DNA from: Marinobacterium aestuarii
GTDB taxonomy: Bacteria > Pseudomonadota > Gammaproteobacteria > Pseudomonadales > Balneatricaceae
NCBI RefSeq assembly: GCF_001651805.1
Contig: NZ_CP015839.1
Span: forward strand, 558,001 to 622,000
Direction: 5' to 3'
Length of the DNA stretch: 64,000 nucleotides
A program made the translations under genes and the position numbers. Shown piece by piece: positions 1 to 64,000 of the stretch. The notes below the pieces were generated by a model, which searched no databases, was not told the DNA's origin, and saw only the letters and a program-made list of their open reading frames with translations. The stretch's first letter is position 1. Each line of letters opens with the position of its first letter.

Positions 1-169
1 CAATATCGAAGTCGGTGCCGGCGCCAAGGTGGGTGGCGGCAGTGTGGTGCTGGAGAATGTACCACCCCATACCACTGTGGTGGGTGTACCGGCCCGGGTG
101 GTGGGTCATCCCGGCTGTGACAAGCCGGCGCTGGACATGAACCAGTCTTTCCCCAAGGACGGTTGCTAG
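1..169 (+). CDS. cysE: Serine O-acetyltransferase, C-terminal fragment (truncated by window edge)
   Basis: Reading from base 2, the last 55 codons give the end of a left-handed beta-helix acyltransferase (GGGSVVLENVPPHTTVVGVP) followed by the tail DKPALDMNQSF. That tail is characteristic of the enterobacterial-type CysE. CysE acetylates L-serine with acetyl-CoA, the first step of cysteine synthesis. The protein ends in Cys (KDGC). In this enzyme family the C-terminal tail takes part in feedback inhibition by cysteine and in binding cysteine synthase; that is family knowledge and was not tested here. The stop codon is TAG at 167-169, and dapB begins about 30 bp downstream. The N-terminal part lies outside the window. 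Confidence 0.85.
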   Translation, partial: NIEVGAGAKVGGGSVVLENVPPHTTVVGVPARVVGHPGCDKPALDMNQSFPKDGC

Positions 170-1018
<849 letters not shown>

Positions 1019-1040
1019 AATCGGTTTTGAGCATTGAGTA

Positions 1041-1066
1041 AAAGGGAGCCCAGAGGCTCCCTTTTG
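1041..1066 (+). terminator. Rho-independent terminator after dapB
   Basis: A perfect 10-bp stem, AAAGGGAGCC pairing with GGCTCCCTTT across a CAGA loop, is followed by T residues. It lies 22 bp after the dapB stop and should end the transcript before the NIF3-like gene. Confidence 0.85.
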
Positions 1067-1155
1067 TGTTTGTTGGGTCTGGACTCTGGCTGGACTTAGG
1101 CGACGTTCTTGCGGGGGCTGGTGAAAGGGGTGGCCGCAAGCAGGGGGAGAGGCGT

Positions 1156-1473
1156 ATGTACAAGCTGTGTTTTTATGTGCCGGAAGAGAATCTTCAGAGC
1201 GTCAAGCAGGCGCTGTTTGATGCAGGTGTTGGTCGCATCGGTGACTACGACAGTTGCTGCTGGCAAACCCGCGGCACGGGGCAGTTTCGACCGCTCGCGG
1301 GGAGTAATCCGCATATTGGGCACCAGGGCGAGCTGGAGCAGCTCAGTGAATGGAAGGTGGAAATGGTATGCGACGACAGTTTGATTCGTCTTGCCGTAGC
1401 CACCCTGAAGCTGGCGCACCCCTACGAGGAAGTGGCATTCGATGCCTGGCGTCTCGAGTCGTTCGATGATTGA
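1156..1473 (+). CDS. NIF3/YqfO C-domain-like small protein
   Basis: A 105-residue protein beginning MYKLCFYVPEENLQSVKQAL and ending with the segment HPYEEVAFDAW. It resembles the CutA-like insert domain found inside YqfO/NIF3 proteins, here as a stand-alone polypeptide of the sort annotated in pseudomonads as NGG1p-interacting factor NIF3. Its biochemical role is not established. The start at 1156 is chosen because a strong GGGGGAGAGG Shine-Dalgarno precedes it. An in-frame start at 1066 would add 30 residues of unlikely sequence overlapping the dapB terminator. The gene stands alone between the dapB terminator and a regulatory region. Confidence 0.75.
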   Translation: MYKLCFYVPEENLQSVKQALFDAGVGRIGDYDSCCWQTRGTGQFRPLAGSNPHIGHQGELEQLSEWKVEMVCDDSLIRLAVATLKLAHPYEEVAFDAWRLESFDD

Positions 1474-1504
1474 AGTCGAGCTGCTCGGTTCTTTTGGCAA
1501 CTTG

Positions 1505-1518
1505 TTGATCCTGATCAA
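1505..1518. promoter_or_regulatory. FNR/Anr-type operator (perfect palindrome)
   Basis: TTGAT-CCTG-ATCAA matches the FNR/Anr consensus TTGAT-N4-ATCAA at all ten defined positions. It is in the 232-bp gap before the PAS-GGDEF-EAL gene. A possible -10 (GAATAG, 1528-1533) would put the site over the -35 region, suggesting repression. I see no good -10 at the distance expected for class II activation. Confidence 0.6.
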
Positions 1519-1705
1519 TTAAACAGCGAATAGCGTTCGACAGCCTTGCTGATAGCCTGCTACAAGGGAGTTTAGTGTTGTCGCCGTTCGCTTTTGGGTG
1601 TCTGCGCTGCGTGGCTGCTTGTGTGAGTGGCTGCGGTGCGTACCAGGACTTTTCAGCGACGGTTATATCCCCGCGTTATCCCATCCATTAATTGCTGGCC
1701 CAAAG

Positions 1706-3667
1706 ATGCCCTTTCGTACCGACGCTACCGTGCTGCCCCGTTATTTTGTTGTGGGCCTGACCGGTACTGTTCTGCTCCTGTTGCTGGTGGTTTTGGGTTA
1801 CCTGGTTGGCAGCAATCATCTGGATCGCCGCGACGCCCTCGATCTGGCGGGAGCGGTGACTTTGCTGGTGTTGCTCTGCCATGCCCGCTGGATCAAGGCA
1901 CTGTTTGCGCGCTACCAGCAGGATATCAAGAGGCGTGAGCAGGAGCTGGCCCGTAATGCCCAGGCGCTGCAGGTTGCGGCACGGGTATTCGAGGCCTCGC
2001 GAGAGGGCATTATCGTCTCTGATGCCAACAACAGGATTCAGGCAGTCAACGGCGCTTACTGCGAGATCACCGGCTACAGTGCCCGGGATGCCATAGGGCG
2101 CAACCCGTCTTTTATGTCGTCTGGGCGGCACGACCAGGGCTTTTATCGCCAGCTGTGGCAGGATCTTGAACAGCAGGGCTGCTGGCAGGGGGAGGTGTGG
2201 AACCGGCGCAAGAGTGGTGAGGTGTATCCCGAGTGGTTATCCATCAATGTGCACCGCAATGCCGATAATCAGATTGAAAACTATATCGCCACCTTCCGTG
2301 ATATTTCCGAGCGCAAGCGTGTGCAGGAGCGGCTGAGTTATCTGGCCAGCTACGATACGCTGACCGAGCTGCCCAATCAGCACCTGTTTGAGGAGCAGGT
2401 CAGTCAGGCTATCGCGCAGTTGGAGCGCTTTCCCGAGCGGGTGCTTGCGGTGCTGCTGATCGATCTGGATCGCTTTCGCAATATCAATGATTCACTGGGG
2501 CACGCGATCGGCGATCGGGTATTGCAAAGCGTTGCCGGCCGCCTGGTCGGGTTGATGCCGTCGGATGGCATGCTGTGTCGCCAGGGCGGGGATGAGTTCG
2601 CGGTGTTGCTGCCGGACGAGGCCTCGATGCTGCGGGTCGCGGCGCTGGTTCAGGCGTTGCTGGTGCAGATAGCGCAGCCGGTAACACAGCAGGGGCAGGA
2701 GTTGGTGGTGACGCCCAGTATCGGTGTGGCGGTCTATCCGCAGGATGGCAGTGACTATTCGACCCTGCTGCGCAACGCCGATGCCGCACTGAGTTTCGCC
2801 AAGGTGCAGGGGCGTAATCAATATCAGTTTTTCATGCCGGCGCTGAACAGTCGTGTGTCCAAGCGGCTGCAGCTTGAAAATGCCCTGCGTCAGGGGCTGG
2901 TTCGCAATGAATTCCGCCTGGCGTATCAGCCGCAGTACTATCTGGGCCGCGGTACGCTGTCGGGGTCAGAGGCCTTGTTGCGCTGGCATTCTGCCGCGCT
3001 TGGGCCCATGGGGCCGGCAGACTTTATTCCGCTGGCCGAGGAGACCGGTCTGATCGGGCCAATCGGTGACTGGGTGCTGCGCCATGCCTGCGAACAGGGT
3101 GCGCAATGGCTCGTTCAGGGCATCGCTATGCCGGTGGCGGTGAATGTGTCTGCCTGCCAGTTTCGACCGGAGCTGCCGGCCAAGGTGGCGGCTGCCTTGC
3201 AGGAAACAGGTTTTGAGGCGCGTCTGCTGGTGATTGAGGTGACTGAGACCGCGCTGATGCAGGATCTTGAACAGGCGGCGCAGCTGTTGCTGCAACTCAA
3301 GGCGTTGGGGGTCAGCGTGGCGCTGGACGACTTTGGTACTGGTCATTCGAGTCTGGCATACCTGAAGCGTTTCCCGATCGACAAGCTGAAGATTGACCGC
3401 TCTTTTGTCAGTGGCCTGCCGGAGGATGCGGACGACAGTGTCATCATCAAGGCCATGCTGGATGTGGCCCGGCATCTGGGCTTGAGTGTGGTGGCCGAGG
3501 GAATCGAGACGGTGCAGCAGCAGGACTACCTGGCATCCCTGGGCTGCGAGGCGGGGCAGGGATATCTGTATGCCAAACCGCTGACCGCGCGGCAGATGAC
3601 GGCGCGTCTGGCGGCTGCAGCCATGTATGAACGCGCGCCGCTCAAGCTGGAATCCGTACCGGTGTAA
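1706..3667 (+). CDS. Membrane-anchored PAS-GGDEF-EAL cyclic-di-GMP signalling protein
   Basis: From the chosen ATG at 1706 the protein has 653 residues. Two hydrophobic segments lie near residues 13-35 and 45-65, then a coiled stretch, a PAS domain (about 95-205, FEASREGIIVSD to FRDISERK), a GGDEF domain (motif GGDEF at 294-298) and an EAL domain (EALLRW at 422-427, DDFGTGHSS, VAEGIET). The catalytic signature motifs of both halves look intact. The RxxD inhibitory site upstream of GGDEF is absent (MPSD instead). It could therefore make c-di-GMP without product inhibition, degrade it, or do both. An upstream in-frame start at 1598 would add 36 Cys/Trp-rich residues without family character. 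An FNR/Anr-type palindrome lies about 190 bp upstream. Confidence 0.9.
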   Translation: MPFRTDATVLPRYFVVGLTGTVLLLLLVVLGYLVGSNHLDRRDALDLAGAVTLLVLLCHARWIKALFARYQQDIKRREQELARNAQALQVAARVFEASREGIIVSDANNRIQAVNGAYCEITGYSARDAIGRNPSFMSSGRHDQGFYRQLWQDLEQQGCWQGEVWNRRKSGEVYPEWLSINVHRNADNQIENYIATFRDISERKRVQERLSYLASYDTLTELPNQHLFEEQVSQAIAQLERFPERVLAVLLIDLDRFRNINDSLGHAIGDRVLQSVAGRLVGLMPSDGMLCRQGGDEFAVLLPDEASMLRVAALVQALLVQIAQPVTQQGQELVVTPSIGVAVYPQDGSDYSTLLRNADAALSFAKVQGRNQYQFFMPALNSRVSKRLQLENALRQGLVRNEFRLAYQPQYYLGRGTLSGSEALLRWHSAALGPMGPADFIPLAEETGLIGPIGDWVLRHACEQGAQWLVQGIAMPVAVNVSACQFRPELPAKVAAALQETGFEARLLVIEVTETALMQDLEQAAQLLLQLKALGVSVALDDFGTGHSSLAYLKRFPIDKLKIDRSFVSGLPEDADDSVIIKAMLDVARHLGLSVVAEGIETVQQQDYLASLGCEAGQGYLYAKPLTARQMTARLAAAAMYERAPLKLESVPV

Positions 3668-3705
3668 CGAAAGTGAGCGTTTTCTGCCATTAGTGCCACA
3701 CAAAC

Positions 3706-3894
3706 CTATTCGCTCTGGCGCTCGCCCTGCTGCAGCCGTTCGCGCACCAAGTCTTCGCTTTGCTGCACCTTCTCCCTGATGTGCTCCTTGCGCATCAGGG
3801 TCTGTTCGGTTTTCAGGGCTACGGCGGCATCGCAGCTTTTCATGCTCACTACGCCGACCGCAATGATTGCCAGTACCATCATGAGCCGCAGCAT
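3706..3894 (-). CDS. Small single-pass membrane protein with charged helical tail
   Basis: A 62-residue ORF: a hydrophobic N-terminus (MLRLMMVLAIIAVGVVSM), one Cys, then a strongly charged helix rich in Glu, Arg and Gln that could form a coiled coil. I do not recognise a family. The ATG at 3894 is preferred because AGGA lies 9 nt upstream; an in-frame GTG 11 codons earlier is possible. It is convergent with the PAS-GGDEF-EAL gene. The hydrophobic-then-charged pattern is what a real short inner-membrane protein shows, but conservation has not been tested. Confidence 0.5.
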   Translation of the reverse strand: MLRLMMVLAIIAVGVVSMKSCDAAVALKTEQTLMRKEHIREKVQQSEDLVRERLQQGERQSE

Positions 3895-4000
3895 CGTCGT
3901 CTGTCCTGTTATTGTCTCAGCGTCCACAGCCCGCCCGCGCAGGTCGCTCCCTGTGTTGAATACTAGACGGAGATGGGGTTGAGGGCGACCGGCCGTGCGC

Positions 4001-4624
4001 TCAGAAAGCGTTGGCCTGGATAAAACCGTGAATGCCGGTGAGTACGATCTGGGATGCCATAGCCGCCAGGATCAGGCCGGTGACCTTGCTGAGAATATTC
4101 AGCCCGGTACGGCCCAAAAGGCGCTCCATGGCGGTGGCCATGTGCAGAAAACCCAGCAGGCAGCCCAGCGCCAGCATCATGCCGGCGATGCCAAAGATCA
4201 TGTCCAGCCCCTGCAGTTCGGCGCCGTATACCAGAATCGCACCTATGGTGGCGGGTCCTACGATGGTGGGCATTGCCAGCGGCACCACGGCAATATCGTC
4301 GCGCTGCTCGTGGGGGAGCTCGGCGTTGACGCGCACGCCGTCGCGCACCAGGCTCACGCCGGATAAAAACAGCAGTACGCCGGCCCCCACGCGGAACGAA
4401 TCCAGTGTGATGCCCAGGGCATCAAACATGGGGCTGCCGAAGAAAAACAGCATCAGGCAGATAAAAAAGGCCGCGAGAACCGCGCGGTTGGCAATGGAGC
4501 GGCGCTCGGTGCGACTGTCGTTGCGGGTCAGCGACAGGAACATCGAGACCACAAAGAAGGGTGCGAACAGGAACAGAAACTTGATCCAGGTGGTAACCAG
4601 CAGGCTCATTGCGACAGGGCTCAT
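4001..4624 (-). CDS. MarC-family integral membrane protein
   Basis: About 207 residues with six hydrophobic segments and MarC-family features: a first helix with FLFLFAPFFVVSMFLSLT, the loop SVVRDGV-like segment (SLVRDGVRVN) and the central PLAMPTIVGPATIGAIL repeat-type motif. MarC proteins are inner-membrane proteins of unresolved transport function; the link with multiple antibiotic resistance implied by the name is not supported. Three possible starts exist (GTG 4651, ATG 4624, ATG 4609), none with a good ribosome binding site. It is divergent from the EamA exporter, with a perfect palindrome between them. Confidence 0.85.
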   Translation of the reverse strand: MSPVAMSLLVTTWIKFLFLFAPFFVVSMFLSLTRNDSRTERRSIANRAVLAAFFICLMLFFFGSPMFDALGITLDSFRVGAGVLLFLSGVSLVRDGVRVNAELPHEQRDDIAVVPLAMPTIVGPATIGAILVYGAELQGLDMIFGIAGMMLALGCLLGFLHMATAMERLLGRTGLNILSKVTGLILAAMASQIVLTGIHGFIQANAF

Positions 4625-4688
4625 AAGTGGGGACGGCGCGCATCTTATCACGCCATAGGGGTATACCTGTATCTAATGCAGATGCAGC

Positions 4689-4707
4689 GCATCAGTATTA
4701 CTGATGC
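4689..4707. promoter_or_regulatory. Perfect palindrome in the marC/eamA divergent promoter region
   Basis: GCATCAGT-ATT-ACTGATGC is a perfect 8-bp inverted repeat with a 3-bp centre, midway in the 198-bp gap between two divergently transcribed membrane-protein genes. This is the typical size and place for a dimeric repressor or activator site. The regulator is unknown and none is encoded next to it. Confidence 0.5.
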
Positions 4708-4822
4708 AGCTGCAGAATAATTAACTTTCATTCATCGCGAGGCACGTTATCCTGCCCGATTTCCTTGCCGTCTCTTTTGATCGTTGCCTGTTTTCGCGAC
4801 GCCGTTATTGGATATTGCTGTT

Positions 4823-5725
4823 ATGTCGTCCCGTATCACGCCCATTCTCTGTCTGACACTGGCCATGCTGCTGTGGGCCAGTGCCTTTATCGCCCTCAAG
4901 CTGGCGTTCCGCCACTACGATCCCATGGTGGTGCTGGCGGGGCGCATGCTGGTGGCATCATGCTGCTTCGTGTGGGTGTGGCGACGCTTCGGACCTGTGC
5001 ATTACTGTGCCGGCGACTGGAAGTTTATCGGCCTGCTGATGCTGGCGGAACCCTGTCTGTATTTCCTGTTCGAGGCCAGCGCGCTGCAGTACACCAGTGC
5101 GGCTCAGGCCGGCATGATCACCGCGTTGCTGCCGCTGCTGGTTGCTCTGGGTGCCTGGTTCTTTCTGCGTGAGCGCCTGCGGTTGCAGGCCTGGTTGGGC
5201 TTTGCCCTGGCGGTCGCCGGCGCGCTCTGGCTCAGTTTTGCAGCCCTGGTATCGGATGTGGCGCCTAATCCGTTGCTGGGTAACTTCCTCGAGTTTTGCG
5301 CCATGTTATGCGCCATGGTCTATACCCTGTGCCTCAAGCGCTTGTCGTCACGCTATTCACCCTGGTTACTGACGGCGTTGCAGTCGTTTTGCGGCACGCT
5401 GTTCTTCGTGCCGGCGCTGGCGATGCCGGGAGTTGAAATGCCGACCGTTTGGGTACCCGAGGCGGTGCTGGCGATCCTGTATCTGGGACTGGTGGTGAAT
5501 ATTTTTGCCTACGGGCTCTTCAATCTCGGCGTGTCCTGGATTCCGGCCAGCCAGGCGTCGGCGTACATCAACCTGATTCCGGTATTTACCGTTGTCCTGG
5601 CCTATGTGCTGTTGCACGAAACCCTGAATGTTCAGCAGCTGGCGGCTGCGGCGCTGATTATTGGCGGAGTAATGCTGAGTCAATGGCCCGAGTCGCGGTC
5701 GGCGACCCGGGCGGTGGCGGGCTAA
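4823..5725 (+). CDS. DMT-superfamily EamA transporter
   Basis: About 300 residues with ten predicted membrane helices in two EamA repeats: ILCLTLAMLLWASAFIALKL at the start of repeat one, and a second repeat from LLGNFLEFCAMLCAMVYTL to AAALIIGGVMLSQW. Family members export amino acids, metabolites or drugs; the substrate cannot be read from the sequence. The ATG at 4823 is chosen so that the protein begins just before helix one; a longer ORF from 4784 adds 13 residues. The gene is convergent with pycB, with only 23 bp between stops. Confidence 0.88.
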   Translation: MSSRITPILCLTLAMLLWASAFIALKLAFRHYDPMVVLAGRMLVASCCFVWVWRRFGPVHYCAGDWKFIGLLMLAEPCLYFLFEASALQYTSAAQAGMITALLPLLVALGAWFFLRERLRLQAWLGFALAVAGALWLSFAALVSDVAPNPLLGNFLEFCAMLCAMVYTLCLKRLSSRYSPWLLTALQSFCGTLFFVPALAMPGVEMPTVWVPEAVLAILYLGLVVNIFAYGLFNLGVSWIPASQASAYINLIPVFTVVLAYVLLHETLNVQQLAAAALIIGGVMLSQWPESRSATRAVAG

Positions 5726-5748
5726 AAGAAGGGTGGCAGTGCTGCGGT

Positions 5749-7542
5749 CTACTCGATTTCGATCAGAACCTCGCCCGGTGTCACGCGGTCGCCCTTGGCG
5801 ACATGCACGGCCTTGATAGTGCCGGCAATCGGCGCCTGAACCTCGGTCTCCATCTTCATGGCTTCGGTTACCAGTATGGCCTGGCCCGCGCTGACGCTGT
5901 CCCCCACGGCGACCAGTACATCGACGATGTTGCCCGGCATGGAGGTGGTAACATGACCGGGGCTCGTCGCTTTGGCACGCGCGCTGGCAGCGCCTGCCAC
6001 ATACAGATTCAGAGGTTCAAACACCACTTCCTCGGGCATGCCATCCAGCGTCATGAAAATATGCCGCTTGCCTGAATCCAGGGTGCCGACACCGGTTACG
6101 GCAATCTCGTAGGTTTCGCCGTGCAGGTCGATCTTGAATTCAGTGGGCACGCCCTCATCGACTGTGCGGGTCTTGCTGTCGATGCTCTGCAGTACTTCAG
6201 GTTGCAGCGTGCCGTCGCGGCGCTCGCTGAGGAACTGGCGGCCTATGTCCTGGAACATGGCAAAGGTAAGTACATCTTCCGGGCTCTGGGCCAGATCACC
6301 AATGTCTTTTTTCAGACGCGCCATTTCGGGCGGAAGCTGGTCCGCCGGGCGGCCTTCAATGATTTCGCCATTGCCGATGGCCTGCTTCTGCAGCTCCTTG
6401 TTGACCTCCGCCGGCGGCTGACCGTAACCGCCCGCCAGGTAGCGCTTCACCTCGTTGGTGATGGTGTTGTAGCGCTTGCCCGACAGTACGTTGAGTACCG
6501 CCTGGGTGCCAACTATCTGGGATGTCGGCGTTACCAGTGGCGGGAATCCCAGGTCTTCGCGCACGCGGGGAATCTCGGCGAAAACCTCGCGAATGCGTCC
6601 CAGGGCATTCTGTTCCTTGAGCTGGTTGGCGAGGTTCGACATCATGCCGCCCGGCACCTGGTTGATCTGTACGCCGACATCCTCGCGGGTAAACTCGCTC
6701 TCGAACTGATGGTACTTCTTGCGCACTTCGCGGAAGTAATCGCCGATTTCCTGTAGCAGCTCAAGGTCCAGCCCGGTATCCCAGGGAGAGTCGCGCAGTG
6801 CTGCGACCTGAGATTCGGTGGCCGGGTGGCTGGTGCCCGAGGCGAAGGCTGAGATAGCGGTGTCTATATGCTCGGCGCCCGCTTCAATGGCCTTGAGCTG
6901 GCACTGTGCGGCCAGGCCTGCGGTGTTGTGGGAATGAATAAAGATCGGCAGTTTGACCGCCTTGCGCAGCGCCTTCACCAGCTCGTAGGTGGCGTAGGGC
7001 GTCAGCAGCCCGGCCATGTCCTTGAGGGCGATGGAGTCCGCACCCATTTTTTGCAGCGCTTTGGCCTGTTTGACGAACAGCTTGGTGGTATGAACCGGGC
7101 TGGTGGTATAACAGATGGTGCCCTGGGCGTGCTTGCCGGCCTTCTTCACCGCCTTGATGGCGGTTTCCAGGTTGCGCAGATCATTCAGGGCATCGAAGAT
7201 GCGAAAGACGTCGATGCCATTGGCGGCGGCGCGCTCGACAAAGGCTTCGACCACGTCATCGGCGTAATGGCGGTAGCCCAGCAGGTTCTGGCCGCGCAGC
7301 AGCATCTGCAGGCGGGTATTGGGCAGCGCGGCCTTGAGCTGGCGCAGGCGCTCCCAGGGGTCTTCCTTGAGAAAACGCACGCAGGCGTCAAAGGTGGCGC
7401 CGCCCCAGACTTCCAGTGACCAGTAACCTACCTGATCCAGCTTGTCGCAGATGGGCAGCATGTCTTCGGTGCGCATGCGGGTTGCGATCAGGGATTGGTG
7501 GGCGTCGCGCAGAATAACGTCGGTTACATTAACTTTGCTCAT
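5749..7542 (-). CDS. pycB: Pyruvate carboxylase subunit B (carboxyltransferase + biotin carrier)
   Basis: 597 residues. The N-terminal carboxyltransferase barrel starts DVILRDAHQSLIATRMRTED and contains the metal-binding HSHNTAGL segment. The last 70 residues form a biotinyl domain with the biotin-attachment Lys in EAMKMET. Together with PycA it forms the two-subunit anaplerotic pyruvate carboxylase that makes oxaloacetate from pyruvate, ATP and bicarbonate. The same architecture occurs in the alpha subunit of oxaloacetate decarboxylase, but no oadB or oadG lies nearby and pycA and a pycR-like gene do, so PycB is preferred. The ATG at 7542 has a GAGGAAC Shine-Dalgarno; six codons of extra ORF precede it. 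Confidence 0.9.
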   Translation of the reverse strand: MSKVNVTDVILRDAHQSLIATRMRTEDMLPICDKLDQVGYWSLEVWGGATFDACVRFLKEDPWERLRQLKAALPNTRLQMLLRGQNLLGYRHYADDVVEAFVERAAANGIDVFRIFDALNDLRNLETAIKAVKKAGKHAQGTICYTTSPVHTTKLFVKQAKALQKMGADSIALKDMAGLLTPYATYELVKALRKAVKLPIFIHSHNTAGLAAQCQLKAIEAGAEHIDTAISAFASGTSHPATESQVAALRDSPWDTGLDLELLQEIGDYFREVRKKYHQFESEFTREDVGVQINQVPGGMMSNLANQLKEQNALGRIREVFAEIPRVREDLGFPPLVTPTSQIVGTQAVLNVLSGKRYNTITNEVKRYLAGGYGQPPAEVNKELQKQAIGNGEIIEGRPADQLPPEMARLKKDIGDLAQSPEDVLTFAMFQDIGRQFLSERRDGTLQPEVLQSIDSKTRTVDEGVPTEFKIDLHGETYEIAVTGVGTLDSGKRHIFMTLDGMPEEVVFEPLNLYVAGAASARAKATSPGHVTTSMPGNIVDVLVAVGDSVSAGQAILVTEAMKMETEVQAPIAGTIKAVHVAKGDRVTPGEVLIEIE

Positions 7543-7659
7543 TTTCGTTCCTCTGGGCACTGCCCGGCGGTTTGTTCAATTACCGCCCGCAGTACCAATT
7601 CTGAATTCAGGGCTCGCGTGTGACTTGTGCTGCTGTTTTTACTGCAGCGCATCCGGGCT

Positions 7660-9075
7660 TCAGAGTCCGGCATGGGCGGCGATAGCGGCGGCGATGGCCA
7701 GGGCGATTTCGCTGGGGTGGCGCTTTTCCGAATAGTTCAGCAGTTCCGGATGGTTGGGAACAAAGCTGGTGGTGAACACGCCGCTGCGAAAATCCGGGCA
7801 CTTGAGAATTTCCTGATAATAGGGCGCGGTGGTGCGCACCCCCTGCAGACGCATGTCGGCCAGGGCGCGGGCGCCACGGTCCAGAGCGTCTTCCCAGTTC
7901 AGTGCCCAGACCACCAGTTTCAGGCACATGGAGTCGAAGTAGGGCGGAATGGTGTAGCCGGTGTAGATGGCGGTATCGGTGCGCACGCCAGGGCCGCCGG
8001 GAGCGTAGTAGCGGGTGATCTTGCCAAAGCTGGGCAGGAAGTTGTTTTTCGGATCTTCAGCATTGATGCGAAACTGCAGCGCATAACCGCGGTGCTGAAT
8101 GTCCTGCTGGCGGTATTGCAGCGGTAATCCGGCGGCGATACGAATCTGCTCGCGCACTATGTCGACGCCGGTGATCTGTTCGGTAATGGTGTGCTCGACC
8201 TGCACGCGCGTATTCATTTCCATGAAATACACTTCGTTGTTCGACAGCAGGAATTCGACGGTGCCGGCGTTTTCGTAGTTCACGGCGCGGGCGGCGCGCA
8301 CCGCCAGCTCGCCTACGTAGGCGCGCTGCTCCGGTGTCAGCTGTGGGCTGGGGGCGATCTCGATCAGCTTCTGATTGCGCCGCTGGATGGAGCAGTCGCG
8401 CTCGAACAGGTGAATGGCTTCACCCTGGCTGTCGGCGAGGATCTGCACCTCAATGTGCTTGGGATCCAGGATACACTTTTCGAGGAAGACATCGGCCGAA
8501 CCAAAGGCCTTGGTGGCTTCGGAAATGACGCGCGGGTACTGGGCGCGCAGCTCCGTTGGGTTGTCGCAACGGCGGATGCCACGGCCACCGCCGCCGGAGG
8601 TTGCCTTGAGCATAACCGGGTAGCCGACGTGCTCGGCCACGCTGAGTGCCTGCTTGAGGTCGGCCAGGTTGCCGTCTGAACCTGGGGTGACGGGAATGCC
8701 GGCGCTGATCATGCTGCTGCGCGCAGCGGTCTTGTCGCCCATGCGGGAGATCACGTCGGCATTGGGGCCGACAAAGGCAACGCCGCGCTCGGCGCAGATG
8801 CGGGCGAAATCGGCGTTTTCGGACAGGAAACCGTAACCCGGGTGAATGGCGTCACAGCCGGTTTCCACCGCGAGACTGACAATGCGGCGCGGATCCAGGT
8901 AGCCCGCCAGCGGGTCCGTACCGGCGAAGTGAGCCTCATCGGCACGCTTGACGTGCAGGGCGTAGCGGTCGGGTTCGGTAAAGATTGCAACCGAGCGGAT
9001 GCCCATTTCTGCGCAGGCCCTGACAATTCGGACGGCAATCTCGCCACGGTTGGCGATCAACAGCTTTTTGAACAT
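7660..9075 (-). CDS. pycA: Pyruvate carboxylase subunit A (biotin carboxylase)
   Basis: 471 residues, an ATP-grasp biotin carboxylase. It opens MFKKLLIANRGEIAVRI, has the glycine-rich ATP loop GGGGRGIRRC, and the segments HIEVQILAD and EMNTRVQVEHTITEQ that hold ATP/metal and catalytic residues. It carboxylates the biotin on PycB. It resembles AccC, but its partner gene and LysR neighbour match the Pseudomonas-type pycA. GGAGGAACTC precedes the ATG. pycA is first in the operon, with 117 bp to pycB, and is transcribed away from pycR. Confidence 0.9.
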   Translation of the reverse strand: MFKKLLIANRGEIAVRIVRACAEMGIRSVAIFTEPDRYALHVKRADEAHFAGTDPLAGYLDPRRIVSLAVETGCDAIHPGYGFLSENADFARICAERGVAFVGPNADVISRMGDKTAARSSMISAGIPVTPGSDGNLADLKQALSVAEHVGYPVMLKATSGGGGRGIRRCDNPTELRAQYPRVISEATKAFGSADVFLEKCILDPKHIEVQILADSQGEAIHLFERDCSIQRRNQKLIEIAPSPQLTPEQRAYVGELAVRAARAVNYENAGTVEFLLSNNEVYFMEMNTRVQVEHTITEQITGVDIVREQIRIAAGLPLQYRQQDIQHRGYALQFRINAEDPKNNFLPSFGKITRYYAPGGPGVRTDTAIYTGYTIPPYFDSMCLKLVVWALNWEDALDRGARALADMRLQGVRTTAPYYQEILKCPDFRSGVFTTSFVPNHPELLNYSEKRHPSEIALAIAAAIAAHAGL

Positions 9076-9169
9076 TGAGTTCCTCCGTCAGCGGGAGCGC
9101 ACATGCGAAGATGGAAGTGGTGCGCCAGCGACCGTTTTAAGGTAGTACAGCTGCAATGTTAATTAAAAA

Positions 9170-9207
9170 TTGATATTTTTTTGTTTTTGTATAATTTTTG
9201 GCTTATA
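9170..9207. promoter_or_regulatory. AT-rich divergent pycA/pycR promoter region with dyad
   Basis: The 213-bp gap contains a markedly AT-rich block. On the plus strand TTGATA (9170-9175) and TAATTT (9193-9198) are spaced 17 bp and could be the -35 and -10 of pycR. The inverted repeat TATAA-N8-TTATA (9190-9207) overlaps the proposed -10, a common place for LysR-type autoregulation. It does not fit the exact T-N11-A rule. Confidence 0.4.
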
Positions 9208-9288
9208 CATTGTGTCAAAATCCCCCGGCAAGGGGATTGTTCGGTGAGAATCCGGTAGTTTTCCGGTGTTAACTGTTGAGAGATTCGT

Positions 9289-10251
9289 ATGGCTTACTCG
9301 CTGCCACAGCTGCTGAACCGGCTTTCATTTCGCCAGCTTCAGGTTTTTTCTACGGTCTATCGTCTGAAAGGCTATAGCCGTGCAGCCGCTGAGCTGGGGC
9401 TGACGCAGCCGGCCATCAGTGCCCAGATACGCCAGCTTGAACAGGCTCTGGGGCAACCATTGTTCGATTACGTCGGCAAAAAACTTTATACCACCGCCGC
9501 CGGTGATCAGCTGGCGAGCAGCGTACGGCAGATATTTGGCGAGCTGGAGGAGCTGCAGATGCAGTTGTCCGAGCTTGAGGGAACTGTCTCCGGCACCCTC
9601 AGTCTGGCGGCGGTCAGTACCACCCAGTATGTGGTGCCCCATCTGCTGTCGGGATTTCTGAAACAGTACCCCAAGGTTGAGGTCAAGATGAAGGTGGTTA
9701 ACCGTGCCCAGGCCATCGAGCGCTTGGCGGAAAACCACGATGATCTGGTGATCATGGGCATGGTGCCTGAGGATCGCTCCCTCACCTTTATGCCTTTTCT
9801 GGATAACGAGCTGATCGCGCTGGTACCGGCGGGGCATCCGCTGGGCAAGAAAAAGTCGGTGCCGCTGGCGACCTTTCTGGCGCAGCCGCTGCTGCTGCGC
9901 GAACAGGGTTCCGGCACGCGCCGGGCGCTGGAGTCTTTCTGTTCCGAGCACCGCCTGCCGCTGAATGGCTATATGGAACTGGGCTCCAATGCCGCCATCA
10001 AGCACGGTGTGCTGGCGGGGCTGGGGGTGGCGGTGATGCCGCGCCTCAGTGTGCAGCTGGAACTGGATAACGGCCTGCTGCAGCAGGCCCATGTGACCGG
10101 CTTTCCGCTGCGTCGATCCTGGTGCACCGTCTATCCGCGCAGCAAACACCTGACGCCGGTGGCGGAGGCCTTTGTGGCCTATGTGCGTGACAATCTGGCC
10201 CAGATCAAAACCCAGTTTGAAAACCTCTACGGCCCACGCGGCCCCGAATAG
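9289..10251 (+). CDS. pycR: LysR-type regulator next to pycAB (PycR-like)
   Basis: 320 residues with an N-terminal winged helix-turn-helix (LSFRQLQVFSTVYRLKGYSRAAAELGLTQPAISAQIRQLE) and a C-terminal substrate-binding-type effector domain (VSTTQYVVPHLLSGF, LREQGSGTRRALE). A LysR gene divergent from pycA-pycB is the arrangement of pycR in Pseudomonas, so control of pyruvate carboxylase is the natural guess. The effector is unknown. CbbR-like regulators have a similar LREQGSGTR segment, but no RuBisCO genes are present. Confidence 0.82.
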   Translation: MAYSLPQLLNRLSFRQLQVFSTVYRLKGYSRAAAELGLTQPAISAQIRQLEQALGQPLFDYVGKKLYTTAAGDQLASSVRQIFGELEELQMQLSELEGTVSGTLSLAAVSTTQYVVPHLLSGFLKQYPKVEVKMKVVNRAQAIERLAENHDDLVIMGMVPEDRSLTFMPFLDNELIALVPAGHPLGKKKSVPLATFLAQPLLLREQGSGTRRALESFCSEHRLPLNGYMELGSNAAIKHGVLAGLGVAVMPRLSVQLELDNGLLQQAHVTGFPLRRSWCTVYPRSKHLTPVAEAFVAYVRDNLAQIKTQFENLYGPRGPE

Positions 10252-10281
10252 TATCGGACCACGGGGCCTGGTGACTGAGGC

Positions 10282-10836
10282 TTAGCAGGCCATGTACCTG
10301 CCCCTGGGCGTGTCCAGCTCCAGGTGGCGCAGCGGGAAGCGGTTGTTGCGACGGTCTTCGAAGTAGAATCGCAGGGCGTTGTGAATCGTCTGGAACGCCA
10401 GGTCCTCCCAGGGAATCTCATCTTCGGTAAACAGCTCGACCTCCAGAGATTCCTCTCCCGGGCCAAATTCCGGTGTTTTCAGTTCGGCCAGATACAGCAT
10501 CTGTACCTGGTTGGCATGGATGATGGATGTCACTGTGTAGAGGTCGCCAATCCTGACCTTGGCGCGGGCTTCTTCAAGGGTTTCGCGGGCGGCGGCCTGT
10601 TCGGTGGTTTCGCCGTTTTCCATAAAGCCGGCCGGCAGTGTCCAGTAACCAATGCGCGGTGCTATGGCCCGTTTGCACAGCAGTACACGATCACCCAGCA
10701 CCGGCAGGCAGCCGGCGATGATGCGCGGATTCTGGTAGTGGATGGTGCCGCAGCGGTCGCATACATGGCGCGGGCGGTTGTCCCCCGGCGGAATACTCTG
10801 GCTGACGCTGTGCCCGCAATCGCTGCAATAATTCAA
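10282..10836 (-). CDS. NUDIX hydrolase with N-terminal zinc ribbon (TTG start)
   Basis: 184 residues. A zinc ribbon (CSDCG and CDRCG) is followed by a NUDIX domain, box GFMENGETTEQAAARETLEE with the catalytic EE pair; the usual final Gly is Arg. Related pseudomonad proteins begin directly at the first zinc knuckle (MKFCSQCG type). The matching codon here is TTG at 10836, with AGAGGA six bases upstream, so a TTG start is preferred over upstream ATGs that would add 28 unrelated residues. The substrate is unknown; zinc-ribbon NUDIX proteins include NADH pyrophosphatases. It is divergent from a second NUDIX gene. Confidence 0.85.
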   Translation of the reverse strand: MNYCSDCGHSVSQSIPPGDNRPRHVCDRCGTIHYQNPRIIAGCLPVLGDRVLLCKRAIAPRIGYWTLPAGFMENGETTEQAAARETLEEARAKVRIGDLYTVTSIIHANQVQMLYLAELKTPEFGPGEESLEVELFTEDEIPWEDLAFQTIHNALRFYFEDRRNNRFPLRHLELDTPRGRYMAC

Positions 10837-10978
10837 GGCATGTCCTCTTCTGATTGCCCCCATTCTAATGGCAGGCCTTTGTCGGCGACAAGGCTGCTGG
10901 TCGTTGTGGTGCTTTGGCATTCATTTTTGGCCCTGCACCGCGTTATCATGGCGTTACTATTCGCTGAAGAATGACCTC

Positions 10979-11575
10979 ATGCTTGAGTTGCTGCGCCGCC
11001 GCCTGGCCGACTACCGGCCACGTCGCCTCTTATCCGAACGTCCCAATGCCAGTGTGTTGATTGCCCTGACGGATGAGGTTGAGCCACACGTCATCCTCAC
11101 CCGGCGTGCCTCCCATCTGTCGACCCACCGAGGGGAGGTCGCCTTCCCTGGCGGCAAGCAGGACGATACCGATCCGGACCTGCTCTATACGGCATTGCGC
11201 GAAGCGCAGGAGGAAATCGGTCTGGAGCCCGGGCTGGTGGAGGTGCTGGGGCCTTTGGGTCAGGTCATGTCCAAGCATCAGTTACAGGTGACGCCCTGGG
11301 TCGGGATAGTGCCGCAGGATGTGATGCTTACGCCCAGCCCTGCGGAGCTTGAGAGTCTTTTCAGGGTGCCTCTGAGTTTCTTTATGGAAGACCGGCGCCA
11401 GCGTACCGATATTGTGCGTTTTCGTGGCATGACACACTATGTGCCAGCCTACGAGTACAACGGTTACGTTATCTGGGGCCTGACCGCCTACATGCTGGTG
11501 GAGTTGCTGAACGTTGGTTTTGATGCCGGTATCCCGATGAAGCCTCGCCCGGAGCATGAGCCGGGTGGCTATTAA
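10979..11575 (+). CDS. NUDIX hydrolase, CoA pyrophosphatase type (NudL/YeaB-like)
   Basis: 198 residues. The segment HLSTHRGEVAFPGGKQDDTD followed by LLYTALREAQEEIGL combines the coenzyme A-type upstream signature with the NUDIX box. Family members split CoA or related dinucleotides, in the cytoplasm. The ATG at 10979 is chosen because the protein then begins MLELLRRRL as relatives do; the ORF extends upstream only through Trp/Cys-rich noncoding-looking sequence. Its 5' end faces the other NUDIX gene across 142 bp. Confidence 0.85.
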   Translation: MLELLRRRLADYRPRRLLSERPNASVLIALTDEVEPHVILTRRASHLSTHRGEVAFPGGKQDDTDPDLLYTALREAQEEIGLEPGLVEVLGPLGQVMSKHQLQVTPWVGIVPQDVMLTPSPAELESLFRVPLSFFMEDRRQRTDIVRFRGMTHYVPAYEYNGYVIWGLTAYMLVELLNVGFDAGIPMKPRPEHEPGGY

Positions 11576-11621
11576 CCTGGTGTTCGCATTGGGCCACCAT
11601 TTCTGGGGGGAAGGTCCAGAG

Positions 11622-11662
11622 ATGAAACATCCCTGTTTCATGCAGTAACCCTGCGGGTTACT
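11622..11662. repeat. Two adjacent perfect hairpins
   Basis: Hairpin one is ATGAAACA-TCCC-TGTTTCAT (11622-11641). Hairpin two is AGTAACCC-TGC-GGGTTACT (11644-11662). Both have perfect 8-bp stems and they are separated by 2 bp. They lie in the 122-bp gap between the CoA-type NUDIX gene and the DUF1289 gene. The second may act as a weak terminator (AGCCGTATTTT follows), but the twin arrangement resembles a dispersed palindromic element. Confidence 0.55.
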
Positions 11663-11697
11663 AGCCGTATTTTGGTTGTGCAGATTAGTGGAGTCTT

Positions 11698-11889
11698 ATG
11701 GAAACGATTGAGAAAGAGCGCCCGATACGCAGCCCCTGCGTCGGTGCCTGCTGTCCCGGTGAGCGCAATCTGTGCACCGGGTGCCTGCGCAATGCGATGG
11801 AGATCGCGGAGTGGGGCGTACTGGATAACGATGAAAAGCGTGCGGTGCTGGCTTTGATCCGGCGGCGTGAAAAGGGCGAAGTCTGTTAG
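11698..11889 (+). CDS. DUF1289 family Cys-rich small protein
   Basis: 63 residues with the DUF1289 pattern: CVGACCPGERNLCTGCLRNAMEIAEW, with Cys at positions 14, 18, 19, 26 and 29, and a C-terminal Cys. The cysteines suggest metal or Fe-S binding, but the function is unknown. It is followed 12 bp later by the thiamine-binding-type gene, so they are probably cotranscribed. Confidence 0.85.
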   Translation: METIEKERPIRSPCVGACCPGERNLCTGCLRNAMEIAEWGVLDNDEKRAVLALIRRREKGEVC

Positions 11890-11901
11890 GAAACCTAAAG
11901 C

Positions 11902-12210
11902 ATGAACGTAATGATCGATCTGTGTGTTGTCCCGCTGGGCGTCGGGGTGTCGGTATCACCCCATGTGGCGGCTTGCCAGCGGGTGTTTCAGGATGCGGGT
12001 CTGAGTCATCAGATGCATGCCTATGGCACTAATGTGGAAGGGGAGTGGGAGGCGGTATTTGCCGCTGTACGGCGCTGTCATGAAGTGCTGCACGAAATGG
12101 GTGCGCCCCGCGTATCGACCTCAATGCGTGTGGGAACCCGTACCGATCGGGATCAGACCATGGCCGACAAGATCAGCAGCGTAGAGCAGAAGCTGGCGCC
12201 GGCGCAGTAG
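11902..12210 (+). CDS. MTH1187/YqgV-type thiamine-binding family protein
   Basis: 102 residues, DUF77/MTH1187 family (ferredoxin-like fold). The N-terminal strand is VPLGVGVSVSPHVAAC, followed by YGTNVEGEWEAVFAAVRRCHEVLHEMGAPRVSTSMRVGTRTD, a conserved family region. Some family members bind thiamine or related pyrimidines. No thi genes or TPP riboswitch are near, so a role in thiamine handling is family knowledge only. Confidence 0.85.
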   Translation: MNVMIDLCVVPLGVGVSVSPHVAACQRVFQDAGLSHQMHAYGTNVEGEWEAVFAAVRRCHEVLHEMGAPRVSTSMRVGTRTDRDQTMADKISSVEQKLAPAQ

Positions 12211-12253
12211 TTCAGACCCTCTGGCTGGCGTCGCTGTCAGGTGCCGGCGGCGG

Positions 12254-13540
12254 TCAGGACTCGTCTTCGTCGCTGTGCGGGTCCGAGTGATAGCGGGTGA
12301 CCCGCGCTGTCTTGATCAGATTGTCACTGATCTGCAGCGTTTCAAAGCGGTAGCTGTTCAGCTCCAGGCAGACATTGGCATCCGGAATGGATTCCAGATT
12401 TTCGGTGATCAGGCCGTTGAGGGTTTTGGGGCCGTCGGTGGGCAGGTCCCAGCCCAGACTCTTGTTGATCTCGCGAATGTAGGCCGTGCCTTCGATAAAG
12501 AAACTGCCGTCTTCCTGGAGGTGGATTTCCTGATTGCTGGCCTTGTTCTGGGCTGACAGTTCGCCGACGATTTCTTCCAGAATGTCCTCCAGCGTAACGA
12601 TACCGAGAATATCACCGTATTCGTCCACCACCAGGCCAATGCGGCGGCTTTCATTCTGGAAGTTGAGCAGCTGGGTATGCAGTGGTGTGCTTTCGGGCAC
12701 GAAATAGGCTTCACGCACCACCTGCAAAATGGAGGTCTTGGTAACCTGACCCTGCTGAATCAGTTGGGCAAGGTTGCGCATGTGCAGCGTGCCGACGGCC
12801 TTGTTGATATCGCCGTGGTAAACCGGCAGGCGTGTATGGCTGGTGTGGGACAGCTGGTACAGCAGCTGCTCCAGGTCGTGATCCAGGTCGATGCCTTCAA
12901 CTTCGTTGCGCGGAATCATGATGTCGCTGACGGTGACATCGTTCAGCTCCAGCACGCCGAGCAGCATCGACTGATTGGTCTGTGGCAGCAGAGCGCCGGC
13001 CTCGTGCACCAGGGTGCGCAGTTCTTCGGTACTGAGCAGGTGGTTGTTGCCCTCGCCAACCTTGACGCCGAACAGGCGCAGCAGACTGTTGGTGATGCTG
13101 TTGACGACCCACACCAGCGGGTAGGTGATCTTCAGCAGTGGCAGCAGCACATAGGACGCCGGAAAGGCGATGCGTTCGGGGAACATGGCCGCAACTGTCT
13201 TGGGGGACACTTCGGCGAAAATCAGGATGATCAGCGTCAGTCCAGCGGTGGCGATGGCGATGCCGGCGTCGCCCCACAGGCGTACAGCGATCACGGTCGC
13301 GATGGCGGAGGCGAGGATGTTGACGAAGTTGTTGCCGATCAGGATGACGCCAATCAGTCGATCGGGCCTTTCCAGCAGGCGGCTGGCCTTGCGGGCGCCG
13401 CGGTGCTTGTTTTTCACCAGATGCCGCAGTCTGTAGCGGTTGAGCGACATCATGCCGGTTTCAGAGCTGGAGAAAAATGCCGAACAAAAGATGAGGAAGA
13501 TGAGAATCCCGACGAGGGTACTTATCGATGCGTCTTCCAA
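12254..13540 (-). CDS. corB: CorB-type CNNM/CorC family membrane protein (TTG start)
   Basis: 428 residues: an N-terminal DUF21/CNNM membrane domain (about 1-170, with SSSETGMMSLNRYRLRH), two CBS domains (about 195-320, MIPRNEVEGIDLD and LVVDEYGDILGIVTLEDILEEIVGE) and a C-terminal CorC_HlyC domain. CNNM/CorB proteins act in magnesium homeostasis. Order corB-corE-ffh is the same as E. coli yfjD-ypjD-ffh. The start codon is TTG at 13540; the N-terminus (MEDASISTLVGILI) aligns with the first residues of E. coli YfjD, supporting this unusual start. Confidence 0.9.
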   Translation of the reverse strand: MEDASISTLVGILIFLIFCSAFFSSSETGMMSLNRYRLRHLVKNKHRGARKASRLLERPDRLIGVILIGNNFVNILASAIATVIAVRLWGDAGIAIATAGLTLIILIFAEVSPKTVAAMFPERIAFPASYVLLPLLKITYPLVWVVNSITNSLLRLFGVKVGEGNNHLLSTEELRTLVHEAGALLPQTNQSMLLGVLELNDVTVSDIMIPRNEVEGIDLDHDLEQLLYQLSHTSHTRLPVYHGDINKAVGTLHMRNLAQLIQQGQVTKTSILQVVREAYFVPESTPLHTQLLNFQNESRRIGLVVDEYGDILGIVTLEDILEEIVGELSAQNKASNQEIHLQEDGSFFIEGTAYIREINKSLGWDLPTDGPKTLNGLITENLESIPDANVCLELNSYRFETLQISDNLIKTARVTRYHSDPHSDEDES

Positions 13541-13629
13541 GACGGGTGAACCTTAGACTAGCCAATAGGGCGTCCATTGTCTGGCCCGCCGAGGGGGCTG
13601 TCAAGGGAGCTGCGCGGGATGAGTCTGGA

Positions 13630-14424
13630 CTAGCCCGGCAGAAAGAATTCCAAGACCAGTTTTGAGCCGAAGAATGCCAGCATCAGGGCGATGAAACCGC
13701 CGATGGTCCAGCGGATGGCACGCAGGCTGCGCCAGCCCAGCAGGCTGTGGCCGGCCAGCAGAATGGCGTAGACAAACCAGGCCAGAATCGACAGCGTGGT
13801 TTTGTGAATCAGGTGCTGGGCAAAGAAATCCTCGACGAAGAAGAAACCGCTGACCAGTGAGGCCGACAGCAGAATGATGCCGGTCCAGAGCATTTCAAAC
13901 AGCAGGCGCTCCATGGTCTGCAGCGGCGGCAGGCTGGCCACCAGGCCGCGGGTATGGTGCTGCTTGAGCGCGGTATTCTGGCGCCACAGCAGCAGCGCCT
14001 GCAGTGTTGCCAGCGTAAAGATACTGTAGGCCAGTATGGACAGCAGGATGTGCGCGATCAGGCCGGGGCCATAATTGCGCTGCAGGCTGGTGTCCGGGTC
14101 CAGGGTGGCGGTGAGCAGGGAAATTATGGCAAGGGGGAAGACGCCGATAAACAGGTTGTCGATATGCTGGCGCGAGCTGCTCAGCAAAACGAGCGCCGCC
14201 AGCAGCCAGCTGATCTGGCTGCCGACACTGAAAAAGCCGAGGTTGAGTCCGGGGCCCTGATGTACCACCAGATACACCGCCAGTGCGTGTACGGTGATGC
14301 CGCACAGCCCCAGCCCGCGGATCAGGTTGCGTGCGGGTCGCTTCTGACCCTGCAATACTTGCCACTGCAACAGGGTTGCAGCCAGGTAGAACAGCACGGC
14401 AACAAGTATCGACGTCGGCAGCAT
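13630..14424 (-). CDS. corE: CorE/YpjD-like inner-membrane protein (CcsA-type cytochrome c assembly fold)
   Basis: 264 residues with eight hydrophobic segments, including the CcsA/HemX-like core (FSVGSQISWLLAALVLL, AHILLSILAYSIFTLATLQALLL, HKTTLSILAWFVYAILL). The E. coli orthologue next to ffh is YpjD, linked to magnesium/cobalt transport as CorE; the biochemical role is uncertain. The ATG at 14424 is preceded by GGAGGTCC, a strong Shine-Dalgarno, so the 37-residue upstream extension is rejected. It is divergent from ffh. Confidence 0.85.
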   Translation of the reverse strand: MLPTSILVAVLFYLAATLLQWQVLQGQKRPARNLIRGLGLCGITVHALAVYLVVHQGPGLNLGFFSVGSQISWLLAALVLLSSSRQHIDNLFIGVFPLAIISLLTATLDPDTSLQRNYGPGLIAHILLSILAYSIFTLATLQALLLWRQNTALKQHHTRGLVASLPPLQTMERLLFEMLWTGIILLSASLVSGFFFVEDFFAQHLIHKTTLSILAWFVYAILLAGHSLLGWRSLRAIRWTIGGFIALMLAFFGSKLVLEFFLPG

Positions 14425-14464
14425 CCGGGACCTCCATGGAAAGGCGCTAAGTGTGTCACAAAAA

Positions 14465-14514
14465 AGGAGGGCGTGAAATATGAGGTGCCGCCCTCCTGAG
14501 CCCTGCTGTATAAT
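14465..14514 (+). promoter_or_regulatory. ffh upstream region: hairpin and -10 box
   Basis: TATAAT at 14509-14514 is a perfect -10 for ffh, 88 bp before its ATG. Just upstream, AGGAGGGC (14465-14472) pairs with GCCCTCCT (14490-14497) across 17 nt, overlapping the -35 zone. I see no convincing -35, so the promoter may depend on an activator. Confidence 0.45.
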
Positions 14515-14601
14515 GCGCATCCTTTGCAAGTTCAAGGCGTCTCCCTCGCCGCTTCAGGGGCCCGATTCGGCCCGGCCGGTGGAGAAAAACAGAGGCAGGA
14601 T

Positions 14602-15996
14602 ATGTTTGAGAATCTGACAGATCGGCTCACGAAAACGCTCAAGACCGTTACCGGTCAGGCGAAACTCACCGAAGACAACATCAAGGGCACGCTGCGTGAA
14701 GTGCGTATGGCGTTGCTGGAGGCAGATGTCGCGCTACCGGTGGTCAAGGAATTCGTTAACAGCGTCAAGGACAGGGCTGTCGGTCAGGAAGTCAGCAAGA
14801 GCCTGACGCCGGGCCAGGTGTTCGTCAAGATCGTCCAGGAAGAACTGGTCAAGATCATGGGCGAGGCCAACGAAAAACTTAATCTGGCGGCCCAGCCGCC
14901 GGCGATCGTGCTGATGGCGGGCCTGCAGGGCGCGGGCAAGACCACCTCCGTCGCCAAGCTTGCGCGCACGCTGCGCGAGCGCGACAAGAAAAAGGTCCTG
15001 GTCGTGTCGGCAGACGTATACCGTCCCGCGGCGATCAAGCAGCTGGAAATGCTGGCCAGCGAAGTGGCGGTGGATTTCTTCCCGTCCAGCGCCGATCAGG
15101 ACCCGGTGCAGATCGCGCTGGCCGCGATTGCCCACGCCAAAATCCAGCATCACGATGTGGTACTGGTGGATACGGCGGGCCGACTGCATGTCGATGGCGA
15201 CATGATGGACGAGATCAAGCGTCTGCACAGCGCCATTAACCCGGTGGAAACCCTGTTCGTGGTCGACGCCATGACGGGCCAGGACGCCGCGACCACGGCC
15301 AAGGCCTTCAGTGATGTGCTGCCGCTGACCGGTGTGATTCTGACCAAGGCGGACGGCGATGCCCGTGGCGGTGCCGCACTGTCGGTGCGCTATATCACCG
15401 GCAAACCGATCAAGTTTATCGGTGTGGGCGAAAAGGTCGACGCACTCGAGGCTTTCCATCCTGATCGTGTTGCGTCGCGCATCCTTGGCATGGGGGACGT
15501 GCTGTCCCTGATCGAGGAAGCCGAGCGCAAGATCGACAAGGACAAGGCCGAGAAATTTGCCCAGAAGATCAAGAAGGGCAAGGGTTTTGATCTGGAGGAC
15601 TTCCGTCAGCAGATTCAGCAGATGAAGAACATGGGCGGCATGGCCGGCATGCTCGACAAACTGCCGGGTATGGGGCAAATGGGCCAGATGGGTCAGGCTG
15701 CTGATGCCGCCAAGGCGGAGAAGGGCATGCATCAGATGGAATCGATCATCAATTCCATGACCCCCGGCGAGCGCAGCAATCCCGATGTTATCTCCGGTTC
15801 ACGCAAGCGTCGTATCGCGCTGGGCTCGGGGACGCAGATTCAGGATGTTAACCGCCTGCTCAAGCAGCACAAGCAGATGGCCAAGATGATGAAGAAATTT
15901 TCCACCAAGGGTGGCATGGCCAAAATGATGCGCGGTATGAAGGGCATGTTGCCGCCGGGCATGGGTGGCGGTGGCGGCGGCTTCCCCCGCATGTAA
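14602..15996 (+). CDS. ffh: Signal recognition particle GTPase Ffh
   Basis: 464 residues. N domain, then G domain with GLQGAGKTTSVAKLA (P loop), DTAGRLHVD (G3) and TKADGDARGG (G4), then the Met-rich M domain (MKNMGGMAGMLDKLPGM) ending in a Met/Gly-rich tail. Ffh binds 4.5S RNA and signal sequences and delivers ribosomes to FtsY at the membrane. ATG 14602 gives the standard MFENLTDRL start, behind AGGCAGGAT. The longer ORF start at 14524 lies at the promoter. It heads the block ffh-rpsP-rimM-trmD-rplS. Confidence 0.97.
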   Translation: MFENLTDRLTKTLKTVTGQAKLTEDNIKGTLREVRMALLEADVALPVVKEFVNSVKDRAVGQEVSKSLTPGQVFVKIVQEELVKIMGEANEKLNLAAQPPAIVLMAGLQGAGKTTSVAKLARTLRERDKKKVLVVSADVYRPAAIKQLEMLASEVAVDFFPSSADQDPVQIALAAIAHAKIQHHDVVLVDTAGRLHVDGDMMDEIKRLHSAINPVETLFVVDAMTGQDAATTAKAFSDVLPLTGVILTKADGDARGGAALSVRYITGKPIKFIGVGEKVDALEAFHPDRVASRILGMGDVLSLIEEAERKIDKDKAEKFAQKIKKGKGFDLEDFRQQIQQMKNMGGMAGMLDKLPGMGQMGQMGQAADAAKAEKGMHQMESIINSMTPGERSNPDVISGSRKRRIALGSGTQIQDVNRLLKQHKQMAKMMKKFSTKGGMAKMMRGMKGMLPPGMGGGGGGFPRM

Positions 15997-16035
15997 TGCA
16001 TCCTTGCTGTTGCTTAATATTTATCCACAAAATGC

Positions 16036-16064
16036 TTTTGTCGGGGCCTTGTTTGACGTAAAAT
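16036..16064 (+). promoter_or_regulatory. Possible rpsP operon promoter
   Basis: TAAAAT (16059-16064) with a poor TTTTGT (16036-16041) 17 bp upstream, in the 178-bp gap between ffh and rpsP. It would give a leader of about 100 nt. No known ribosomal-protein leader structure was recognised. Confidence 0.35.
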
Positions 16065-16174
16065 CTCGGCCCTGATTTTGTAGGCCCGGTAGCTGCATGG
16101 GGTTAGTCCCGGTGTAGCCCGGATTTGAAACCGCGGGCGATCCTAAAACCCGCGCAAATAAAGGGACCATGCAC

Positions 16175-16426
16175 ATGGTAACAATTCGTCTGTCTCGTGG
16201 CGGCGCCAAAAAGCGTCCGTTTTATCACCTTACCGTAGCCGATTCTCGCAATGCGCGTGATGGTCGCTTTATTGAGCGCGTTGGTTTCTTCAACCCGGTT
16301 GCACGCGGTCAGGAAGAAGGCCTGCGTGTCGATCTGGAGCGTGTTCAGTACTGGCAGGAAAAAGGCGCTAGCCTGTCCGAGCGTGTTGCTCAGCTGATCA
16401 AAGAAGCAAAGAAAGCAGCTAAGTAA
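16175..16426 (+). CDS. rpsP: 30S ribosomal protein S16
   Basis: 83 residues starting [19 protein letters not shown], the standard S16 N-terminus. Two ATGs are close (16169 and 16175). The second is chosen because the AGGGA Shine-Dalgarno is then 8 nt away rather than 2, and because S16 normally begins MVTIRL. It is the first gene of the rpsP-rimM-trmD-rplS operon. Confidence 0.97.
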
Positions 16427-16450
16427 CGCAAGGTTGGGCCGGGTCGAAGG

Positions 16451-16978
16451 ATGGAAGACACAAGTTCTCTTATAACGCTGGGCAAGATTACAACTCTGTA
16501 CGGCGTCAAAGGTTGGGTAAAGGTTCATTCCAGTACCGAGCCGATGGAAAACATCCTGAACTATGCCCCCTGGCAGCTGAAGATCGGAAACGAAATAAAA
16601 TTCGTCGAGATTGAAAGTGGCCGGGTTCATGGCAAAGGCCTGGTGGCCAAGCTGGCTGGAGTAGATGATCGGGACGTGGCACGGCTTTACTGCGGTGCTG
16701 AAATTCTGGTCGAACGCAGCCGTCTTCCTGAGCTGGAAGCCGGTGAGTACTACTGGAGGCAGCTCGAAGACCTGCTGGTATATACCGTGTCTGGCCAGTT
16801 GCTGGGCAAGGTAGAGCACCTGATCGCAACGGGCTCCAACGATGTTTTGATCGTACGGGGCACCGAAGAGAGTATTGATCGCCGCGAGCGTTTGATTCCC
16901 TACTTGCCGGATCAGGTGATCAAGGAAATTGATTTGGTTAAGGGTAGCATTCGGGTCGACTGGGATCCGGAGTTTTAG
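16451..16978 (+). CDS. rimM: Ribosome maturation factor RimM
   Basis: 175 residues: an N-terminal barrel (LGKITTLYGVKGWVKVHSSTE) and a C-terminal PRC-barrel with EYYWRQLEDLLVY and LIPYLPDQVIKEIDL. It assists 16S rRNA processing and S19 assembly in 30S maturation. It lies 24 bp after rpsP and 3 bp before trmD. Confidence 0.96.
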   Translation: MEDTSSLITLGKITTLYGVKGWVKVHSSTEPMENILNYAPWQLKIGNEIKFVEIESGRVHGKGLVAKLAGVDDRDVARLYCGAEILVERSRLPELEAGEYYWRQLEDLLVYTVSGQLLGKVEHLIATGSNDVLIVRGTEESIDRRERLIPYLPDQVIKEIDLVKGSIRVDWDPEF

Positions 16979-16981
16979 GCG

Positions 16982-17731
16982 GTGTGGTTTGGTGTAGTCA
17001 CCCTCTTTCCCGAGATGTTTGAAGCTGTAACGGCTTACGGGGTCACGGGACGGGCGGTGCGCAATGGGCTGATTGATGTCCGGTGCTGGAATCCCAGGGA
17101 TTATGCTCTGGACAAGCACCGTACTGTCGATGACCGTCCCTATGGGGGCGGTCCTGGCATGCTGATGAAAGTTCAGCCATTGCGGGATGCGATACAGGCT
17201 GCGCGCAGCGCTGCTGGCGAAGGAGCGACAGTGATTTATCTGTCGCCCCAGGGGCGTCGGCTGGATCATGCCGGTGTGTGTGAGCTGGCGGCACGGCAGA
17301 AGTTGATTTTGGTGGCGGGACGTTACGAAGGTATCGACGAGCGCCTGCTGGAAACCGAAATCGATGAAGAGTGGTCGCTGGGAGACTTTGTCCTCAGTGG
17401 CGGCGAATTGCCGAGCATGACGCTGATCGATGCAGTATCCAGGCTAGTGCCCGGTGTACTGGGTCATCAGAGCTCCGCTGCCGAAGACTCCTTTAGCGAG
17501 GGGTTGCTGGATTGCTCGCACTACACGAGACCGGAACAGTTTGACGGAATGCAAGTACCCGAGGTGCTGCTAGGCGGCAATCACGAGGAAATCAGGCGCT
17601 GGCGCCTGAAACAGCAACTGGGCCGAACCTGGACAAGGCGCCCGGACCTGCTGGAAAGCCTCGAGTTGGATCGCGAGCAGCAGACGTTGTTAAACGAATA
17701 CATCCGTGAGACCCAGAGGTCCGACGGTTGA
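16982..17731 (+). CDS. trmD: tRNA (guanine-37-N1)-methyltransferase (GTG start)
   Basis: 249 residues. [16 protein letters not shown], the [18 protein letters not shown] loop, and the knot region [12 protein letters not shown] with [16 protein letters not shown], which binds S-adenosylmethionine. It methylates G37 next to the anticodon and so prevents frameshifting. The start is GTG, 3 bp after the rimM stop, consistent with translational coupling. Confidence 0.97.
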
Positions 17732-17753
17732 GTACTCACTCTAGGAGCGAGCT

Positions 17754-18110
17754 ATGAGCGGCAAAATCTCTATCATTCAGCAGATCGAAGCTGAGCAGAT
17801 GGGTAAGCAGATCCCTGAATTCGGCCCCGGTGATACCGTTGTCGTGCAGGTTAAAGTGACTGAAGGCGCCCGTACGCGTCTGCAGGCGTTTGAAGGTGTT
17901 GTGATCGGCAAGCGTAACCGCGGCCTGAACTCTGCCTTCACCGTACGCAAAATCTCCCACGGCGTGGGCGTTGAGCGTACTTTCCAGACCTTCAGCCCGA
18001 CTGTTGACAGCATTGGTGTCAAGCGTCGCGGTGACGTGCGTCAAGCCAAGCTGTACTACCTGCGCGAGCGCAGCGGCAAGTCTGCACGTATCAAGGAAAA
18101 ATTGGGCTGA
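17754..18110 (+). CDS. rplS: 50S ribosomal protein L19
   Basis: 118 residues. The core [30 protein letters not shown] and [40 protein letters not shown] are typical of L19. A good AGGAG precedes the ATG. It is the last gene of the operon, followed by a strong terminator. Confidence 0.98.
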
Positions 18111-18132
18111 GCCTCGGCTCATACCAGTTTCT

Positions 18133-18162
18133 AAAAGGGCGGCCCTCGGGTCGCCCTTTTTG
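18133..18162 (+). terminator. Rho-independent terminator after rplS
   Basis: AAAAGGGCG pairs with CGCCCTTTT around a GC-rich loop, followed by T residues, 22 bp after the rplS stop. Confidence 0.88.
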
Positions 18163-18187
18163 CGTCTGGGCTTAAATGGCTCTGTCG

Positions 18188-18216
18188 TTGGCCTGTTCGC
18201 CATTTGTCGCTATGAT
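18188..18216 (+). promoter_or_regulatory. Sigma70-type promoter for the gene at 18275
   Basis: TTGGCC (18188-18193), 17 bp, TATGAT (18211-18216): good spacing and a 5/6 match at -10. It lies just after the rplS terminator. Confidence 0.5.
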
Positions 18217-18274
18217 GCCTACTATTAAAATCTCTGTAAGCCGGTACTGACAGACTACAAAAGGAGCTGCAGTT

Positions 18275-19720
18275 ATGCGGAAGTTGTTTAGGTTGCTGGG
18301 ATTTTTGCTGATACCGGCATTAATAGCCGGTGGTGCTTATGGGTATTACTGGTATCAGGTAAAAAGCTCCGCTGATCGCATGGTCGACGCTGCGGCACCT
18401 TACGCAAAGATCTCCTATGCACGCGTTGTTGCCGGGCTTGATGGCAGTGCCGGCATTGCCGGTGTGCAGGTAACGCCGGTGGGCAGCAAGGATTCTGTAC
18501 TGATTGGCTCAGTCCTGTTCCAGGCGCCTGATCCATTGTTCTACCTCGATGCCGAGAAGACCCTGCGCGAGGGCAGCTGGCCCGAGCATATGGCGTTGTC
18601 GATCACGGGTCTGGATATGAACCTCGATGCCGATTATCTGGCGCAGTGGGAAGCCATGGGGCAGTCCTTTGCTGTGCCGCAGCAGGGTACCGGTTTTGAA
18701 GCCCTCGCCTGTGGTGATGTGCAACGCTTTGATCTGGCAACCACCCGGGCGATGAAGTACCAGCGCCTGAATATGGATATGCTGGTGGCGATGGACTTTA
18801 TGCCCCGCACCCAGTCGCTGCGTCTGCGCTCCGATGTCAGCGTTGCCGACATGGCGCAAACCAGCTTTTATGTCGATCTGTCCCTGGCCAGTAACGTACT
18901 TTCTATCGGCTCGCTGGTGCAGGCGCAGCCGACGCTGGAACGCGTCTCGCTTGATTACAGCGACCTGGGCTACAACGCCAGGCGCAATCGTTTCTGTGCT
19001 CAGCGTGGTGGTTACGCGCCTGATGAATATGCCCAGCGTCATAGCGAGATGGTGCACTCTGAACTCAAACAGCTCGGCTGGTCGGTGCCTGAGCTGCTGC
19101 TGAAGGCCTACGCGGACCTGCAGCAGCCGCGGGCGATATTGCAGGTGGCCGCCGAGCCGCCGCCGGGCTTTGGAGCTCAATCCATGGCGACGATTTCCTC
19201 GCCCGAGGATCTGCTTGATCTCCTTAATATCCGGGTTTCTGTCAATGGCGTGAGTCAGGATCTGAGCAGTATTAACTGGTCGCTGGATCCGGGTGAAGCT
19301 GTTGCCGCCAATGCTGCGGCTGAGGTCTTGTCAAGTGACGCCCTCCAGTCTGAAAATCTGACCGCCGGTGTGGTTGAAAAGCGCGCCCCCCAGGAAGACC
19401 TGGTGATCGAGCTGGAGCAGCCCAGGCCTGAGCCGGGGCAGGTGGCTGTCATTATTGATCCTGATGTGGTTCAGGTTATGCCGGGGATAGTGGTCAAGGC
19501 GAAGGCTGCGGAAAAAACCTACAAGCCCACCGCGGTGCAGCAGGTGCACGGTTATGCCGGGCAGAAGGTCAAGCTGCGTACCTATTTTGGGCGTCGTATC
19601 GAGGGCACTCTGGTGCGGGTGGCCGGGGGCAACCTGGAAGTAGAACAGCGTCTGGACCGCGGAGTGGCAATTTTCCCGATTGCGGCTGACAAGGTCGCAG
19701 AACTGTCCGTCTGGCGTTAA
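18275..19720 (+). CDS. Membrane-anchored protein of unknown function with Sm-like C-terminal segment
   Basis: 481 residues. One N-terminal hydrophobic segment (about 4-25, LFRLLGFLLIPALIAGGAYGYYW) anchors or exports it. The middle region is rich in beta strands and amphipathic helices (SITGLDMNLDADYLAQW), somewhat like periplasmic lipid-handling or YdgA-type proteins, but I do not recognise a family with confidence. Residues about 426-481 (GYAGQKVKLRTYFGRRIEGT then LVRVAGGNLEVEQ) look like a small Sm/LSm-type barrel. A hypothetical gene sits between rplS and xerD in pseudomonads too, so position is conserved. AGGAG precedes the ATG, and a promoter is visible upstream. Confidence 0.75.
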   Translation: MRKLFRLLGFLLIPALIAGGAYGYYWYQVKSSADRMVDAAAPYAKISYARVVAGLDGSAGIAGVQVTPVGSKDSVLIGSVLFQAPDPLFYLDAEKTLREGSWPEHMALSITGLDMNLDADYLAQWEAMGQSFAVPQQGTGFEALACGDVQRFDLATTRAMKYQRLNMDMLVAMDFMPRTQSLRLRSDVSVADMAQTSFYVDLSLASNVLSIGSLVQAQPTLERVSLDYSDLGYNARRNRFCAQRGGYAPDEYAQRHSEMVHSELKQLGWSVPELLLKAYADLQQPRAILQVAAEPPPGFGAQSMATISSPEDLLDLLNIRVSVNGVSQDLSSINWSLDPGEAVAANAAAEVLSSDALQSENLTAGVVEKRAPQEDLVIELEQPRPEPGQVAVIIDPDVVQVMPGIVVKAKAAEKTYKPTAVQQVHGYAGQKVKLRTYFGRRIEGTLVRVAGGNLEVEQRLDRGVAIFPIAADKVAELSVWR

Positions 19721-19727
19721 GGGTACC

Positions 19728-20663
19728 GTGGCTGATGTCGAAGGCGACGGCCGTCTGCGCCGGCGCTCGCCGGATGTGGCTGATCAGCGCGCCATAGAGC
19801 GCTATATCGATGCTATCTGGCTTGAAAAGGGTCTCAGTGCCAACACGCTGGCGTCCTACCGGCGTGATCTCAGTCTTTTTGCCTGCTGGCTCAATGATCA
19901 GGGTGCTGCCTTGCTTGAGGCCGATCGGTCGCTGTTGCGGCGCCATCTCGACTGGCGACTCGAAGCCCGGCTCAAGGCCAGCTCCACGGCGCGCCTGCTG
20001 TCCTGTCTGCGTGGTTTTTACCGCTACTGGATTCGCGAGGAGCGCCTGACGGATGATCCGACGCTGCAGATCGACAGTCCGCGCCGTGCCCGCCCCCTGC
20101 CCAAAACCCTGACCGAGGAAGACGTTGAGCAGCTGCTGGCAGCGCCGCCGCTGGATGATGCGCTGGGGTTGCGGGACCGGGCCATGCTGGAAGTGTTGTA
20201 CGCAACCGGTTTGCGGGTGTCGGAGCTGGTGGGCCTGTCCTGTGGTCAGGTGAACCTGCGCCAGGGGCTGGTGCGGGTGGTTGGCAAGGGTGACAAGGAG
20301 CGGTTGGTGCCGCTGGGTGATGAGGCTGTGTACTGGCTACAGCGTTATCTGGCGCAGGCGCGGCGGGAGCTGATTGAAGCCGGGTCTGAGGTGTTGTTTC
20401 CCAGTCGGCGCGGGCAGCAGATGACGCGCCAGACATTCTGGCATCGCATCAAGCTGCATGCTCTGACCGGCGGTATCGACAAGCCCTTGTCTCCCCATGT
20501 GTTGCGTCATGCCTTCGCCACCCATCTTGTGAATCATGGCGCTGATCTGCGAGTAGTGCAGATGCTGCTGGGGCACAGTGACCTTTCTACCACGCAGATT
20601 TATACTCAGGTCGCGCAGCACCGGTTGCAGTCCGTGCACCGTCAGCACCATCCGCGGGGCTAG
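19728..20663 (+). CDS. xerD: Tyrosine recombinase XerD
   Basis: 311 residues. N-terminal SAM-like domain (IERYIDAIWLEKGLSANTLASYRRDL), then the catalytic domain with ATGLRVSELVGL (first Arg), HVLRHAFATHLVNHGADL (His, Arg), GHSDLSTTQIYTQ (His and the nucleophile Tyr). XerD acts with XerC at dif to resolve chromosome dimers. The ending HRQHHPRG is typical of XerD rather than XerC. The GTG at 19728 lies 7 bp after the previous stop with AAGGG upstream; the longer ORF from 19680 would overlap the preceding gene. Confidence 0.93.
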   Translation: MADVEGDGRLRRRSPDVADQRAIERYIDAIWLEKGLSANTLASYRRDLSLFACWLNDQGAALLEADRSLLRRHLDWRLEARLKASSTARLLSCLRGFYRYWIREERLTDDPTLQIDSPRRARPLPKTLTEEDVEQLLAAPPLDDALGLRDRAMLEVLYATGLRVSELVGLSCGQVNLRQGLVRVVGKGDKERLVPLGDEAVYWLQRYLAQARRELIEAGSEVLFPSRRGQQMTRQTFWHRIKLHALTGGIDKPLSPHVLRHAFATHLVNHGADLRVVQMLLGHSDLSTTQIYTQVAQHRLQSVHRQHHPRG

Positions 20664-20737
20664 CGGCGCCGGGGAACTTATTAGTGCCTGTCTCGTCTGA
20701 GAGGGTCTATAAACATCGACTGATATTGAGGGTTTTT

Positions 20738-21484
20738 ATGCATAAATCTATCCTGAGTGCCCTTCTGGTGCTGGGCTTCAGTGGCACGTTGCAGGCAGCC
20801 GAGGCTGATGCCGGGATTACCGAGATCATTTCCCAGCAGTTGATGAAGGTTGATGCCCGTATTCCGGTTGAATCCGTTACCCAGGCGCAAATTCCGGGTA
20901 TCTATGAAGTGGTTCTGGGTACCGGCGAAGTGCTTTATTCCGACCCCAAAGGCGAGTATTTCATGCTGGGTCAGCTCTACAAGCTGAGTGATGACAAGGG
21001 TTTTGTAAACCTGACGGAAGCGCGTCTGAATACCCAGCGGGTTGCTCTTATCGAGGGTGTCGATGCGAAAGATCGCATCTCCTTCAAGCCAGAGGGTGAG
21101 GTCAAGGCGACGATAGCCGTGTTTACCGATGTCGATTGCCCCTACTGCCGCAAGCTGCATGAAGAAGTTCCCAAGCTGAATGCCATGGGTATTCAGGTGG
21201 ATTACCTGGCCTTCCCGCGTGCTGGCGAACGCTCTGAAGCCTTTACCAAGATGCAGTCGGTTTGGTGTTCGGCGCCGGATCAGCGTGCCGAGAACCTCTC
21301 CAAGGTTAAAAATGGTGAAACCATCGAGGCTCAGGTTTGCGATTCGCCGGTAATGGATCAGTTCGCACTGGGGCAGAAGGTGGGTGTAACCGGTACGCCT
21401 GCGCTGGTCTTTGAAGACGGCAGCCTGGTTCCGGGCTACATGCCGGCGGCGCGTCTGGCTCAGATGCTCGGTCTGGCGCAGTAA
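20738..21484 (+). CDS. dsbC: Thiol:disulfide isomerase DsbC, periplasmic
   Basis: 248 residues. Signal peptide about 1-21 (MHKSILSALLVLGFSGTLQA), N-terminal dimerisation domain, then a thioredoxin fold with the active site DVDCPYCRKLH and the cis-Pro loop VTGTPALVFEDG. Extra cysteines (VWCSAP, VCDSP) match the structural disulfide of DsbC. It reshuffles wrong disulfides in secreted proteins. The ATG at 20738 follows TTGAGGG. The order xerD-dsbC-hom-thrC is the same as in pseudomonads. Confidence 0.93.
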   Translation: MHKSILSALLVLGFSGTLQAAEADAGITEIISQQLMKVDARIPVESVTQAQIPGIYEVVLGTGEVLYSDPKGEYFMLGQLYKLSDDKGFVNLTEARLNTQRVALIEGVDAKDRISFKPEGEVKATIAVFTDVDCPYCRKLHEEVPKLNAMGIQVDYLAFPRAGERSEAFTKMQSVWCSAPDQRAENLSKVKNGETIEAQVCDSPVMDQFALGQKVGVTGTPALVFEDGSLVPGYMPAARLAQMLGLAQ

Positions 21485-21494
21485 AATTGCGTCT

Positions 21495-21540
21495 GCAGGT
21501 GGCACGGTTTAGTCGTGTCACTTGCTGTCTGTTTGTCCTT
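21495..21540 (+). terminator. Probable terminator after dsbC
   Basis: A 12-bp stem with two G-U pairs (21495-21506 with 21514-21525), loop of 7, followed by the T-rich TGTCTGTTTGTCCTT. It lies 10 bp after the dsbC stop. Confidence 0.55.
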
Positions 21541-21613
21541 CCCTGATCTGCCGTTCGGCAAATTCATCCTGTATCTTCTGTATATCCCTATCCAAGTCAG
21601 GTCCAACACCCGT

Positions 21614-21658
21614 TATAATACCCACCCATTTTTACCGCGGATGACGAAAGGTCATCCG
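21614..21658 (+). promoter_or_regulatory. hom promoter -10 and leader hairpin
   Basis: TATAAT (21614-21619) is a perfect -10; the -35 is poor. The predicted leader then forms CGGATGAC-GAAAG-GTCATCCG (21638-21658), a perfect 8-bp stem, ending about 30 nt before the TTG start of hom. No poly-T follows. Confidence 0.45.
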
Positions 21659-21688
21659 GATCGACTCAACAGCGAGTGAGGTATTGAT

Positions 21689-22990
21689 TTGAAACCGGTT
21701 AAAGTTGGTATCTGCGGTCTTGGCACCGTAGGCTGCGGCACCTTCAATGTACTCCAGCGCAATGGAGACGAAATCAGCCGTCGTGCAGGCCGCAATATAG
21801 TCGTAGCCCAGGTGGGAGCGCGGCGTGAAAACCCGAACGCTGATACCCGCGGCATTGACATTACCGCCGACATTTTCGCGGTTGCGACCAATCCGGAAAT
21901 CGATATCGTGGTTGAGCTGATCGGTGGCTATGATGTTGCCCGCAAGCTGGTGCTGACGGCGATCGAAAACGGCAAGCATGTGGTTACCGCCAACAAGGCG
22001 CTGATCGCGGTGCACGGCAACGAGATTTTTGAAGCGGCGCAGAAAAATAACGTCATCGTGGCTTTCGAAGCGGCGGTCGCCGGCGGTATCCCCATTATCA
22101 AGGCGATCCGTGAAGGCCTGGCCGGCAACCAGATCAACTGGCTGGCGGGCATCATCAATGGCACCGGCAACTTCATCATGAGCGAAATGCGTGAGAAGGG
22201 CCGTGACTTCGCCGATGTACTGGCCGAAGCCCAGGCGCTGGGTTACGCCGAAGCCGATCCGACCTTTGATGTGGAGGGTATTGATGCAGCCCACAAGCTG
22301 ACCATACTGGCCTCCATCGCCTTCGGTATTCCGCTGCAGTTCGATAAGGCCTACACCGAAGGCATCAGCGCTATCACCCAGGACGACGTGACCTATGCCG
22401 ACGAGCTGGGGTATCGCATCAAGCATCTGGGTATCAGCCGTCGTACGGACGCGGGTGTCGAGCTGCGTGTACATCCGACGCTGATCCCCAAGCAGCTGCT
22501 GCTGGCCAATGTTGAAGGCGTAATGAATGCGGTCATGGTCGATGGCGATGCCGTGGGTCAGACGCTGTATTACGGTGCCGGCGCAGGTGCCGAGCCTACG
22601 GCGTCCGCCGTGGTAGCCGATGTCATAGACGTGGTGCGCATGCTGGTATCCGAGCAGGGCCATCGAGTGCCGCATCTGGCCTTCCAGCCGAGTGAACTGT
22701 CGGATCTGCCGGTGTTGCCAGTGGAAGAAATCCACACAGCCTACTATCTGCGCATTCACGCCATCGAACGTCCAGGCGTACTGGCGCACATCACCAAGAT
22801 CTTTGGTGACAGCGGTATCAATATCGAAGCCATCATCCAGAAAGAAACCACTGCCGAACAGGTGCCGGTGATTATCCTGACCCAGCGGGTGAAGGAGCGG
22901 GTGATGAACGATGCCCTGGCCCAGATCGAGGCGCTGGACGATATCCTTGGCAAGGTAACCCGCATCCGTGTCGAGTTACTGAAGGATTGA
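21689..22990 (+). CDS. hom: Homoserine dehydrogenase (TTG start)
   Basis: 433 residues, monofunctional. NAD(P)-binding GICGLGTVGCGTF, conserved VTANKALIAVHG, and catalytic GIINGTGNFIMSEM with EAQALGYAEADPTFDVEG. A C-terminal ACT domain from about residue 350 (YYLRIHAIERPGVLAHI) is the usual site of threonine feedback. It reduces aspartate semialdehyde to homoserine for threonine and methionine. The TTG at 21689 is the only start that keeps the MKPVKVGICGLG N-terminus. thrC follows 10 bp later. Confidence 0.96.
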   Translation: MKPVKVGICGLGTVGCGTFNVLQRNGDEISRRAGRNIVVAQVGARRENPNADTRGIDITADIFAVATNPEIDIVVELIGGYDVARKLVLTAIENGKHVVTANKALIAVHGNEIFEAAQKNNVIVAFEAAVAGGIPIIKAIREGLAGNQINWLAGIINGTGNFIMSEMREKGRDFADVLAEAQALGYAEADPTFDVEGIDAAHKLTILASIAFGIPLQFDKAYTEGISAITQDDVTYADELGYRIKHLGISRRTDAGVELRVHPTLIPKQLLLANVEGVMNAVMVDGDAVGQTLYYGAGAGAEPTASAVVADVIDVVRMLVSEQGHRVPHLAFQPSELSDLPVLPVEEIHTAYYLRIHAIERPGVLAHITKIFGDSGINIEAIIQKETTAEQVPVIILTQRVKERVMNDALAQIEALDDILGKVTRIRVELLKD

Positions 22991-23000
22991 GGAAACGAGC

Positions 23001-24395
23001 ATGAAATATATTTCAACCCGGGGCCAGGCGCCTGCACTTAACTTCGAAGAAGTGCTGCTGGCAGGCCTTGCCAGCGATGGCGGCCTCTATGTGCCCGAAA
23101 TGCTGCCGACCTTCAGCACCGAAGAAATCGCATCCTGGGCGGCACTGCCGTACCACGAGCTGGCTTTCAAGGTGATTCAGCCCTTCGTCAGTGACTGCAT
23201 CGATGATGCTGATCTGAAGAAAATGGTGGATGAAACCTACGCCGCTTTTGATCACAGCGCCGTGGCGCCGCTGGTGCAGCTGGGCAGCAATGAATGGGTG
23301 CTGGAGCTGTTCCATGGTCCGACCCTGGCATTCAAGGATTTCGCGCTGCAGCTGCTGGGCCGCCTGATGGATCATGTGCTGGCCAAGCGCGGCGAGCGCC
23401 TGGTCATCATGGGTGCCACCTCCGGTGATACCGGCTCTGCGGCTATCGAAGGCTGCCGTCACAGTGACCATCTGGATATCTTTATCCTGCACCCCCACAA
23501 GCGGGTGTCTGAGGTTCAGCGTCGCCAGATGACCACCGTGAAGGCCGATAACGTCTTCAATATCGCGCTGCAAGGCAACTTCGATGACTGCCAGCAGATG
23601 GTCAAGGACAGTTTTGCCGATCAGGCCTTCCTCAAGGGACTGAAGCTCGGCGCCGTCAACTCGATCAACTGGGCCCGCATCATGGCCCAGATCGTGTACT
23701 ACTTCGCAGCCTCGCTGGCCGTGGGCGGCCCGCAGCGTCCGGTGGCCTTTTCGGTGCCGACCGGCAACTTCGGCGATATCTTCGCAGGCTACCTGGCCAA
23801 GCAGATGGGTCTGCCCATCGCTCAGCTGGTGGTTGCCACTAACCGTAACGACATTTTGCACCGGGTCATTTCCGGTAACGACATGAGCCGCGGCGAGCTG
23901 GTGCACACGCTGTCACCGTCGATGGATATCATGGTGTCGTCCAACTTCGAACGTTTGCTGTTCGATGTGTACGACCGTGATGGCGCGGCCATTTCTGATT
24001 TGATGGCGCGTTTTCGTACCGATGCCGTACAGCTCGACGCAGCACGCTGGGCCAAGGTCCGCGAGCTGTTCGACAGCCAGGCGGTCGACGACGAAACCAC
24101 CTGCAACCTGATTCGTGAGGTGCATGCGCAAACCGGCTATCTGCTGGATCCGCACACCGCCATTGGCCTGCAGGCCGGGCGCGACTGCAACCGTGATCGC
24201 AGCATTCCGATGATCACCCTGGCGACGGCCCATCCGGTCAAGTTCCCGGAGCCGGTGATCAAGGCGGGTCTCGAATCGCCGCAGCTGCCAGAAGGCATGG
24301 CGGATCTGTTTGAACGCCCCGAGCACTATGAAGTGCTGGCCAATGACCTGTCCGTGGTGCAGGCATTCCTGGCCTCCCATGTTCACAAGGCGTGA
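23001..24395 (+). CDS. thrC: Threonine synthase
   Basis: 464 residues, fold-type II PLP enzyme. N-terminal MKYISTRGQAPALNFEEVLL, PLP-Lys in PTLAFKDFALQLLG, then ATSGDTGSAA and SVPTGNFGDIFAGY. It converts O-phosphohomoserine to threonine. GAGGAAACGAG precedes the ATG. It is in one operon with hom. Confidence 0.97.
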   Translation: MKYISTRGQAPALNFEEVLLAGLASDGGLYVPEMLPTFSTEEIASWAALPYHELAFKVIQPFVSDCIDDADLKKMVDETYAAFDHSAVAPLVQLGSNEWVLELFHGPTLAFKDFALQLLGRLMDHVLAKRGERLVIMGATSGDTGSAAIEGCRHSDHLDIFILHPHKRVSEVQRRQMTTVKADNVFNIALQGNFDDCQQMVKDSFADQAFLKGLKLGAVNSINWARIMAQIVYYFAASLAVGGPQRPVAFSVPTGNFGDIFAGYLAKQMGLPIAQLVVATNRNDILHRVISGNDMSRGELVHTLSPSMDIMVSSNFERLLFDVYDRDGAAISDLMARFRTDAVQLDAARWAKVRELFDSQAVDDETTCNLIREVHAQTGYLLDPHTAIGLQAGRDCNRDRSIPMITLATAHPVKFPEPVIKAGLESPQLPEGMADLFERPEHYEVLANDLSVVQAFLASHVHKA

Positions 24396-24421
24396 TAGCC
24401 CCAGCGCCTGATGTGCTGAAT

Positions 24422-24454
24422 CCGATGGGCAGCGCCTGTGGCGCTGCCCATCGG
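24422..24454. repeat. Perfect 15-bp inverted repeat between thrC and the elyC-like start codon
   Basis: CCGATGGGCAGCGCC pairs with GGCGCTGCCCATCGG over a TGT loop. It starts 26 bp after the thrC stop and ends 10 bp before the proposed ATG of the next gene. No T tract follows, so it is not a standard terminator; in RNA it would be extremely stable. Confidence 0.8.
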
Positions 24455-24464
24455 CTGTCGCTGC

Positions 24465-25262
24465 ATGGATAATCTGTTCTTCCTCATTTCCAAGACCCTG
24501 TGGCTGGCGGTACAGCCGGATAATCTGCTGGTTCTGCTGCTGTTGCTGGCGGCCTGCGGTGTCTGGCTAGGCCGTCGCTGGGGTCGGGCGCTGCTGGGCT
24601 TGCTGGCGCTGGCCATGCTGAGTCTTATGCTGCTGCCCCTGGGCAATCTGCTGTTGCAGCCTCTGGAGTCACGCTTTCAGCCTGCGGCACTGCCCGAGTC
24701 GGTGGCGGGCATCATGGTGCTGGGCGGCGGCGAGGATGCCGACCTGAGTGCGCGCTGGGAGCAAAGCCAGTTCAACAGTGCGGCCGAGCGTCTGATGGTG
24801 TTGCCAGAGCTGATGCAGCGCTATCCTGACGCCCAGGTGGTGTTCAGTGGCGGCTCTGCCGCGGTGCTGGATGCACAGTACCGCGGCGCCGATGTCGCCC
24901 AGAATTGGCTGGCGACACTGCCGGCATCCCTGTTCGAGCGGCCGGTGCTGTTCGAGCGTGATTCACGCAATACCTGGGAAAATGCGCTTTTCAGTGCCCG
25001 TCTGCTGGGCGGGGTACCGGAGCAACCCTGGCTGCTGGTCACCTCAGCCTTCCATATGCCGCGCTCCGTGGGTATCTATCGACAGCTCGGCTGGCAGCTT
25101 GTGCCTTATCCGGTGGACTACATCAGTAGCGGTGATCTGGTGCGGGTGCAGTTCGCCCTCAATCTGCGTGATCTGGTGGTGGGCGTGCGGGAATGGACCG
25201 GTCTGCTGATCTACCACCTCACCGGGCGAACCACTGCGTTTTTCCCGGCACCCGAGGCCTGA
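24465..25262 (+). CDS. ElyC/YdcF-family (DUF218) membrane protein
   Basis: 265 residues. Two N-terminal hydrophobic segments (about 15-55), then a DUF218 domain: GIMVLGGGEDADLSARW, VVFSGGSA, the acidic/polar pocket ERDSRNTWENALFSA and LVTSAFHMPRS. E. coli ElyC (YcbC) has this layout and is involved in cell-envelope peptidoglycan/lipid-carrier metabolism at low temperature. The start is uncertain: the ATG at 24465 has no Shine-Dalgarno and lies 10 bp after a long hairpin. recJ begins 4 bp after the stop. Confidence 0.82.
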   Translation: MDNLFFLISKTLWLAVQPDNLLVLLLLLAACGVWLGRRWGRALLGLLALAMLSLMLLPLGNLLLQPLESRFQPAALPESVAGIMVLGGGEDADLSARWEQSQFNSAAERLMVLPELMQRYPDAQVVFSGGSAAVLDAQYRGADVAQNWLATLPASLFERPVLFERDSRNTWENALFSARLLGGVPEQPWLLVTSAFHMPRSVGIYRQLGWQLVPYPVDYISSGDLVRVQFALNLRDLVVGVREWTGLLIYHLTGRTTAFFPAPEA

Positions 25263-25266
25263 TGCC

Positions 25267-27003
25267 ATGACGGATATACAGATCGAACGGCGCCCGGCGC
25301 CGGATAGCAGCCTGCCCGTTTTCAGCGAAACCCACCCCGTGCTGGCGCGTATCTATGCCGCCCGTGGTGTGCAGTCGCTGAATCATCTGGGGCGCTCACT
25401 TTCAGAACTGCTGCCGGATTCCGGTCTGCAGGGGCTGGATGCGGCGGTGGCCCGGCTGGTAAAGGCGATTAGCGCCGGCGAGAGCATACTGATTGTCGGC
25501 GACTTTGACTGCGACGGTGCCACCAGTACCGCAGTGGCGGTGCTGGCGCTGCGCATGATGGGCGCAGCCCAGGTGGACTACCTGGTGCCCAACCGTTTTG
25601 AGTACGGCTATGGCCTGAGTCCCGAAATTGTCGAGGTGGCGCGCAAGCTGGGGCCCAAATTGCTGGTGACGGTGGATAACGGCATTTCCAGCCTGGAGGG
25701 GGTGGCCCGCGCCAATGCCTGTGGCATGGATGTGGTGGTCACCGATCACCACCTGGCCGGCAGCGAACTGCCAGCGGCCTGCGCCATCGTCAATCCCAAT
25801 CAGCCGGGCTGCGGCTTTATTGCCAAGTCGACCTGTGGTGTCGGGGTGATTTTTTACGTCATGATCGCGCTGCGCCGGGCGCTTACAGCCCGCGGCTGGT
25901 TTGAACAGCGTAACCTGCCGGCGCCGAACCTCGCCAGTTTGCTGGATCTGGTGGCGCTGGGGACTGTGGCCGATGTGGTGGCGCTGGAGCACAACAACCG
26001 GGTGCTGGTGCACCAGGGCCTGCAGCGTATCCGCGCTGGCAAGGCGCGTCCTGGGCTGCATGCTCTCATTGAGGTGTCGGGCCGCAGCCAGTCGCGTCTG
26101 GTGGCGAGTGATCTTGGCTTTGCCCTGGCACCGCGCCTCAACGCCGCCGGCCGGCTCGAAGATATGTCTATCGGCATTGAATGTCTGCTGACCGATGACC
26201 CTGATCGTGCGCTGGAGCTTGCCCGCACCCTGGATGAGCTGAATCAGGAGCGTCGCGGTATCGAGCAGGAGATGCAGCAGCAGGCGTTGCAATCGCTGGC
26301 GCGACTGGAGCTGGATGAGACTGCGCTGCCCGTGGGGCTCTGCCTGTACGATGAAAGCTGGCATCAGGGTGTTATTGGCATCCTGGCCTCGCGCATCAAG
26401 GAGCGGGTGCATCGCCCGGTAATTGCCTTTGCCCCTGGCGATGATGGCGAGATCAAGGGGTCGGCGCGCTCGATCAGCGGTTTCCATATCCGCGACGGAC
26501 TCGATGCCATAGCCGCGCGCTATCCCGGCCTGCTGCACAAGTTTGGCGGCCATGCGATGGCGGCGGGCATGACGCTGGATGCGGCACGTTTTGCCGATTT
26601 CAGTGCGGCCTTTGATGAGCAGGTGCGAAAGCAGCTCGATGAAGAAGCCCTTACGCGACGCCTGCTGACAGATGGCGCCTTGAGTGCCGCCGATCTGAGC
26701 ATTGAGCTGGCTGAAGTGCTGCGAGAAGGCGGACCCTGGGGGCAGCAGTTTGCGGAGCCACTGTTCGATGGTGACTTCGGTCTGCTGCAGCAGCGCATTG
26801 TTGGGCAGCGACATTTGAAGCTGGTGCTGATGGAGCCGGCCACCGGGCTCGCGATCGATGCCATCTGGTTTAATATTGATACGGCGCTCTGGCCAGACAC
26901 GTCGGTGCAGCGGGTGCGGGTGGTGTATCGGCTGGACGTGAATGAATTTCGCGGCCAGCGCAATCTGCAGCTGATGGTGGATCACCTCGAAGCGATCAGC
27001 TAA
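25267..27003 (+). CDS. recJ: Single-stranded-DNA-specific exonuclease RecJ
   Basis: 578 residues. DHH phosphoesterase motifs DFDCDGATST, VTDHHLAG and VALGTVADVVAL, then DHHA1 with SARSISGFHIRDGL and KFGGHAMAAGMTL, and a C-terminal OB fold. RecJ degrades single strands 5'-3' in RecFOR recombination, base-excision and mismatch repair. It is probably cotranscribed with the ElyC-like gene. Confidence 0.96.
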   Translation: MTDIQIERRPAPDSSLPVFSETHPVLARIYAARGVQSLNHLGRSLSELLPDSGLQGLDAAVARLVKAISAGESILIVGDFDCDGATSTAVAVLALRMMGAAQVDYLVPNRFEYGYGLSPEIVEVARKLGPKLLVTVDNGISSLEGVARANACGMDVVVTDHHLAGSELPAACAIVNPNQPGCGFIAKSTCGVGVIFYVMIALRRALTARGWFEQRNLPAPNLASLLDLVALGTVADVVALEHNNRVLVHQGLQRIRAGKARPGLHALIEVSGRSQSRLVASDLGFALAPRLNAAGRLEDMSIGIECLLTDDPDRALELARTLDELNQERRGIEQEMQQQALQSLARLELDETALPVGLCLYDESWHQGVIGILASRIKERVHRPVIAFAPGDDGEIKGSARSISGFHIRDGLDAIAARYPGLLHKFGGHAMAAGMTLDAARFADFSAAFDEQVRKQLDEEALTRRLLTDGALSAADLSIELAEVLREGGPWGQQFAEPLFDGDFGLLQQRIVGQRHLKLVLMEPATGLAIDAIWFNIDTALWPDTSVQRVRVVYRLDVNEFRGQRNLQLMVDHLEAIS

Positions 27004-27057
27004 TTAATGTGGGGGCCATCCAGGCTCCCGAATCTGGTGACAAGAGGAAGTACGAGA

Positions 27058-27240
27058 ATGAATGATTTGACGCTGAATGAACTCAACACCCTGCTGACGG
27101 TTTTCGCCAGGGCGGGTGTTGAAGCGGGCGCAGGTGCCGAGGGTGAGCTGCTGCAGCGTCTGAGTCAGGCTCAGGCCGAGCGCGAAGAGCTGGACAACAT
27201 GGACTTTGACGATTGCGCCGGCGGTGCCTGCAAGCTCTAA
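27058..27240 (+). CDS. Small protein of unknown function after recJ
   Basis: 60 residues: an acidic, probably helical body (NDLTLNELNTLLTVFARAG and a Glu-rich helix) ending in DDCAGGACKL, with two Cys five residues apart. The ATG follows AGAGGAAG. I do not recognise a family. The strong ribosome binding site, tight placement 54 bp after recJ and protein-like composition argue that it is real. Confidence 0.65.
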   Translation: MNDLTLNELNTLLTVFARAGVEAGAGAEGELLQRLSQAQAEREELDNMDFDDCAGGACKL

Positions 27241-27461
27241 TGCCGTTTGCTCTGTGCGTTGTCGGCGGCGATGGCGGGCGGATTGATCATGCAGGTTTGC
27301 GGTGAGCGTGAACATCATGCAGGATGTGCAGGATGGCTTAATCACGGATGAAACCAGATGGGATCTGCTGGGGTATTTGATTGCAGAGTCTTGCTCTGCC
27401 GCCGCATCGTAGCGCCGAAGTCGACCGGGCCCTGTGGGCTCAATCAAGTCAGGAGCCGTTG

Positions 27462-30242
27462 ATGTCAGCAGGACGCAGGAAGATGTCTGCTTGTATAGCG
27501 CAACGCCGCATGCCCTATCCAGGTCTTATCCTGGTGTCTGCTGTTGCGCCGATGCTATGGCCATCGGCCTCAATGGCGGCCGACGTACTTGAGAATCCCG
27601 CGCCTGTGATGGCCGCACTGTTGGTGATGCTTGCGCTGACCCTGGCGGTGCTGGCTAGCGTCTGTTATCGCAGCCGGCAGCAGCAGGTGCAACTGCGGGC
27701 ACTCGAAGCCGGCCAGTATCGTTATAGAGCCATCTTCGATGCCCTGCCCGAGGCGGCTTCGATCAAGAGCGCCAGTGGCCAGTATCTGGATTGCAATCGC
27801 GCCTTCGCAGAATTCACCGGTTTGAACGCTGAGGTGCTGTTAGGGAAAACCAGCGGTGACATATTCTCGGTGTCCGACGGACAGCGCATCTCGGCGCAGG
27901 AGCGTCGTGCGCTGAAGACCGACGGCATCTTCCGGAGTGAAGACTGGGTGCATGGTGCCGGGCGCCGGCCGCGCCTGGTCAGTTTTCTGCGTACCCGCCT
28001 GCCGGTTCAGGGGGCGCAGGAGCCGGCGCTGCTTGTCATTGGCAGCGACATTACGGAGCAGCGTCAGGAAGAGGTCATCACGCGGCTGCAGAACATGACG
28101 CTGGATTGCCTGCTGCGCGGTATTGCCCTGACCACGGTACTTGAGCGGCTGGTCGAAACGGTGGAGCAGGCCTACCCCGGCCTGCTTTGCTCGGTCATGC
28201 TGCTGGACAAGGATCGATTGCTGCGCTCCACGGCGGCACCTTCACTCCCCGACTATTTTCGCGAAGTTTCAGATGGACTGGCTGCGGCCGAAGGCGTGGG
28301 TGCCTGCGGTACGGCCGCCGCCACCGGCAAACGGGTGCTTGTCGAGAATGCGCAGGAACACCCCTATTTCACCTCTTTTGTAGAACTTGTTGCCCGCGCC
28401 AATATTGTCGCCTGCTGGTCGGAGCCCGTGCTGGGCAGCCACGGTGAAGTCCTGGGGACCTTATGCCTGTACTCGCCCGAAGCCGGTGGGCCTACGCCGG
28501 CACAGATCAAGCTGCTGGAGCAGGCGGCACGGCTGGTGAGTCTTGCGGTGGAGCGCAGCCAGCGCGAAGATCAGCTGCGTAAGCTGTCGCGGGCGGTGGA
28601 ACAGAGCTCCAGCATGGTAGTCATTACTGACGCCAGCGGCATTATTGAATACGTTAACGAAGAATTCTGTGACGTCACCGGCTACAGCGTCGAGGAAGCC
28701 CTGTCGCAGCGGCCATCGCTGCTGAAATCCGGCGAGACCGATGCCGAGGTGTACCGCAGCATGTGGCAGGCATTGCTGGCGGGGCAGGACTGGCACGGCG
28801 AAATCCGCAATCGTCGCAAGTCCGGTGCGCTCTATTGGTCGGCGCTATCGGTGTCGCCAATTCTGGACGAAGATGGCAGCGTAACCCACTTTATCGGCAT
28901 CAGTGAGGATATCTCCGCCCAGAAACATTCCCAGGCGCAGATCGAGCAGCTCGCCTTCTACGACCCCCTTACTCAGCTAGGTAACCGGCGGCTGTTCCGC
29001 GAGCAGCTGGACCAGGAGCTGCGCAAGGTGCGCCGTACCGGCCAGCAGCTGGCGGTGTTCTACCTGGATCTGGACAACTTCAAGCAGATTAACGATACCC
29101 TGGGGCATGATGTCGGTGACCGGTTGCTGCAGGCGATCGCCGGACATCTGCGGGTGACGCTGCGCGAGACCGATATTATTGCGCGCCTGGGCGGTGATGA
29201 ATTCATCATACTATTGCCCCAGGTGACCGGTCTGGCACAGGCCAAAAAGGTGGCGGAGAAGCTGCTTAACGCACTGCTGACGCCTATACCTGTGGCCGGA
29301 CATGAAGTGCTGATTACCTTCAGTATTGGTATCACGCTGGCGCCTGATGACGGTGATACCTGGTCTGTACTGATGAAGAACGCAGATCTGGCGATGTACC
29401 GTGCCAAGCGCCAGGGGCGCAATAACTATCAGTTCTTCACCCGCGAAATGAATGAGGAAGTCATGCGGCGGGCGCAGATGGAAGCCGAGTTGCGCACCGC
29501 GCTGGAGGAGGGGCACTTCACCCTGGTGTATCAGCCGCAGTGGAATTTGCTGGGCGGCTTGCAGCTGGTGGGCATGGAGGCCCTGATCCGCTGGCACCAT
29601 GCGGAACGTGGCTGGATTTCACCGGTCGAGTTTATTCCGGTGGCCGAGGAGCTGGGTCTGATTGTGCCGCTGGGCAACTGGGTGATTCACGAAGCCTGTC
29701 GGGCCGGTTTCCATCTGGTCGAGCAGGGGCATGACGTCAAGGTGGCGGTGAACCTGTCGCTGCGCCAGTTCCGTGACCCGAACCTGTTGAATACGGTGCG
29801 TCTGGCGTTGCAGAACAGTGGGCTCGAGGCGCGCTACCTTGAGTTCGAGATCACCGAGTCCATGATCATGGATGATATCAGCCGGGTGCTTGAAATTCTG
29901 GGGGCGCTCAAGGACCTGGGGGTGACGCTGTCTATCGATGACTTTGGCACCGGCTATTCGTCGCTGAGCTATCTCAAGCAGTTACCCGTGGATCAGCTCA
30001 AGGTGGATGCCTCCTTTGTGCGCGATATTCCCCATGATCGCAACGACATGGAAATTGCCGCCGCGGTTATCGCCATGGCCCACAAGCTGGGGCTCAAAGT
30101 GGTGGCGGAAGGTATCGAAACCCCGGCGCAGCTGGCCTTCCTGCGGGAGAACCGCTGTGAGATGGGGCAGGGTTACCTGCTGGCGCGCCCTATGCCGCTG
30201 GAGTCCGTGCTACAGCTGCTTGAGGTGGAGCTGACCGACTGA
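27462..30242 (+). CDS. Membrane PAS-GAF-PAS-GGDEF-EAL cyclic-di-GMP protein
   Basis: 926 residues from ATG 27462 (AGGAG 6 nt upstream). Two hydrophobic N-terminal stretches (about 20-40 and 48-70), a PAS domain (about 85-200, YRAIFDALPEAASIKS), a GAF domain (about 215-370), a second PAS (about 380-500, VVITDASGIIEYVNEEF), GGDEF (motif at 577-581) and EAL (EALIRW from 706, DDFGTGYSSL, VAEGIET). Both catalytic signatures are intact. The inhibitory RxxD site is present (RETD before IIARLGGDEF), so cyclase activity should be product-inhibited. The 221-bp upstream gap shows no c-di-GMP riboswitch that I can recognise. Confidence 0.92.
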   Translation: MSAGRRKMSACIAQRRMPYPGLILVSAVAPMLWPSASMAADVLENPAPVMAALLVMLALTLAVLASVCYRSRQQQVQLRALEAGQYRYRAIFDALPEAASIKSASGQYLDCNRAFAEFTGLNAEVLLGKTSGDIFSVSDGQRISAQERRALKTDGIFRSEDWVHGAGRRPRLVSFLRTRLPVQGAQEPALLVIGSDITEQRQEEVITRLQNMTLDCLLRGIALTTVLERLVETVEQAYPGLLCSVMLLDKDRLLRSTAAPSLPDYFREVSDGLAAAEGVGACGTAAATGKRVLVENAQEHPYFTSFVELVARANIVACWSEPVLGSHGEVLGTLCLYSPEAGGPTPAQIKLLEQAARLVSLAVERSQREDQLRKLSRAVEQSSSMVVITDASGIIEYVNEEFCDVTGYSVEEALSQRPSLLKSGETDAEVYRSMWQALLAGQDWHGEIRNRRKSGALYWSALSVSPILDEDGSVTHFIGISEDISAQKHSQAQIEQLAFYDPLTQLGNRRLFREQLDQELRKVRRTGQQLAVFYLDLDNFKQINDTLGHDVGDRLLQAIAGHLRVTLRETDIIARLGGDEFIILLPQVTGLAQAKKVAEKLLNALLTPIPVAGHEVLITFSIGITLAPDDGDTWSVLMKNADLAMYRAKRQGRNNYQFFTREMNEEVMRRAQMEAELRTALEEGHFTLVYQPQWNLLGGLQLVGMEALIRWHHAERGWISPVEFIPVAEELGLIVPLGNWVIHEACRAGFHLVEQGHDVKVAVNLSLRQFRDPNLLNTVRLALQNSGLEARYLEFEITESMIMDDISRVLEILGALKDLGVTLSIDDFGTGYSSLSYLKQLPVDQLKVDASFVRDIPHDRNDMEIAAAVIAMAHKLGLKVVAEGIETPAQLAFLRENRCEMGQGYLLARPMPLESVLQLLEVELTD

Positions 30243-30272
30243 GTCGCAGGCGGCGGACAGGGTTTTCTGTTG

Positions 30273-30304
30273 CTGTCATGAATCTGTCATTAATCGGGCA
30301 TAGT
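30273..30304 (+). promoter_or_regulatory. PHO box (PhoB site) and -10
   Basis: CTGTCAT-GAAT-CTGTCAT (30273-30290) is two identical 7-bp direct repeats with a 4-bp spacer, a match to the PhoB consensus. A candidate -10, CATAGT (30299-30304), follows 8 bp later, where a PhoB-activated promoter should have it. The next gene starts at 30344. Confidence 0.8.
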
Positions 30305-30343
30305 CTGGCGGCCAGAATGTCGCTAGCTCCCGGTGAATAACGC

Positions 30344-32113
30344 ATGCAGTCAAGCCTTCACACAGCGCCCGTGGCGAACGAACTCAGTGTGCTGGACACC
30401 ATTATTCGGGATGAAAACCTGACCCCCTATTTTCAGCCCATTGTCGATCTTCAGAGCGGTGAAGTGATCGGCCATGAAGCGCTGATACGTGGCCCCCAGG
30501 ACAGCGCCATGCAGATGCCGGGGCCTTTGTTCGCAGCCGCACTGGCCGAGGGCCGCCTGGCGGAACTCGAATTGCTGTGCCGGCGCCTGGCGTTGCAGCG
30601 TTTTGCCGAACTGCGCCCCGCCGGCAAATTGTTTCTGAATATCAATGCGTCCCTGCTCGGCATGCCGGGTCACCCCCAGGGCCTGACGCTGGAATGGCTC
30701 GAGCAGCTGAAAATTCCCCAGGCCAGCATTGTTATCGAGTTGTCGGAGCAGCATCCGTTTGATCATTGCGGCCTGACGCAGACCGCCGTGCGTCACTATC
30801 AGGACATGGGCTTTGGCATTGCTATCGACGATCTTGGCTCCGGTTATTCAGGGCTGCGGCTCTGGTCGGAGCTGCAGCCAGCCTACGTCAAGATCGACAA
30901 GCACTTTGTGCGCGGTATTGATCAGAACAGCGTGAAACGCGAGTTCGTCAAATCCATTATCAATATAGGTAACAGCACCCGCTGTCGTGTCGTCGCCGAG
31001 GGGATTGAGACCCGCGGGGAGCTGCATACGCTGCAGCTGCTGGGTGTCGGTTTTGGCCAGGGCTTTTTGCTGGGCAAGCCCCAGTCGCTGCCGGTCGCGG
31101 CGGCGGCGTGCCGCCATATCGCCATGACGCCGAGGCGTGCCAGTCGGGATAATGAGCGTGCCGAAACCGCCGCCGTACTGCTCAGGTCTGCACCGGCGGT
31201 GACGCTGGACGACAAGATCGATGCCGCCAGTGTGCTGCTGCGCCAGCACCCGGATCTGACCCTGATTCCGGTGCTGGATGATGGCCAGCCCGTGGGCGTG
31301 CTGCGTCGACAGGAGCTGTGGGAGCTCTATTCCAGCCAGTATGGTCGGGCGCTGTATGAGCAGCGTTCTGTGAGCCACATCATGCAGCGTGATTTTCTGG
31401 CGGTTGAGGTGGGCATGCCGCTGGAGCAGGTATCGCAGGTGCTGACCGAGCAGGAATCCAGCCTGATGCAGCAGGATATTCTTATCGTTCAGGATGGCAG
31501 CTATCTGGGCATGGGCAATGTACGTGATCTGTTGCGCACTATTACCGAGCTCAAGATTCGCACGGCCCGCTATGCCAATCCGCTGACGTTGCTGCCGGGC
31601 AATGTGCCGGTGAACGAGGAACTTGATCGCCTGCTCGAGGGCGCCTGTGATTTCCACGTGGCCTATTTCGACCTGAATCAGTTCAAGGCCTATAACGATC
31701 GCTACGGCTATGCCCGGGGTGATCGGGTGATACGACACCTCGGCGATCTGCTGGCGCGCCATGCCAGTGCACCTGATACCTTCGTGGGTCATATCGGCGG
31801 TGACGATTTCGTGGTGATCTTCCGCCACGGACTCTGGAGAGCGGCCTGTGAACGCATTCTGGAAGAGTTCGGCCAGTCGGTAAGTGAATTCTATGATCCG
31901 CAGCATTTGAAGGACGGCGGTATCTGGGCGCAGGGGCGCGAAGGCGGCCGTCAGTTCCATGAATTGCTGGGGCTCGCCGTCGGCGTGGTGCACCCAGACC
32001 CTTATCGCTGCCCCGGCTTTGGGGAAGTGGCGGAGCTTGCCGCCGAGGCCAAGAAGGCCGCCAAGACCACCCGCCTGGGTCCTTTGTATCTGTCCCCGCG
32101 CCGCGCCCTCTGA
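30344..32113 (+). CDS. EAL-CBS-GGDEF protein, probable PhoB-regulated cyclic-di-GMP phosphodiesterase
   Basis: 589 residues, soluble. N-terminal EAL domain (1 to about 260: YFQPIVDLQSGEVIGHEALI, NINASLLG, DDLGSGYSG, VAEGIET), a CBS pair (about 275-405) and a C-terminal GGDEF domain whose motif is GGDDF (485-489). The Glu-to-Asp change at the fourth motif position suggests weak or no cyclase activity, so the GGDEF part may be a GTP sensor or regulatory. EAL residues look intact apart from DDLG for the usual DDFG. The upstream PHO box predicts induction by phosphate starvation. In Pseudomonas fluorescens the EAL protein RapA is Pho-controlled and releases biofilm; whether this protein is its counterpart is not known. 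Confidence 0.9.
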   Translation: MQSSLHTAPVANELSVLDTIIRDENLTPYFQPIVDLQSGEVIGHEALIRGPQDSAMQMPGPLFAAALAEGRLAELELLCRRLALQRFAELRPAGKLFLNINASLLGMPGHPQGLTLEWLEQLKIPQASIVIELSEQHPFDHCGLTQTAVRHYQDMGFGIAIDDLGSGYSGLRLWSELQPAYVKIDKHFVRGIDQNSVKREFVKSIINIGNSTRCRVVAEGIETRGELHTLQLLGVGFGQGFLLGKPQSLPVAAAACRHIAMTPRRASRDNERAETAAVLLRSAPAVTLDDKIDAASVLLRQHPDLTLIPVLDDGQPVGVLRRQELWELYSSQYGRALYEQRSVSHIMQRDFLAVEVGMPLEQVSQVLTEQESSLMQQDILIVQDGSYLGMGNVRDLLRTITELKIRTARYANPLTLLPGNVPVNEELDRLLEGACDFHVAYFDLNQFKAYNDRYGYARGDRVIRHLGDLLARHASAPDTFVGHIGGDDFVVIFRHGLWRAACERILEEFGQSVSEFYDPQHLKDGGIWAQGREGGRQFHELLGLAVGVVHPDPYRCPGFGEVAELAAEAKKAAKTTRLGPLYLSPRRAL

Positions 32114-32163
32114 AGGGCATTCCCTCAACACAGCCTCTGTCCGGTGCCGCTGATGATCTCTGC

Positions 32164-32169
32164 TATAGT
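32164..32169 (+). promoter_or_regulatory. Likely -10 box for the nudF operon
   Basis: TATAGT, 26 bp before the nudF ATG in the 82-bp gap after the EAL gene. No clear -35. Confidence 0.4.
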
Positions 32170-32195
32170 GTGCGTTTCGCAACGGGAGCGCAGAT

Positions 32196-32816
32196 ATGGC
32201 TGGCGGCTGGAAACCCCGTTTTGGCGTCGCTGATTTTCACATCAGCGCCGACGAAGCGCTGCATCATGGCTTTTTCAAACTCGACCGCGTAACGGTGACG
32301 CACCGCTGTTTTCTGGGCGGCGAAGCCAGCATTCAGCGCGAGCTTTACCGGCGCCGTGATGCTGTCTGTATACTGCCCTATGATCCGGTGCTGCGTTCCG
32401 TGGTGCTAATCGAACAATTTCGTGTCGGCACCCTGGATCATCCGCGGGGCCCCTGGCAGCTCGAGCTGGTGGCGGGTCTGGTGGAACCGGGGGAGAGCGC
32501 CGCGGATGTTGCGCGCCGTGAAGCCGTGGAGGAAGCCGACCTGCAGCTGGGGGCTATCGAACCCATCAGTCGCTTTACGCCCAGTCCAGGCGCCGCCCGT
32601 GAGTATATTGATCTGCTTTGTGCCCAGGTGGATGCCAGTCAGGCCGGGGGTGTTCATGGCCTGGCGGAAGAAGGTGAGGACATTCTCGTGCATGTGCTGT
32701 CGCTGGACGACGCCTGTGCGCTGGTGCGGGATGGGGTGATCGATAACGCCCCGGCGATCATTGCGATACAATGGCTGCAAATGCACAGCCCGCGACTCGA
32801 ACAGCAGTGGGTGTAA
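32196..32816 (+). CDS. nudF: ADP-ribose pyrophosphatase
   Basis: 206 residues, NUDIX fold. The box is GLVEPGESAADVARREAVEEADLQ, with catalytic EE; the usual last Gly is Asp. Upstream strands (VLIEQFRVGTLDHPRGPWQLE) and TPSPGAAREYIDLLCAQVD match NudF. It hydrolyses ADP-ribose to AMP and ribose-5-phosphate. Order nudF-yqiB-cpdA-yqiA-parE is as in E. coli. GGGAG precedes the ATG. Confidence 0.93.
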   Translation: MAGGWKPRFGVADFHISADEALHHGFFKLDRVTVTHRCFLGGEASIQRELYRRRDAVCILPYDPVLRSVVLIEQFRVGTLDHPRGPWQLELVAGLVEPGESAADVARREAVEEADLQLGAIEPISRFTPSPGAAREYIDLLCAQVDASQAGGVHGLAEEGEDILVHVLSLDDACALVRDGVIDNAPAIIAIQWLQMHSPRLEQQWV

Positions 32817-32827
32817 CGGGAGCCGCC

Positions 32828-33268
32828 ATGAGACGCAAGTATGTACCCGACCTGTCGCGGCAGATGGCCCAGTGTGAGGCCAACTACGCGCGCATGATGA
32901 AGCTGCTGCCGGACCTGGATGTCTGCGATCATCGCGAATTCCAGGTGTACTGGAAAGCGCATCAGGTCGTGGTGCGCCTCGAAGTGGAGGAACGCTTCGC
33001 CTACACCTCTACGGTGCTGGTAAAGCAGCTGCACGAGAGTGGGTCGAGCTGGCTGACAACCCCCACGCTGGTGGTGCGCTTGTACCACGATGCCACCATG
33101 GCGGAAGTCATCTGCCAGAAGAGCCGGCGTCAGCTATCCGGTGTCTATGGTTATCCCAACCGTGACATGCACCATCCCGATGAAAAGGCGCAGCTCAACG
33201 GTTATCTGGGTGAGTGGTTGAACCATTGCCTGAACCATGGTCACCACAATGAACCCGTCTTTGTTTAA
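32828..33268 (+). CDS. yqiB: DUF1249 protein (YqiB-like)
   Basis: 146 residues: MRRKYVPDLSRQMAQCEANY, FQVYWKAHQVVVRLEVEERFAYTSTV and YPNRDMHHPDEKAQLNGYLGEWL are typical of DUF1249/YqiB. The function is unknown. It lies between nudF and cpdA as in E. coli. The ATG at 32828 is 11 bp after nudF with GGGAG upstream; the longer ORF would overlap nudF. Confidence 0.9.
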   Translation: MRRKYVPDLSRQMAQCEANYARMMKLLPDLDVCDHREFQVYWKAHQVVVRLEVEERFAYTSTVLVKQLHESGSSWLTTPTLVVRLYHDATMAEVICQKSRRQLSGVYGYPNRDMHHPDEKAQLNGYLGEWLNHCLNHGHHNEPVFV

Positions 33269-33306
33269 AAAGCGGTGTAATAGCACTGTCTGAAGAGCTG
33301 TCCAAA

Positions 33307-34092
33307 ATGCCCCTTCGCCTGTTGCAGTTGAGTGACTGCCATCTAAGCCCGGACCCCGGCGGTCTGTTCCGTGGTATTGATCCTTTGTGCCATCTGCAGG
33401 CTGTGGCCGCCGATGCGCGCCAGCGCTTTGCAAAGGCCGACCTGCTGCTGCTGACCGGTGACCTGACCCACCATGGCGAACCCGATGCCTACCAGCGGCT
33501 GCTGGCGTCTGTTGAAGGCCTGGCCGCGCAGCGCCACTGGCTGGCGGGCAATCATGATGTGGCTGGATCCATGCGGGCGCTTGAGGCGCAGGAGCCGGCG
33601 CTGGGCTGCAAGCTGATCGACAGCGACTACTGGCGTATTCTGCTGCTGGACTCCAGCGCCCACCCTGATGGCCGTGGTAGTGGCAGCCTGTCCGACGGGG
33701 AGCTGGAATGGTTGCGCCAGCAACTGCAAAGTGCCGGCCAGCGCTGGGTGTTTATCGCCTTGCATCACAATCCCGTGGCTCTTGGCAGCGCCTGGCAGGA
33801 TGCCATCATGCTGGGCAATGCCCCGCAGTTGTGGGCCATCATTGATAGTTATCCACAGGTGCGCGGGCTGATATTCGGTCATGTGCATCAGCAGCAGCAT
33901 CTGCAGCGCGGCCAGATAGAGCTGTTTGCTGCGCCCTCCACCGCGATGCAGTTTGAGGCGGGCTGTGAAAATTTTCAGCTTGAAACCGATGGCGCGCTGG
34001 CGCGTCCCGGGTATCGTTATTACGAATTGCAGGATGATGGCCGCATAGAGGCAAGGCTGTGTCGCGTAGAGCTGCCGGATTGCGTCAACTAG
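33307..34092 (+). CDS. cpdA: 3',5'-cyclic-AMP phosphodiesterase CpdA
   Basis: 261 residues, calcineurin-type metallophosphoesterase. The metal-binding motifs are all visible: LSDCHL, LLTGDLTHHG, LAGNHDV, ALHHNPV and GHVHQ. It hydrolyses cAMP and thereby tunes CRP/Vfr signalling. It is part of the conserved nudF-yqiB-cpdA-yqiA block. Confidence 0.92.
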   Translation: MPLRLLQLSDCHLSPDPGGLFRGIDPLCHLQAVAADARQRFAKADLLLLTGDLTHHGEPDAYQRLLASVEGLAAQRHWLAGNHDVAGSMRALEAQEPALGCKLIDSDYWRILLLDSSAHPDGRGSGSLSDGELEWLRQQLQSAGQRWVFIALHHNPVALGSAWQDAIMLGNAPQLWAIIDSYPQVRGLIFGHVHQQQHLQRGQIELFAAPSTAMQFEAGCENFQLETDGALARPGYRYYELQDDGRIEARLCRVELPDCVN

Positions 34093-34139
34093 GCCCCTCC
34101 GGTATGGTTCCGCCATAGTAGTATCAGCAAGGAGCGGGG

Positions 34140-36684
<2,545 letters not shown>

Positions 36685-36717
36685 TGACGGGCACGGGTGC
36701 CCGGACGGAAGCTTAAA

Positions 36718-38973
36718 ATGAGTACAGAAACCACGTTTGAAAACGGCGTCGAACGGCTGTCGTTAAAGAATTTCAGCGAGAAGGCCTACCTGGACTATTC
36801 CATGTACGTCATTCTCGACCGTGCGCTGCCGCATATTGGCGATGGCATGAAACCGGTGCAGCGCCGCATCGTCTATGCCATGTCGGAACTGGGCCTCAAG
36901 GCCACGGCCAAGTACAAGAAATCGGCCCGTACCGTCGGTGACGTGCTGGGCAAGTTCCACCCCCACGGCGATTCGGCCTGCTACGAAGCCATGGTGCTGA
37001 TGGCGCAGCCGTTCAGCTACCGCTATCCGCTGGTTGATGGCCAGGGCAACTGGGGCTCGCCGGATGATCCCAAGTCCTTTGCCGCCATGCGCTATACAGA
37101 GTCGCGCCTGGCGCCCTATGCCGAGCTGCTGCTGCGCGAGCTGGGCCAGGGTACGGTTGACTGGCTGCCCAACTTTGATGCCACCCTGCAGGAGCCGGCG
37201 GTACTGCCGGCGCGCCTGCCCAACGTGCTGCTCAACGGCACCACCGGCATTGCCGTGGGCATGGCGACGGATATACCGCCGCACAACCTGCGTGAAGTGA
37301 CCAGTGCCTGCCTGCATCTGCTGGACCATCCTTCGGCGGATGTGCAGTCGCTGTGCGAATTCATTCCCGGGCCGGACATGCCCACGGACGCCGAAATCAT
37401 CACCCCGGCCCATGAGCTGCGCAAGCTCTACGAAACCGGTCGCGGTTCGGTACGTATGCGTGCGGTCTATATCCGTGAACAGGGTGAAATTGTGATCACG
37501 GCGCTGCCGCATCAGGTTTCAGGCAACAAGATTCTGGAGCAGATCGCGGCCCAGATGCAGGCCAAGAAACTGCCAATGGTGGCGGATCTGCGGGATGAGT
37601 CCGATCACGAAAACCCCACCCGGCTGGTGATTATTCCGCGCTCCAACCGCGTTGATATCGACCAGTTGATGGCACATCTGTTTGCCTCCACTGATCTGGA
37701 ACGCAGCTACCGCGTTAACCTCAACATGATAGGTATCGATGGCCGGCCCCAGGTGAAGGATCTGCGTCAGATCCTGACCGAGTGGCTCAGCTGGCGTACC
37801 CAGGTGGTACGCCGCCGCCTGCAGTATCGCCTGGATAAGGTGCTGGACCGGCTGCACCTGCTCGAAGGCCTGATGATTGCGTACCTCAATATCGACGAGG
37901 TGATCGCCATTATCCGCTACGAGGAGGAGCCCAAGGCCGAAATGATCCGGCGCTTCAATATCAGCGAGCGCCAGGCCGAAGCGATTCTGGAGCTCAAGCT
38001 GCGCCACCTGGCCAAGCTCGAAGAGTTCAAAATCCGTGCCGAGCAGGACGAGCTGGAGGCCGAGCGCAAGCGTATCGAGGAAATCCTGGGTTCAGATTCG
38101 CGCCTGCGCAAGCTCATCAAGGATGAATTGAAGGACGATGCCAAGACGTACGGTGATGACCGCCGCTCGCCCATAGTGCAGCGCAACGAAGCCCAGGCCT
38201 TCAGCGAGAAGGATCTGCTCAGCGCCGATCCGGTGACGGTAGTGATTTCCAAACAGGGCTGGATTCGTGCCGCCAAGGGGCACGATATCGATGCCGAAGG
38301 CCTGAGTTACAAATCCGGTGACAGTTTCAAGCTGGCCTGTGCCGGGCGCATGAATCAGCCGACCCTGCTGCTCGACTCAACCGGGCGCAGCTATACCCTG
38401 GATACCCATACGCTGCCGTCGGCGCGGGGACAGGGTGAGCCTGTGACCAGCCAGCTGTCGCTGCCCAAGGGGGCGACCATTGAAGGCATGTTCTCGGGGC
38501 AAGATAACGATAGGGTGCTGTTGGCCTCGGATGCGGGCTATGGTTTTGTCGCCAAGGTGTCTGATCTGAGCAGCAAAACCAAGAACGGCAAGGCGGCGCT
38601 GACACTGCCGGAGGCGAGCCTGACCCTGATGCCTATTCTGGTGAAGGATGCAGCACGGGATCTGCTGGCGGCGGTCACCAATGAAGGCCGGCTGCTGGTC
38701 TTCCCGGTGGCGGATCTGCCGGAGCTGGCGCGGGGCAAGGGCAACAAGATCATCAATATTCCGGGGGCGCGGGCCAAGGCGCGGGAAGAGTATCTGACCG
38801 CACTGATCACGCTGGATCCGGACCGGGCGCTGGTGGTGCACGCCGGGCGGCAGCACCTCAAGCTCAAGCCGGCGGAGATCGATCACTATCGTGGTGAGCG
38901 TGGCCGGCGCGGCAACAAGCTGCCACGGGGTTATCAGCGGGTTGATCGTCTGGAAGTGGAGGGAGACGAGTAG
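36718..38973 (+). CDS. parC: DNA topoisomerase IV subunit A
   Basis: 751 residues. KRRIVYAM-type winged helix ([15 protein letters not shown]), the quinolone-resistance region [14 protein letters not shown], and the DNA-cleaving Tyr in [10 protein letters not shown], then a C-terminal beta-pinwheel. The DSACYE segment carries Ser, and a Glu after Tyr, at the usual quinolone-contact positions, so no obvious resistance change is seen. The ATG at 36718 ([11 protein letters not shown]) follows GGAAGC and is preferred over an in-frame start seven codons upstream. Confidence 0.96.
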
Positions 38974-39006
38974 AGGGCAGCGGCTGCACGCGCCCTGACA
39001 TACGAT

Positions 39007-39044
39007 AAAGGCGCTGGCGACCTCTGTGTCGTCAGCGCCTTTTT
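39007..39044. terminator. Bidirectional terminator between parC and the YtjB-like gene
   Basis: AAAGGCGCTG pairs with CAGCGCCTTT, extended inward with a few wobble pairs, and has T on one side and A on the other. It sits between two convergent genes and can serve both. Confidence 0.8.
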
Positions 39045-39075
39045 GCTGTCTGGCCTGGGGTGCGTCCGGCTGAGA

Positions 39076-40755
39076 TCAGCCGGTCTTGCTGATCAGGTGG
39101 CTGGCCTGGCGCTGCAGCAGCTCCTCGTAATCCTCGCTCAGGCGATGGATCAGCACCTTGTCTTCGTCCTCGCGCCTGACATCGGCGTGCTCCAGCAGAT
39201 TGTCCTTCAGGTCCGGTACTTCGGTCAGCGCCGTGTGGCTGATCAGTTCGTTGCTCTGGGTGCTGCGAGTCAGGAACTGGACTTCTTCCAGCATCAGTGC
39301 GGGTTTCAGGCAGTTACCGCGGACCAGTGCTATATGCAGGTTCAGTACCGGCTGGAAACCACGAATACGGCCCTGGTTAAAGGCCCGGTACAGCAGGGTG
39401 AACAGCTTGGCGGCACAGAGCGCATTGGCGCCGTGGGCGTCGTCGTCGGTGGGCTGGCGGAACCAGATGCGCACGTCGCCGTTGTCCTGGGGTTCGATGT
39501 CGCCACTGTAAATGGCGGCGATCTGATGGGCGAACTGGCGGTAGTGGGTCAGCAGCTCGGTGCGTTCGTCTTCATCGACATACTCGGCATGGCCACTGGC
39601 GGCATCGATCAGCAGCAGATAGCTGGCTTCATCCGGCGCCAGTCTAAGTTCCAGTTCGTGCTCAAAGCTGTACAGACCCAGTTGAGTCTCGGCGCGTTCG
39701 CGCAGTGGATTGGGCGCGCTCGGGCGCTCGGGTTCGGCGGCAGCCGATTCATCGTCGTCAAACTCCAGATCCTCGTCGATAAAACGGGGTTCCTGGGGAC
39801 GTTCGGATTCATCCGGCTGCGGCGCCGAAGGCATGAAACGGGGCATCAGGCGTTCCTTCACCGGCCGCAGCAGATCCAGCAGTCCCTCGAAGCCGGACTC
39901 TTCCCGCTCAGGCTGTCGGCGTTTGTTTGAAGCGTCGTCCTGATCGTCGTATTGATCACTATTCTGGCCAAAGTCGTCGGTGTCGTTGAGGGGCTGATAA
40001 TCCTCATCGGCTGCGGCCGATGCGTCTGCATCTTCGGCCGGGAAGTCGTAACGCCGGTTATCATCCTCAGTCTCGGCATTGTCCTGTTGCAGCTTTGCCT
40101 CAGCCGAACCTTCCGCCGGGAAGGTCGCTGGGTTTAGCCCGCTCATCGGTTCCGTATCCCGCGCTGTGCCTGCCTCCTCTTCCAGCTCGGCATCTGCCAG
40201 AATTTCATCGTATTGTTCGGCATCACTGGATTCCCGTGGAGGGCGGGGGTTCAGCGTCATGGCCAGGGTCAGCAGGGCCACCAGGGCGCTGCCGAGCCAG
40301 AGCATGGCCACCAGGGTCAGCTGCCCCAGGCGTTGCTCCCGGGCGGGGGCCGGATCGAGCCAGAACAGCATGCGGCCCAGGGGCTGCTGCTCGCGTTCCA
40401 GCATCAGCTCGCGTTCCAGCGGTCCTTCGGCTTCACCGCTGCGGGCGACCAGCTCGTTGGTCTGGTTATAGAGTGCGATGCCGCGCACTTCGGGCTGGTC
40501 GCCCAGCTCGTTGATCAGGTAGTTCAGGCTGACGCGGTCGTCGGCCAGCAGCAGCGGTTGCAGCAGTACGGCGGACTGGCGCATCAGCTTGCCGCCGGAT
40601 GCCAGCGTTTGTGCCTGGGCATCCTTGCTGGCGCTGAACCAGAGATAGCCGCTGCTGAGCAGCAGGCCACAGGTCAGGATCATGGCCAGTTGCAGCAGCA
40701 GGCGACGACGCAACGGGGACGGAATAGAGGTGATATGGGGCTGGACTGCGGACAT
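39076..40755 (-). CDS. Long YtjB/AhpA-like membrane protein with acidic linker and cyclase-like C-domain
   Basis: 559 residues from ATG 40755. N-terminal part (about 1-170): two membrane helices (LLLQLAMILTCGLLLSSGYLW and LVAMLWLGSALVALLTLAM) around a periplasmic loop with QSAVLLQPLLLADDRVSLNY, as in YtjB/AhpA (SMP_2) proteins. Then about 200 residues of very acidic, low-complexity sequence (runs of Asp, Glu, Gln, Ala). The last 180 residues (YLLLIDAASGHAEYV, GDVRIWF, LHIALVRGN, LISHTALTEV) follow the order of strands of a class III nucleotide cyclase domain but lack its metal and substrate residues. That fold call is a guess. No strong ribosome binding site is seen. Confidence 0.8.
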   Translation of the reverse strand: MSAVQPHITSIPSPLRRRLLLQLAMILTCGLLLSSGYLWFSASKDAQAQTLASGGKLMRQSAVLLQPLLLADDRVSLNYLINELGDQPEVRGIALYNQTNELVARSGEAEGPLERELMLEREQQPLGRMLFWLDPAPAREQRLGQLTLVAMLWLGSALVALLTLAMTLNPRPPRESSDAEQYDEILADAELEEEAGTARDTEPMSGLNPATFPAEGSAEAKLQQDNAETEDDNRRYDFPAEDADASAAADEDYQPLNDTDDFGQNSDQYDDQDDASNKRRQPEREESGFEGLLDLLRPVKERLMPRFMPSAPQPDESERPQEPRFIDEDLEFDDDESAAAEPERPSAPNPLRERAETQLGLYSFEHELELRLAPDEASYLLLIDAASGHAEYVDEDERTELLTHYRQFAHQIAAIYSGDIEPQDNGDVRIWFRQPTDDDAHGANALCAAKLFTLLYRAFNQGRIRGFQPVLNLHIALVRGNCLKPALMLEEVQFLTRSTQSNELISHTALTEVPDLKDNLLEHADVRREDEDKVLIHRLSEDYEELLQRQASHLISKTG

Positions 40756-40974
40756 AGTGTGCTGGGTTATCCAGAGGCGCGTGGAAATTGGACGAAACCG
40801 ATCATAACAGCTCAACCGGGGCCGGCACAGTGCTGCCGGGCTGCATGTTGCAGCGCACTCAAAGGTCATTTAAAACACCGGTTGCAGTGGCCTGTTGGTG
40901 TATCGGTTTGGGTGTCGCTTTCGGCGCTTGCAGCAAAAGTGAAATCCTTCATGCAAGATCCGGGTTCCGGACGG

Positions 40975-40980
40975 TATAAT
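40975..40980 (+). promoter_or_regulatory. -10 box of the proA operon
   Basis: TATAAT, 33 bp before the proA ATG. TGCAAG at 40952-40957 is a poor -35 at 17 bp. The rest of the 258-bp divergent gap shows nothing else clear. Confidence 0.5.
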
Positions 40981-41013
40981 GCGCAGGTTAACGACCGGAG
41001 TTAAGGGCAGGGC

Positions 41014-42270
41014 ATGAACGTAGAGGCATACATGATCGAGCTGGGTCAGCGTGCACGCGAGGCGTCGCGGCTGATGGCACGTGCTGAAACCGGCATCAAG
41101 AACAGGGCGTTGCTGTACATGGCCGAGGCCATCGAGGCAGGACGCGATACTCTGGCGAGCGCGAATCAGCAGGATCTGGAAAGCGCCCGGGCCAATGGCC
41201 TGGATGCAGCCATGCTTGACCGCCTGGAGCTGACACCGGCACGTATCGATACCATGGTCGAGGGGTTGCGTCAGGTGGCGACACTGGCGGATCCCATTGG
41301 CGGTATCACCGATATGAATTATCGCCCCAGCGGTATCCAGGTCGGCAAGATGCGCGTGCCCCTGGGCGTGATCGGCATCATCTATGAGTCGCGTCCCAAT
41401 GTGACGGTCGAGGCGGCGAGTCTGTGCCTGAAGTCCGGCAATGCCGCCATTTTGCGCGGTGGCTCGGAATCGATTCATTCCAACCAGGCGATTGCGGCCT
41501 GCATTGCCGCGGGCCTCAAGCGCGCCGGGCTGCCGCAGACCGCCGTGCAGGTGGTCGAGACCACCGACCGTGCCGCCGTGGGTCAGTTGATCACCATGCC
41601 GGAGTACGTCGACGTTATAGTACCCCGCGGTGGCAAGGGCCTGATCGAGCGGGTCAGCCGTGATGCCCGGGTACCGGTGATCAAGCATCTGGACGGTATC
41701 TGCCATGTCTTTATCGACAGTGAGGCGGATATCTCCAAGGCGATCAATATCGCCCTCAATGCCAAGACGCACCGCTACGGCACCTGCAATACCATGGAAA
41801 CCCTGCTGGTCGACAGCAGTGTGGCCGCCAAGGTGTTGCCGGAGCTGGCCGGCGCCTATGAGCAGGCCGGTGTCGAGCTGCGCGGCTGTGAACGCACCCG
41901 CGCGCTGCTGCCGCAGATTCTGGCGGCAACGCAGGAAGACTGGTCCACCGAATACCTGGCCCCCATTCTGTCGATCCGCGTGCTGGACGGCATGGATGAG
42001 GCCATCAGCCATATCAACCAGTATGGCTCCCACCATACCGATGCCATCGTCACTGAAAACTACACCAAGTCGCGGCGCTTCCTGCGGGAAGTGGATTCCA
42101 GCTCGGTGATGGTCAATGCCTCGACGCGCTTTGCCGATGGTTTCGAGTACGGCCTGGGGGCCGAAATTGGTATTTCCACGGACAAGATTCATGCCCGTGG
42201 CCCGGTCGGCCTTGAAGGCCTGACGTCGCAGAAATACGTGGTGCTGGGTGATGGTCATATCCGTCAGTAA
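41014..42270 (+). CDS. proA: Gamma-glutamyl phosphate reductase
   Basis: 418 residues, aldehyde-dehydrogenase superfamily. [34 protein letters not shown], and the catalytic Cys in [12 protein letters not shown]. It makes glutamate semialdehyde for proline synthesis. It is the first gene of the long operon that continues through nadD, rsfS, rlmH and the rod-shape genes. proB is not in the window. Confidence 0.96.
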
Positions 42271-42276
42271 ACGGAC

Positions 42277-42945
42277 ATGACCGCTACCGGCCCTGCGGAT
42301 GCCCTGGTTTTCATGGGCGGCACCTTCGATCCCGTGCACAATGGCCACCTGCGCACCGCGCTGGAGATCCAGCAGTGGATGGGAGTCGAACAGGTCTGCC
42401 TGATCCCCTCGAAGGTCCCGGTGCACCGCGAGCAGCCTGGCTGCTCGTCGGAACAGCGTCTGGCCATGGTAGGCCTGGCGGTGGAACACGAGCCTGCCCT
42501 GCGGGTGGATGCGCGTGAGGTGCTGTCGGACCAACCGTCCTACAGTCTGCTCACGCTGCAGTCGCTGCGGGCCGAGATCGGACCCGCCCGGCCGCTGTGC
42601 ATGGTGCTGGGAATGGATGCCTACCTTGGGCTGGCCAGCTGGCATGGCTGGGAACAGCTGCCGGATTACTGCCACATCATAGTGGTGTGCCGGCCCGGTT
42701 ATGTATACGAGCCGGATGAACGGATGCGCCGTTTCCTCCGTGCCCACGAAACCCGTTCGCTGGGTACTGTGCTGGGGTTACCCTGCGGCCACGTGCTGAT
42801 GCACGAACTGACGCCGCTGAGTATCTCGGCCACCCAGATTCGCCAGTTGGTGGCGAAGGGGCTGTCACCCCGTTACCTGTGTCCAGACCCCGTCTGGCAC
42901 TATATGCAACAACACAAACTTTACGTGATTGAAGAGGATAGTTAA
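42277..42945 (+). CDS. nadD: Nicotinate-nucleotide adenylyltransferase
   Basis: 222 residues. The nucleotidyl-transferase signature MGGTFDPVHNGHLRTAL includes the HxGH motif, and ISATQIRQLVAKG is the C-terminal ISxTxxR motif. It makes deamido-NAD in NAD synthesis. It lies 6 bp after proA and 6 bp before rsfS. Confidence 0.95.
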   Translation: MTATGPADALVFMGGTFDPVHNGHLRTALEIQQWMGVEQVCLIPSKVPVHREQPGCSSEQRLAMVGLAVEHEPALRVDAREVLSDQPSYSLLTLQSLRAEIGPARPLCMVLGMDAYLGLASWHGWEQLPDYCHIIVVCRPGYVYEPDERMRRFLRAHETRSLGTVLGLPCGHVLMHELTPLSISATQIRQLVAKGLSPRYLCPDPVWHYMQQHKLYVIEEDS

Positions 42946-42951
42946 CCCAAG

Positions 42952-43293
42952 ATGCGGATTGATCAACTGGTCACCCTGGCGCAAACCGCGCTGGAAGATA
43001 TGAAAGCCAAAGATGTCGTGTTACTTGATGTGCAGGGCAAATCCAGCGTGACCGACTTCATGCTGGTCGCCAGCGGAACCTCCCATCGCCATGTGAACTC
43101 CATTTCCCAGGGCGTGATAGACACGGCGAAAGCAGCGGGCGTGATACCGCTTGGCACCGAAGGCCAGACCGGCGGTGACTGGGTGCTGGTGGATCTGGGC
43201 GATATCGTTGTCCATGTCATGATGCCGGATGCCCGCAGCTTCTATGATCTGGAGCGGCTGTGGAGCTTTGACGCGGCTAAGGCAGCAGAGTAA
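42952..43293 (+). CDS. rsfS: Ribosome silencing factor RsfS
   Basis: 113 residues. [32 protein letters not shown] and [20 protein letters not shown] are the conserved RsfS/YbeB blocks. It binds L14 and keeps the subunits apart in starvation. It sits in the universal nadD-rsfS-rlmH order. Confidence 0.95.
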
Positions 43294-43298
43294 CGGCG

Positions 43299-43766
43299 AT
43301 GAAAGTACGTCTGATTGCCATTGGCGGCAAGATGCCCGGCTGGGTCACCCAGGGCTACGATGAGTACGCCAAGCGTCTGCCGGCGGATCTGACGCTGGAG
43401 CTGGTGGAGTTGCCACTGGGTCATAGGGGCAAGGGCGCGGATCTCGCCCGGGCCAAGCGTCAGGAAGGTGATCAGATGCTGGCGGCTATCCCCAGAGGAG
43501 ATCTGGTGGTGGCGCTGGAGGTGGAAGGCCGCAACTGGTCGACCGAGCAGCTGGCATCGAACATGGAAGGCTGGCGCATGGGGGGGCGAAACGTATCCTT
43601 GCTGATCGGCGGTCCGGACGGTCTGGATGCCCGCTGCAGTGCAGCGGCTGAGCAGCGCTGGTCGCTGTCGGCCCTGACGCTGCCCCATCCGCTGGTGCGT
43701 GTGCTGCTGGCAGAGCAGCTCTACCGCGCCTGTACCATTTTGCAGGGTCACCCCTACCACAAATAG
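43299..43766 (+). CDS. rlmH: 23S rRNA pseudouridine-1915 N3-methyltransferase RlmH
   Basis: 155 residues, SPOUT fold. [29 protein letters not shown] (SAM-binding knot) and [20 protein letters not shown]. It methylates pseudouridine 1915 in helix 69 of 23S rRNA. Its end, GHPYHK, is the normal one. Confidence 0.96.
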
Positions 43767-43773
43767 CGATTTC

Positions 43774-45696
43774 ATGGCCTTCGAACGCTTCAAGGATTAC
43801 AGCCAGGAAAGCCGCACCTTTGGTGCCCGGGCAATGCTGGCCTTTATGCTGGTGGTGGTGCTGGTGGCGGTGCTGATAGGCCGGCTCTACTTTCTCCAGG
43901 TGGTGCAGTACGACCGTTATGCCGCCATGTCGGAGGACAACCGGGTGCATCTGCAGCCGGTGGCGCCGACCCGTGGTCTGATCTATGACCGCAATGGCGT
44001 TTTGCTGGCCGAAAATCGCCCCAGTTACAGCGTGACGGTGCTCAAGGAAGAAGTGCGGGACCTTGAGGGCACGCTGGAAGTCCTCAAGGAGCTGATTCCC
44101 ATTACCGAGTCCGAGCTGGAGCGCTTTGACAAGCGCTACCGCCAGCGCCGTCGTCCGTTCGAGACGGTACCGGTACGCTTTCGGCTTACCGAACCGGAAA
44201 TCGCCCGCATTGCCGTCAATTATCACCGCTTGCCAGGTGTGCAGGTCGAGGCGGATCTGATCCGTTACTACCCCTACGGTGAGGCTGTGGTACATGCACT
44301 GGGCTATGTCGGGCGCATCAACGAGGCCGAGTTGCAGCGGGTGGAGGCCAATAACTACGCCGCCACGCACTATATCGGCAAGCTGGGTATCGAGAAATTC
44401 TACGAACCGCAGCTGCACGGAGAGGTGGGTTTCCAGAAGGTCGAAACCAATGCCCGTGGCCGGGTGTTGCGCGTGCTGGAACGCGTCGATCCGGTGCCGG
44501 GGGATGATCTGGTGCTGAGCCTTGATCTGCGTCTGCAACAGATTACCGAACGGCTAATCAATGGCCGTCGTGCTTCTGTGGTGGCGATAGATCCCAAAAC
44601 GGGTGGAATTCTGGCGCTGGTGAGCGAACCGGGCTATGACCCCAACCTGTTTGTCACCGGTATTTCGACCGCAGACTACAGCGCGCTGCGGGACTCGCCC
44701 GACCTGCCGCTGTTCAACCGTGCGCTGCGCGGCGGTTACCCGCCGGCGTCGACCATTAAGCCGCTGATTGCCCTGGCGGCGCTTGATTCAGGCACCGTAT
44801 CACCGAGTCATACGGTGTGGGATCCGGGCTTCTTTACCCTCAGTCAGGGCGGGCGTCGCTACCGCGACTGGAAGCGCGGCGGCCATGGCCGGGTGGACCT
44901 GAATCTGGCGCTGGCCCAGTCCTGTGACGTCTGGTTCTACGATGTCGGCTACCGCATGGGGATCGACAAGATGTCGGATTACCTGGGTCGCTTTGGCTTT
45001 GGCGCTGTCACCAGTCTCGATCTGCCCGAAGCGGTGCCGGCGGTGCTGCCCTCCAAGGAATGGAAACGCAATGCCCGCAATCGCCCCTGGTATCCCGGCG
45101 ATTCGGTCAACCTGAGCATCGGTCAGGGCTTTTTTGTCGCCACGCCGCTGCAGCTGGCGACGGCCGCCACGGTGCTGGCCAATCGCGGCAAGTGGGTGCA
45201 GCCCAAGCTGTTGCAGGGCGTGCGTACCCAGGGTGAAAAAGGTGATATCAGCATCAAGATGCCGACGCTGGATGACGCTCAACCCGTGCCTGAAGACGTG
45301 ACCTTGAAGTCCGATGCCTACTGGCAGCAGGTGATCAAGGGCATGGTGGATGTTATGCACGGCGAGCGCGGTACCGCGCGCAAGGCCGGCAAGGATGCGG
45401 GTTATATCATCGCTGGCAAGACCGGTACTGCCCAGGTGGTGGGTATCAAGAAGGATGAACGCTACGATGCCTCCAAACTGTCGGAGCGAAACCATGACCA
45501 TGCGCTCTTCCTCGCCTTTGCGCCGGCGGATGATCCCCAGATCGCCGTGGCCGTGGTGGTGGAAAACGGTGGTGGCGGCTCCAGTACGGCTGCGCCCATA
45601 GCCCGTCAGGTCATGGATGCCTGGCTGCTGGGTATAGATCCCAGTGAAGATCCCATGGAGGAAGAAGTGCTGCAGGAAGTGGAAATATCACGATGA
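43774..45696 (+). CDS. mrdA: Penicillin-binding protein 2 (elongasome transpeptidase)
   Basis: 640 residues. One N-terminal membrane helix (FMLVVVLVAVLIGRLYFLQV), a dimerisation/pedestal domain (RGLIYDRNGVLLAENRPSYSV), then transpeptidase motifs SxxK in PPASTIKPL, SxD in AQSCDVWFYD and KTGTAQ. It cross-links peptidoglycan in cell elongation with RodA. The ATG at 43774 is 7 bp after rlmH; the longer ORF overlaps rlmH and is rejected. Confidence 0.95.
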   Translation: MAFERFKDYSQESRTFGARAMLAFMLVVVLVAVLIGRLYFLQVVQYDRYAAMSEDNRVHLQPVAPTRGLIYDRNGVLLAENRPSYSVTVLKEEVRDLEGTLEVLKELIPITESELERFDKRYRQRRRPFETVPVRFRLTEPEIARIAVNYHRLPGVQVEADLIRYYPYGEAVVHALGYVGRINEAELQRVEANNYAATHYIGKLGIEKFYEPQLHGEVGFQKVETNARGRVLRVLERVDPVPGDDLVLSLDLRLQQITERLINGRRASVVAIDPKTGGILALVSEPGYDPNLFVTGISTADYSALRDSPDLPLFNRALRGGYPPASTIKPLIALAALDSGTVSPSHTVWDPGFFTLSQGGRRYRDWKRGGHGRVDLNLALAQSCDVWFYDVGYRMGIDKMSDYLGRFGFGAVTSLDLPEAVPAVLPSKEWKRNARNRPWYPGDSVNLSIGQGFFVATPLQLATAATVLANRGKWVQPKLLQGVRTQGEKGDISIKMPTLDDAQPVPEDVTLKSDAYWQQVIKGMVDVMHGERGTARKAGKDAGYIIAGKTGTAQVVGIKKDERYDASKLSERNHDHALFLAFAPADDPQIAVAVVVENGGGGSSTAAPIARQVMDAWLLGIDPSEDPMEEEVLQEVEISR

Positions 45697-45736
45697 TGAT
45701 CGAATCGGCCTCTGTTGCAGGTCTGGGAGAGCTAGC

Positions 45737-46879
45737 ATGAGTCTGCGTGATTTTCAGCGCACCATGCCGGAGTCCGGCCAGCATCTGGCGAAGCGCCCAG
45801 GCTGGTGGTCCCATACCCATCTGGATGCCTGGATGCTGCTGTTTCTGCTCATGCTGTGCGGCTTCGGGCTTTTCGTGCTCTATAGCGCCTCCGGGCAGGA
45901 CATCGGTTACGTCAGCCGGCAGGCGATTCGCATGGGGGCGGGTCTGCTGGTGCTGGTTGTGCTGGCTCAGGTTAATCCGAGGCATCTGGCGCGCTGGGCG
46001 CCCTGGATCTTTGCCGCCAGCGTGCTGTTGCTGCTGGCGGTGTTGCTGGTCGGGGTGGGTGCCAAGGGTGCGCAGCGCTGGCTGGCACTGCCGGGATTCC
46101 GTTTTCAGCCATCGGAAATCACCAAGCTGGTGCTGCCGCTGATGATTGCCTGGTATCTTTCGAGCCGGCCGTTGCCACCGCGGCCATTGCACATTATTGT
46201 CTCGCTGGTGCTGCTGGGCATTCCGTCGGTCATGATCATGAAACAGCCGGACCTGGGTACCTCGCTGCTGATTGCGTCCTCCGGCATTTTCGTGCTGCTG
46301 CTGTCGGGCATTCTCTGGCGCTACGTGCTGGCCGCCATGCTGGCGGCCGGGGCTGCGTTGCCGGGGCTCTGGATGGTGATGAAAGACTATCAGCGTCAGC
46401 GGGTACTCACTTTCCTTGACCCCGAGAGCGATCCGCTGGGCAGTGGCTGGAATATTATCCAGTCCAAGACCGCCATAGGTTCGGGCGGGGTTTGGGGCAA
46501 GGGCTATATGGCCGGCACCCAGTCGCAGCTGGACTTTCTGCCCGAGTCCCACACCGACTTCATTATCGCGGTCATTGCCGAGGAAATGGGGCTGATCGGT
46601 GTGCTGATTCTGCTGTTCCTGTATCTGCTGGTGATCGGCCGCGGCCTGATCATCGCCAGCCGGGCGCCGGACAGCTTTGGCCGTCTGGTGGCGGGCAGCA
46701 TTATTCTGACGTTCTTTGTGTATGTATTTGTAAACATCGGCATGGTCAGCGGACTCTTGCCGGTGGTTGGTGTGCCGCTGCCCTTGATCAGTTATGGCGG
46801 TACCTCTATTGTGACGCTGATGGCAGGGTTCGGCATTATGATGTCGGTTCATACCCATCGGCAGATGCTGCGTCGTTAA
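45737..46879 (+). CDS. rodA: Peptidoglycan glycosyltransferase RodA
   Basis: 380 residues with about ten membrane helices (SEDS family). Conserved loops are YSASGQDIGYVSRQ, FQPSEITKLVLP, KQPDLGTSLLI, LPESHTDFIIAVIAEEMG and GVPLPLISYGGTSIV. It polymerises glycan strands as partner of PBP2. ATG 45737 follows GGGAGAG; the longer ORF starts inside mrdA. Also called mrdB. Confidence 0.95.
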   Translation: MSLRDFQRTMPESGQHLAKRPGWWSHTHLDAWMLLFLLMLCGFGLFVLYSASGQDIGYVSRQAIRMGAGLLVLVVLAQVNPRHLARWAPWIFAASVLLLLAVLLVGVGAKGAQRWLALPGFRFQPSEITKLVLPLMIAWYLSSRPLPPRPLHIIVSLVLLGIPSVMIMKQPDLGTSLLIASSGIFVLLLSGILWRYVLAAMLAAGAALPGLWMVMKDYQRQRVLTFLDPESDPLGSGWNIIQSKTAIGSGGVWGKGYMAGTQSQLDFLPESHTDFIIAVIAEEMGLIGVLILLFLYLLVIGRGLIIASRAPDSFGRLVAGSIILTFFVYVFVNIGMVSGLLPVVGVPLPLISYGGTSIVTLMAGFGIMMSVHTHRQMLRR

Positions 46880-46892
46880 ACAGGGATTTAGT

Positions 46893-47951
46893 ATGCAAAA
46901 AGTTTTGGTTCCCGCTTTGGTTACACTGGCGCTGGTATTGCAAACCGGCTGTGCTTCAACAGCGGTTGGTCATGTCAGCAAGGACGCAGCCCCGACACCG
47001 GTGACGGCGGCCGCTGCCGGCAAGGGCTATTCGCAGCATCCCGAGGCGCTGGGGCTGATCGACGAGATGGTGGCCGAAGGAGTGGATCGCGCCTACCTGG
47101 TCAGCCTGCTCGATCAGGCGCAGCGCCAGGAGTCTATTCTCAAGGCCATGTCGCGCCCGGCGGAAAAGCGCCTCACCTGGGGCGAGTACCGCAAGATCTT
47201 TATTGAACAGAAACGTATCGACCAGGGCCTTCAGTTCTGGCGCGAGCACGCCGATACCCTGGCCCGGGCCGAGCAGCAGTTCGGTGTGCCGGCTGAGGTG
47301 ATCGTCGCCATTATCGGCGTTGAAACCCGCTACGGCCGTATTACCGGCAGTTACCGCGTGATCGATGCGCTGGCGACGCTGGGGTTTGACTATCCCAAGC
47401 GCGGCGCCTTCTTCCGCGGCGAACTGAAGGAATACGTGCAGCTGGTGCAGGAAGAAAAGGTTGATCCGCTGTCACTCAAGGGCTCCTACGCCGGCGCCAT
47501 GGGTTACGGTCAGTTTATCCCGTCGAGCTTTCGCGCCTATGCGGTGGACTTCGATGGCGACAACAAGCGTGATATCTGGAGCAATCCGGTGGATGCCATC
47601 GGCAGCGTTGCCAACTACTTCGCCCGCCACGGCTGGAAAAAGGGTGAGCCTGTGACCAGCAATGTGGTGATCAATGGCACCGCAGACAGCAGCTGGTTCA
47701 ATGCCGATCTCAAGCCGGACCTTACCCTGGCGCAGTGGGCCGAGCGCGGCATCAGCACCCGCAAGGACCTGGATCAGACACAGAAGGCGACCCTGATGCA
47801 GCTGGAGATGGCCGAAGGTGACGAATATCGCTTTGGTCTGCATAACTTCTACGTCATCACCCGTTACAACCACAGCCGGCTCTATGGCATGGCGGTGCAT
47901 GAGCTCAGCCAGATGATCGGTGCGGCCTACCGGGGGAGCAAGCAGGGGTGA
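46893..47951 (+). CDS. mltB: Membrane-bound lytic transglycosylase B (lipoprotein)
   Basis: 352 residues. Lipoprotein signal MQKVLVPALVTLALVLQTGC with lipid-attachment Cys20. The catalytic Glu is in IIGVETRYGRITGSYRV, and GSYAGAMGYGQFIPSSF is the second family block. It cleaves peptidoglycan glycan chains. The stop overlaps the start of rlpA by 4 bp. Confidence 0.94.
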   Translation: MQKVLVPALVTLALVLQTGCASTAVGHVSKDAAPTPVTAAAAGKGYSQHPEALGLIDEMVAEGVDRAYLVSLLDQAQRQESILKAMSRPAEKRLTWGEYRKIFIEQKRIDQGLQFWREHADTLARAEQQFGVPAEVIVAIIGVETRYGRITGSYRVIDALATLGFDYPKRGAFFRGELKEYVQLVQEEKVDPLSLKGSYAGAMGYGQFIPSSFRAYAVDFDGDNKRDIWSNPVDAIGSVANYFARHGWKKGEPVTSNVVINGTADSSWFNADLKPDLTLAQWAERGISTRKDLDQTQKATLMQLEMAEGDEYRFGLHNFYVITRYNHSRLYGMAVHELSQMIGAAYRGSKQG

Positions 47952-48832
47952 GTTTCACACAAGTACGCCTGTCTCTGGTAGTAGTGCTAGCGCTGCTGGC
48001 CGGTTGTTCGTCTACGGTAAAACAGACCGAAGACAGTACCGGCGGGACCCCCGTACCCGAAGCCAATGCCGGTCGCTATGCCATGAAGCACGACAAGGCG
48101 CCGCTGGAAATGGTGGATGTGTCCAAGGTGCCCGATGCAGTGCCGCGGCTGGAGCCCAAAAGCCTGAGGGGGAATCGCAGTCCTTACGAGGTGTTGGGGC
48201 AGCGTTACCATATCATCGAGGAAGCGCGGGGCTACAAGGAGCAGGGCACCGCCTCCTGGTACGGTCGCAAGTTCCACGGTTACGAAACCTCCAACGGCGA
48301 AGTCTACGACATGTTCAGTATGACGGCAGCGCACAAGTCGCTGCCGCTGCCGAGCTATGTGCGGGTGACCAATGTTGATAACGGCCGCCAGGTCGTGGTG
48401 CGGGTGAATGACCGCGGTCCCTTCCATGCAGGACGGGTGATTGACCTGTCCTACGCGGCGGCGTCGCGGTTGGACATGATGGGCGAGGGCACGGCCCGTG
48501 TCTCGCTCGAAGTGCTGGATCCGCGCGCGATGCTCGCTGCGGCCCCCGCCCTGACAGCCGGGAAAAAAGTGGCTCCAGGACCCGGGCGCTATCTGCAGGT
48601 GGGAGCCTTCTCGGACCGTGCGGCCATCGAGCGCATCGAGCAGAATATTGGGCAGTTGTCTGCGGGTTTGAACCTGCGGGTGTCACCCGTGACCCAGGAA
48701 GGCCGCACCCTGTACCGGGTGCAGCTGGGGCCCGTGCCTGACAGCGAAACCGAAGCGCGCCTGATGCGCCAGCTGGCCGATGCCGGTTACACCGCCGCCC
48801 GTCCGGTGGACTTACCCCTATCGCCTGAGTAG
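47948..48832 (+). CDS. rlpA: Septal ring lytic transglycosylase RlpA (lipoprotein, GTG start)
   Basis: 294 residues. Lipoprotein signal ending LLAGC. A double-psi beta-barrel (GTASWYGRKFHGYETSNGE, LPLPSYVRVTN, VVVRVNDRGPFHAGRVIDLS) is the catalytic part, and a C-terminal SPOR domain (YLQVGAFSDRAAIER to the end) binds denuded glycan at the septum. GTG 47948 overlaps the mltB stop, indicating coupling. Confidence 0.94.
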   Translation: MSFTQVRLSLVVVLALLAGCSSTVKQTEDSTGGTPVPEANAGRYAMKHDKAPLEMVDVSKVPDAVPRLEPKSLRGNRSPYEVLGQRYHIIEEARGYKEQGTASWYGRKFHGYETSNGEVYDMFSMTAAHKSLPLPSYVRVTNVDNGRQVVVRVNDRGPFHAGRVIDLSYAAASRLDMMGEGTARVSLEVLDPRAMLAAAPALTAGKKVAPGPGRYLQVGAFSDRAAIERIEQNIGQLSAGLNLRVSPVTQEGRTLYRVQLGPVPDSETEARLMRQLADAGYTAARPVDLPLSPE

Positions 48833-48900
48833 AGTAGAACTTTTAGTCTTCCAAGACGTCTACCCTGCACCCAATTTTCCGCAGACTGATAACGAGAATC

Positions 48901-50121
48901 ATGGCTCAACGACCGATATACACCCGACTATGCGGCTTTTTCCTCTGTTCACTTCTTGTCGCTGGCCCCGTACAGGCTGAAACGCCTACCCTGAACGCAA
49001 CCCCGACGCTCAATGCGACCCCGACACTGTCGCCGGCCGAGCTGATTCCGGCGTCGCCCCAGATTGCGGCTACCTCCTATCTGGTGATGGATGCCGAAAC
49101 CGGCGAGATTCTGCTCTCCGACAAGGAAGACGAGCAGTTTGCCCCCGCCAGCCTGACCAAGATGATGACCGCCTATATCGTCGAGTACGAGCTGGCCAAG
49201 GGCAACATCTCCAAGGATGATATGGTGCTGATCAGCGAAAAGGCCTGGCGTACCGAAGGTTCGCGCATGTTCGTGCGTGAAGGTACCCAGGTGAAGCTGA
49301 TTGACCTGCTGCAGGGCATCATTATTCAGTCGGGCAACGATGCCTCGGTTGCCGTGGCGGAGCACATCGCCGGCAGCGAGTCGGCCTTTGCCGACCTGAT
49401 GAACCAGCATGCAGGCCTGCTGGGCATGAAGAACACCTATTTCCGCAATGCCACCGGGCTGCCTGCGGATCAGCATATGTCCACGGCGCGCGATCTGGCT
49501 ATACTGGCGCGGGCGATTATTCGCCAGTTTCCGGAAAACTACCCGATCTATTCCGAGAAGTACTTTACCTACAACGAAATTCGCCAGCCCAACCGCAACC
49601 GCCTGCTGTGGCGTGACGACTCGGTTGACGGCCTGAAAACCGGCCACACCGAAGAAGCCGGCTATTGTCTGGTGGCGTCGGCCAAGCGCGATGACATGCG
49701 TCTGGTCAGCGTGGTGCTCGGCACCACCAGTGAAGAGTCGCGCGCGCAGGAAACCCAGAAGTTGCTGGCCTATGCGTTCCGCTACTACCGCACTCACAAG
49801 CTGTACGATGGCGGCACACCGCTGAATAGCGCCACTGTCTGGGGTGGTCAGGGCGGTGAAGTACGCCTGGGCCTGGCAGATTCCCTGGCGGTTACCGTAC
49901 CGCGGGGCCAGACCGACCAGCTGGAAGCTGCGCTGGATGTGGATCGCGTGATTAAGGCTCCGGTCGTGCAGGGGCAGGAATATGGCCGCGTGCGGGTAAT
50001 GCTCAACGGTGAAGTCGTGCGCGAAGTACCGCTGGTTGCGCTGGAAGATGTCGCCGAGGGTGGCCTGCTCAAGCGTATCTGGCACAGCATCCTGCTGTTC
50101 TTCCTCAGCCTGATTGGCTAA
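48901..50121 (+). CDS. dacC: D-alanyl-D-alanine carboxypeptidase (PBP5/6 type)
   Basis: 406 residues. Signal peptide about 1-25, then a short Thr/Pro/Asn repeat linker. Motifs: SxxK in APASLTKMMTAY, SGN in QSGNDASVAVAEH and KTG in LKTGHTEEAG. The C-terminal beta domain ends in an amphipathic helix (LLKRIWHSILLFFLSLIG) that attaches to the outer face of the inner membrane. It trims the terminal D-Ala from pentapeptides. dacA would be an equally good symbol. Confidence 0.93.
   Translation: MAQRPIYTRLCGFFLCSLLVAGPVQAETPTLNATPTLNATPTLSPAELIPASPQIAATSYLVMDAETGEILLSDKEDEQFAPASLTKMMTAYIVEYELAKGNISKDDMVLISEKAWRTEGSRMFVREGTQVKLIDLLQGIIIQSGNDASVAVAEHIAGSESAFADLMNQHAGLLGMKNTYFRNATGLPADQHMSTARDLAILARAIIRQFPENYPIYSEKYFTYNEIRQPNRNRLLWRDDSVDGLKTGHTEEAGYCLVASAKRDDMRLVSVVLGTTSEESRAQETQKLLAYAFRYYRTHKLYDGGTPLNSATVWGGQGGEVRLGLADSLAVTVPRGQTDQLEAALDVDRVIKAPVVQGQEYGRVRVMLNGEVVREVPLVALEDVAEGGLLKRIWHSILLFFLSLIG
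48982..49035 (+). repeat. 18-bp tandem repeat in dacC (TPTLNA units)
   Basis: Three 18-bp units encode TPTLNA, TPTLNA and TPTLSP directly after the signal peptide. They have slightly different codons, and 18 bp keeps frame, so copy number could vary without breaking the protein. Confidence 0.7.
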
Positions 50122-50141
50122 ACAAGTACCCACTGACCCCG

Positions 50142-50162
50142 CCGCCTTTGCTTTGAAGGCGG
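50142..50162. repeat. Hairpin between dacC and the aminotransferase gene
   Basis: CCGCCTT pairs with AAGGCGG over a 7-nt loop. It lies just before the ribosome binding site of the next gene. There is no T tract. Confidence 0.5.
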
Positions 50163-50181
50163 ATTGAGGAGGCGGATGCCG

Positions 50182-51036
50182 ATGAATATCGTATATCTCA
50201 AGGGTCAGTTCATGGCCTCTGAAAAGGCGACAGTGTCGCCTTTCGATCGAGGCTTTCTGTTCGGTGACAGTGTTTATGAGGTGGTGCCCTATTTTCGCGG
50301 CATCGGTTTCAGGCTGCAGGAGCATATAGCCCGGCTGGAGCACAGCTTGCGGGCGGTGCGCATTCAGGCCGACACCGACTGGGCCGGGCTGATGGATGAG
50401 TTGGTGCAGCGTAACGGTGGTGGCAACATGTCGGTGTATCTGCAGGTGACCCGTGGTGATTGCGGCAGCCGCAGCCACAGCTATGATGCCAGCCTCAGGC
50501 CCACTGTCTTTGCCTGCTGTGCGCCGGTGCGCAATTTCGCCGCGGTGCCGGCTGAGGATGTGGTGGGTATCAGTGCCATTGTCACGGCGGATCTGCGCTG
50601 GCATCGCTGTGATATCAAGTCCACAGGCTTGCTGCCCAATATTCTGGTGTTGCAGCAGGCGCGTGATCACCGGGCGGATGAAGCACTGCTGCTGCGCGAT
50701 GGTGTACTGACCGAAGGCACCTCCTGCAATCTCTTTGTGGTGCGTCAGGGCGTGATTTATACGCCCAAGCGCAGCTCCGATATTCTGGGCGGAATTACCC
50801 GGGAGCTGGTACTGGGCCTGGCCGATGCCAATGGCATGCAGTATCAGGAAGTGGATATCGATTACGATAGCCTGATGAGCGCCGATGAAGTCTGGATCTC
50901 CAGTTCGACTCGCGGTGTAGTGCCGGTGACAAGGGTGGATCATAGCCCCATTGGCAGCGGTAACAAGGGGCCCGTCTGGGCTCGAATGTTTGAATTGTTG
51001 GCCCGTTACCAGCAGCAGCTGATGACGGGGGAGTGA
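50182..51036 (+). CDS. dat: D-amino acid aminotransferase (class IV)
   Basis: 284 residues, PLP fold-type IV. SPFDRGFLFGDSVYEVVPYF at the start, the PLP Lys in CDIKSTGLLPNIL, ALLLRDGVLTEGTSCNLFVV, and DEVWISSSTRGVVPVT. These fit D-alanine/D-glutamate transaminase; aminodeoxychorismate lyase and branched-chain enzymes are relatives. D-glutamate supply fits the cell-wall neighbours. The ATG at 50182 is 9 nt from GAGGAGG; ATG 50176 would be too close. Confidence 0.85.
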   Translation: MNIVYLKGQFMASEKATVSPFDRGFLFGDSVYEVVPYFRGIGFRLQEHIARLEHSLRAVRIQADTDWAGLMDELVQRNGGGNMSVYLQVTRGDCGSRSHSYDASLRPTVFACCAPVRNFAAVPAEDVVGISAIVTADLRWHRCDIKSTGLLPNILVLQQARDHRADEALLLRDGVLTEGTSCNLFVVRQGVIYTPKRSSDILGGITRELVLGLADANGMQYQEVDIDYDSLMSADEVWISSSTRGVVPVTRVDHSPIGSGNKGPVWARMFELLARYQQQLMTGE

Positions 51037-51039
51037 GTG

Positions 51040-51312
51040 ATGAGCGAACAGCAACCCCCCAAGATTGAATTTCCCTGCCCCAATTACCCGATCAAGGTTA
51101 TTGGGGTGAACAGCACCGATTTTCGGGACTACGTCATCGAAACAGTGCTTAAGTACGCGCCTGATCTCGATGTCGCCAGCGTCACGGTGCAGGACAGCAA
51201 CAAGGGCACCTTTCAGTCAGTGCGCTTTTGCATTACCGCCACCGGTGCCGAACAGCTGGAACAGATGCACCAGGATCTGAAGTCGTCCGGTCGCGTTAAA
51301 ATGGTCATGTGA
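51040..51312 (+). CDS. ybeD: DUF493 protein YbeD
   Basis: 90 residues, ACT-like fold: [40 protein letters not shown]. This small protein is found next to lipB in most gammaproteobacteria, where an allosteric role in lipoate or cell-wall metabolism has been suggested. ATG 51040 has GGGGGAG 6 nt upstream. Its stop overlaps the lipB start by 1 bp. Confidence 0.92.
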
Positions 51313-51962
51313 TGGCCGTTGCCGATACGTTGATTCTGCGCAGCCTGGGGCAAGTGCCCTATGACATCACCTGGCAGCGGATGCAGGATCTCACTAACAG
51401 CCGTGATGACCAGACGCCGGATGAAATCTGGCTGCTGGAGCATGACCCAGTGTTTACCCAGGGACAGGCCGGCAAGGCCGAGCATGTGCTCAATGCCGGT
51501 GACATTCCGGTGGTACAGGCCGACCGTGGCGGCCAGGTGACCTACCATGGCCCCGGTCAGCTGGTGGTCTACCTGCTGCTGAACCTGCGTCGCAAAAGCC
51601 TGGGCGTGCGTGATCTGGTGGACCTGATGGAGCAGAGCGTGGTGACGCTGCTGGGCGAATACGGCGTCCAGGCCTACCCCAAGCCCGATGCGCCCGGTGT
51701 CTATGTGGGTGATGCCAAGATCTGCTCGCTGGGCCTGCGGGTGCGCCGTGGCTGTTCCTTCCATGGCCTGGCCCTGAACCTGGACATGGACATGGAGCCC
51801 TTCCTGCGCATCAATCCCTGCGGTTATGCTGGCATGACCATGACCCAGCTGGCTAGTCTGGTGCCGGGGCTGGACAGTGCCGGGGCTGTCAGCCGTATGG
51901 GTGATATTTTGATCAACAAAATCGGGTATACTTCGGTATCCCGCAGAACCAGATTGGATTAG
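51312..51962 (+). CDS. lipB: Octanoyl-[ACP]:protein N-octanoyltransferase
   Basis: 216 residues. [38 protein letters not shown], and the catalytic Lys and Cys in [23 protein letters not shown] and [14 protein letters not shown]. It moves octanoate from ACP to lipoyl domains. ATG 51312 shares one base with the ybeD stop. Confidence 0.95.
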
Positions 51963-51969
51963 CGATTGT

Positions 51970-52950
51970 ATGGCAAGTTCTGATAGCAAAACCGCTGGCG
52001 CGCGCGTCGAGCAGGGTGTCAAGCTTCGCGGCGCCGAAAAGGTTGCCCGCATCCCGGTGAAAGTCATTCCCACCGAAAAAGATGAAATGCCACGCAAGCC
52101 GGCCTGGTTGCGGGTTCGCATGGGAAACTCGGCCGAGGTGCAGCGCATCAAGTCCAAGTTGCGCGAACACAAGCTGTCGTCCGTCTGTGAAGAGGCCAGC
52201 TGCCCGAATATCGGCGAGTGCTTCACCAATGGCACCGCCACCTTCATGATCATGGGTGATATCTGCACCCGTCGCTGCCCGTTCTGCGACGTGGCCCACG
52301 GTCGCCCCAATGCGCTGAACGCCGACGAGCCCCGCGAGCTGGCCACCGCCATTGCGGACCTGGGTCTGCGCTATGTGGTTATCACCTCGGTTGACCGCGA
52401 CGACCTGCGTGACGGTGGTGCCCAGCATATCGCCGACTGCGTACGCGAAACCCGCGAGCGTCAGCCGTCTATCGAGATCGAAACCCTGGTGCCGGATTTC
52501 CGCGGCCGCATGGATGTTGCGCTGGAAATTCTCAGTGCCACGCCGCCGGACGTTTTCAACCACAACATGGAAACCGTGCCGCGTCTGTACAAGCAGGTGC
52601 GCCCGGGTGCCGACTACGCATGGTCGCTGGATCTGCTCGAAGGCTTCAAGCAGCGTCAGCCCGGTATTCGCACCAAGTCCGGCCTGATGGTGGGTGTGGG
52701 CGAAACCAATGCAGAGATCGTCGAGGTGATGCGTGACCTGCGGGCACACAATGTCGACATGATCACCATTGGTCAGTATCTGCAGCCAAGCCGCAGTCAT
52801 CTGCCGGTCGACCGTTTCGTAACACCGGATGAGTTCGACGAATTTGCCCGTCAGGCCAAGGAAATGGGCTTCTCCCATGTTGCCTCTGGCCCGCTGGTGC
52901 GTTCGTCCTACCATGCCGATCTGCAGGCCAAGGGTGAGAAAGTCGGTTAA
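51970..52950 (+). CDS. lipA: Lipoyl synthase
   Basis: 326 residues, radical SAM. The auxiliary cluster Cys are in [16 protein letters not shown], the radical-SAM CxxxCxxC is CTRRCPFC, and the C-terminal Ser of RSSYHAD is the family cluster ligand. It inserts two sulfurs into the octanoyl chain. Seven bp separate it from lipB. It ends the long operon, as a terminator follows. Confidence 0.97.
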
Positions 52951-52994
52951 ATCCAGACGACCCCTGTGGGTTGAATCTAGATAGCTGAATGTTG

Positions 52995-53019
52995 AAAAGG
53001 AGCCTGCGGGCTCCTTTTT
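52995..53019 (+). terminator. Rho-independent terminator after lipA
   Basis: AAAAGGAGCC pairs with GGCTCCTTTT over a TGCG loop, followed by T. It closes the proA-lipA run. Confidence 0.88.
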
Positions 53020-53078
53020 GCTGGGTGCACTTTATTGCGTTGGAGACCTGATCGCGCAGAAAAGGTGTCTTGCGCGGC

Positions 53079-53876
53079 CTAGCGCAGGTTCTGCATGGAA
53101 CGCCGGGCGGCGCCCGGTGTTTCACTGAAGTGGTGCTTGAAAGCCCGGGAAAAGCTGGATGCATCAGCAAAGCCGACTTCCAGCGCCAGGGCTGCGAGCG
53201 GCATGCGGCTGTTGAGTAGCAGGTACTGCGCCTGTTGCAGGCGGCGGTGCATCAGGTAGTGCTGTGGCGTAACGCCGAGCTGACGCTGGCACAGGGCGTA
53301 AAAATGACTTTCGCTGAGGTTCATGGCGCTCGCCAGCTCCGCATTGCTCGGCGGCTCGGCGAGGCGGCGGTCGATAAAACGGTTCAGTTCAGCGATATCC
53401 AGGCGTGCCCGGGCTAGCCGGGCACTGTCGGATGAATAGAGCTGACAGAGCTGTGTCATGAACAGCGATACCAGCTGGCAACTGACCAGGGCTTTGCCCG
53501 GTTGCTGAGCCTGTTGCAGCTGGGTGGCGGCAAAATCCAGTAGCGGCAGTGTCACCGCATCCAGCGTAATGATCTCAGGTCGCTGGAACAGGGTGTCGCT
53601 GAACTGCAGGTCGCAGGCGGATTCCAGCGATCTTATATAGGGATCGACGAACGAAACGTCGATCACCAGCAGTTCGCTATCGTCGCTCAGGCCCGCGTAC
53701 AGGTGACCGGCACCGGCCGGCACCAGCGCGGCGCGGCCGCTGGCCAGGCGCCCGGCGGTGTCGTCGAAGCGGCAGTCCATGCGGCCGCGCCAGCCTATCA
53801 GAACCTGGGCATGGTCATGGTTGTGCTCGCCACTTTGTCGCGCGATCAGATTGCGTCGCGCCTGGCTGTTCTTCAT
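53079..53876 (-). CDS. AraC-family transcriptional regulator
   Basis: 265 residues from ATG 53876. N-terminal cupin-like sensor (HNHDHAQVLIGWRGRMDCRFDD, ALVPAGAGHLYAGLSDDSE) and a C-terminal double helix-turn-helix (PPSNAELASAMNLSESHFYALCQRQLGVTPQHYLMHRRLQQAQYLL and MPLAALALEVGFADASSFSRAFKHHFSETP). It is divergent from the reductase gene at 54002 and likely regulates that cluster. The ORF can extend upstream to 53987, but those 37 Ser/Thr-rich residues would fill the divergent promoter, so the shorter form is chosen. The start is not certain. Confidence 0.85.
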   Translation of the reverse strand: MKNSQARRNLIARQSGEHNHDHAQVLIGWRGRMDCRFDDTAGRLASGRAALVPAGAGHLYAGLSDDSELLVIDVSFVDPYIRSLESACDLQFSDTLFQRPEIITLDAVTLPLLDFAATQLQQAQQPGKALVSCQLVSLFMTQLCQLYSSDSARLARARLDIAELNRFIDRRLAEPPSNAELASAMNLSESHFYALCQRQLGVTPQHYLMHRRLQQAQYLLLNSRMPLAALALEVGFADASSFSRAFKHHFSETPGAARRSMQNLR

Positions 53877-53962
53877 CGACGAATCCGCGCTGGATGGGGG
53901 GAGTTTCGTAGTCTGGGTATGGAATGCCAGAGTCTGGGTCAATGGCAAGGATGTCGGTTTCG

Positions 53963-53986
53963 TTACCATGGTAAGACAGATTACCA
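53963..53986. promoter_or_regulatory. Candidate AraC-regulator site: palindrome and direct repeat
   Basis: TTACCATGGTAA (53963-53974) is a perfect palindrome. TTACCA recurs 18 bp later (53981-53986), giving direct repeats, in the gap between the regulator and the reductase gene. Direct repeats about two helical turns apart suit AraC-type proteins. Confidence 0.45.
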
Positions 53987-54001
53987 ACGGGAGAAGCCGA
54001 T

Positions 54002-54958
54002 ATGCAACTGAACGCCGAGCAGGTCCGTGATGCGCTGCCCTGGAACCTCATGATCGAGTCGCTTCGCGATATCTTTTCCCGCGACGACGTCTGTTCTCCG
54101 GTGCGTCATCACCATGGTGTCGAGGTTCCCGGTGAGGTGGAAGCGACCTTGCTGTTGATGCCGGCCTGGATCCCGGGGGAATATCTGGGGGTCAAGCAGG
54201 TCAAGGTCTTTCCCGGCAACAGTGCTCGCCATATGCCGGGCCTGAGCAGCCATTACCTGCTCAGCTGCGGCAAGACAGGCCATGCGCTGGCGCAACTCGA
54301 GGGTAACGAGCTGACGGCCCGCCGCACGGCGGCGGCGTCCGCGCTGGCATCCCGTTTTCTGTCCCGCGAAGACAGCCGCGAGCTGCTGATGGTCGGTGCC
54401 GGCCGCATGGGACGTCGGCTGATCCCGGCCCACATGAGCGTGCGGCCGATCAGCCGGGTCCGCGTCTGGGATCGAAATGAGGCGGCGTCCGAGGCGCTGG
54501 TGGCCGAATTGCGCAGCGCCGATATCGATGCCCATGTTTGTCGCGCCGACGGGCTGCAGCAGGCCGCCGGCGAGGCCGATATCATCAGTTGCGCCACCCT
54601 TGCCACCGAACCCTTGGTGCTGGGTGACTGGCTCAAGCCCGGCGCCCACCTCGATCTGGTTGGCAGCTTCACGCCGACGATGCGCGAAACCGACAACAGC
54701 GCCATGCAGCGCTGCCAGATTTTCGTCGATATCCGGGCCGGTGCGCTCAGTGAAACCGGCGATCTGATCATTCCGATCCGCGAAGGCGTGATTACGCCCG
54801 ATTGCATCCGGGGCGAACTTGCCGACCTGTGTCGGGGCCGGCACGCCGGGCGTAACGCGCTGGCGGATCCCGACACTGTCATTACCCTGTTCAAGTCCGT
54901 CGGGGATTCGCGTGAAGACCTTGCAGCGGCCATTCTGGCGTACCGCACTCAGAGCTGA
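54002..54958 (+). CDS. Ornithine cyclodeaminase / mu-crystallin family protein (probable imine reductase)
   Basis: 318 residues. Substrate domain with LGVKQVKVFPGN, then ELTARRTAAASALASRFLSRED, the NAD(P) Rossmann motif LLMVGAGRMGRRLIPAH and HLDLVGSFTPTMRETD. Members are ornithine cyclodeaminase, ketimine reductase, 1-pyrroline-2-carboxylate reductase, or alanine dehydrogenase. Next to a D-amino-acid-dehydrogenase-like flavoprotein, a cyclic-imine reductase is the better guess than an ornithine enzyme. GGGAGAAG precedes the ATG. Confidence 0.85.
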   Translation: MQLNAEQVRDALPWNLMIESLRDIFSRDDVCSPVRHHHGVEVPGEVEATLLLMPAWIPGEYLGVKQVKVFPGNSARHMPGLSSHYLLSCGKTGHALAQLEGNELTARRTAAASALASRFLSREDSRELLMVGAGRMGRRLIPAHMSVRPISRVRVWDRNEAASEALVAELRSADIDAHVCRADGLQQAAGEADIISCATLATEPLVLGDWLKPGAHLDLVGSFTPTMRETDNSAMQRCQIFVDIRAGALSETGDLIIPIREGVITPDCIRGELADLCRGRHAGRNALADPDTVITLFKSVGDSREDLAAAILAYRTQS

Positions 54959-54967
54959 ATGCCTCTT

Positions 54968-54997
54968 GGGTCCTTCCTGTATGAAGGGCCCTTTTTT
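54968..54997 (+). terminator. Terminator after the OCD-family gene
   Basis: GGGTCCTTC pairs with GAAGGGCCC (one mismatch) followed by six T. It lies between the reductase and the antiporter gene, so those genes may be transcribed separately or by partial readthrough. Confidence 0.7.
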
Positions 54998-55144
54998 ATT
55001 CCTGAAGTTCGCTCCTGCGGCTTCAGGATTCCCTCCGTTTCTGGAGGTTATCTGCGAGCACAGTATGTGCAAGAGCAGGGTTTATTAAAACAACAATGGC
55101 ATAACGGTGAGAAGCGAGATCACTCATCGTGAGGAGTTCCGGAC

Positions 55145-56629
55145 ATGAAACAACAAGCCCCGCAAATCGAAATGCCCAACCTCTGGGTCGCACTGATACC
55201 CATAGTGCTGACCATTGGCCTGCTGGGTCTGCAGATCTTTTACTACGACGATTTCACACCCCATATAGCCCTGGCCGTCGGATTTGCCATCACCGGGCTG
55301 GTGGGATGGTCCCAGGGCTGGCGCTGGAAGGACATCGAATCCGGCGCCTTCCATGTGCTGCATGTCGCGATGCCGTCGATTGCGACCCTGATCATTGTCG
55401 GCATGCTGGTCAGCACCTGGATCGCCAGCGGCACGGTACCGCTGCTGATCTACTATGGCCTCGAACTGATCGATCCGTCCTGGTTCCTGGCGGCTTCGAT
55501 GCTGCTGTGTTCTGTGGTCTCGCTGTCGATCGGCTCGAGCTGGACCACAGTCGGCACTATCGGCCTCGCGCTGGTCGGTATTGGCACGGCTTTTGGTATT
55601 CCGCTGTACTGGACGGCGGGCGCTGTAGTGTCCGGATCCTTTTTCGGTGACAAGATTTCACCGCTGTCCGATACCACCAATCTGGCTGCAGCCGTCACCG
55701 AAACCAATGTTTTCGATCATATCCGCAACATGATGCCCACCACGATTCCGGCCATGGTCATTGCTTTCGTCATCTACTTCCTGGTCGGCGGACAGTCCAG
55801 CGTGGATGCATCCCAGCTCGAGCAAATCAGTTTGTACAAGGACGGGCTGGCCAGTCATTTTGACCTCGGCGTTTTGCCGCTGCTGCCTCTGGTGGCTGTC
55901 ATGATGCTGGCGTTGTTCAAGGTGTCGCCGATTCCGGCGCTCTTTACCGGCTTCGCGCTTGGCGCGCTGGTGGCCGTCATCAACTATGGCTACGGCCTTA
56001 ACGAAATATTCACCTTCGCCCACAGCGGCTTCAAGATCAACGCCGGCTCCGAGGCGCTGGACAGTCTGCTCAACCGCGGTGGTGTCACATCCATGACCTG
56101 GGTGGTGACCCTGATGATGTTCGCGCTGGCCTTCGGTGGTGCCCTGGAGCGGACCCGCTGTCTGGAATCGGTGGTCAGTGCCATCATGCGTCGGACTCGG
56201 GGCTTTCGCGGCCTGCAGACCAATGCCATCCTGACGTCGGTGGCGACCAACGCCGTGTCCGGCGATGTCTATCTGTCGATCGCACTGCCGGGGCGCATGT
56301 ACGGGCCCGAGTACGACAAACTCGGTTACAGCCGCCTCAACCTGTCCCGTGCGATTGAGGAGGGCGGTACCCTGGTGTCGCCACTGATTCCCTGGAATGC
56401 CGGCGGTGCCTTTGTCATAGGCGCGCTGGGACTGACGGTAGTGTCCGGCGATTTCAGCAATATGCTGTATGCGCCGCTGGCCTTTGCCTGCTGGCTGTCG
56501 CCGGCCATCGGGATTATCTATGCCCAGACCGGCTGGTTCTCCCGACGCGCCGAGTCCGATGATGCCGATCCGCAAAACGGCGAACCGGCGACCACTGAGC
56601 TAGCCAGCAACGCCGCAGGAGTCATCTGA
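55145..56629 (+). CDS. NhaC-type Na+/H+ antiporter family protein
   Basis: 494 residues with about eleven membrane segments. The NhaC/MleN-family block SIGSSWTTVGTIGLALVGIG followed by SGSFFGDKISPLSDTTNLA is clear. Family members exchange Na+ for H+ or couple Na+ to organic substrates such as malate/lactate. In this catabolic context, uptake of the cluster's substrate is possible. GAGGAG precedes the ATG. The stop overlaps the next start by 1 bp (TGATG). Confidence 0.88.
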   Translation: MKQQAPQIEMPNLWVALIPIVLTIGLLGLQIFYYDDFTPHIALAVGFAITGLVGWSQGWRWKDIESGAFHVLHVAMPSIATLIIVGMLVSTWIASGTVPLLIYYGLELIDPSWFLAASMLLCSVVSLSIGSSWTTVGTIGLALVGIGTAFGIPLYWTAGAVVSGSFFGDKISPLSDTTNLAAAVTETNVFDHIRNMMPTTIPAMVIAFVIYFLVGGQSSVDASQLEQISLYKDGLASHFDLGVLPLLPLVAVMMLALFKVSPIPALFTGFALGALVAVINYGYGLNEIFTFAHSGFKINAGSEALDSLLNRGGVTSMTWVVTLMMFALAFGGALERTRCLESVVSAIMRRTRGFRGLQTNAILTSVATNAVSGDVYLSIALPGRMYGPEYDKLGYSRLNLSRAIEEGGTLVSPLIPWNAGGAFVIGALGLTVVSGDFSNMLYAPLAFACWLSPAIGIIYAQTGWFSRRAESDDADPQNGEPATTELASNAAGVI

Positions 56630-57906
56630 TGCAGGTCCCTGATTCTGCATCGTGTACCGGCTCCGAACCTGCGACCGTCGCCATCATCGGCGCCGGGGTT
56701 GTGGGACTTTGTTGTGCCCTGCAAGCTCAGCGCAAGGGGTACCGGGTCACCCTGATTGATCGGGAGGCACCCGGCAAGGGCGCGTCCTTCGGCAATGCTG
56801 GATATATCGCCACCGAGCTGATCAACCCGTTGTCCACCGGGAAGACACTGCGTTCAGCGCTGCACCTGTGGTTCAGCCCCCGCGGGCCGCTGGCGCTGCC
56901 GCTGCGCTATCTGCATCGTATCCTGCCCTGGCTGCTGCGCTTCGGCATGGCGGCCTGCCCGGCGCAAGTCGCCCGCTCGCGGGATGGACTGGTCGCACTC
57001 AATCGAGCGGCAGTTCCGGCCTGGCAACGCTGCCTCAAGGATATCGGTGCCAGCGCACAGCTGTGCCGATCCGGCTATCTGCTGGTGTGGGAATCGTCTA
57101 ACCGGCTTGATGTTGCCCGCCGTCATGCCGAGGAGCTACGGCAGTGGAATATCCGCACGGAACTGGTGCGAGGTGCCCGATTGGCCGAGCTGGAGCCGGC
57201 GCTGGCCGGCACTGTCAGCCATGCACTCTATTTTCCCGATGCCTGCCAGGTACGTGACCCCTACAGCCTGTGTCTGGAGCTGTTCAAGGCTCTGCAGGCA
57301 CGGGGCGGAGAGTTCGTGCAGCAGGCAGTCGAGAAGCTGGTGCCCGACAATGACGGTGTTGGCCTGCAGACCGGCACGGGGGTGCTGCACTTCGACCAGG
57401 TGCTGGTCTGCGCCGGTGCCTGGAGTAAACCGCTGCTGCAGGGCGTCGGTATTGAGGTACCGCTGGAAGCCGAGCGCGGCTACCACCTGAGCATCGAGGG
57501 TGTGGGTACGGGGCTCAACAGGCCGATCGGGTCGGCGGAGCGGCGTTTCGTCATGAGTCCGCTGGACTCCGGTCTGCGCGCAGTCGGCTTTACCGAGCTC
57601 GGCGGCCTCAAACTCAAGCCCTTCGCACGCCGTTTCCGGGTGTTGCGTCATCACAGTCAGGCGCTGCTGCCGGCACTGGCGGATCCGGCGCTCAAGACAC
57701 GGGAATGGATGGGACACCGCCCCACGCTGCCGGATTCGCTGCCGGTGATCGACCGGCACCCGCTGCACGAGCGGTTGTGGTTCGCCTTCGGCAACCAGCA
57801 CCTGGGCCTGACCCAGGCGGCAATCAGCGCAGAGCTGGTGGTCAGCATGATGTCGGGGGAGGCGCCGCCAATTGATCCGCAACCCTATCGCGTCGATCGC
57901 TTCTAA
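56629..57906 (+). CDS. DadA-like FAD-dependent D-amino-acid dehydrogenase
   Basis: 425 residues. FAD motif VAIIGAGVVGLCCALQAQRKGYRVTLID, then GASFGNAGYIATELINPLST and C-terminal GHRPTLPDSLPVIDRH with GNQHLGLTQAAISAELV, all DadA-type. It should oxidise a D-amino or imino acid to the imine and pass electrons to the respiratory chain. Its coupling to the antiporter gene by a 1-bp overlap suggests joint use. Not the alanine DadA by context: no dadX alanine racemase is near. Confidence 0.87.
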   Translation: MQVPDSASCTGSEPATVAIIGAGVVGLCCALQAQRKGYRVTLIDREAPGKGASFGNAGYIATELINPLSTGKTLRSALHLWFSPRGPLALPLRYLHRILPWLLRFGMAACPAQVARSRDGLVALNRAAVPAWQRCLKDIGASAQLCRSGYLLVWESSNRLDVARRHAEELRQWNIRTELVRGARLAELEPALAGTVSHALYFPDACQVRDPYSLCLELFKALQARGGEFVQQAVEKLVPDNDGVGLQTGTGVLHFDQVLVCAGAWSKPLLQGVGIEVPLEAERGYHLSIEGVGTGLNRPIGSAERRFVMSPLDSGLRAVGFTELGGLKLKPFARRFRVLRHHSQALLPALADPALKTREWMGHRPTLPDSLPVIDRHPLHERLWFAFGNQHLGLTQAAISAELVVSMMSGEAPPIDPQPYRVDRF

Positions 57907-58059
57907 GTTAGCGCCTAAAGTGGGGGCTTTTCACCGAGTCTGGCGGTCGGGCCGCAAAGACCTCTGCCGCAGCCATTGGAATGGCTTGCCGGGGCCACTA
58001 AGCTGCTTCGTTCAGTTTGGATGGAATGTGAAAGGTCATACTAAAAAACAGGATTTATA

Positions 58060-58245
58060 ATGGCCCTTAAACTGCATACCTACAATATCGTTCGTATAAC
58101 CGATGGCGCTAATATTATTGAATGCACCATTATAAAAATGTGCTTTGAATATGCGCTCGTCAAGTACAAGGGAAAACAGTACAAAGTCCCTTATGACTTA
58201 ATTGATAAGGTCGTTGGTCATGAGCTTCTGCTTCCTTTCGGTTAA
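58060..58245 (+). CDS. Small AT-rich ORF, unknown function
   Basis: 61 residues (MALKLHTYNIVRITDGANII and ALVKYKGKQYKVPYDLIDKV), probably a small all-beta fold. AGGA lies 6 nt before the ATG. G+C is roughly 40%, far below the neighbours, and codon use is correspondingly different, suggesting recent acquisition. No family recognised. Confidence 0.55.
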   Translation: MALKLHTYNIVRITDGANIIECTIIKMCFEYALVKYKGKQYKVPYDLIDKVVGHELLLPFG

Positions 58246-58365
58246 TGCCCTGGTGAGTAAAGCCATAAGCTCCCTCATTTATTGCGCTAGCTGCCTCGCT
58301 AATGCTTTCCAACAGCCTGTTAGGGGACTTGCGGGCTTTTTTGAACGCCAGATCACCCGCCGACC

Positions 58366-59217
58366 CTAAACTTTGGTTACCCAGACACCGACATCCAGGG
58401 TGGCGGTGGCGCTGCCGCGGTAGGAGCCTGCGATGGGGGGGATCGCATGGGGCAGGCGGGCGACGGCGACGGCGATATGGTCGGTGCCGGCGATCTTGCC
58501 GATGGTGGGGTCAAACCCCTTCCAGCCGGCGCCGGGCAAATAGACTTCGGCCCAGGCATGGGTGGCGCCGTTGCTGTCCGCAGACAGTATTGCGTGCAGG
58601 TAACCGCTGACAAAGCGGGCCGCCAGTCCAAGGTAGCGGGCGGCTTCCATAAAGAGCACGGCGAAGTCGCGGCAGGAACCGGTGCCGTATTCCAGCGTCT
58701 GGCGGGCGCTCTGTACGCCGGGTTCTTCGCGCACGCGATAACTCAGAGTCTGGTAAATATGCTCGGCGATGCGCTGCAGCAGGCTGTAGGTCTGGATATT
58801 CTCTCCTGCTTGCCAGAAGTTGCCGATCCAGGCGCGCAGCAGGGCGCTGGTGTGTACATCGGGTAGCGTATGGTAGGGCGCCAGCATAGGTTCGTCATTG
58901 GGCTGGTAGCTGAACGGGTAGCTCAGTGCGTAGTCCGACACCAGGAAATCCAGAGGGGCTTCGTTGTATTGCTGAATAATAACTTCGCTTTTGACGACCA
59001 GCTGGCGGCAGGGCTGGCTGAAACTGGCCAGGGCGACGGAATTGTCTTCCACGTCGCGGTGCCACAGCAGCGTGGCCGCCGGGCTGATGTCGAGGGAAAA
59101 CGCCTGGATGCGCAGTTCATGGTCTTCGCGCGGTCGCAGCAGCAGTGTGTGTTCGCCCAGCGAGACCTCGTCGGAGAAGTTGTAGTAGGTGTGATGCACG
59201 ATCTTGTAGCGCTGCAT
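58366..59217 (-). CDS. Transglutaminase-like protein 1 (with bacterial N-domain)
   Basis: 283 residues from ATG 59217. N-terminal beta domain (MQRYKIVHHTYYNFSDEVSL, LLLRPREDHELRI) of the bacterial transglutaminase type, then a papain-like core with catalytic Cys in YGTGSCRDFAVLF, His in GATHAWAEVYLPG and Asp in GFDPTIGK. Such proteins may be proteases or amidases; the substrate is unknown. The ORF extends 89 residues upstream without family character and into the next gene, so it is trimmed. Partner of the homologue upstream. Confidence 0.88.
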   Translation of the reverse strand: MQRYKIVHHTYYNFSDEVSLGEHTLLLRPREDHELRIQAFSLDISPAATLLWHRDVEDNSVALASFSQPCRQLVVKSEVIIQQYNEAPLDFLVSDYALSYPFSYQPNDEPMLAPYHTLPDVHTSALLRAWIGNFWQAGENIQTYSLLQRIAEHIYQTLSYRVREEPGVQSARQTLEYGTGSCRDFAVLFMEAARYLGLAARFVSGYLHAILSADSNGATHAWAEVYLPGAGWKGFDPTIGKIAGTDHIAVAVARLPHAIPPIAGSYRGSATATLDVGVWVTKV

Positions 59218-59293
59218 AATGTAATCCCGAAGTGGGTGCTGAGCGAGGTTAATCAGGCAACTTCTGTTGCTGGCGTTCAGCTGTTGAGCAGGA

Positions 59294-60103
59294 TCAGCCT
59301 CCGTGGGCATATCCCTGTTCATCAATCTGCTGCACCTGCACCTGCTGTTGCCGGGGATAGAGTGCCGGACCAAACTGGTTGTAGACGGCGACATCGGCGG
59401 CATCCCGGCCATAGCCGATGGCAACGTAGCCGCCGTGCAGCTGGGCCTGGGTGGCATCAAAGGTATACCAGCGATCGGCGACATAAGCCTCGAACCAGGC
59501 GTGCAGATCCATGGGCTCCAGATTATGCAAGTAGCCTACCACCATGCGCGCAGGGATGCTCAGGCTGCGACAGAGCGCAATGCCCAGGTGTGCCAGATCA
59601 CGGCATACGCCATATCCCCGCGTGTTAACCTCGGTCGCCGAAATCTGGATATCGCTGCTGCCGGGCTCATAGGCAATAGTGTCGCGCAACCAGGCTTCGA
59701 TCGCGGCCACCTGATCGTAGCCCAGTGCGTAGCCTGCGGTGATACTGTTGGCCATCTGGCTAAAACGGTCTGATTCACAATAGCGACTGGGCAGCAGGTA
59801 GTTGAGTGCGGACTCGGGCAGGTTCTGTATTTCGACGAAGCGGGCGCGGGGGGCGCGGTCTATATGGTCCGACGTCATGACCTCGGCTGCGGTATGAATG
59901 CCAAAGGCGCCGGGTGGGGCAATCAGGCGCTGGCACAGATTGCCGTAGTTATCGGTGAATTCGAACACAGGCACACTGGGGACCAGTTTGTATTGTTCGC
60001 TGGCAATCCATTGCTGGGCACCGCTGCGGGGACGCAGCATCAGTACAAAGGGTGTTGGCACCGTAATGTCGAAGGTCAGATCACAGCTGGTTCTTAACCA
60101 CAT
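59294..60103 (-). CDS. Transglutaminase-like protein 2
   Basis: 269 residues from ATG 60103 (AAGGAAGAGG upstream). Same layout as its neighbour: N-terminal beta domain ([20 protein letters not shown]), catalytic Cys in [13 protein letters not shown], His in [10 protein letters not shown] and Asp in YTFDATQAQ. The two genes are 76 bp apart on the same strand and look like an old duplication. A dyad resembling a lux box lies just upstream. Confidence 0.88.
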
Positions 60104-60144
60104 AGGCCTCTTCCTTTGAAAGATGTCGGCATAAATCGCCTGAT

Positions 60145-60165
60145 AACCTGTTAACTGTACAGGTT
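60145..60165. promoter_or_regulatory. Lux-box-like dyad upstream of the transglutaminase pair
   Basis: AACCTGT-N7-ACAGGTT (60145-60165) is a perfect 7-bp inverted repeat, 42 bp before the start of transglutaminase 2. The half-sites ACCTGT/ACAGGT are those of the LuxR-type lux box, but the spacer is 7 rather than 8 bp. Confidence 0.5.
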
Positions 60166-60219
60166 TTGCACCTGCGTAACGTACTCCTTTGTTGGGCCCC
60201 GGCAAGGGCAGCAAGAGAT

Positions 60220-60666
60220 TCAGTTGGGGCTGCCCTCCTGCAGCCTGTCAAAGTCTTCTGCCCCGGGTCCCAGTGGCTGGCCGTAGCTGAACTCAACATA
60301 GTTGCCGTTAGGATCGCGCAGACCACAGTAGTAGCCCACCGGGAAGGGTTCGTCCCTTGGTGCCCAGACCAGACAGCCGGCATCGGCCGCCTGCTGCGCA
60401 ATGTCGTCGACGGCGTCACGGCTCTTCAGCGCGAAGCCGAAATGACGGTAGTCGTTGTCCGGTAGCCGCAGATCCTGACCACCATTCATCAGTACGAAAA
60501 TAAAGTCACGCTCACGCCCGGGTTCGGCCATCCAGCTGATGGTCTGCGTATGGCTGTGGCGTTCGTGGATCAGCTGCATGCCACAGAACTGACGGTAGAA
60601 GGCAACGCAGGCAGCCATGTCGGTAACGTGCAGGGCTATGTGGGTAATTCGGGCGGCGGCGGGCAT
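60220..60666 (-). CDS. VOC-superfamily protein (glyoxalase/bleomycin-resistance fold)
   Basis: 148 residues. Two beta-alpha-beta repeats with likely metal ligands His in [10 protein letters not shown], His in YRHFGFALK and Glu in GNYVEFSYG. Family members include glyoxalase I, extradiol dioxygenases and resistance proteins; the specific function is unknown. GGGAG precedes the ATG. Confidence 0.82.
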
Positions 60667-61210
60667 GGAGTACTCCCAAGCTAATGAACGTCTGGATCCT
60701 AATTAGTTATACACCCTGGCTGTTGATCGGGCCTGTGTGTGGACAAGATTACTGTACTGGAAAACTCTGAGCGGGCGCCGGTCTGTAATCTTATCCCCGA
60801 ATACTGTGTATAAGATTGTGCATAAGGTATGAGTACCCATCCACAACAGCGCAGAGCCGGCGTATTGCCTGATGCGTGCGTTTTTTGAACGACAAAAAAG
60901 TCAGTTTTTCAGCAACTTGCGCTGTGTATATGTGCAGAAAAACGGGCTGGTCAAAGGTTCGCTGTCAAGCCCATTCGGAAACTTTTCCGATTAGGATTTT
61001 TAAGTTTATCCACAGTTTTTCGGGGTAGACCTGTGCGTAACTTATGGGTAACTGGGTTAAGTGCTGCCGCACGGGGTGGACGGGAAACAGGCTGTTTTTT
61101 GATCAGCGGATAATCACCGCTGCAAAGGCAGGGCAAAGCGCGGGAAAAGGCACGGAATATGGGGATTGGCTATGGGGGTATTCGAATGAATAACGCGGGG
61201 TGGCAATGGG
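60667..61210. other. 544-bp gene-free region
   Basis: The longest non-coding stretch of the window. It is more AT-rich than its surroundings and holds the DnaA-box cluster described separately, plus an 8-bp inverted repeat AAGATTAC (60745-60752) / GTAATCTT (60785-60792). No protein-like ORF or tRNA was seen; a 61-codon ORF on the minus strand (60951-61136) has no protein-like features. Confidence 0.7.
60738..61040. promoter_or_regulatory. DnaA-box cluster
   Basis: Perfect matches to TTATNCACA: 60805-60813 (minus), 60817-60825 (minus), 61006-61014 (plus, TTATCCACA). One-mismatch relatives: 60738-60746 (minus), 60923-60931 (minus), 61032-61040 (minus). About 0.02 perfect matches are expected by chance in this length for equal base use, so three is far above background. 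Confidence 0.65.
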
Positions 61211-62239
61211 TTAGCCGGTGGCATCCAGCGGCAGGGCGGTACCGGCCAGGTGTAGCAGAATCGAGGTGAGGGTGAGCCAGGGGTCTCCGGCGCGGGCGCC
61301 CTTGATCAGTCGATCCACCTCGGCGGCCTGCTGCAACAGGTTTTCGAGTGTCGCAGGCGACAGGCGTTTGGTGGTGCTGCGTACCAGTTGCTTGCGCTTG
61401 CCGAACAGGCGCTGCTGCTGGCACAGGTTGTCGAAGCCGGTTCCCTGTTGCAGACCGCGCTGTACGGCATGCAGGGTGCGTATCTCCCGGGCCAGGGCCC
61501 AGAGCACCACGGCGGGTTCGGTGCCTTCCTGACGCAGTACCTGGATAATGCGGGTGACACGCTGGGGCTGAGCGCCCAGGGCGGCATCGGTCAGGCCGAA
61601 GATATCGAAGCGCGAACTGTCCGAGACGGCATCAATAACGTCGTCCGCACTCAGGGTTTTGTTGGGGTAGAGTAGCTGTAGCTTGCTCATTTCCTGGCGC
61701 GCCGCCAGCAGGTTGCCTTCCACTCGCTGACACAGAACTTCCACCGCGCTGTCGTCCAGGCGCATGTCCATCTGTACCGCACGGCGGCGGATCCATTCAG
61801 GCAGCTGGGCAGGCTCCACCGGCCAGAGTTCGACGATCACGCCGCTCTTGTCGACGGCCTTGAGCCAGGCACTTTTTTTGGCACCGGCATCGAGCTTGTC
61901 GGCCGTGATCAGCAGTACGTTGTCGGGCGCAGGGTTGACCAGATAGTGCTGCAGCATCTCGCTGGCGTTCTTGTTCAGCTTTTGGCTGCCCAGACGCAGT
62001 TCGATGATCTTGCGTTCGGCAAAGAGTGACAGGGCGCTGGCACATTCAAGCAGGTATTCCCACTTGAAGCTGCCATCGACGTGCAGGACTTCGCGTTCGG
62101 TAAAGCCCTGCTCGAGGAATGTCTTGCGCAGCAGGTCGCAGCTTTCCTCGGCCAGCAGGGGTTCGTCACCGGTGACCAGATAGACCGGCGCCACAGCCTG
62201 TTTCAGGCGGGCGCCGAGCTGTTCCGGCTTCAGCTTCAT
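61211..62239 (-). CDS. holA: DNA polymerase III delta subunit
   Basis: 342 residues. MKLKPEQLGARLKQAVAPVYLVTGDEPLLAEESCDLLRK opening (sliding-clamp loader AAA+-like domain without Walker A), QLPEWIRRRAVQMDM, and the C-terminal HolA region with ALAREIRTLHAVQRGLQQG. Delta opens the beta clamp in the clamp loader. It is translationally coupled to lptE (ATGA overlap). The gene ends at the DnaA-box region. Confidence 0.94.
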   Translation of the reverse strand: MKLKPEQLGARLKQAVAPVYLVTGDEPLLAEESCDLLRKTFLEQGFTEREVLHVDGSFKWEYLLECASALSLFAERKIIELRLGSQKLNKNASEMLQHYLVNPAPDNVLLITADKLDAGAKKSAWLKAVDKSGVIVELWPVEPAQLPEWIRRRAVQMDMRLDDSAVEVLCQRVEGNLLAARQEMSKLQLLYPNKTLSADDVIDAVSDSSRFDIFGLTDAALGAQPQRVTRIIQVLRQEGTEPAVVLWALAREIRTLHAVQRGLQQGTGFDNLCQQQRLFGKRKQLVRSTTKRLSPATLENLLQQAAEVDRLIKGARAGDPWLTLTSILLHLAGTALPLDATG

Positions 62240-62721
62240 GGCTGACCGGCGGCGATATACAGACGCAGGATCTGGCGCGAAATATCCTGCTGCATTTCGC
62301 GGCGCAGCAGGGCTTCCTGGGCATTCTTGGCGGTAATGGCATCGGCGTCGTAGGTATAGACCCGTTCGGTGCGTACCGCGGTCGGCGCTATCAGGAAGCG
62401 TTCGCCCTGGGTGATCTGGAAGCGCACTTCGGTGCGCAATTCGTATTCGTCGGCCTTGACGCGTTCATCCAGTGAGGCGACACGGCGGCCCTGTTTCTCG
62501 TCGAGAATTTCCAGGGTGTAGGGTGCGACGGCGGCCAGTTCGATGCCGTTGCTGCGCAGCGTGCGGCTCAGTTCGAGTCGCAGAGCGCTGCGCCCAGCAG
62601 GCATTTGCAGCGCCAGTTCGCGCATCGCGACCGGGACTTCGGCGCTGCCGCGCAACTGAAAGCCACAGCTGCTTAACAGCAGGGTTGCGATCAGCAGTAT
62701 CAGCCTCAATTGCACAGTCAT
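62236..62721 (-). CDS. lptE: LPS-assembly lipoprotein LptE
   Basis: 161 residues. Lipoprotein signal LILLIATLLLSSC, then GFQLRGSAEVPVAMRELALQ, the typical LptE opening. It plugs and supports the LptD outer-membrane LPS translocon. GGGAGAAGG precedes the ATG. Order leuS-lptE-holA is conserved in gammaproteobacteria. Confidence 0.93.
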   Translation of the reverse strand: MTVQLRLILLIATLLLSSCGFQLRGSAEVPVAMRELALQMPAGRSALRLELSRTLRSNGIELAAVAPYTLEILDEKQGRRVASLDERVKADEYELRTEVRFQITQGERFLIAPTAVRTERVYTYDADAITAKNAQEALLRREMQQDISRQILRLYIAAGQP

Positions 62722-62736
62722 TGCCTTCTCCCGTCC

Positions 62737-64000
<1,264 letters not shown>

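What the first reader, a model, noticed from the sequence alone, without database searches (positions are those of the whole stretch)
30273..30304. Textbook PHO box in front of an EAL-CBS-GGDEF cyclic-di-GMP enzyme
CTGTCAT-GAAT-CTGTCAT is an exact direct repeat with the spacing PhoB needs, and a -10-like CATAGT lies at the right distance. The gene behind it has a good EAL domain and a degenerate GGDDF. The prediction is that phosphate starvation induces a c-di-GMP phosphodiesterase, lowering c-di-GMP and favouring dispersal. RapA of Pseudomonas fluorescens is a known parallel, but the EAL-CBS-CBS-GGDEF architecture here is different.
Basis: partly seen in the sequence, partly recalled or inferred. 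Interest (0 to 1): 0.78.

Follow-up and report, generated by a model that had tools for sequence, protein, structure and literature searches.

The report
Phosphate-starvation switch for c-di-GMP breakdown
A marine bacterium carries a phosphate-starvation control site in front of an enzyme expected to destroy the "stay attached" signal c-di-GMP; it resembles the known RapA switch of Pseudomonas fluorescens, and the same site sits in front of most relatives of the gene that were examined.

Summary
The box is real: CTGTCAT-GAAT-CTGTCAT at 30273-30290 is the only exact match in the 5.19 Mb genome, 53 nt before an EAL-CBS-GGDEF gene of a Marinobacterium-like genome that encodes PhoB. Of 187 relatives, 121 carry a box scoring at least 11 of 14, against 13 of 1673 control windows. 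Among these 121, a -10 (TAnnnT) lies exactly 10 nt after the box in 64, and at no other tested offset in more than 8. So the likely -10 is TAGTCT (30301-30306), not CATAGT. The genome's phoB and pstS-like gene have the same geometry. [quoted passage not shown] An adjacent lapG-lapD pair, RapA's known output, is present. Verdict: most likely a RapA-type, PhoB-activated phosphodiesterase, a new member of a known kind. The fresh part is the breadth of conservation (148 of 187 by a relaxed criterion). Nothing was measured.

The parts
30273..30279 (+). PHO box, first heptamer CTGTCAT
   Evidence: only exact two-heptamer site in the genome
30284..30290 (+). PHO box, second heptamer CTGTCAT, 11 nt from the first
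   Evidence: 121 of 187 relatives have a box of at least 11/14
30295..30301 (+). Weak third heptamer CGGGCAT in the same 11-nt register (5 of 7)
   Evidence: overlapping match 30284-30301, two mismatches
30301..30306 (+). Probable -10 element TAGTCT, starting 10 nt after the second heptamer
   Evidence: TAnnnT at this offset in 64 of 121 relatives, at most 8 of 121 at each of the 25 other offsets; -10-like hexamers at the same offset at the genome's own pstS-like gene and phoB
30344..32113 (+). RapA/PA3258-type EAL-CBS-GGDEF protein, 589 aa: EAL 20-246, CBS region about 275-408, GGDEF (GGDDF) from 413
   Evidence: Pfam; alignment A1; AlphaFold2 model, mean pLDDT 80.8, pTM 0.49
27381..30242 (+). 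Neighbour, not part of the promoter: PAS-GAF-PAS-GGDEF-EAL protein ending 30 nt before the PHO box
   Evidence: Pfam; ORF list
32196..32816 (+). Neighbour: NUDIX hydrolase gene
   Evidence: Pfam NUDIX

Best explanation
It is a PhoB-activated promoter in front of a RapA-type c-di-GMP phosphodiesterase. When phosphate is scarce, PhoR phosphorylates PhoB. A PhoB dimer binds the two CTGTCAT repeats, which stand in for the missing -35, and recruits RNA polymerase to the -10 TAGTCT ten bases downstream. The EAL enzyme made then lowers c-di-GMP, LapD loses its ligand, LapG is released and cuts a LapA-like surface adhesin, and cells detach. Shown here: the box, its uniqueness in the genome, its conservation, the -10 spacing, a phoB gene, intact catalytic residues and a lapG-lapD pair. 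Inferred from RapA: PhoB binding, induction, the fall in c-di-GMP and the detachment. The role of the CBS and GGDDF parts (nucleotide gating, or some residual cyclase activity) is a guess.
For: Only exact site in the genome. PhoB over the curated cut-off. Box of at least 11/14 in 121 of 187 relatives versus 13 of 1673 control windows from the same loci, 0.3 to 1.9% of shuffles and 5 of 187 reverse complements. TAnnnT at offset 10 in 64 of 121, a feature not used to select sites, in 20 of 40 taxon labels. Relaxed criterion met in 148 of 187: own family 68/75, f21 17/17, f27 16/16, other families of the order 28/49, rest of the class 19/30. Same geometry at own phoB and pstS-like gene. GTCAT-N6-GTCAT is the head-to-tail motif that PMC8041468 gives for P. 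aeruginosa PhoB (passage). No sigma-70-like -35/-10 pair at this promoter. EAL residues E45, N99, E132, D162, D163, K183, E219, Q239 invariant in 33 of 33 aligned (roles recalled). LapG and LapD genes adjacent. RapA precedent: PMC3032545 (abstract and passages). PA3258 shows PDE behaviour when overexpressed in Salmonella (PMC12900916, passages).
Against: 39 of 187 relatives fail even the relaxed criterion: 7 in the own family, 21 in other families of the order, 11 in the rest of the class. The second copy in G031 (62% identical) scores only 9.5. One genus (g10, 11 rows) has sites of only 8.5 to 10.5. Rows are related, so not independent trials, and the control windows are largely coding DNA. 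G030, of the same genus, has no match at E 1e-60. No LapA adhesin was looked for. PMC4513871 (P. aeruginosa PhoB and TctD, main text searched) does not mention PA3258. No wet evidence from Marinobacterium.
Confidence: 0.88

Rival explanations
1. The promoter is PhoB-controlled but the enzyme's net output is not simple c-di-GMP removal: the conserved GGDDF domain makes c-di-GMP or senses GTP, and the CBS pair senses an adenine nucleotide, so the protein is a tunable bifunctional enzyme.
For: GGDDF and residues D443, N451, D452, G459, D460 are invariant in 33 of 33 aligned. PA3258 shows apparent cyclase activity once its EAL site is inactivated (PMC12900916, passages). PMC9394441 also suggests possible cyclase activity (passage).
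Against: With the EAL domain intact PA3258 behaves as a phosphodiesterase. RapA depletes c-di-GMP in vivo (PMC3032545). In genus g5 the 7 relatives found have open frames of only 284-333 aa matching just the EAL part (Pfam not run on them), yet all 7 score 12 or 13 of 14 for the box, which points to the EAL activity as what is kept under PhoB.
Confidence: 0.25
2. The box serves a neighbouring gene or a small RNA, and its position before this gene is incidental.
For: Genes on both sides run in the same direction, and the consensus scan lists no terminator between this gene and the NUDIX gene, so read-through is possible.
Against: The box tracks this gene in different gene neighbourhoods: NUDIX gene downstream in the window, tail-specific protease gene upstream in the three f21 loci whose neighbours were examined (L205, L206, L210).
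Confidence: 0.04
3. Chance match to a consensus; no regulation.
For: Consensus matches alone are weak evidence: at up to 3 mismatches 9 sites occur in the window against a mean of 4.9 by chance, and in the genome 69 sites at up to 2 mismatches stand against 35 for the backwards control.
Against: The exact match is unique in 5.19 Mb; conservation and the -10 spacing are far above controls.
Confidence: 0.02

Closest known systems
RapA of Pseudomonas fluorescens Pf0-1 (locus Pfl01_1678, recalled)
   Same: PhoB-activated phosphodiesterase with a Pho box upstream, acting through LapD-LapG (PMC3032545, passages); [quoted passage not shown] The window gene has that architecture, a box and a lapG-lapD pair.
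   Different: About 43% identity to f21 proteins taken as stand-ins; gene neighbourhood differs (NUDIX gene downstream here, tail-specific protease gene upstream in f21); no experiment in Marinobacterium.
PA3258 of Pseudomonas aeruginosa
   Same: EAL-CBS-GGDEF order and PDE behaviour (PMC12900916, passages).
   Different: No statement of phosphate control of PA3258 itself was seen in the passages read; the main text of PMC4513871 does not mention it.
Vibrio cholerae PhoB control of the c-di-GMP pool (acgAB; gene names recalled)
   Same: Phosphate limitation and PhoB lower biofilm formation and change the c-di-GMP pool (review PMC4741415, passages).
   Different: The primary paper was not held, so architecture and sites were not compared.

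Membership tests
Pho regulon promoter (PhoB-activated) | Two CTGTCAY-like heptamers, 11-nt period | tested here: met
   30273-30290, exact
Pho regulon promoter (PhoB-activated) | -10 about 10 nt after the second heptamer, no good -35 (spacing recalled from E. coli) | tested here: met
   TAGTCT at offset 10; TAnnnT there in 64 of 121 relatives; no sigma-70-like pair reported here
Pho regulon promoter (PhoB-activated) | Genome encodes PhoB and other Pho genes with like sites | tested here: met
   PhoB 349.6 bits over cut-off 296.2; phoB and pstS-like sites
Pho regulon promoter (PhoB-activated) | Site conserved before relatives | tested here: met
   121 of 187 strict, 148 of 187 relaxed; 39 of 187 lack it
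Pho regulon promoter (PhoB-activated) | PhoB binding and low-phosphate induction | not testable with these tools
   Needs EMSA or a reporter
RapA/PA3258 phosphodiesterases | EAL-CBS-GGDEF order | tested here: met
   Pfam on the window protein and on one f21 protein; EAL 33/33, GGDEF 33/33, CBS 32/33 of the aligned members
RapA/PA3258 phosphodiesterases | Intact EAL catalytic residues | tested here: met
   Invariant in 33 of 33 aligned; roles of residues recalled
RapA/PA3258 phosphodiesterases | Orthology to the named RapA or PA3258 sequence | tested here: inconclusive
   No named Pseudomonas record was at hand; three f21 loci sit beside a tail-specific protease gene, as PA3258 does beside PA3257 (recalled); quick tree holds f21 within the family
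RapA/PA3258 phosphodiesterases | LapD/LapG output present | tested here: met
   LapG and LapD genes adjacent near G000:C1:2.981 Mb
RapA/PA3258 phosphodiesterases | Lowers c-di-GMP and adhesion in low phosphate | not testable with these tools
   -
Standard diguanylate cyclase | GG(D/E)EF signature | tested here: not met
   GGDDF at 485-489, invariant in 33 of 33 aligned

The most novel reading that the evidence does not exclude
PhoB control of this one phosphodiesterase family is an old, widely kept wiring of the Gammaproteobacteria and not a Pseudomonas speciality: phosphate starvation is coupled to c-di-GMP removal through the same gene in most lineages that have it, and selection keeps the box even where the protein has been reduced to its EAL domain or the leader has been stretched by an insertion.
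Probability: 0.65. Interest if true: 0.6.

Novelty: new member of a known kind. Interest (0 to 1): 0.42.

Why it matters
RapA is a well worked example of phosphate starvation causing biofilm detachment. If its PhoB site is kept in most lineages with the gene, low phosphate becomes a general and testable dispersal cue in Gammaproteobacteria, with one predicted gene, promoter and output to test in each.

Tried and rejected
CATAGT as the -10: rejected, because alignment by the box puts the conserved TAnnnT at offset 10, not 8.

A different architecture from RapA: rejected on PMC12900916. Ten literature searches were made over open-licence papers only; I saw titles and the starts of abstracts (one search showed 20 of 36), and none of these reports class-wide conservation of the site. 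That is weak evidence of absence. The primary RapA paper and the V. cholerae acgAB paper were not held.

Co-occurrence of LapG with this gene across 116 family genomes: 73 both, 3 gene only, 24 LapG only, 16 neither, Fisher p 1.6e-6. Not used as evidence of function: genome size and relatedness confound it, and the LapG Pfam family may hold other proteins.

Own-genome near-matches: of 30 loci I listed ORFs for 7 and ran Pfam on one gene near each of 6. I had assumed that these loci were turned to the box's strand; they are in genome orientation, so for the minus-strand sites the genes chosen do not lie downstream of the box. These results are not used. NCBIfam gave no equivalog over its cut-off for the window protein. 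A PDB sequence search (E up to 1e-10) listed matches to the EAL part only. A structure-library search was not obtained.

In one search the -10 pattern also allowed TGnnAT. A third heptamer contains TGTCAT and so matches it at offset 5 (42 of 187 rows); offset 10 had 114 of 187 and the other offsets tried 1 to 14.

Rows left out before counting: the second G031 copy (reported apart), G012 (fragment, not fetched), L271 (partial match, anchor unsure), and genomes met twice. M. sedimentorum L048 counts as a strict miss although a 13/14 box is present at -231.

Full report
What is there. The window lies in a 5.19 Mb genome. Its nearest named relatives by this protein are Marinobacterium profundum (95%) and M. 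sedimentorum (92%). At 30273-30290 stands CTGTCAT GAAT CTGTCAT. It is the only exact CTGTCAT-N4-CTGTCAY in the genome on either strand; 5 sites have one mismatch and 63 have two, and the same pattern read backwards gives 35 sites in all against 69. A third, weaker heptamer continues the 11-nt period. The gene behind it (30344-32113, 589 aa) has EAL, CBS and GGDEF domains. An AlphaFold2 model (mean pLDDT 80.8, pTM 0.49) shows two strand-strand-helix units at 307-330 and 378-408, consistent with a tandem CBS pair; domain placement is not reliable at that pTM.

Is the site conserved? Relatives were collected at E up to 1e-60 in the family (76 of 116 genomes; in the own genus 6 of 7) and at E up to 1e-80 in the order (95 of 390) and class (33 of 369). 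After removing repeats, the second G031 copy, one unfetched fragment (G012) and one partial match (L271), 187 rows had usable upstream DNA. The score is mine: 14 positions of the two heptamers, half a point for C at the seventh. 121 of 187 reach 11 or more near the aligned start (-140 to +10): own family 52 of 75, f21 13 of 17, f27 14 of 16, other families of the order 25 of 49, rest of the class 17 of 30. Control windows from the same loci, largely coding DNA, reach it in 13 of 1673 cases, dinucleotide shuffles in 0.3 to 1.9% by group, and the reverse complement of the same windows in 5 of 187. Spacers other than 4 nt reach it in 0 to 8.9% of trials by group, an excess over the shuffles that may come from the repeats themselves.

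An independent feature. The sites were selected on the box alone. Aligned by the box, the downstream sequence shows one further conserved element: TAnnnT beginning exactly 10 nt after the second heptamer, in 64 of 121 rows and 20 of 40 taxon labels. The best of the other 25 offsets tried gives 8 of 121. I recall the same spacing for E. coli Pho promoters. The consensus scan finds no -35/-10 pair at this promoter, as expected for an activator-dependent one. Of the 66 rows under the strict threshold, 27 have a box of at least 9/14 with a -10 (TAnnnT or TGnnAT) at offset 10. Counting these, 148 of 187 qualify; 12 of 1673 control windows meet that second criterion. All 17 f21 rows qualify; by eye these promoters show three heptamer-like repeats ending in TGAAAT, which lies at offset 10 from the second repeat.

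Own-genome controls. phoB is preceded by TCGTCAC-ATCT-CTGTCAT with TGTAAT 10 nt later. A gene with a PBP_like_2 domain, holding the genome's only match (weak, below cut-off) to the PstS model, is preceded by CTGTCAC-ATTA-GTGTCAT with TATAGT 10 nt later. The window site shares their geometry and scores higher: 14, against 11.5 and 12.5. A P. aeruginosa study gives GTCA(C/T) half-sites, head to tail, 6 nt apart, as the PhoB motif (PMC8041468, passage); the window has GTCAT-N6-GTCAT.

Exceptions. 39 of 187 rows fail even the relaxed criterion: 7 in the own family, 21 in other families of the order, 11 in the rest of the class. A second, 62% identical copy in G031 scores 9.5. The 11 rows of genus g10 score 8.5 to 10.5. 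In M. sedimentorum (L048) about 160 nt are inserted between promoter and gene; the box is kept at -231 but counts as a strict miss. In genus g5 the 7 relatives found have open frames of 284-333 aa that match the EAL part only, yet all 7 score 12 or 13. On a quick tree (177 rows), rows with boxes lie on both sides of the midpoint root; the deep branches are weakly supported and the rows are not independent trials.

What the protein does. E45, N99, E132, D162, D163, K183, E219 and Q239 are invariant in the 33 sequences aligned, a selection of the rows; from knowledge of EAL enzymes this predicts an active phosphodiesterase. GGDDF is also invariant there, with residues around it that I recall as substrate-site positions, so the domain is conserved for some purpose. 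PA3258 behaves as a phosphodiesterase in Salmonella overexpression and shows apparent cyclase activity once the EAL site is inactivated (PMC12900916, passages), so a purely dead GGDEF domain is doubtful.

Relation to what is known. RapA of P. fluorescens Pf0-1 is expressed in low phosphate through PhoB and a Pho box, depletes c-di-GMP and causes LapD/LapG-dependent detachment (PMC3032545, abstract and passages). PMC12900916 states that PA3258 is EAL-CBS-GGDEF and RapA its homologue; PMC9394441 calls PA3258 a putative RapA orthologue. The window genome has adjacent lapG and lapD genes, so the RapA output path is at hand; a LapA adhesin was not sought.

Judgement. The window gene is best read as a RapA-type phosphodiesterase under PhoB control. 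As a single finding it is a new member of a known kind. The added value is the breadth of the conserved promoter, which I did not see in the titles and abstract starts listed by ten searches of an open-licence library.

Noticed in passing
L048, about 18-177 nt upstream of the start codon (M. sedimentorum relative): An insertion of about 160 nt sits in the leader between the Pho promoter and the start codon; the box is kept at -231.
   Followed up: partly
L202-L218 (f21 loci), roughly 5-40 nt upstream of the aligned start: By eye, a terminator-like hairpin with a T run lies right after the conserved -10, between the Pho promoter and the start codon. It may end the upstream protease transcript or act as an attenuator.
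   Followed up: no
L058, L064, L065, L068, L073, L077, L081, L086 (8 of 11 rows of genus g10): The divergent site TTTTCAC-TCAA-ATGTAAT is identical in these rows and still followed by TAnnnT at offset 10, so it looks like a genus-specific version of the box.
   Followed up: partly
L108-L114 (genus g5): Relatives whose frames cover only the EAL part keep a strong PHO box.
   Followed up: partly
L016-L044 (mostly Elusimicrobia): The C-terminal part (about 390-588) has matches at 36-47% identity in Elusimicrobia, Omnitrophota and a few others, hinting at a separate, widespread subfamily of this GGDEF-like domain.
   Followed up: no
PMC9394441, section on PA3258: The paper places PA3258 residues 112 and 166 in a GGDEF domain and 456 and 535 in an EAL domain, the reverse of the EAL-first order seen in the f21 protein here and stated in PMC12900916.
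   Followed up: no
window 27381-30242: A PAS-GAF-PAS-GGDEF-EAL protein lies directly upstream, so two c-di-GMP enzymes are in tandem.
   Followed up: no
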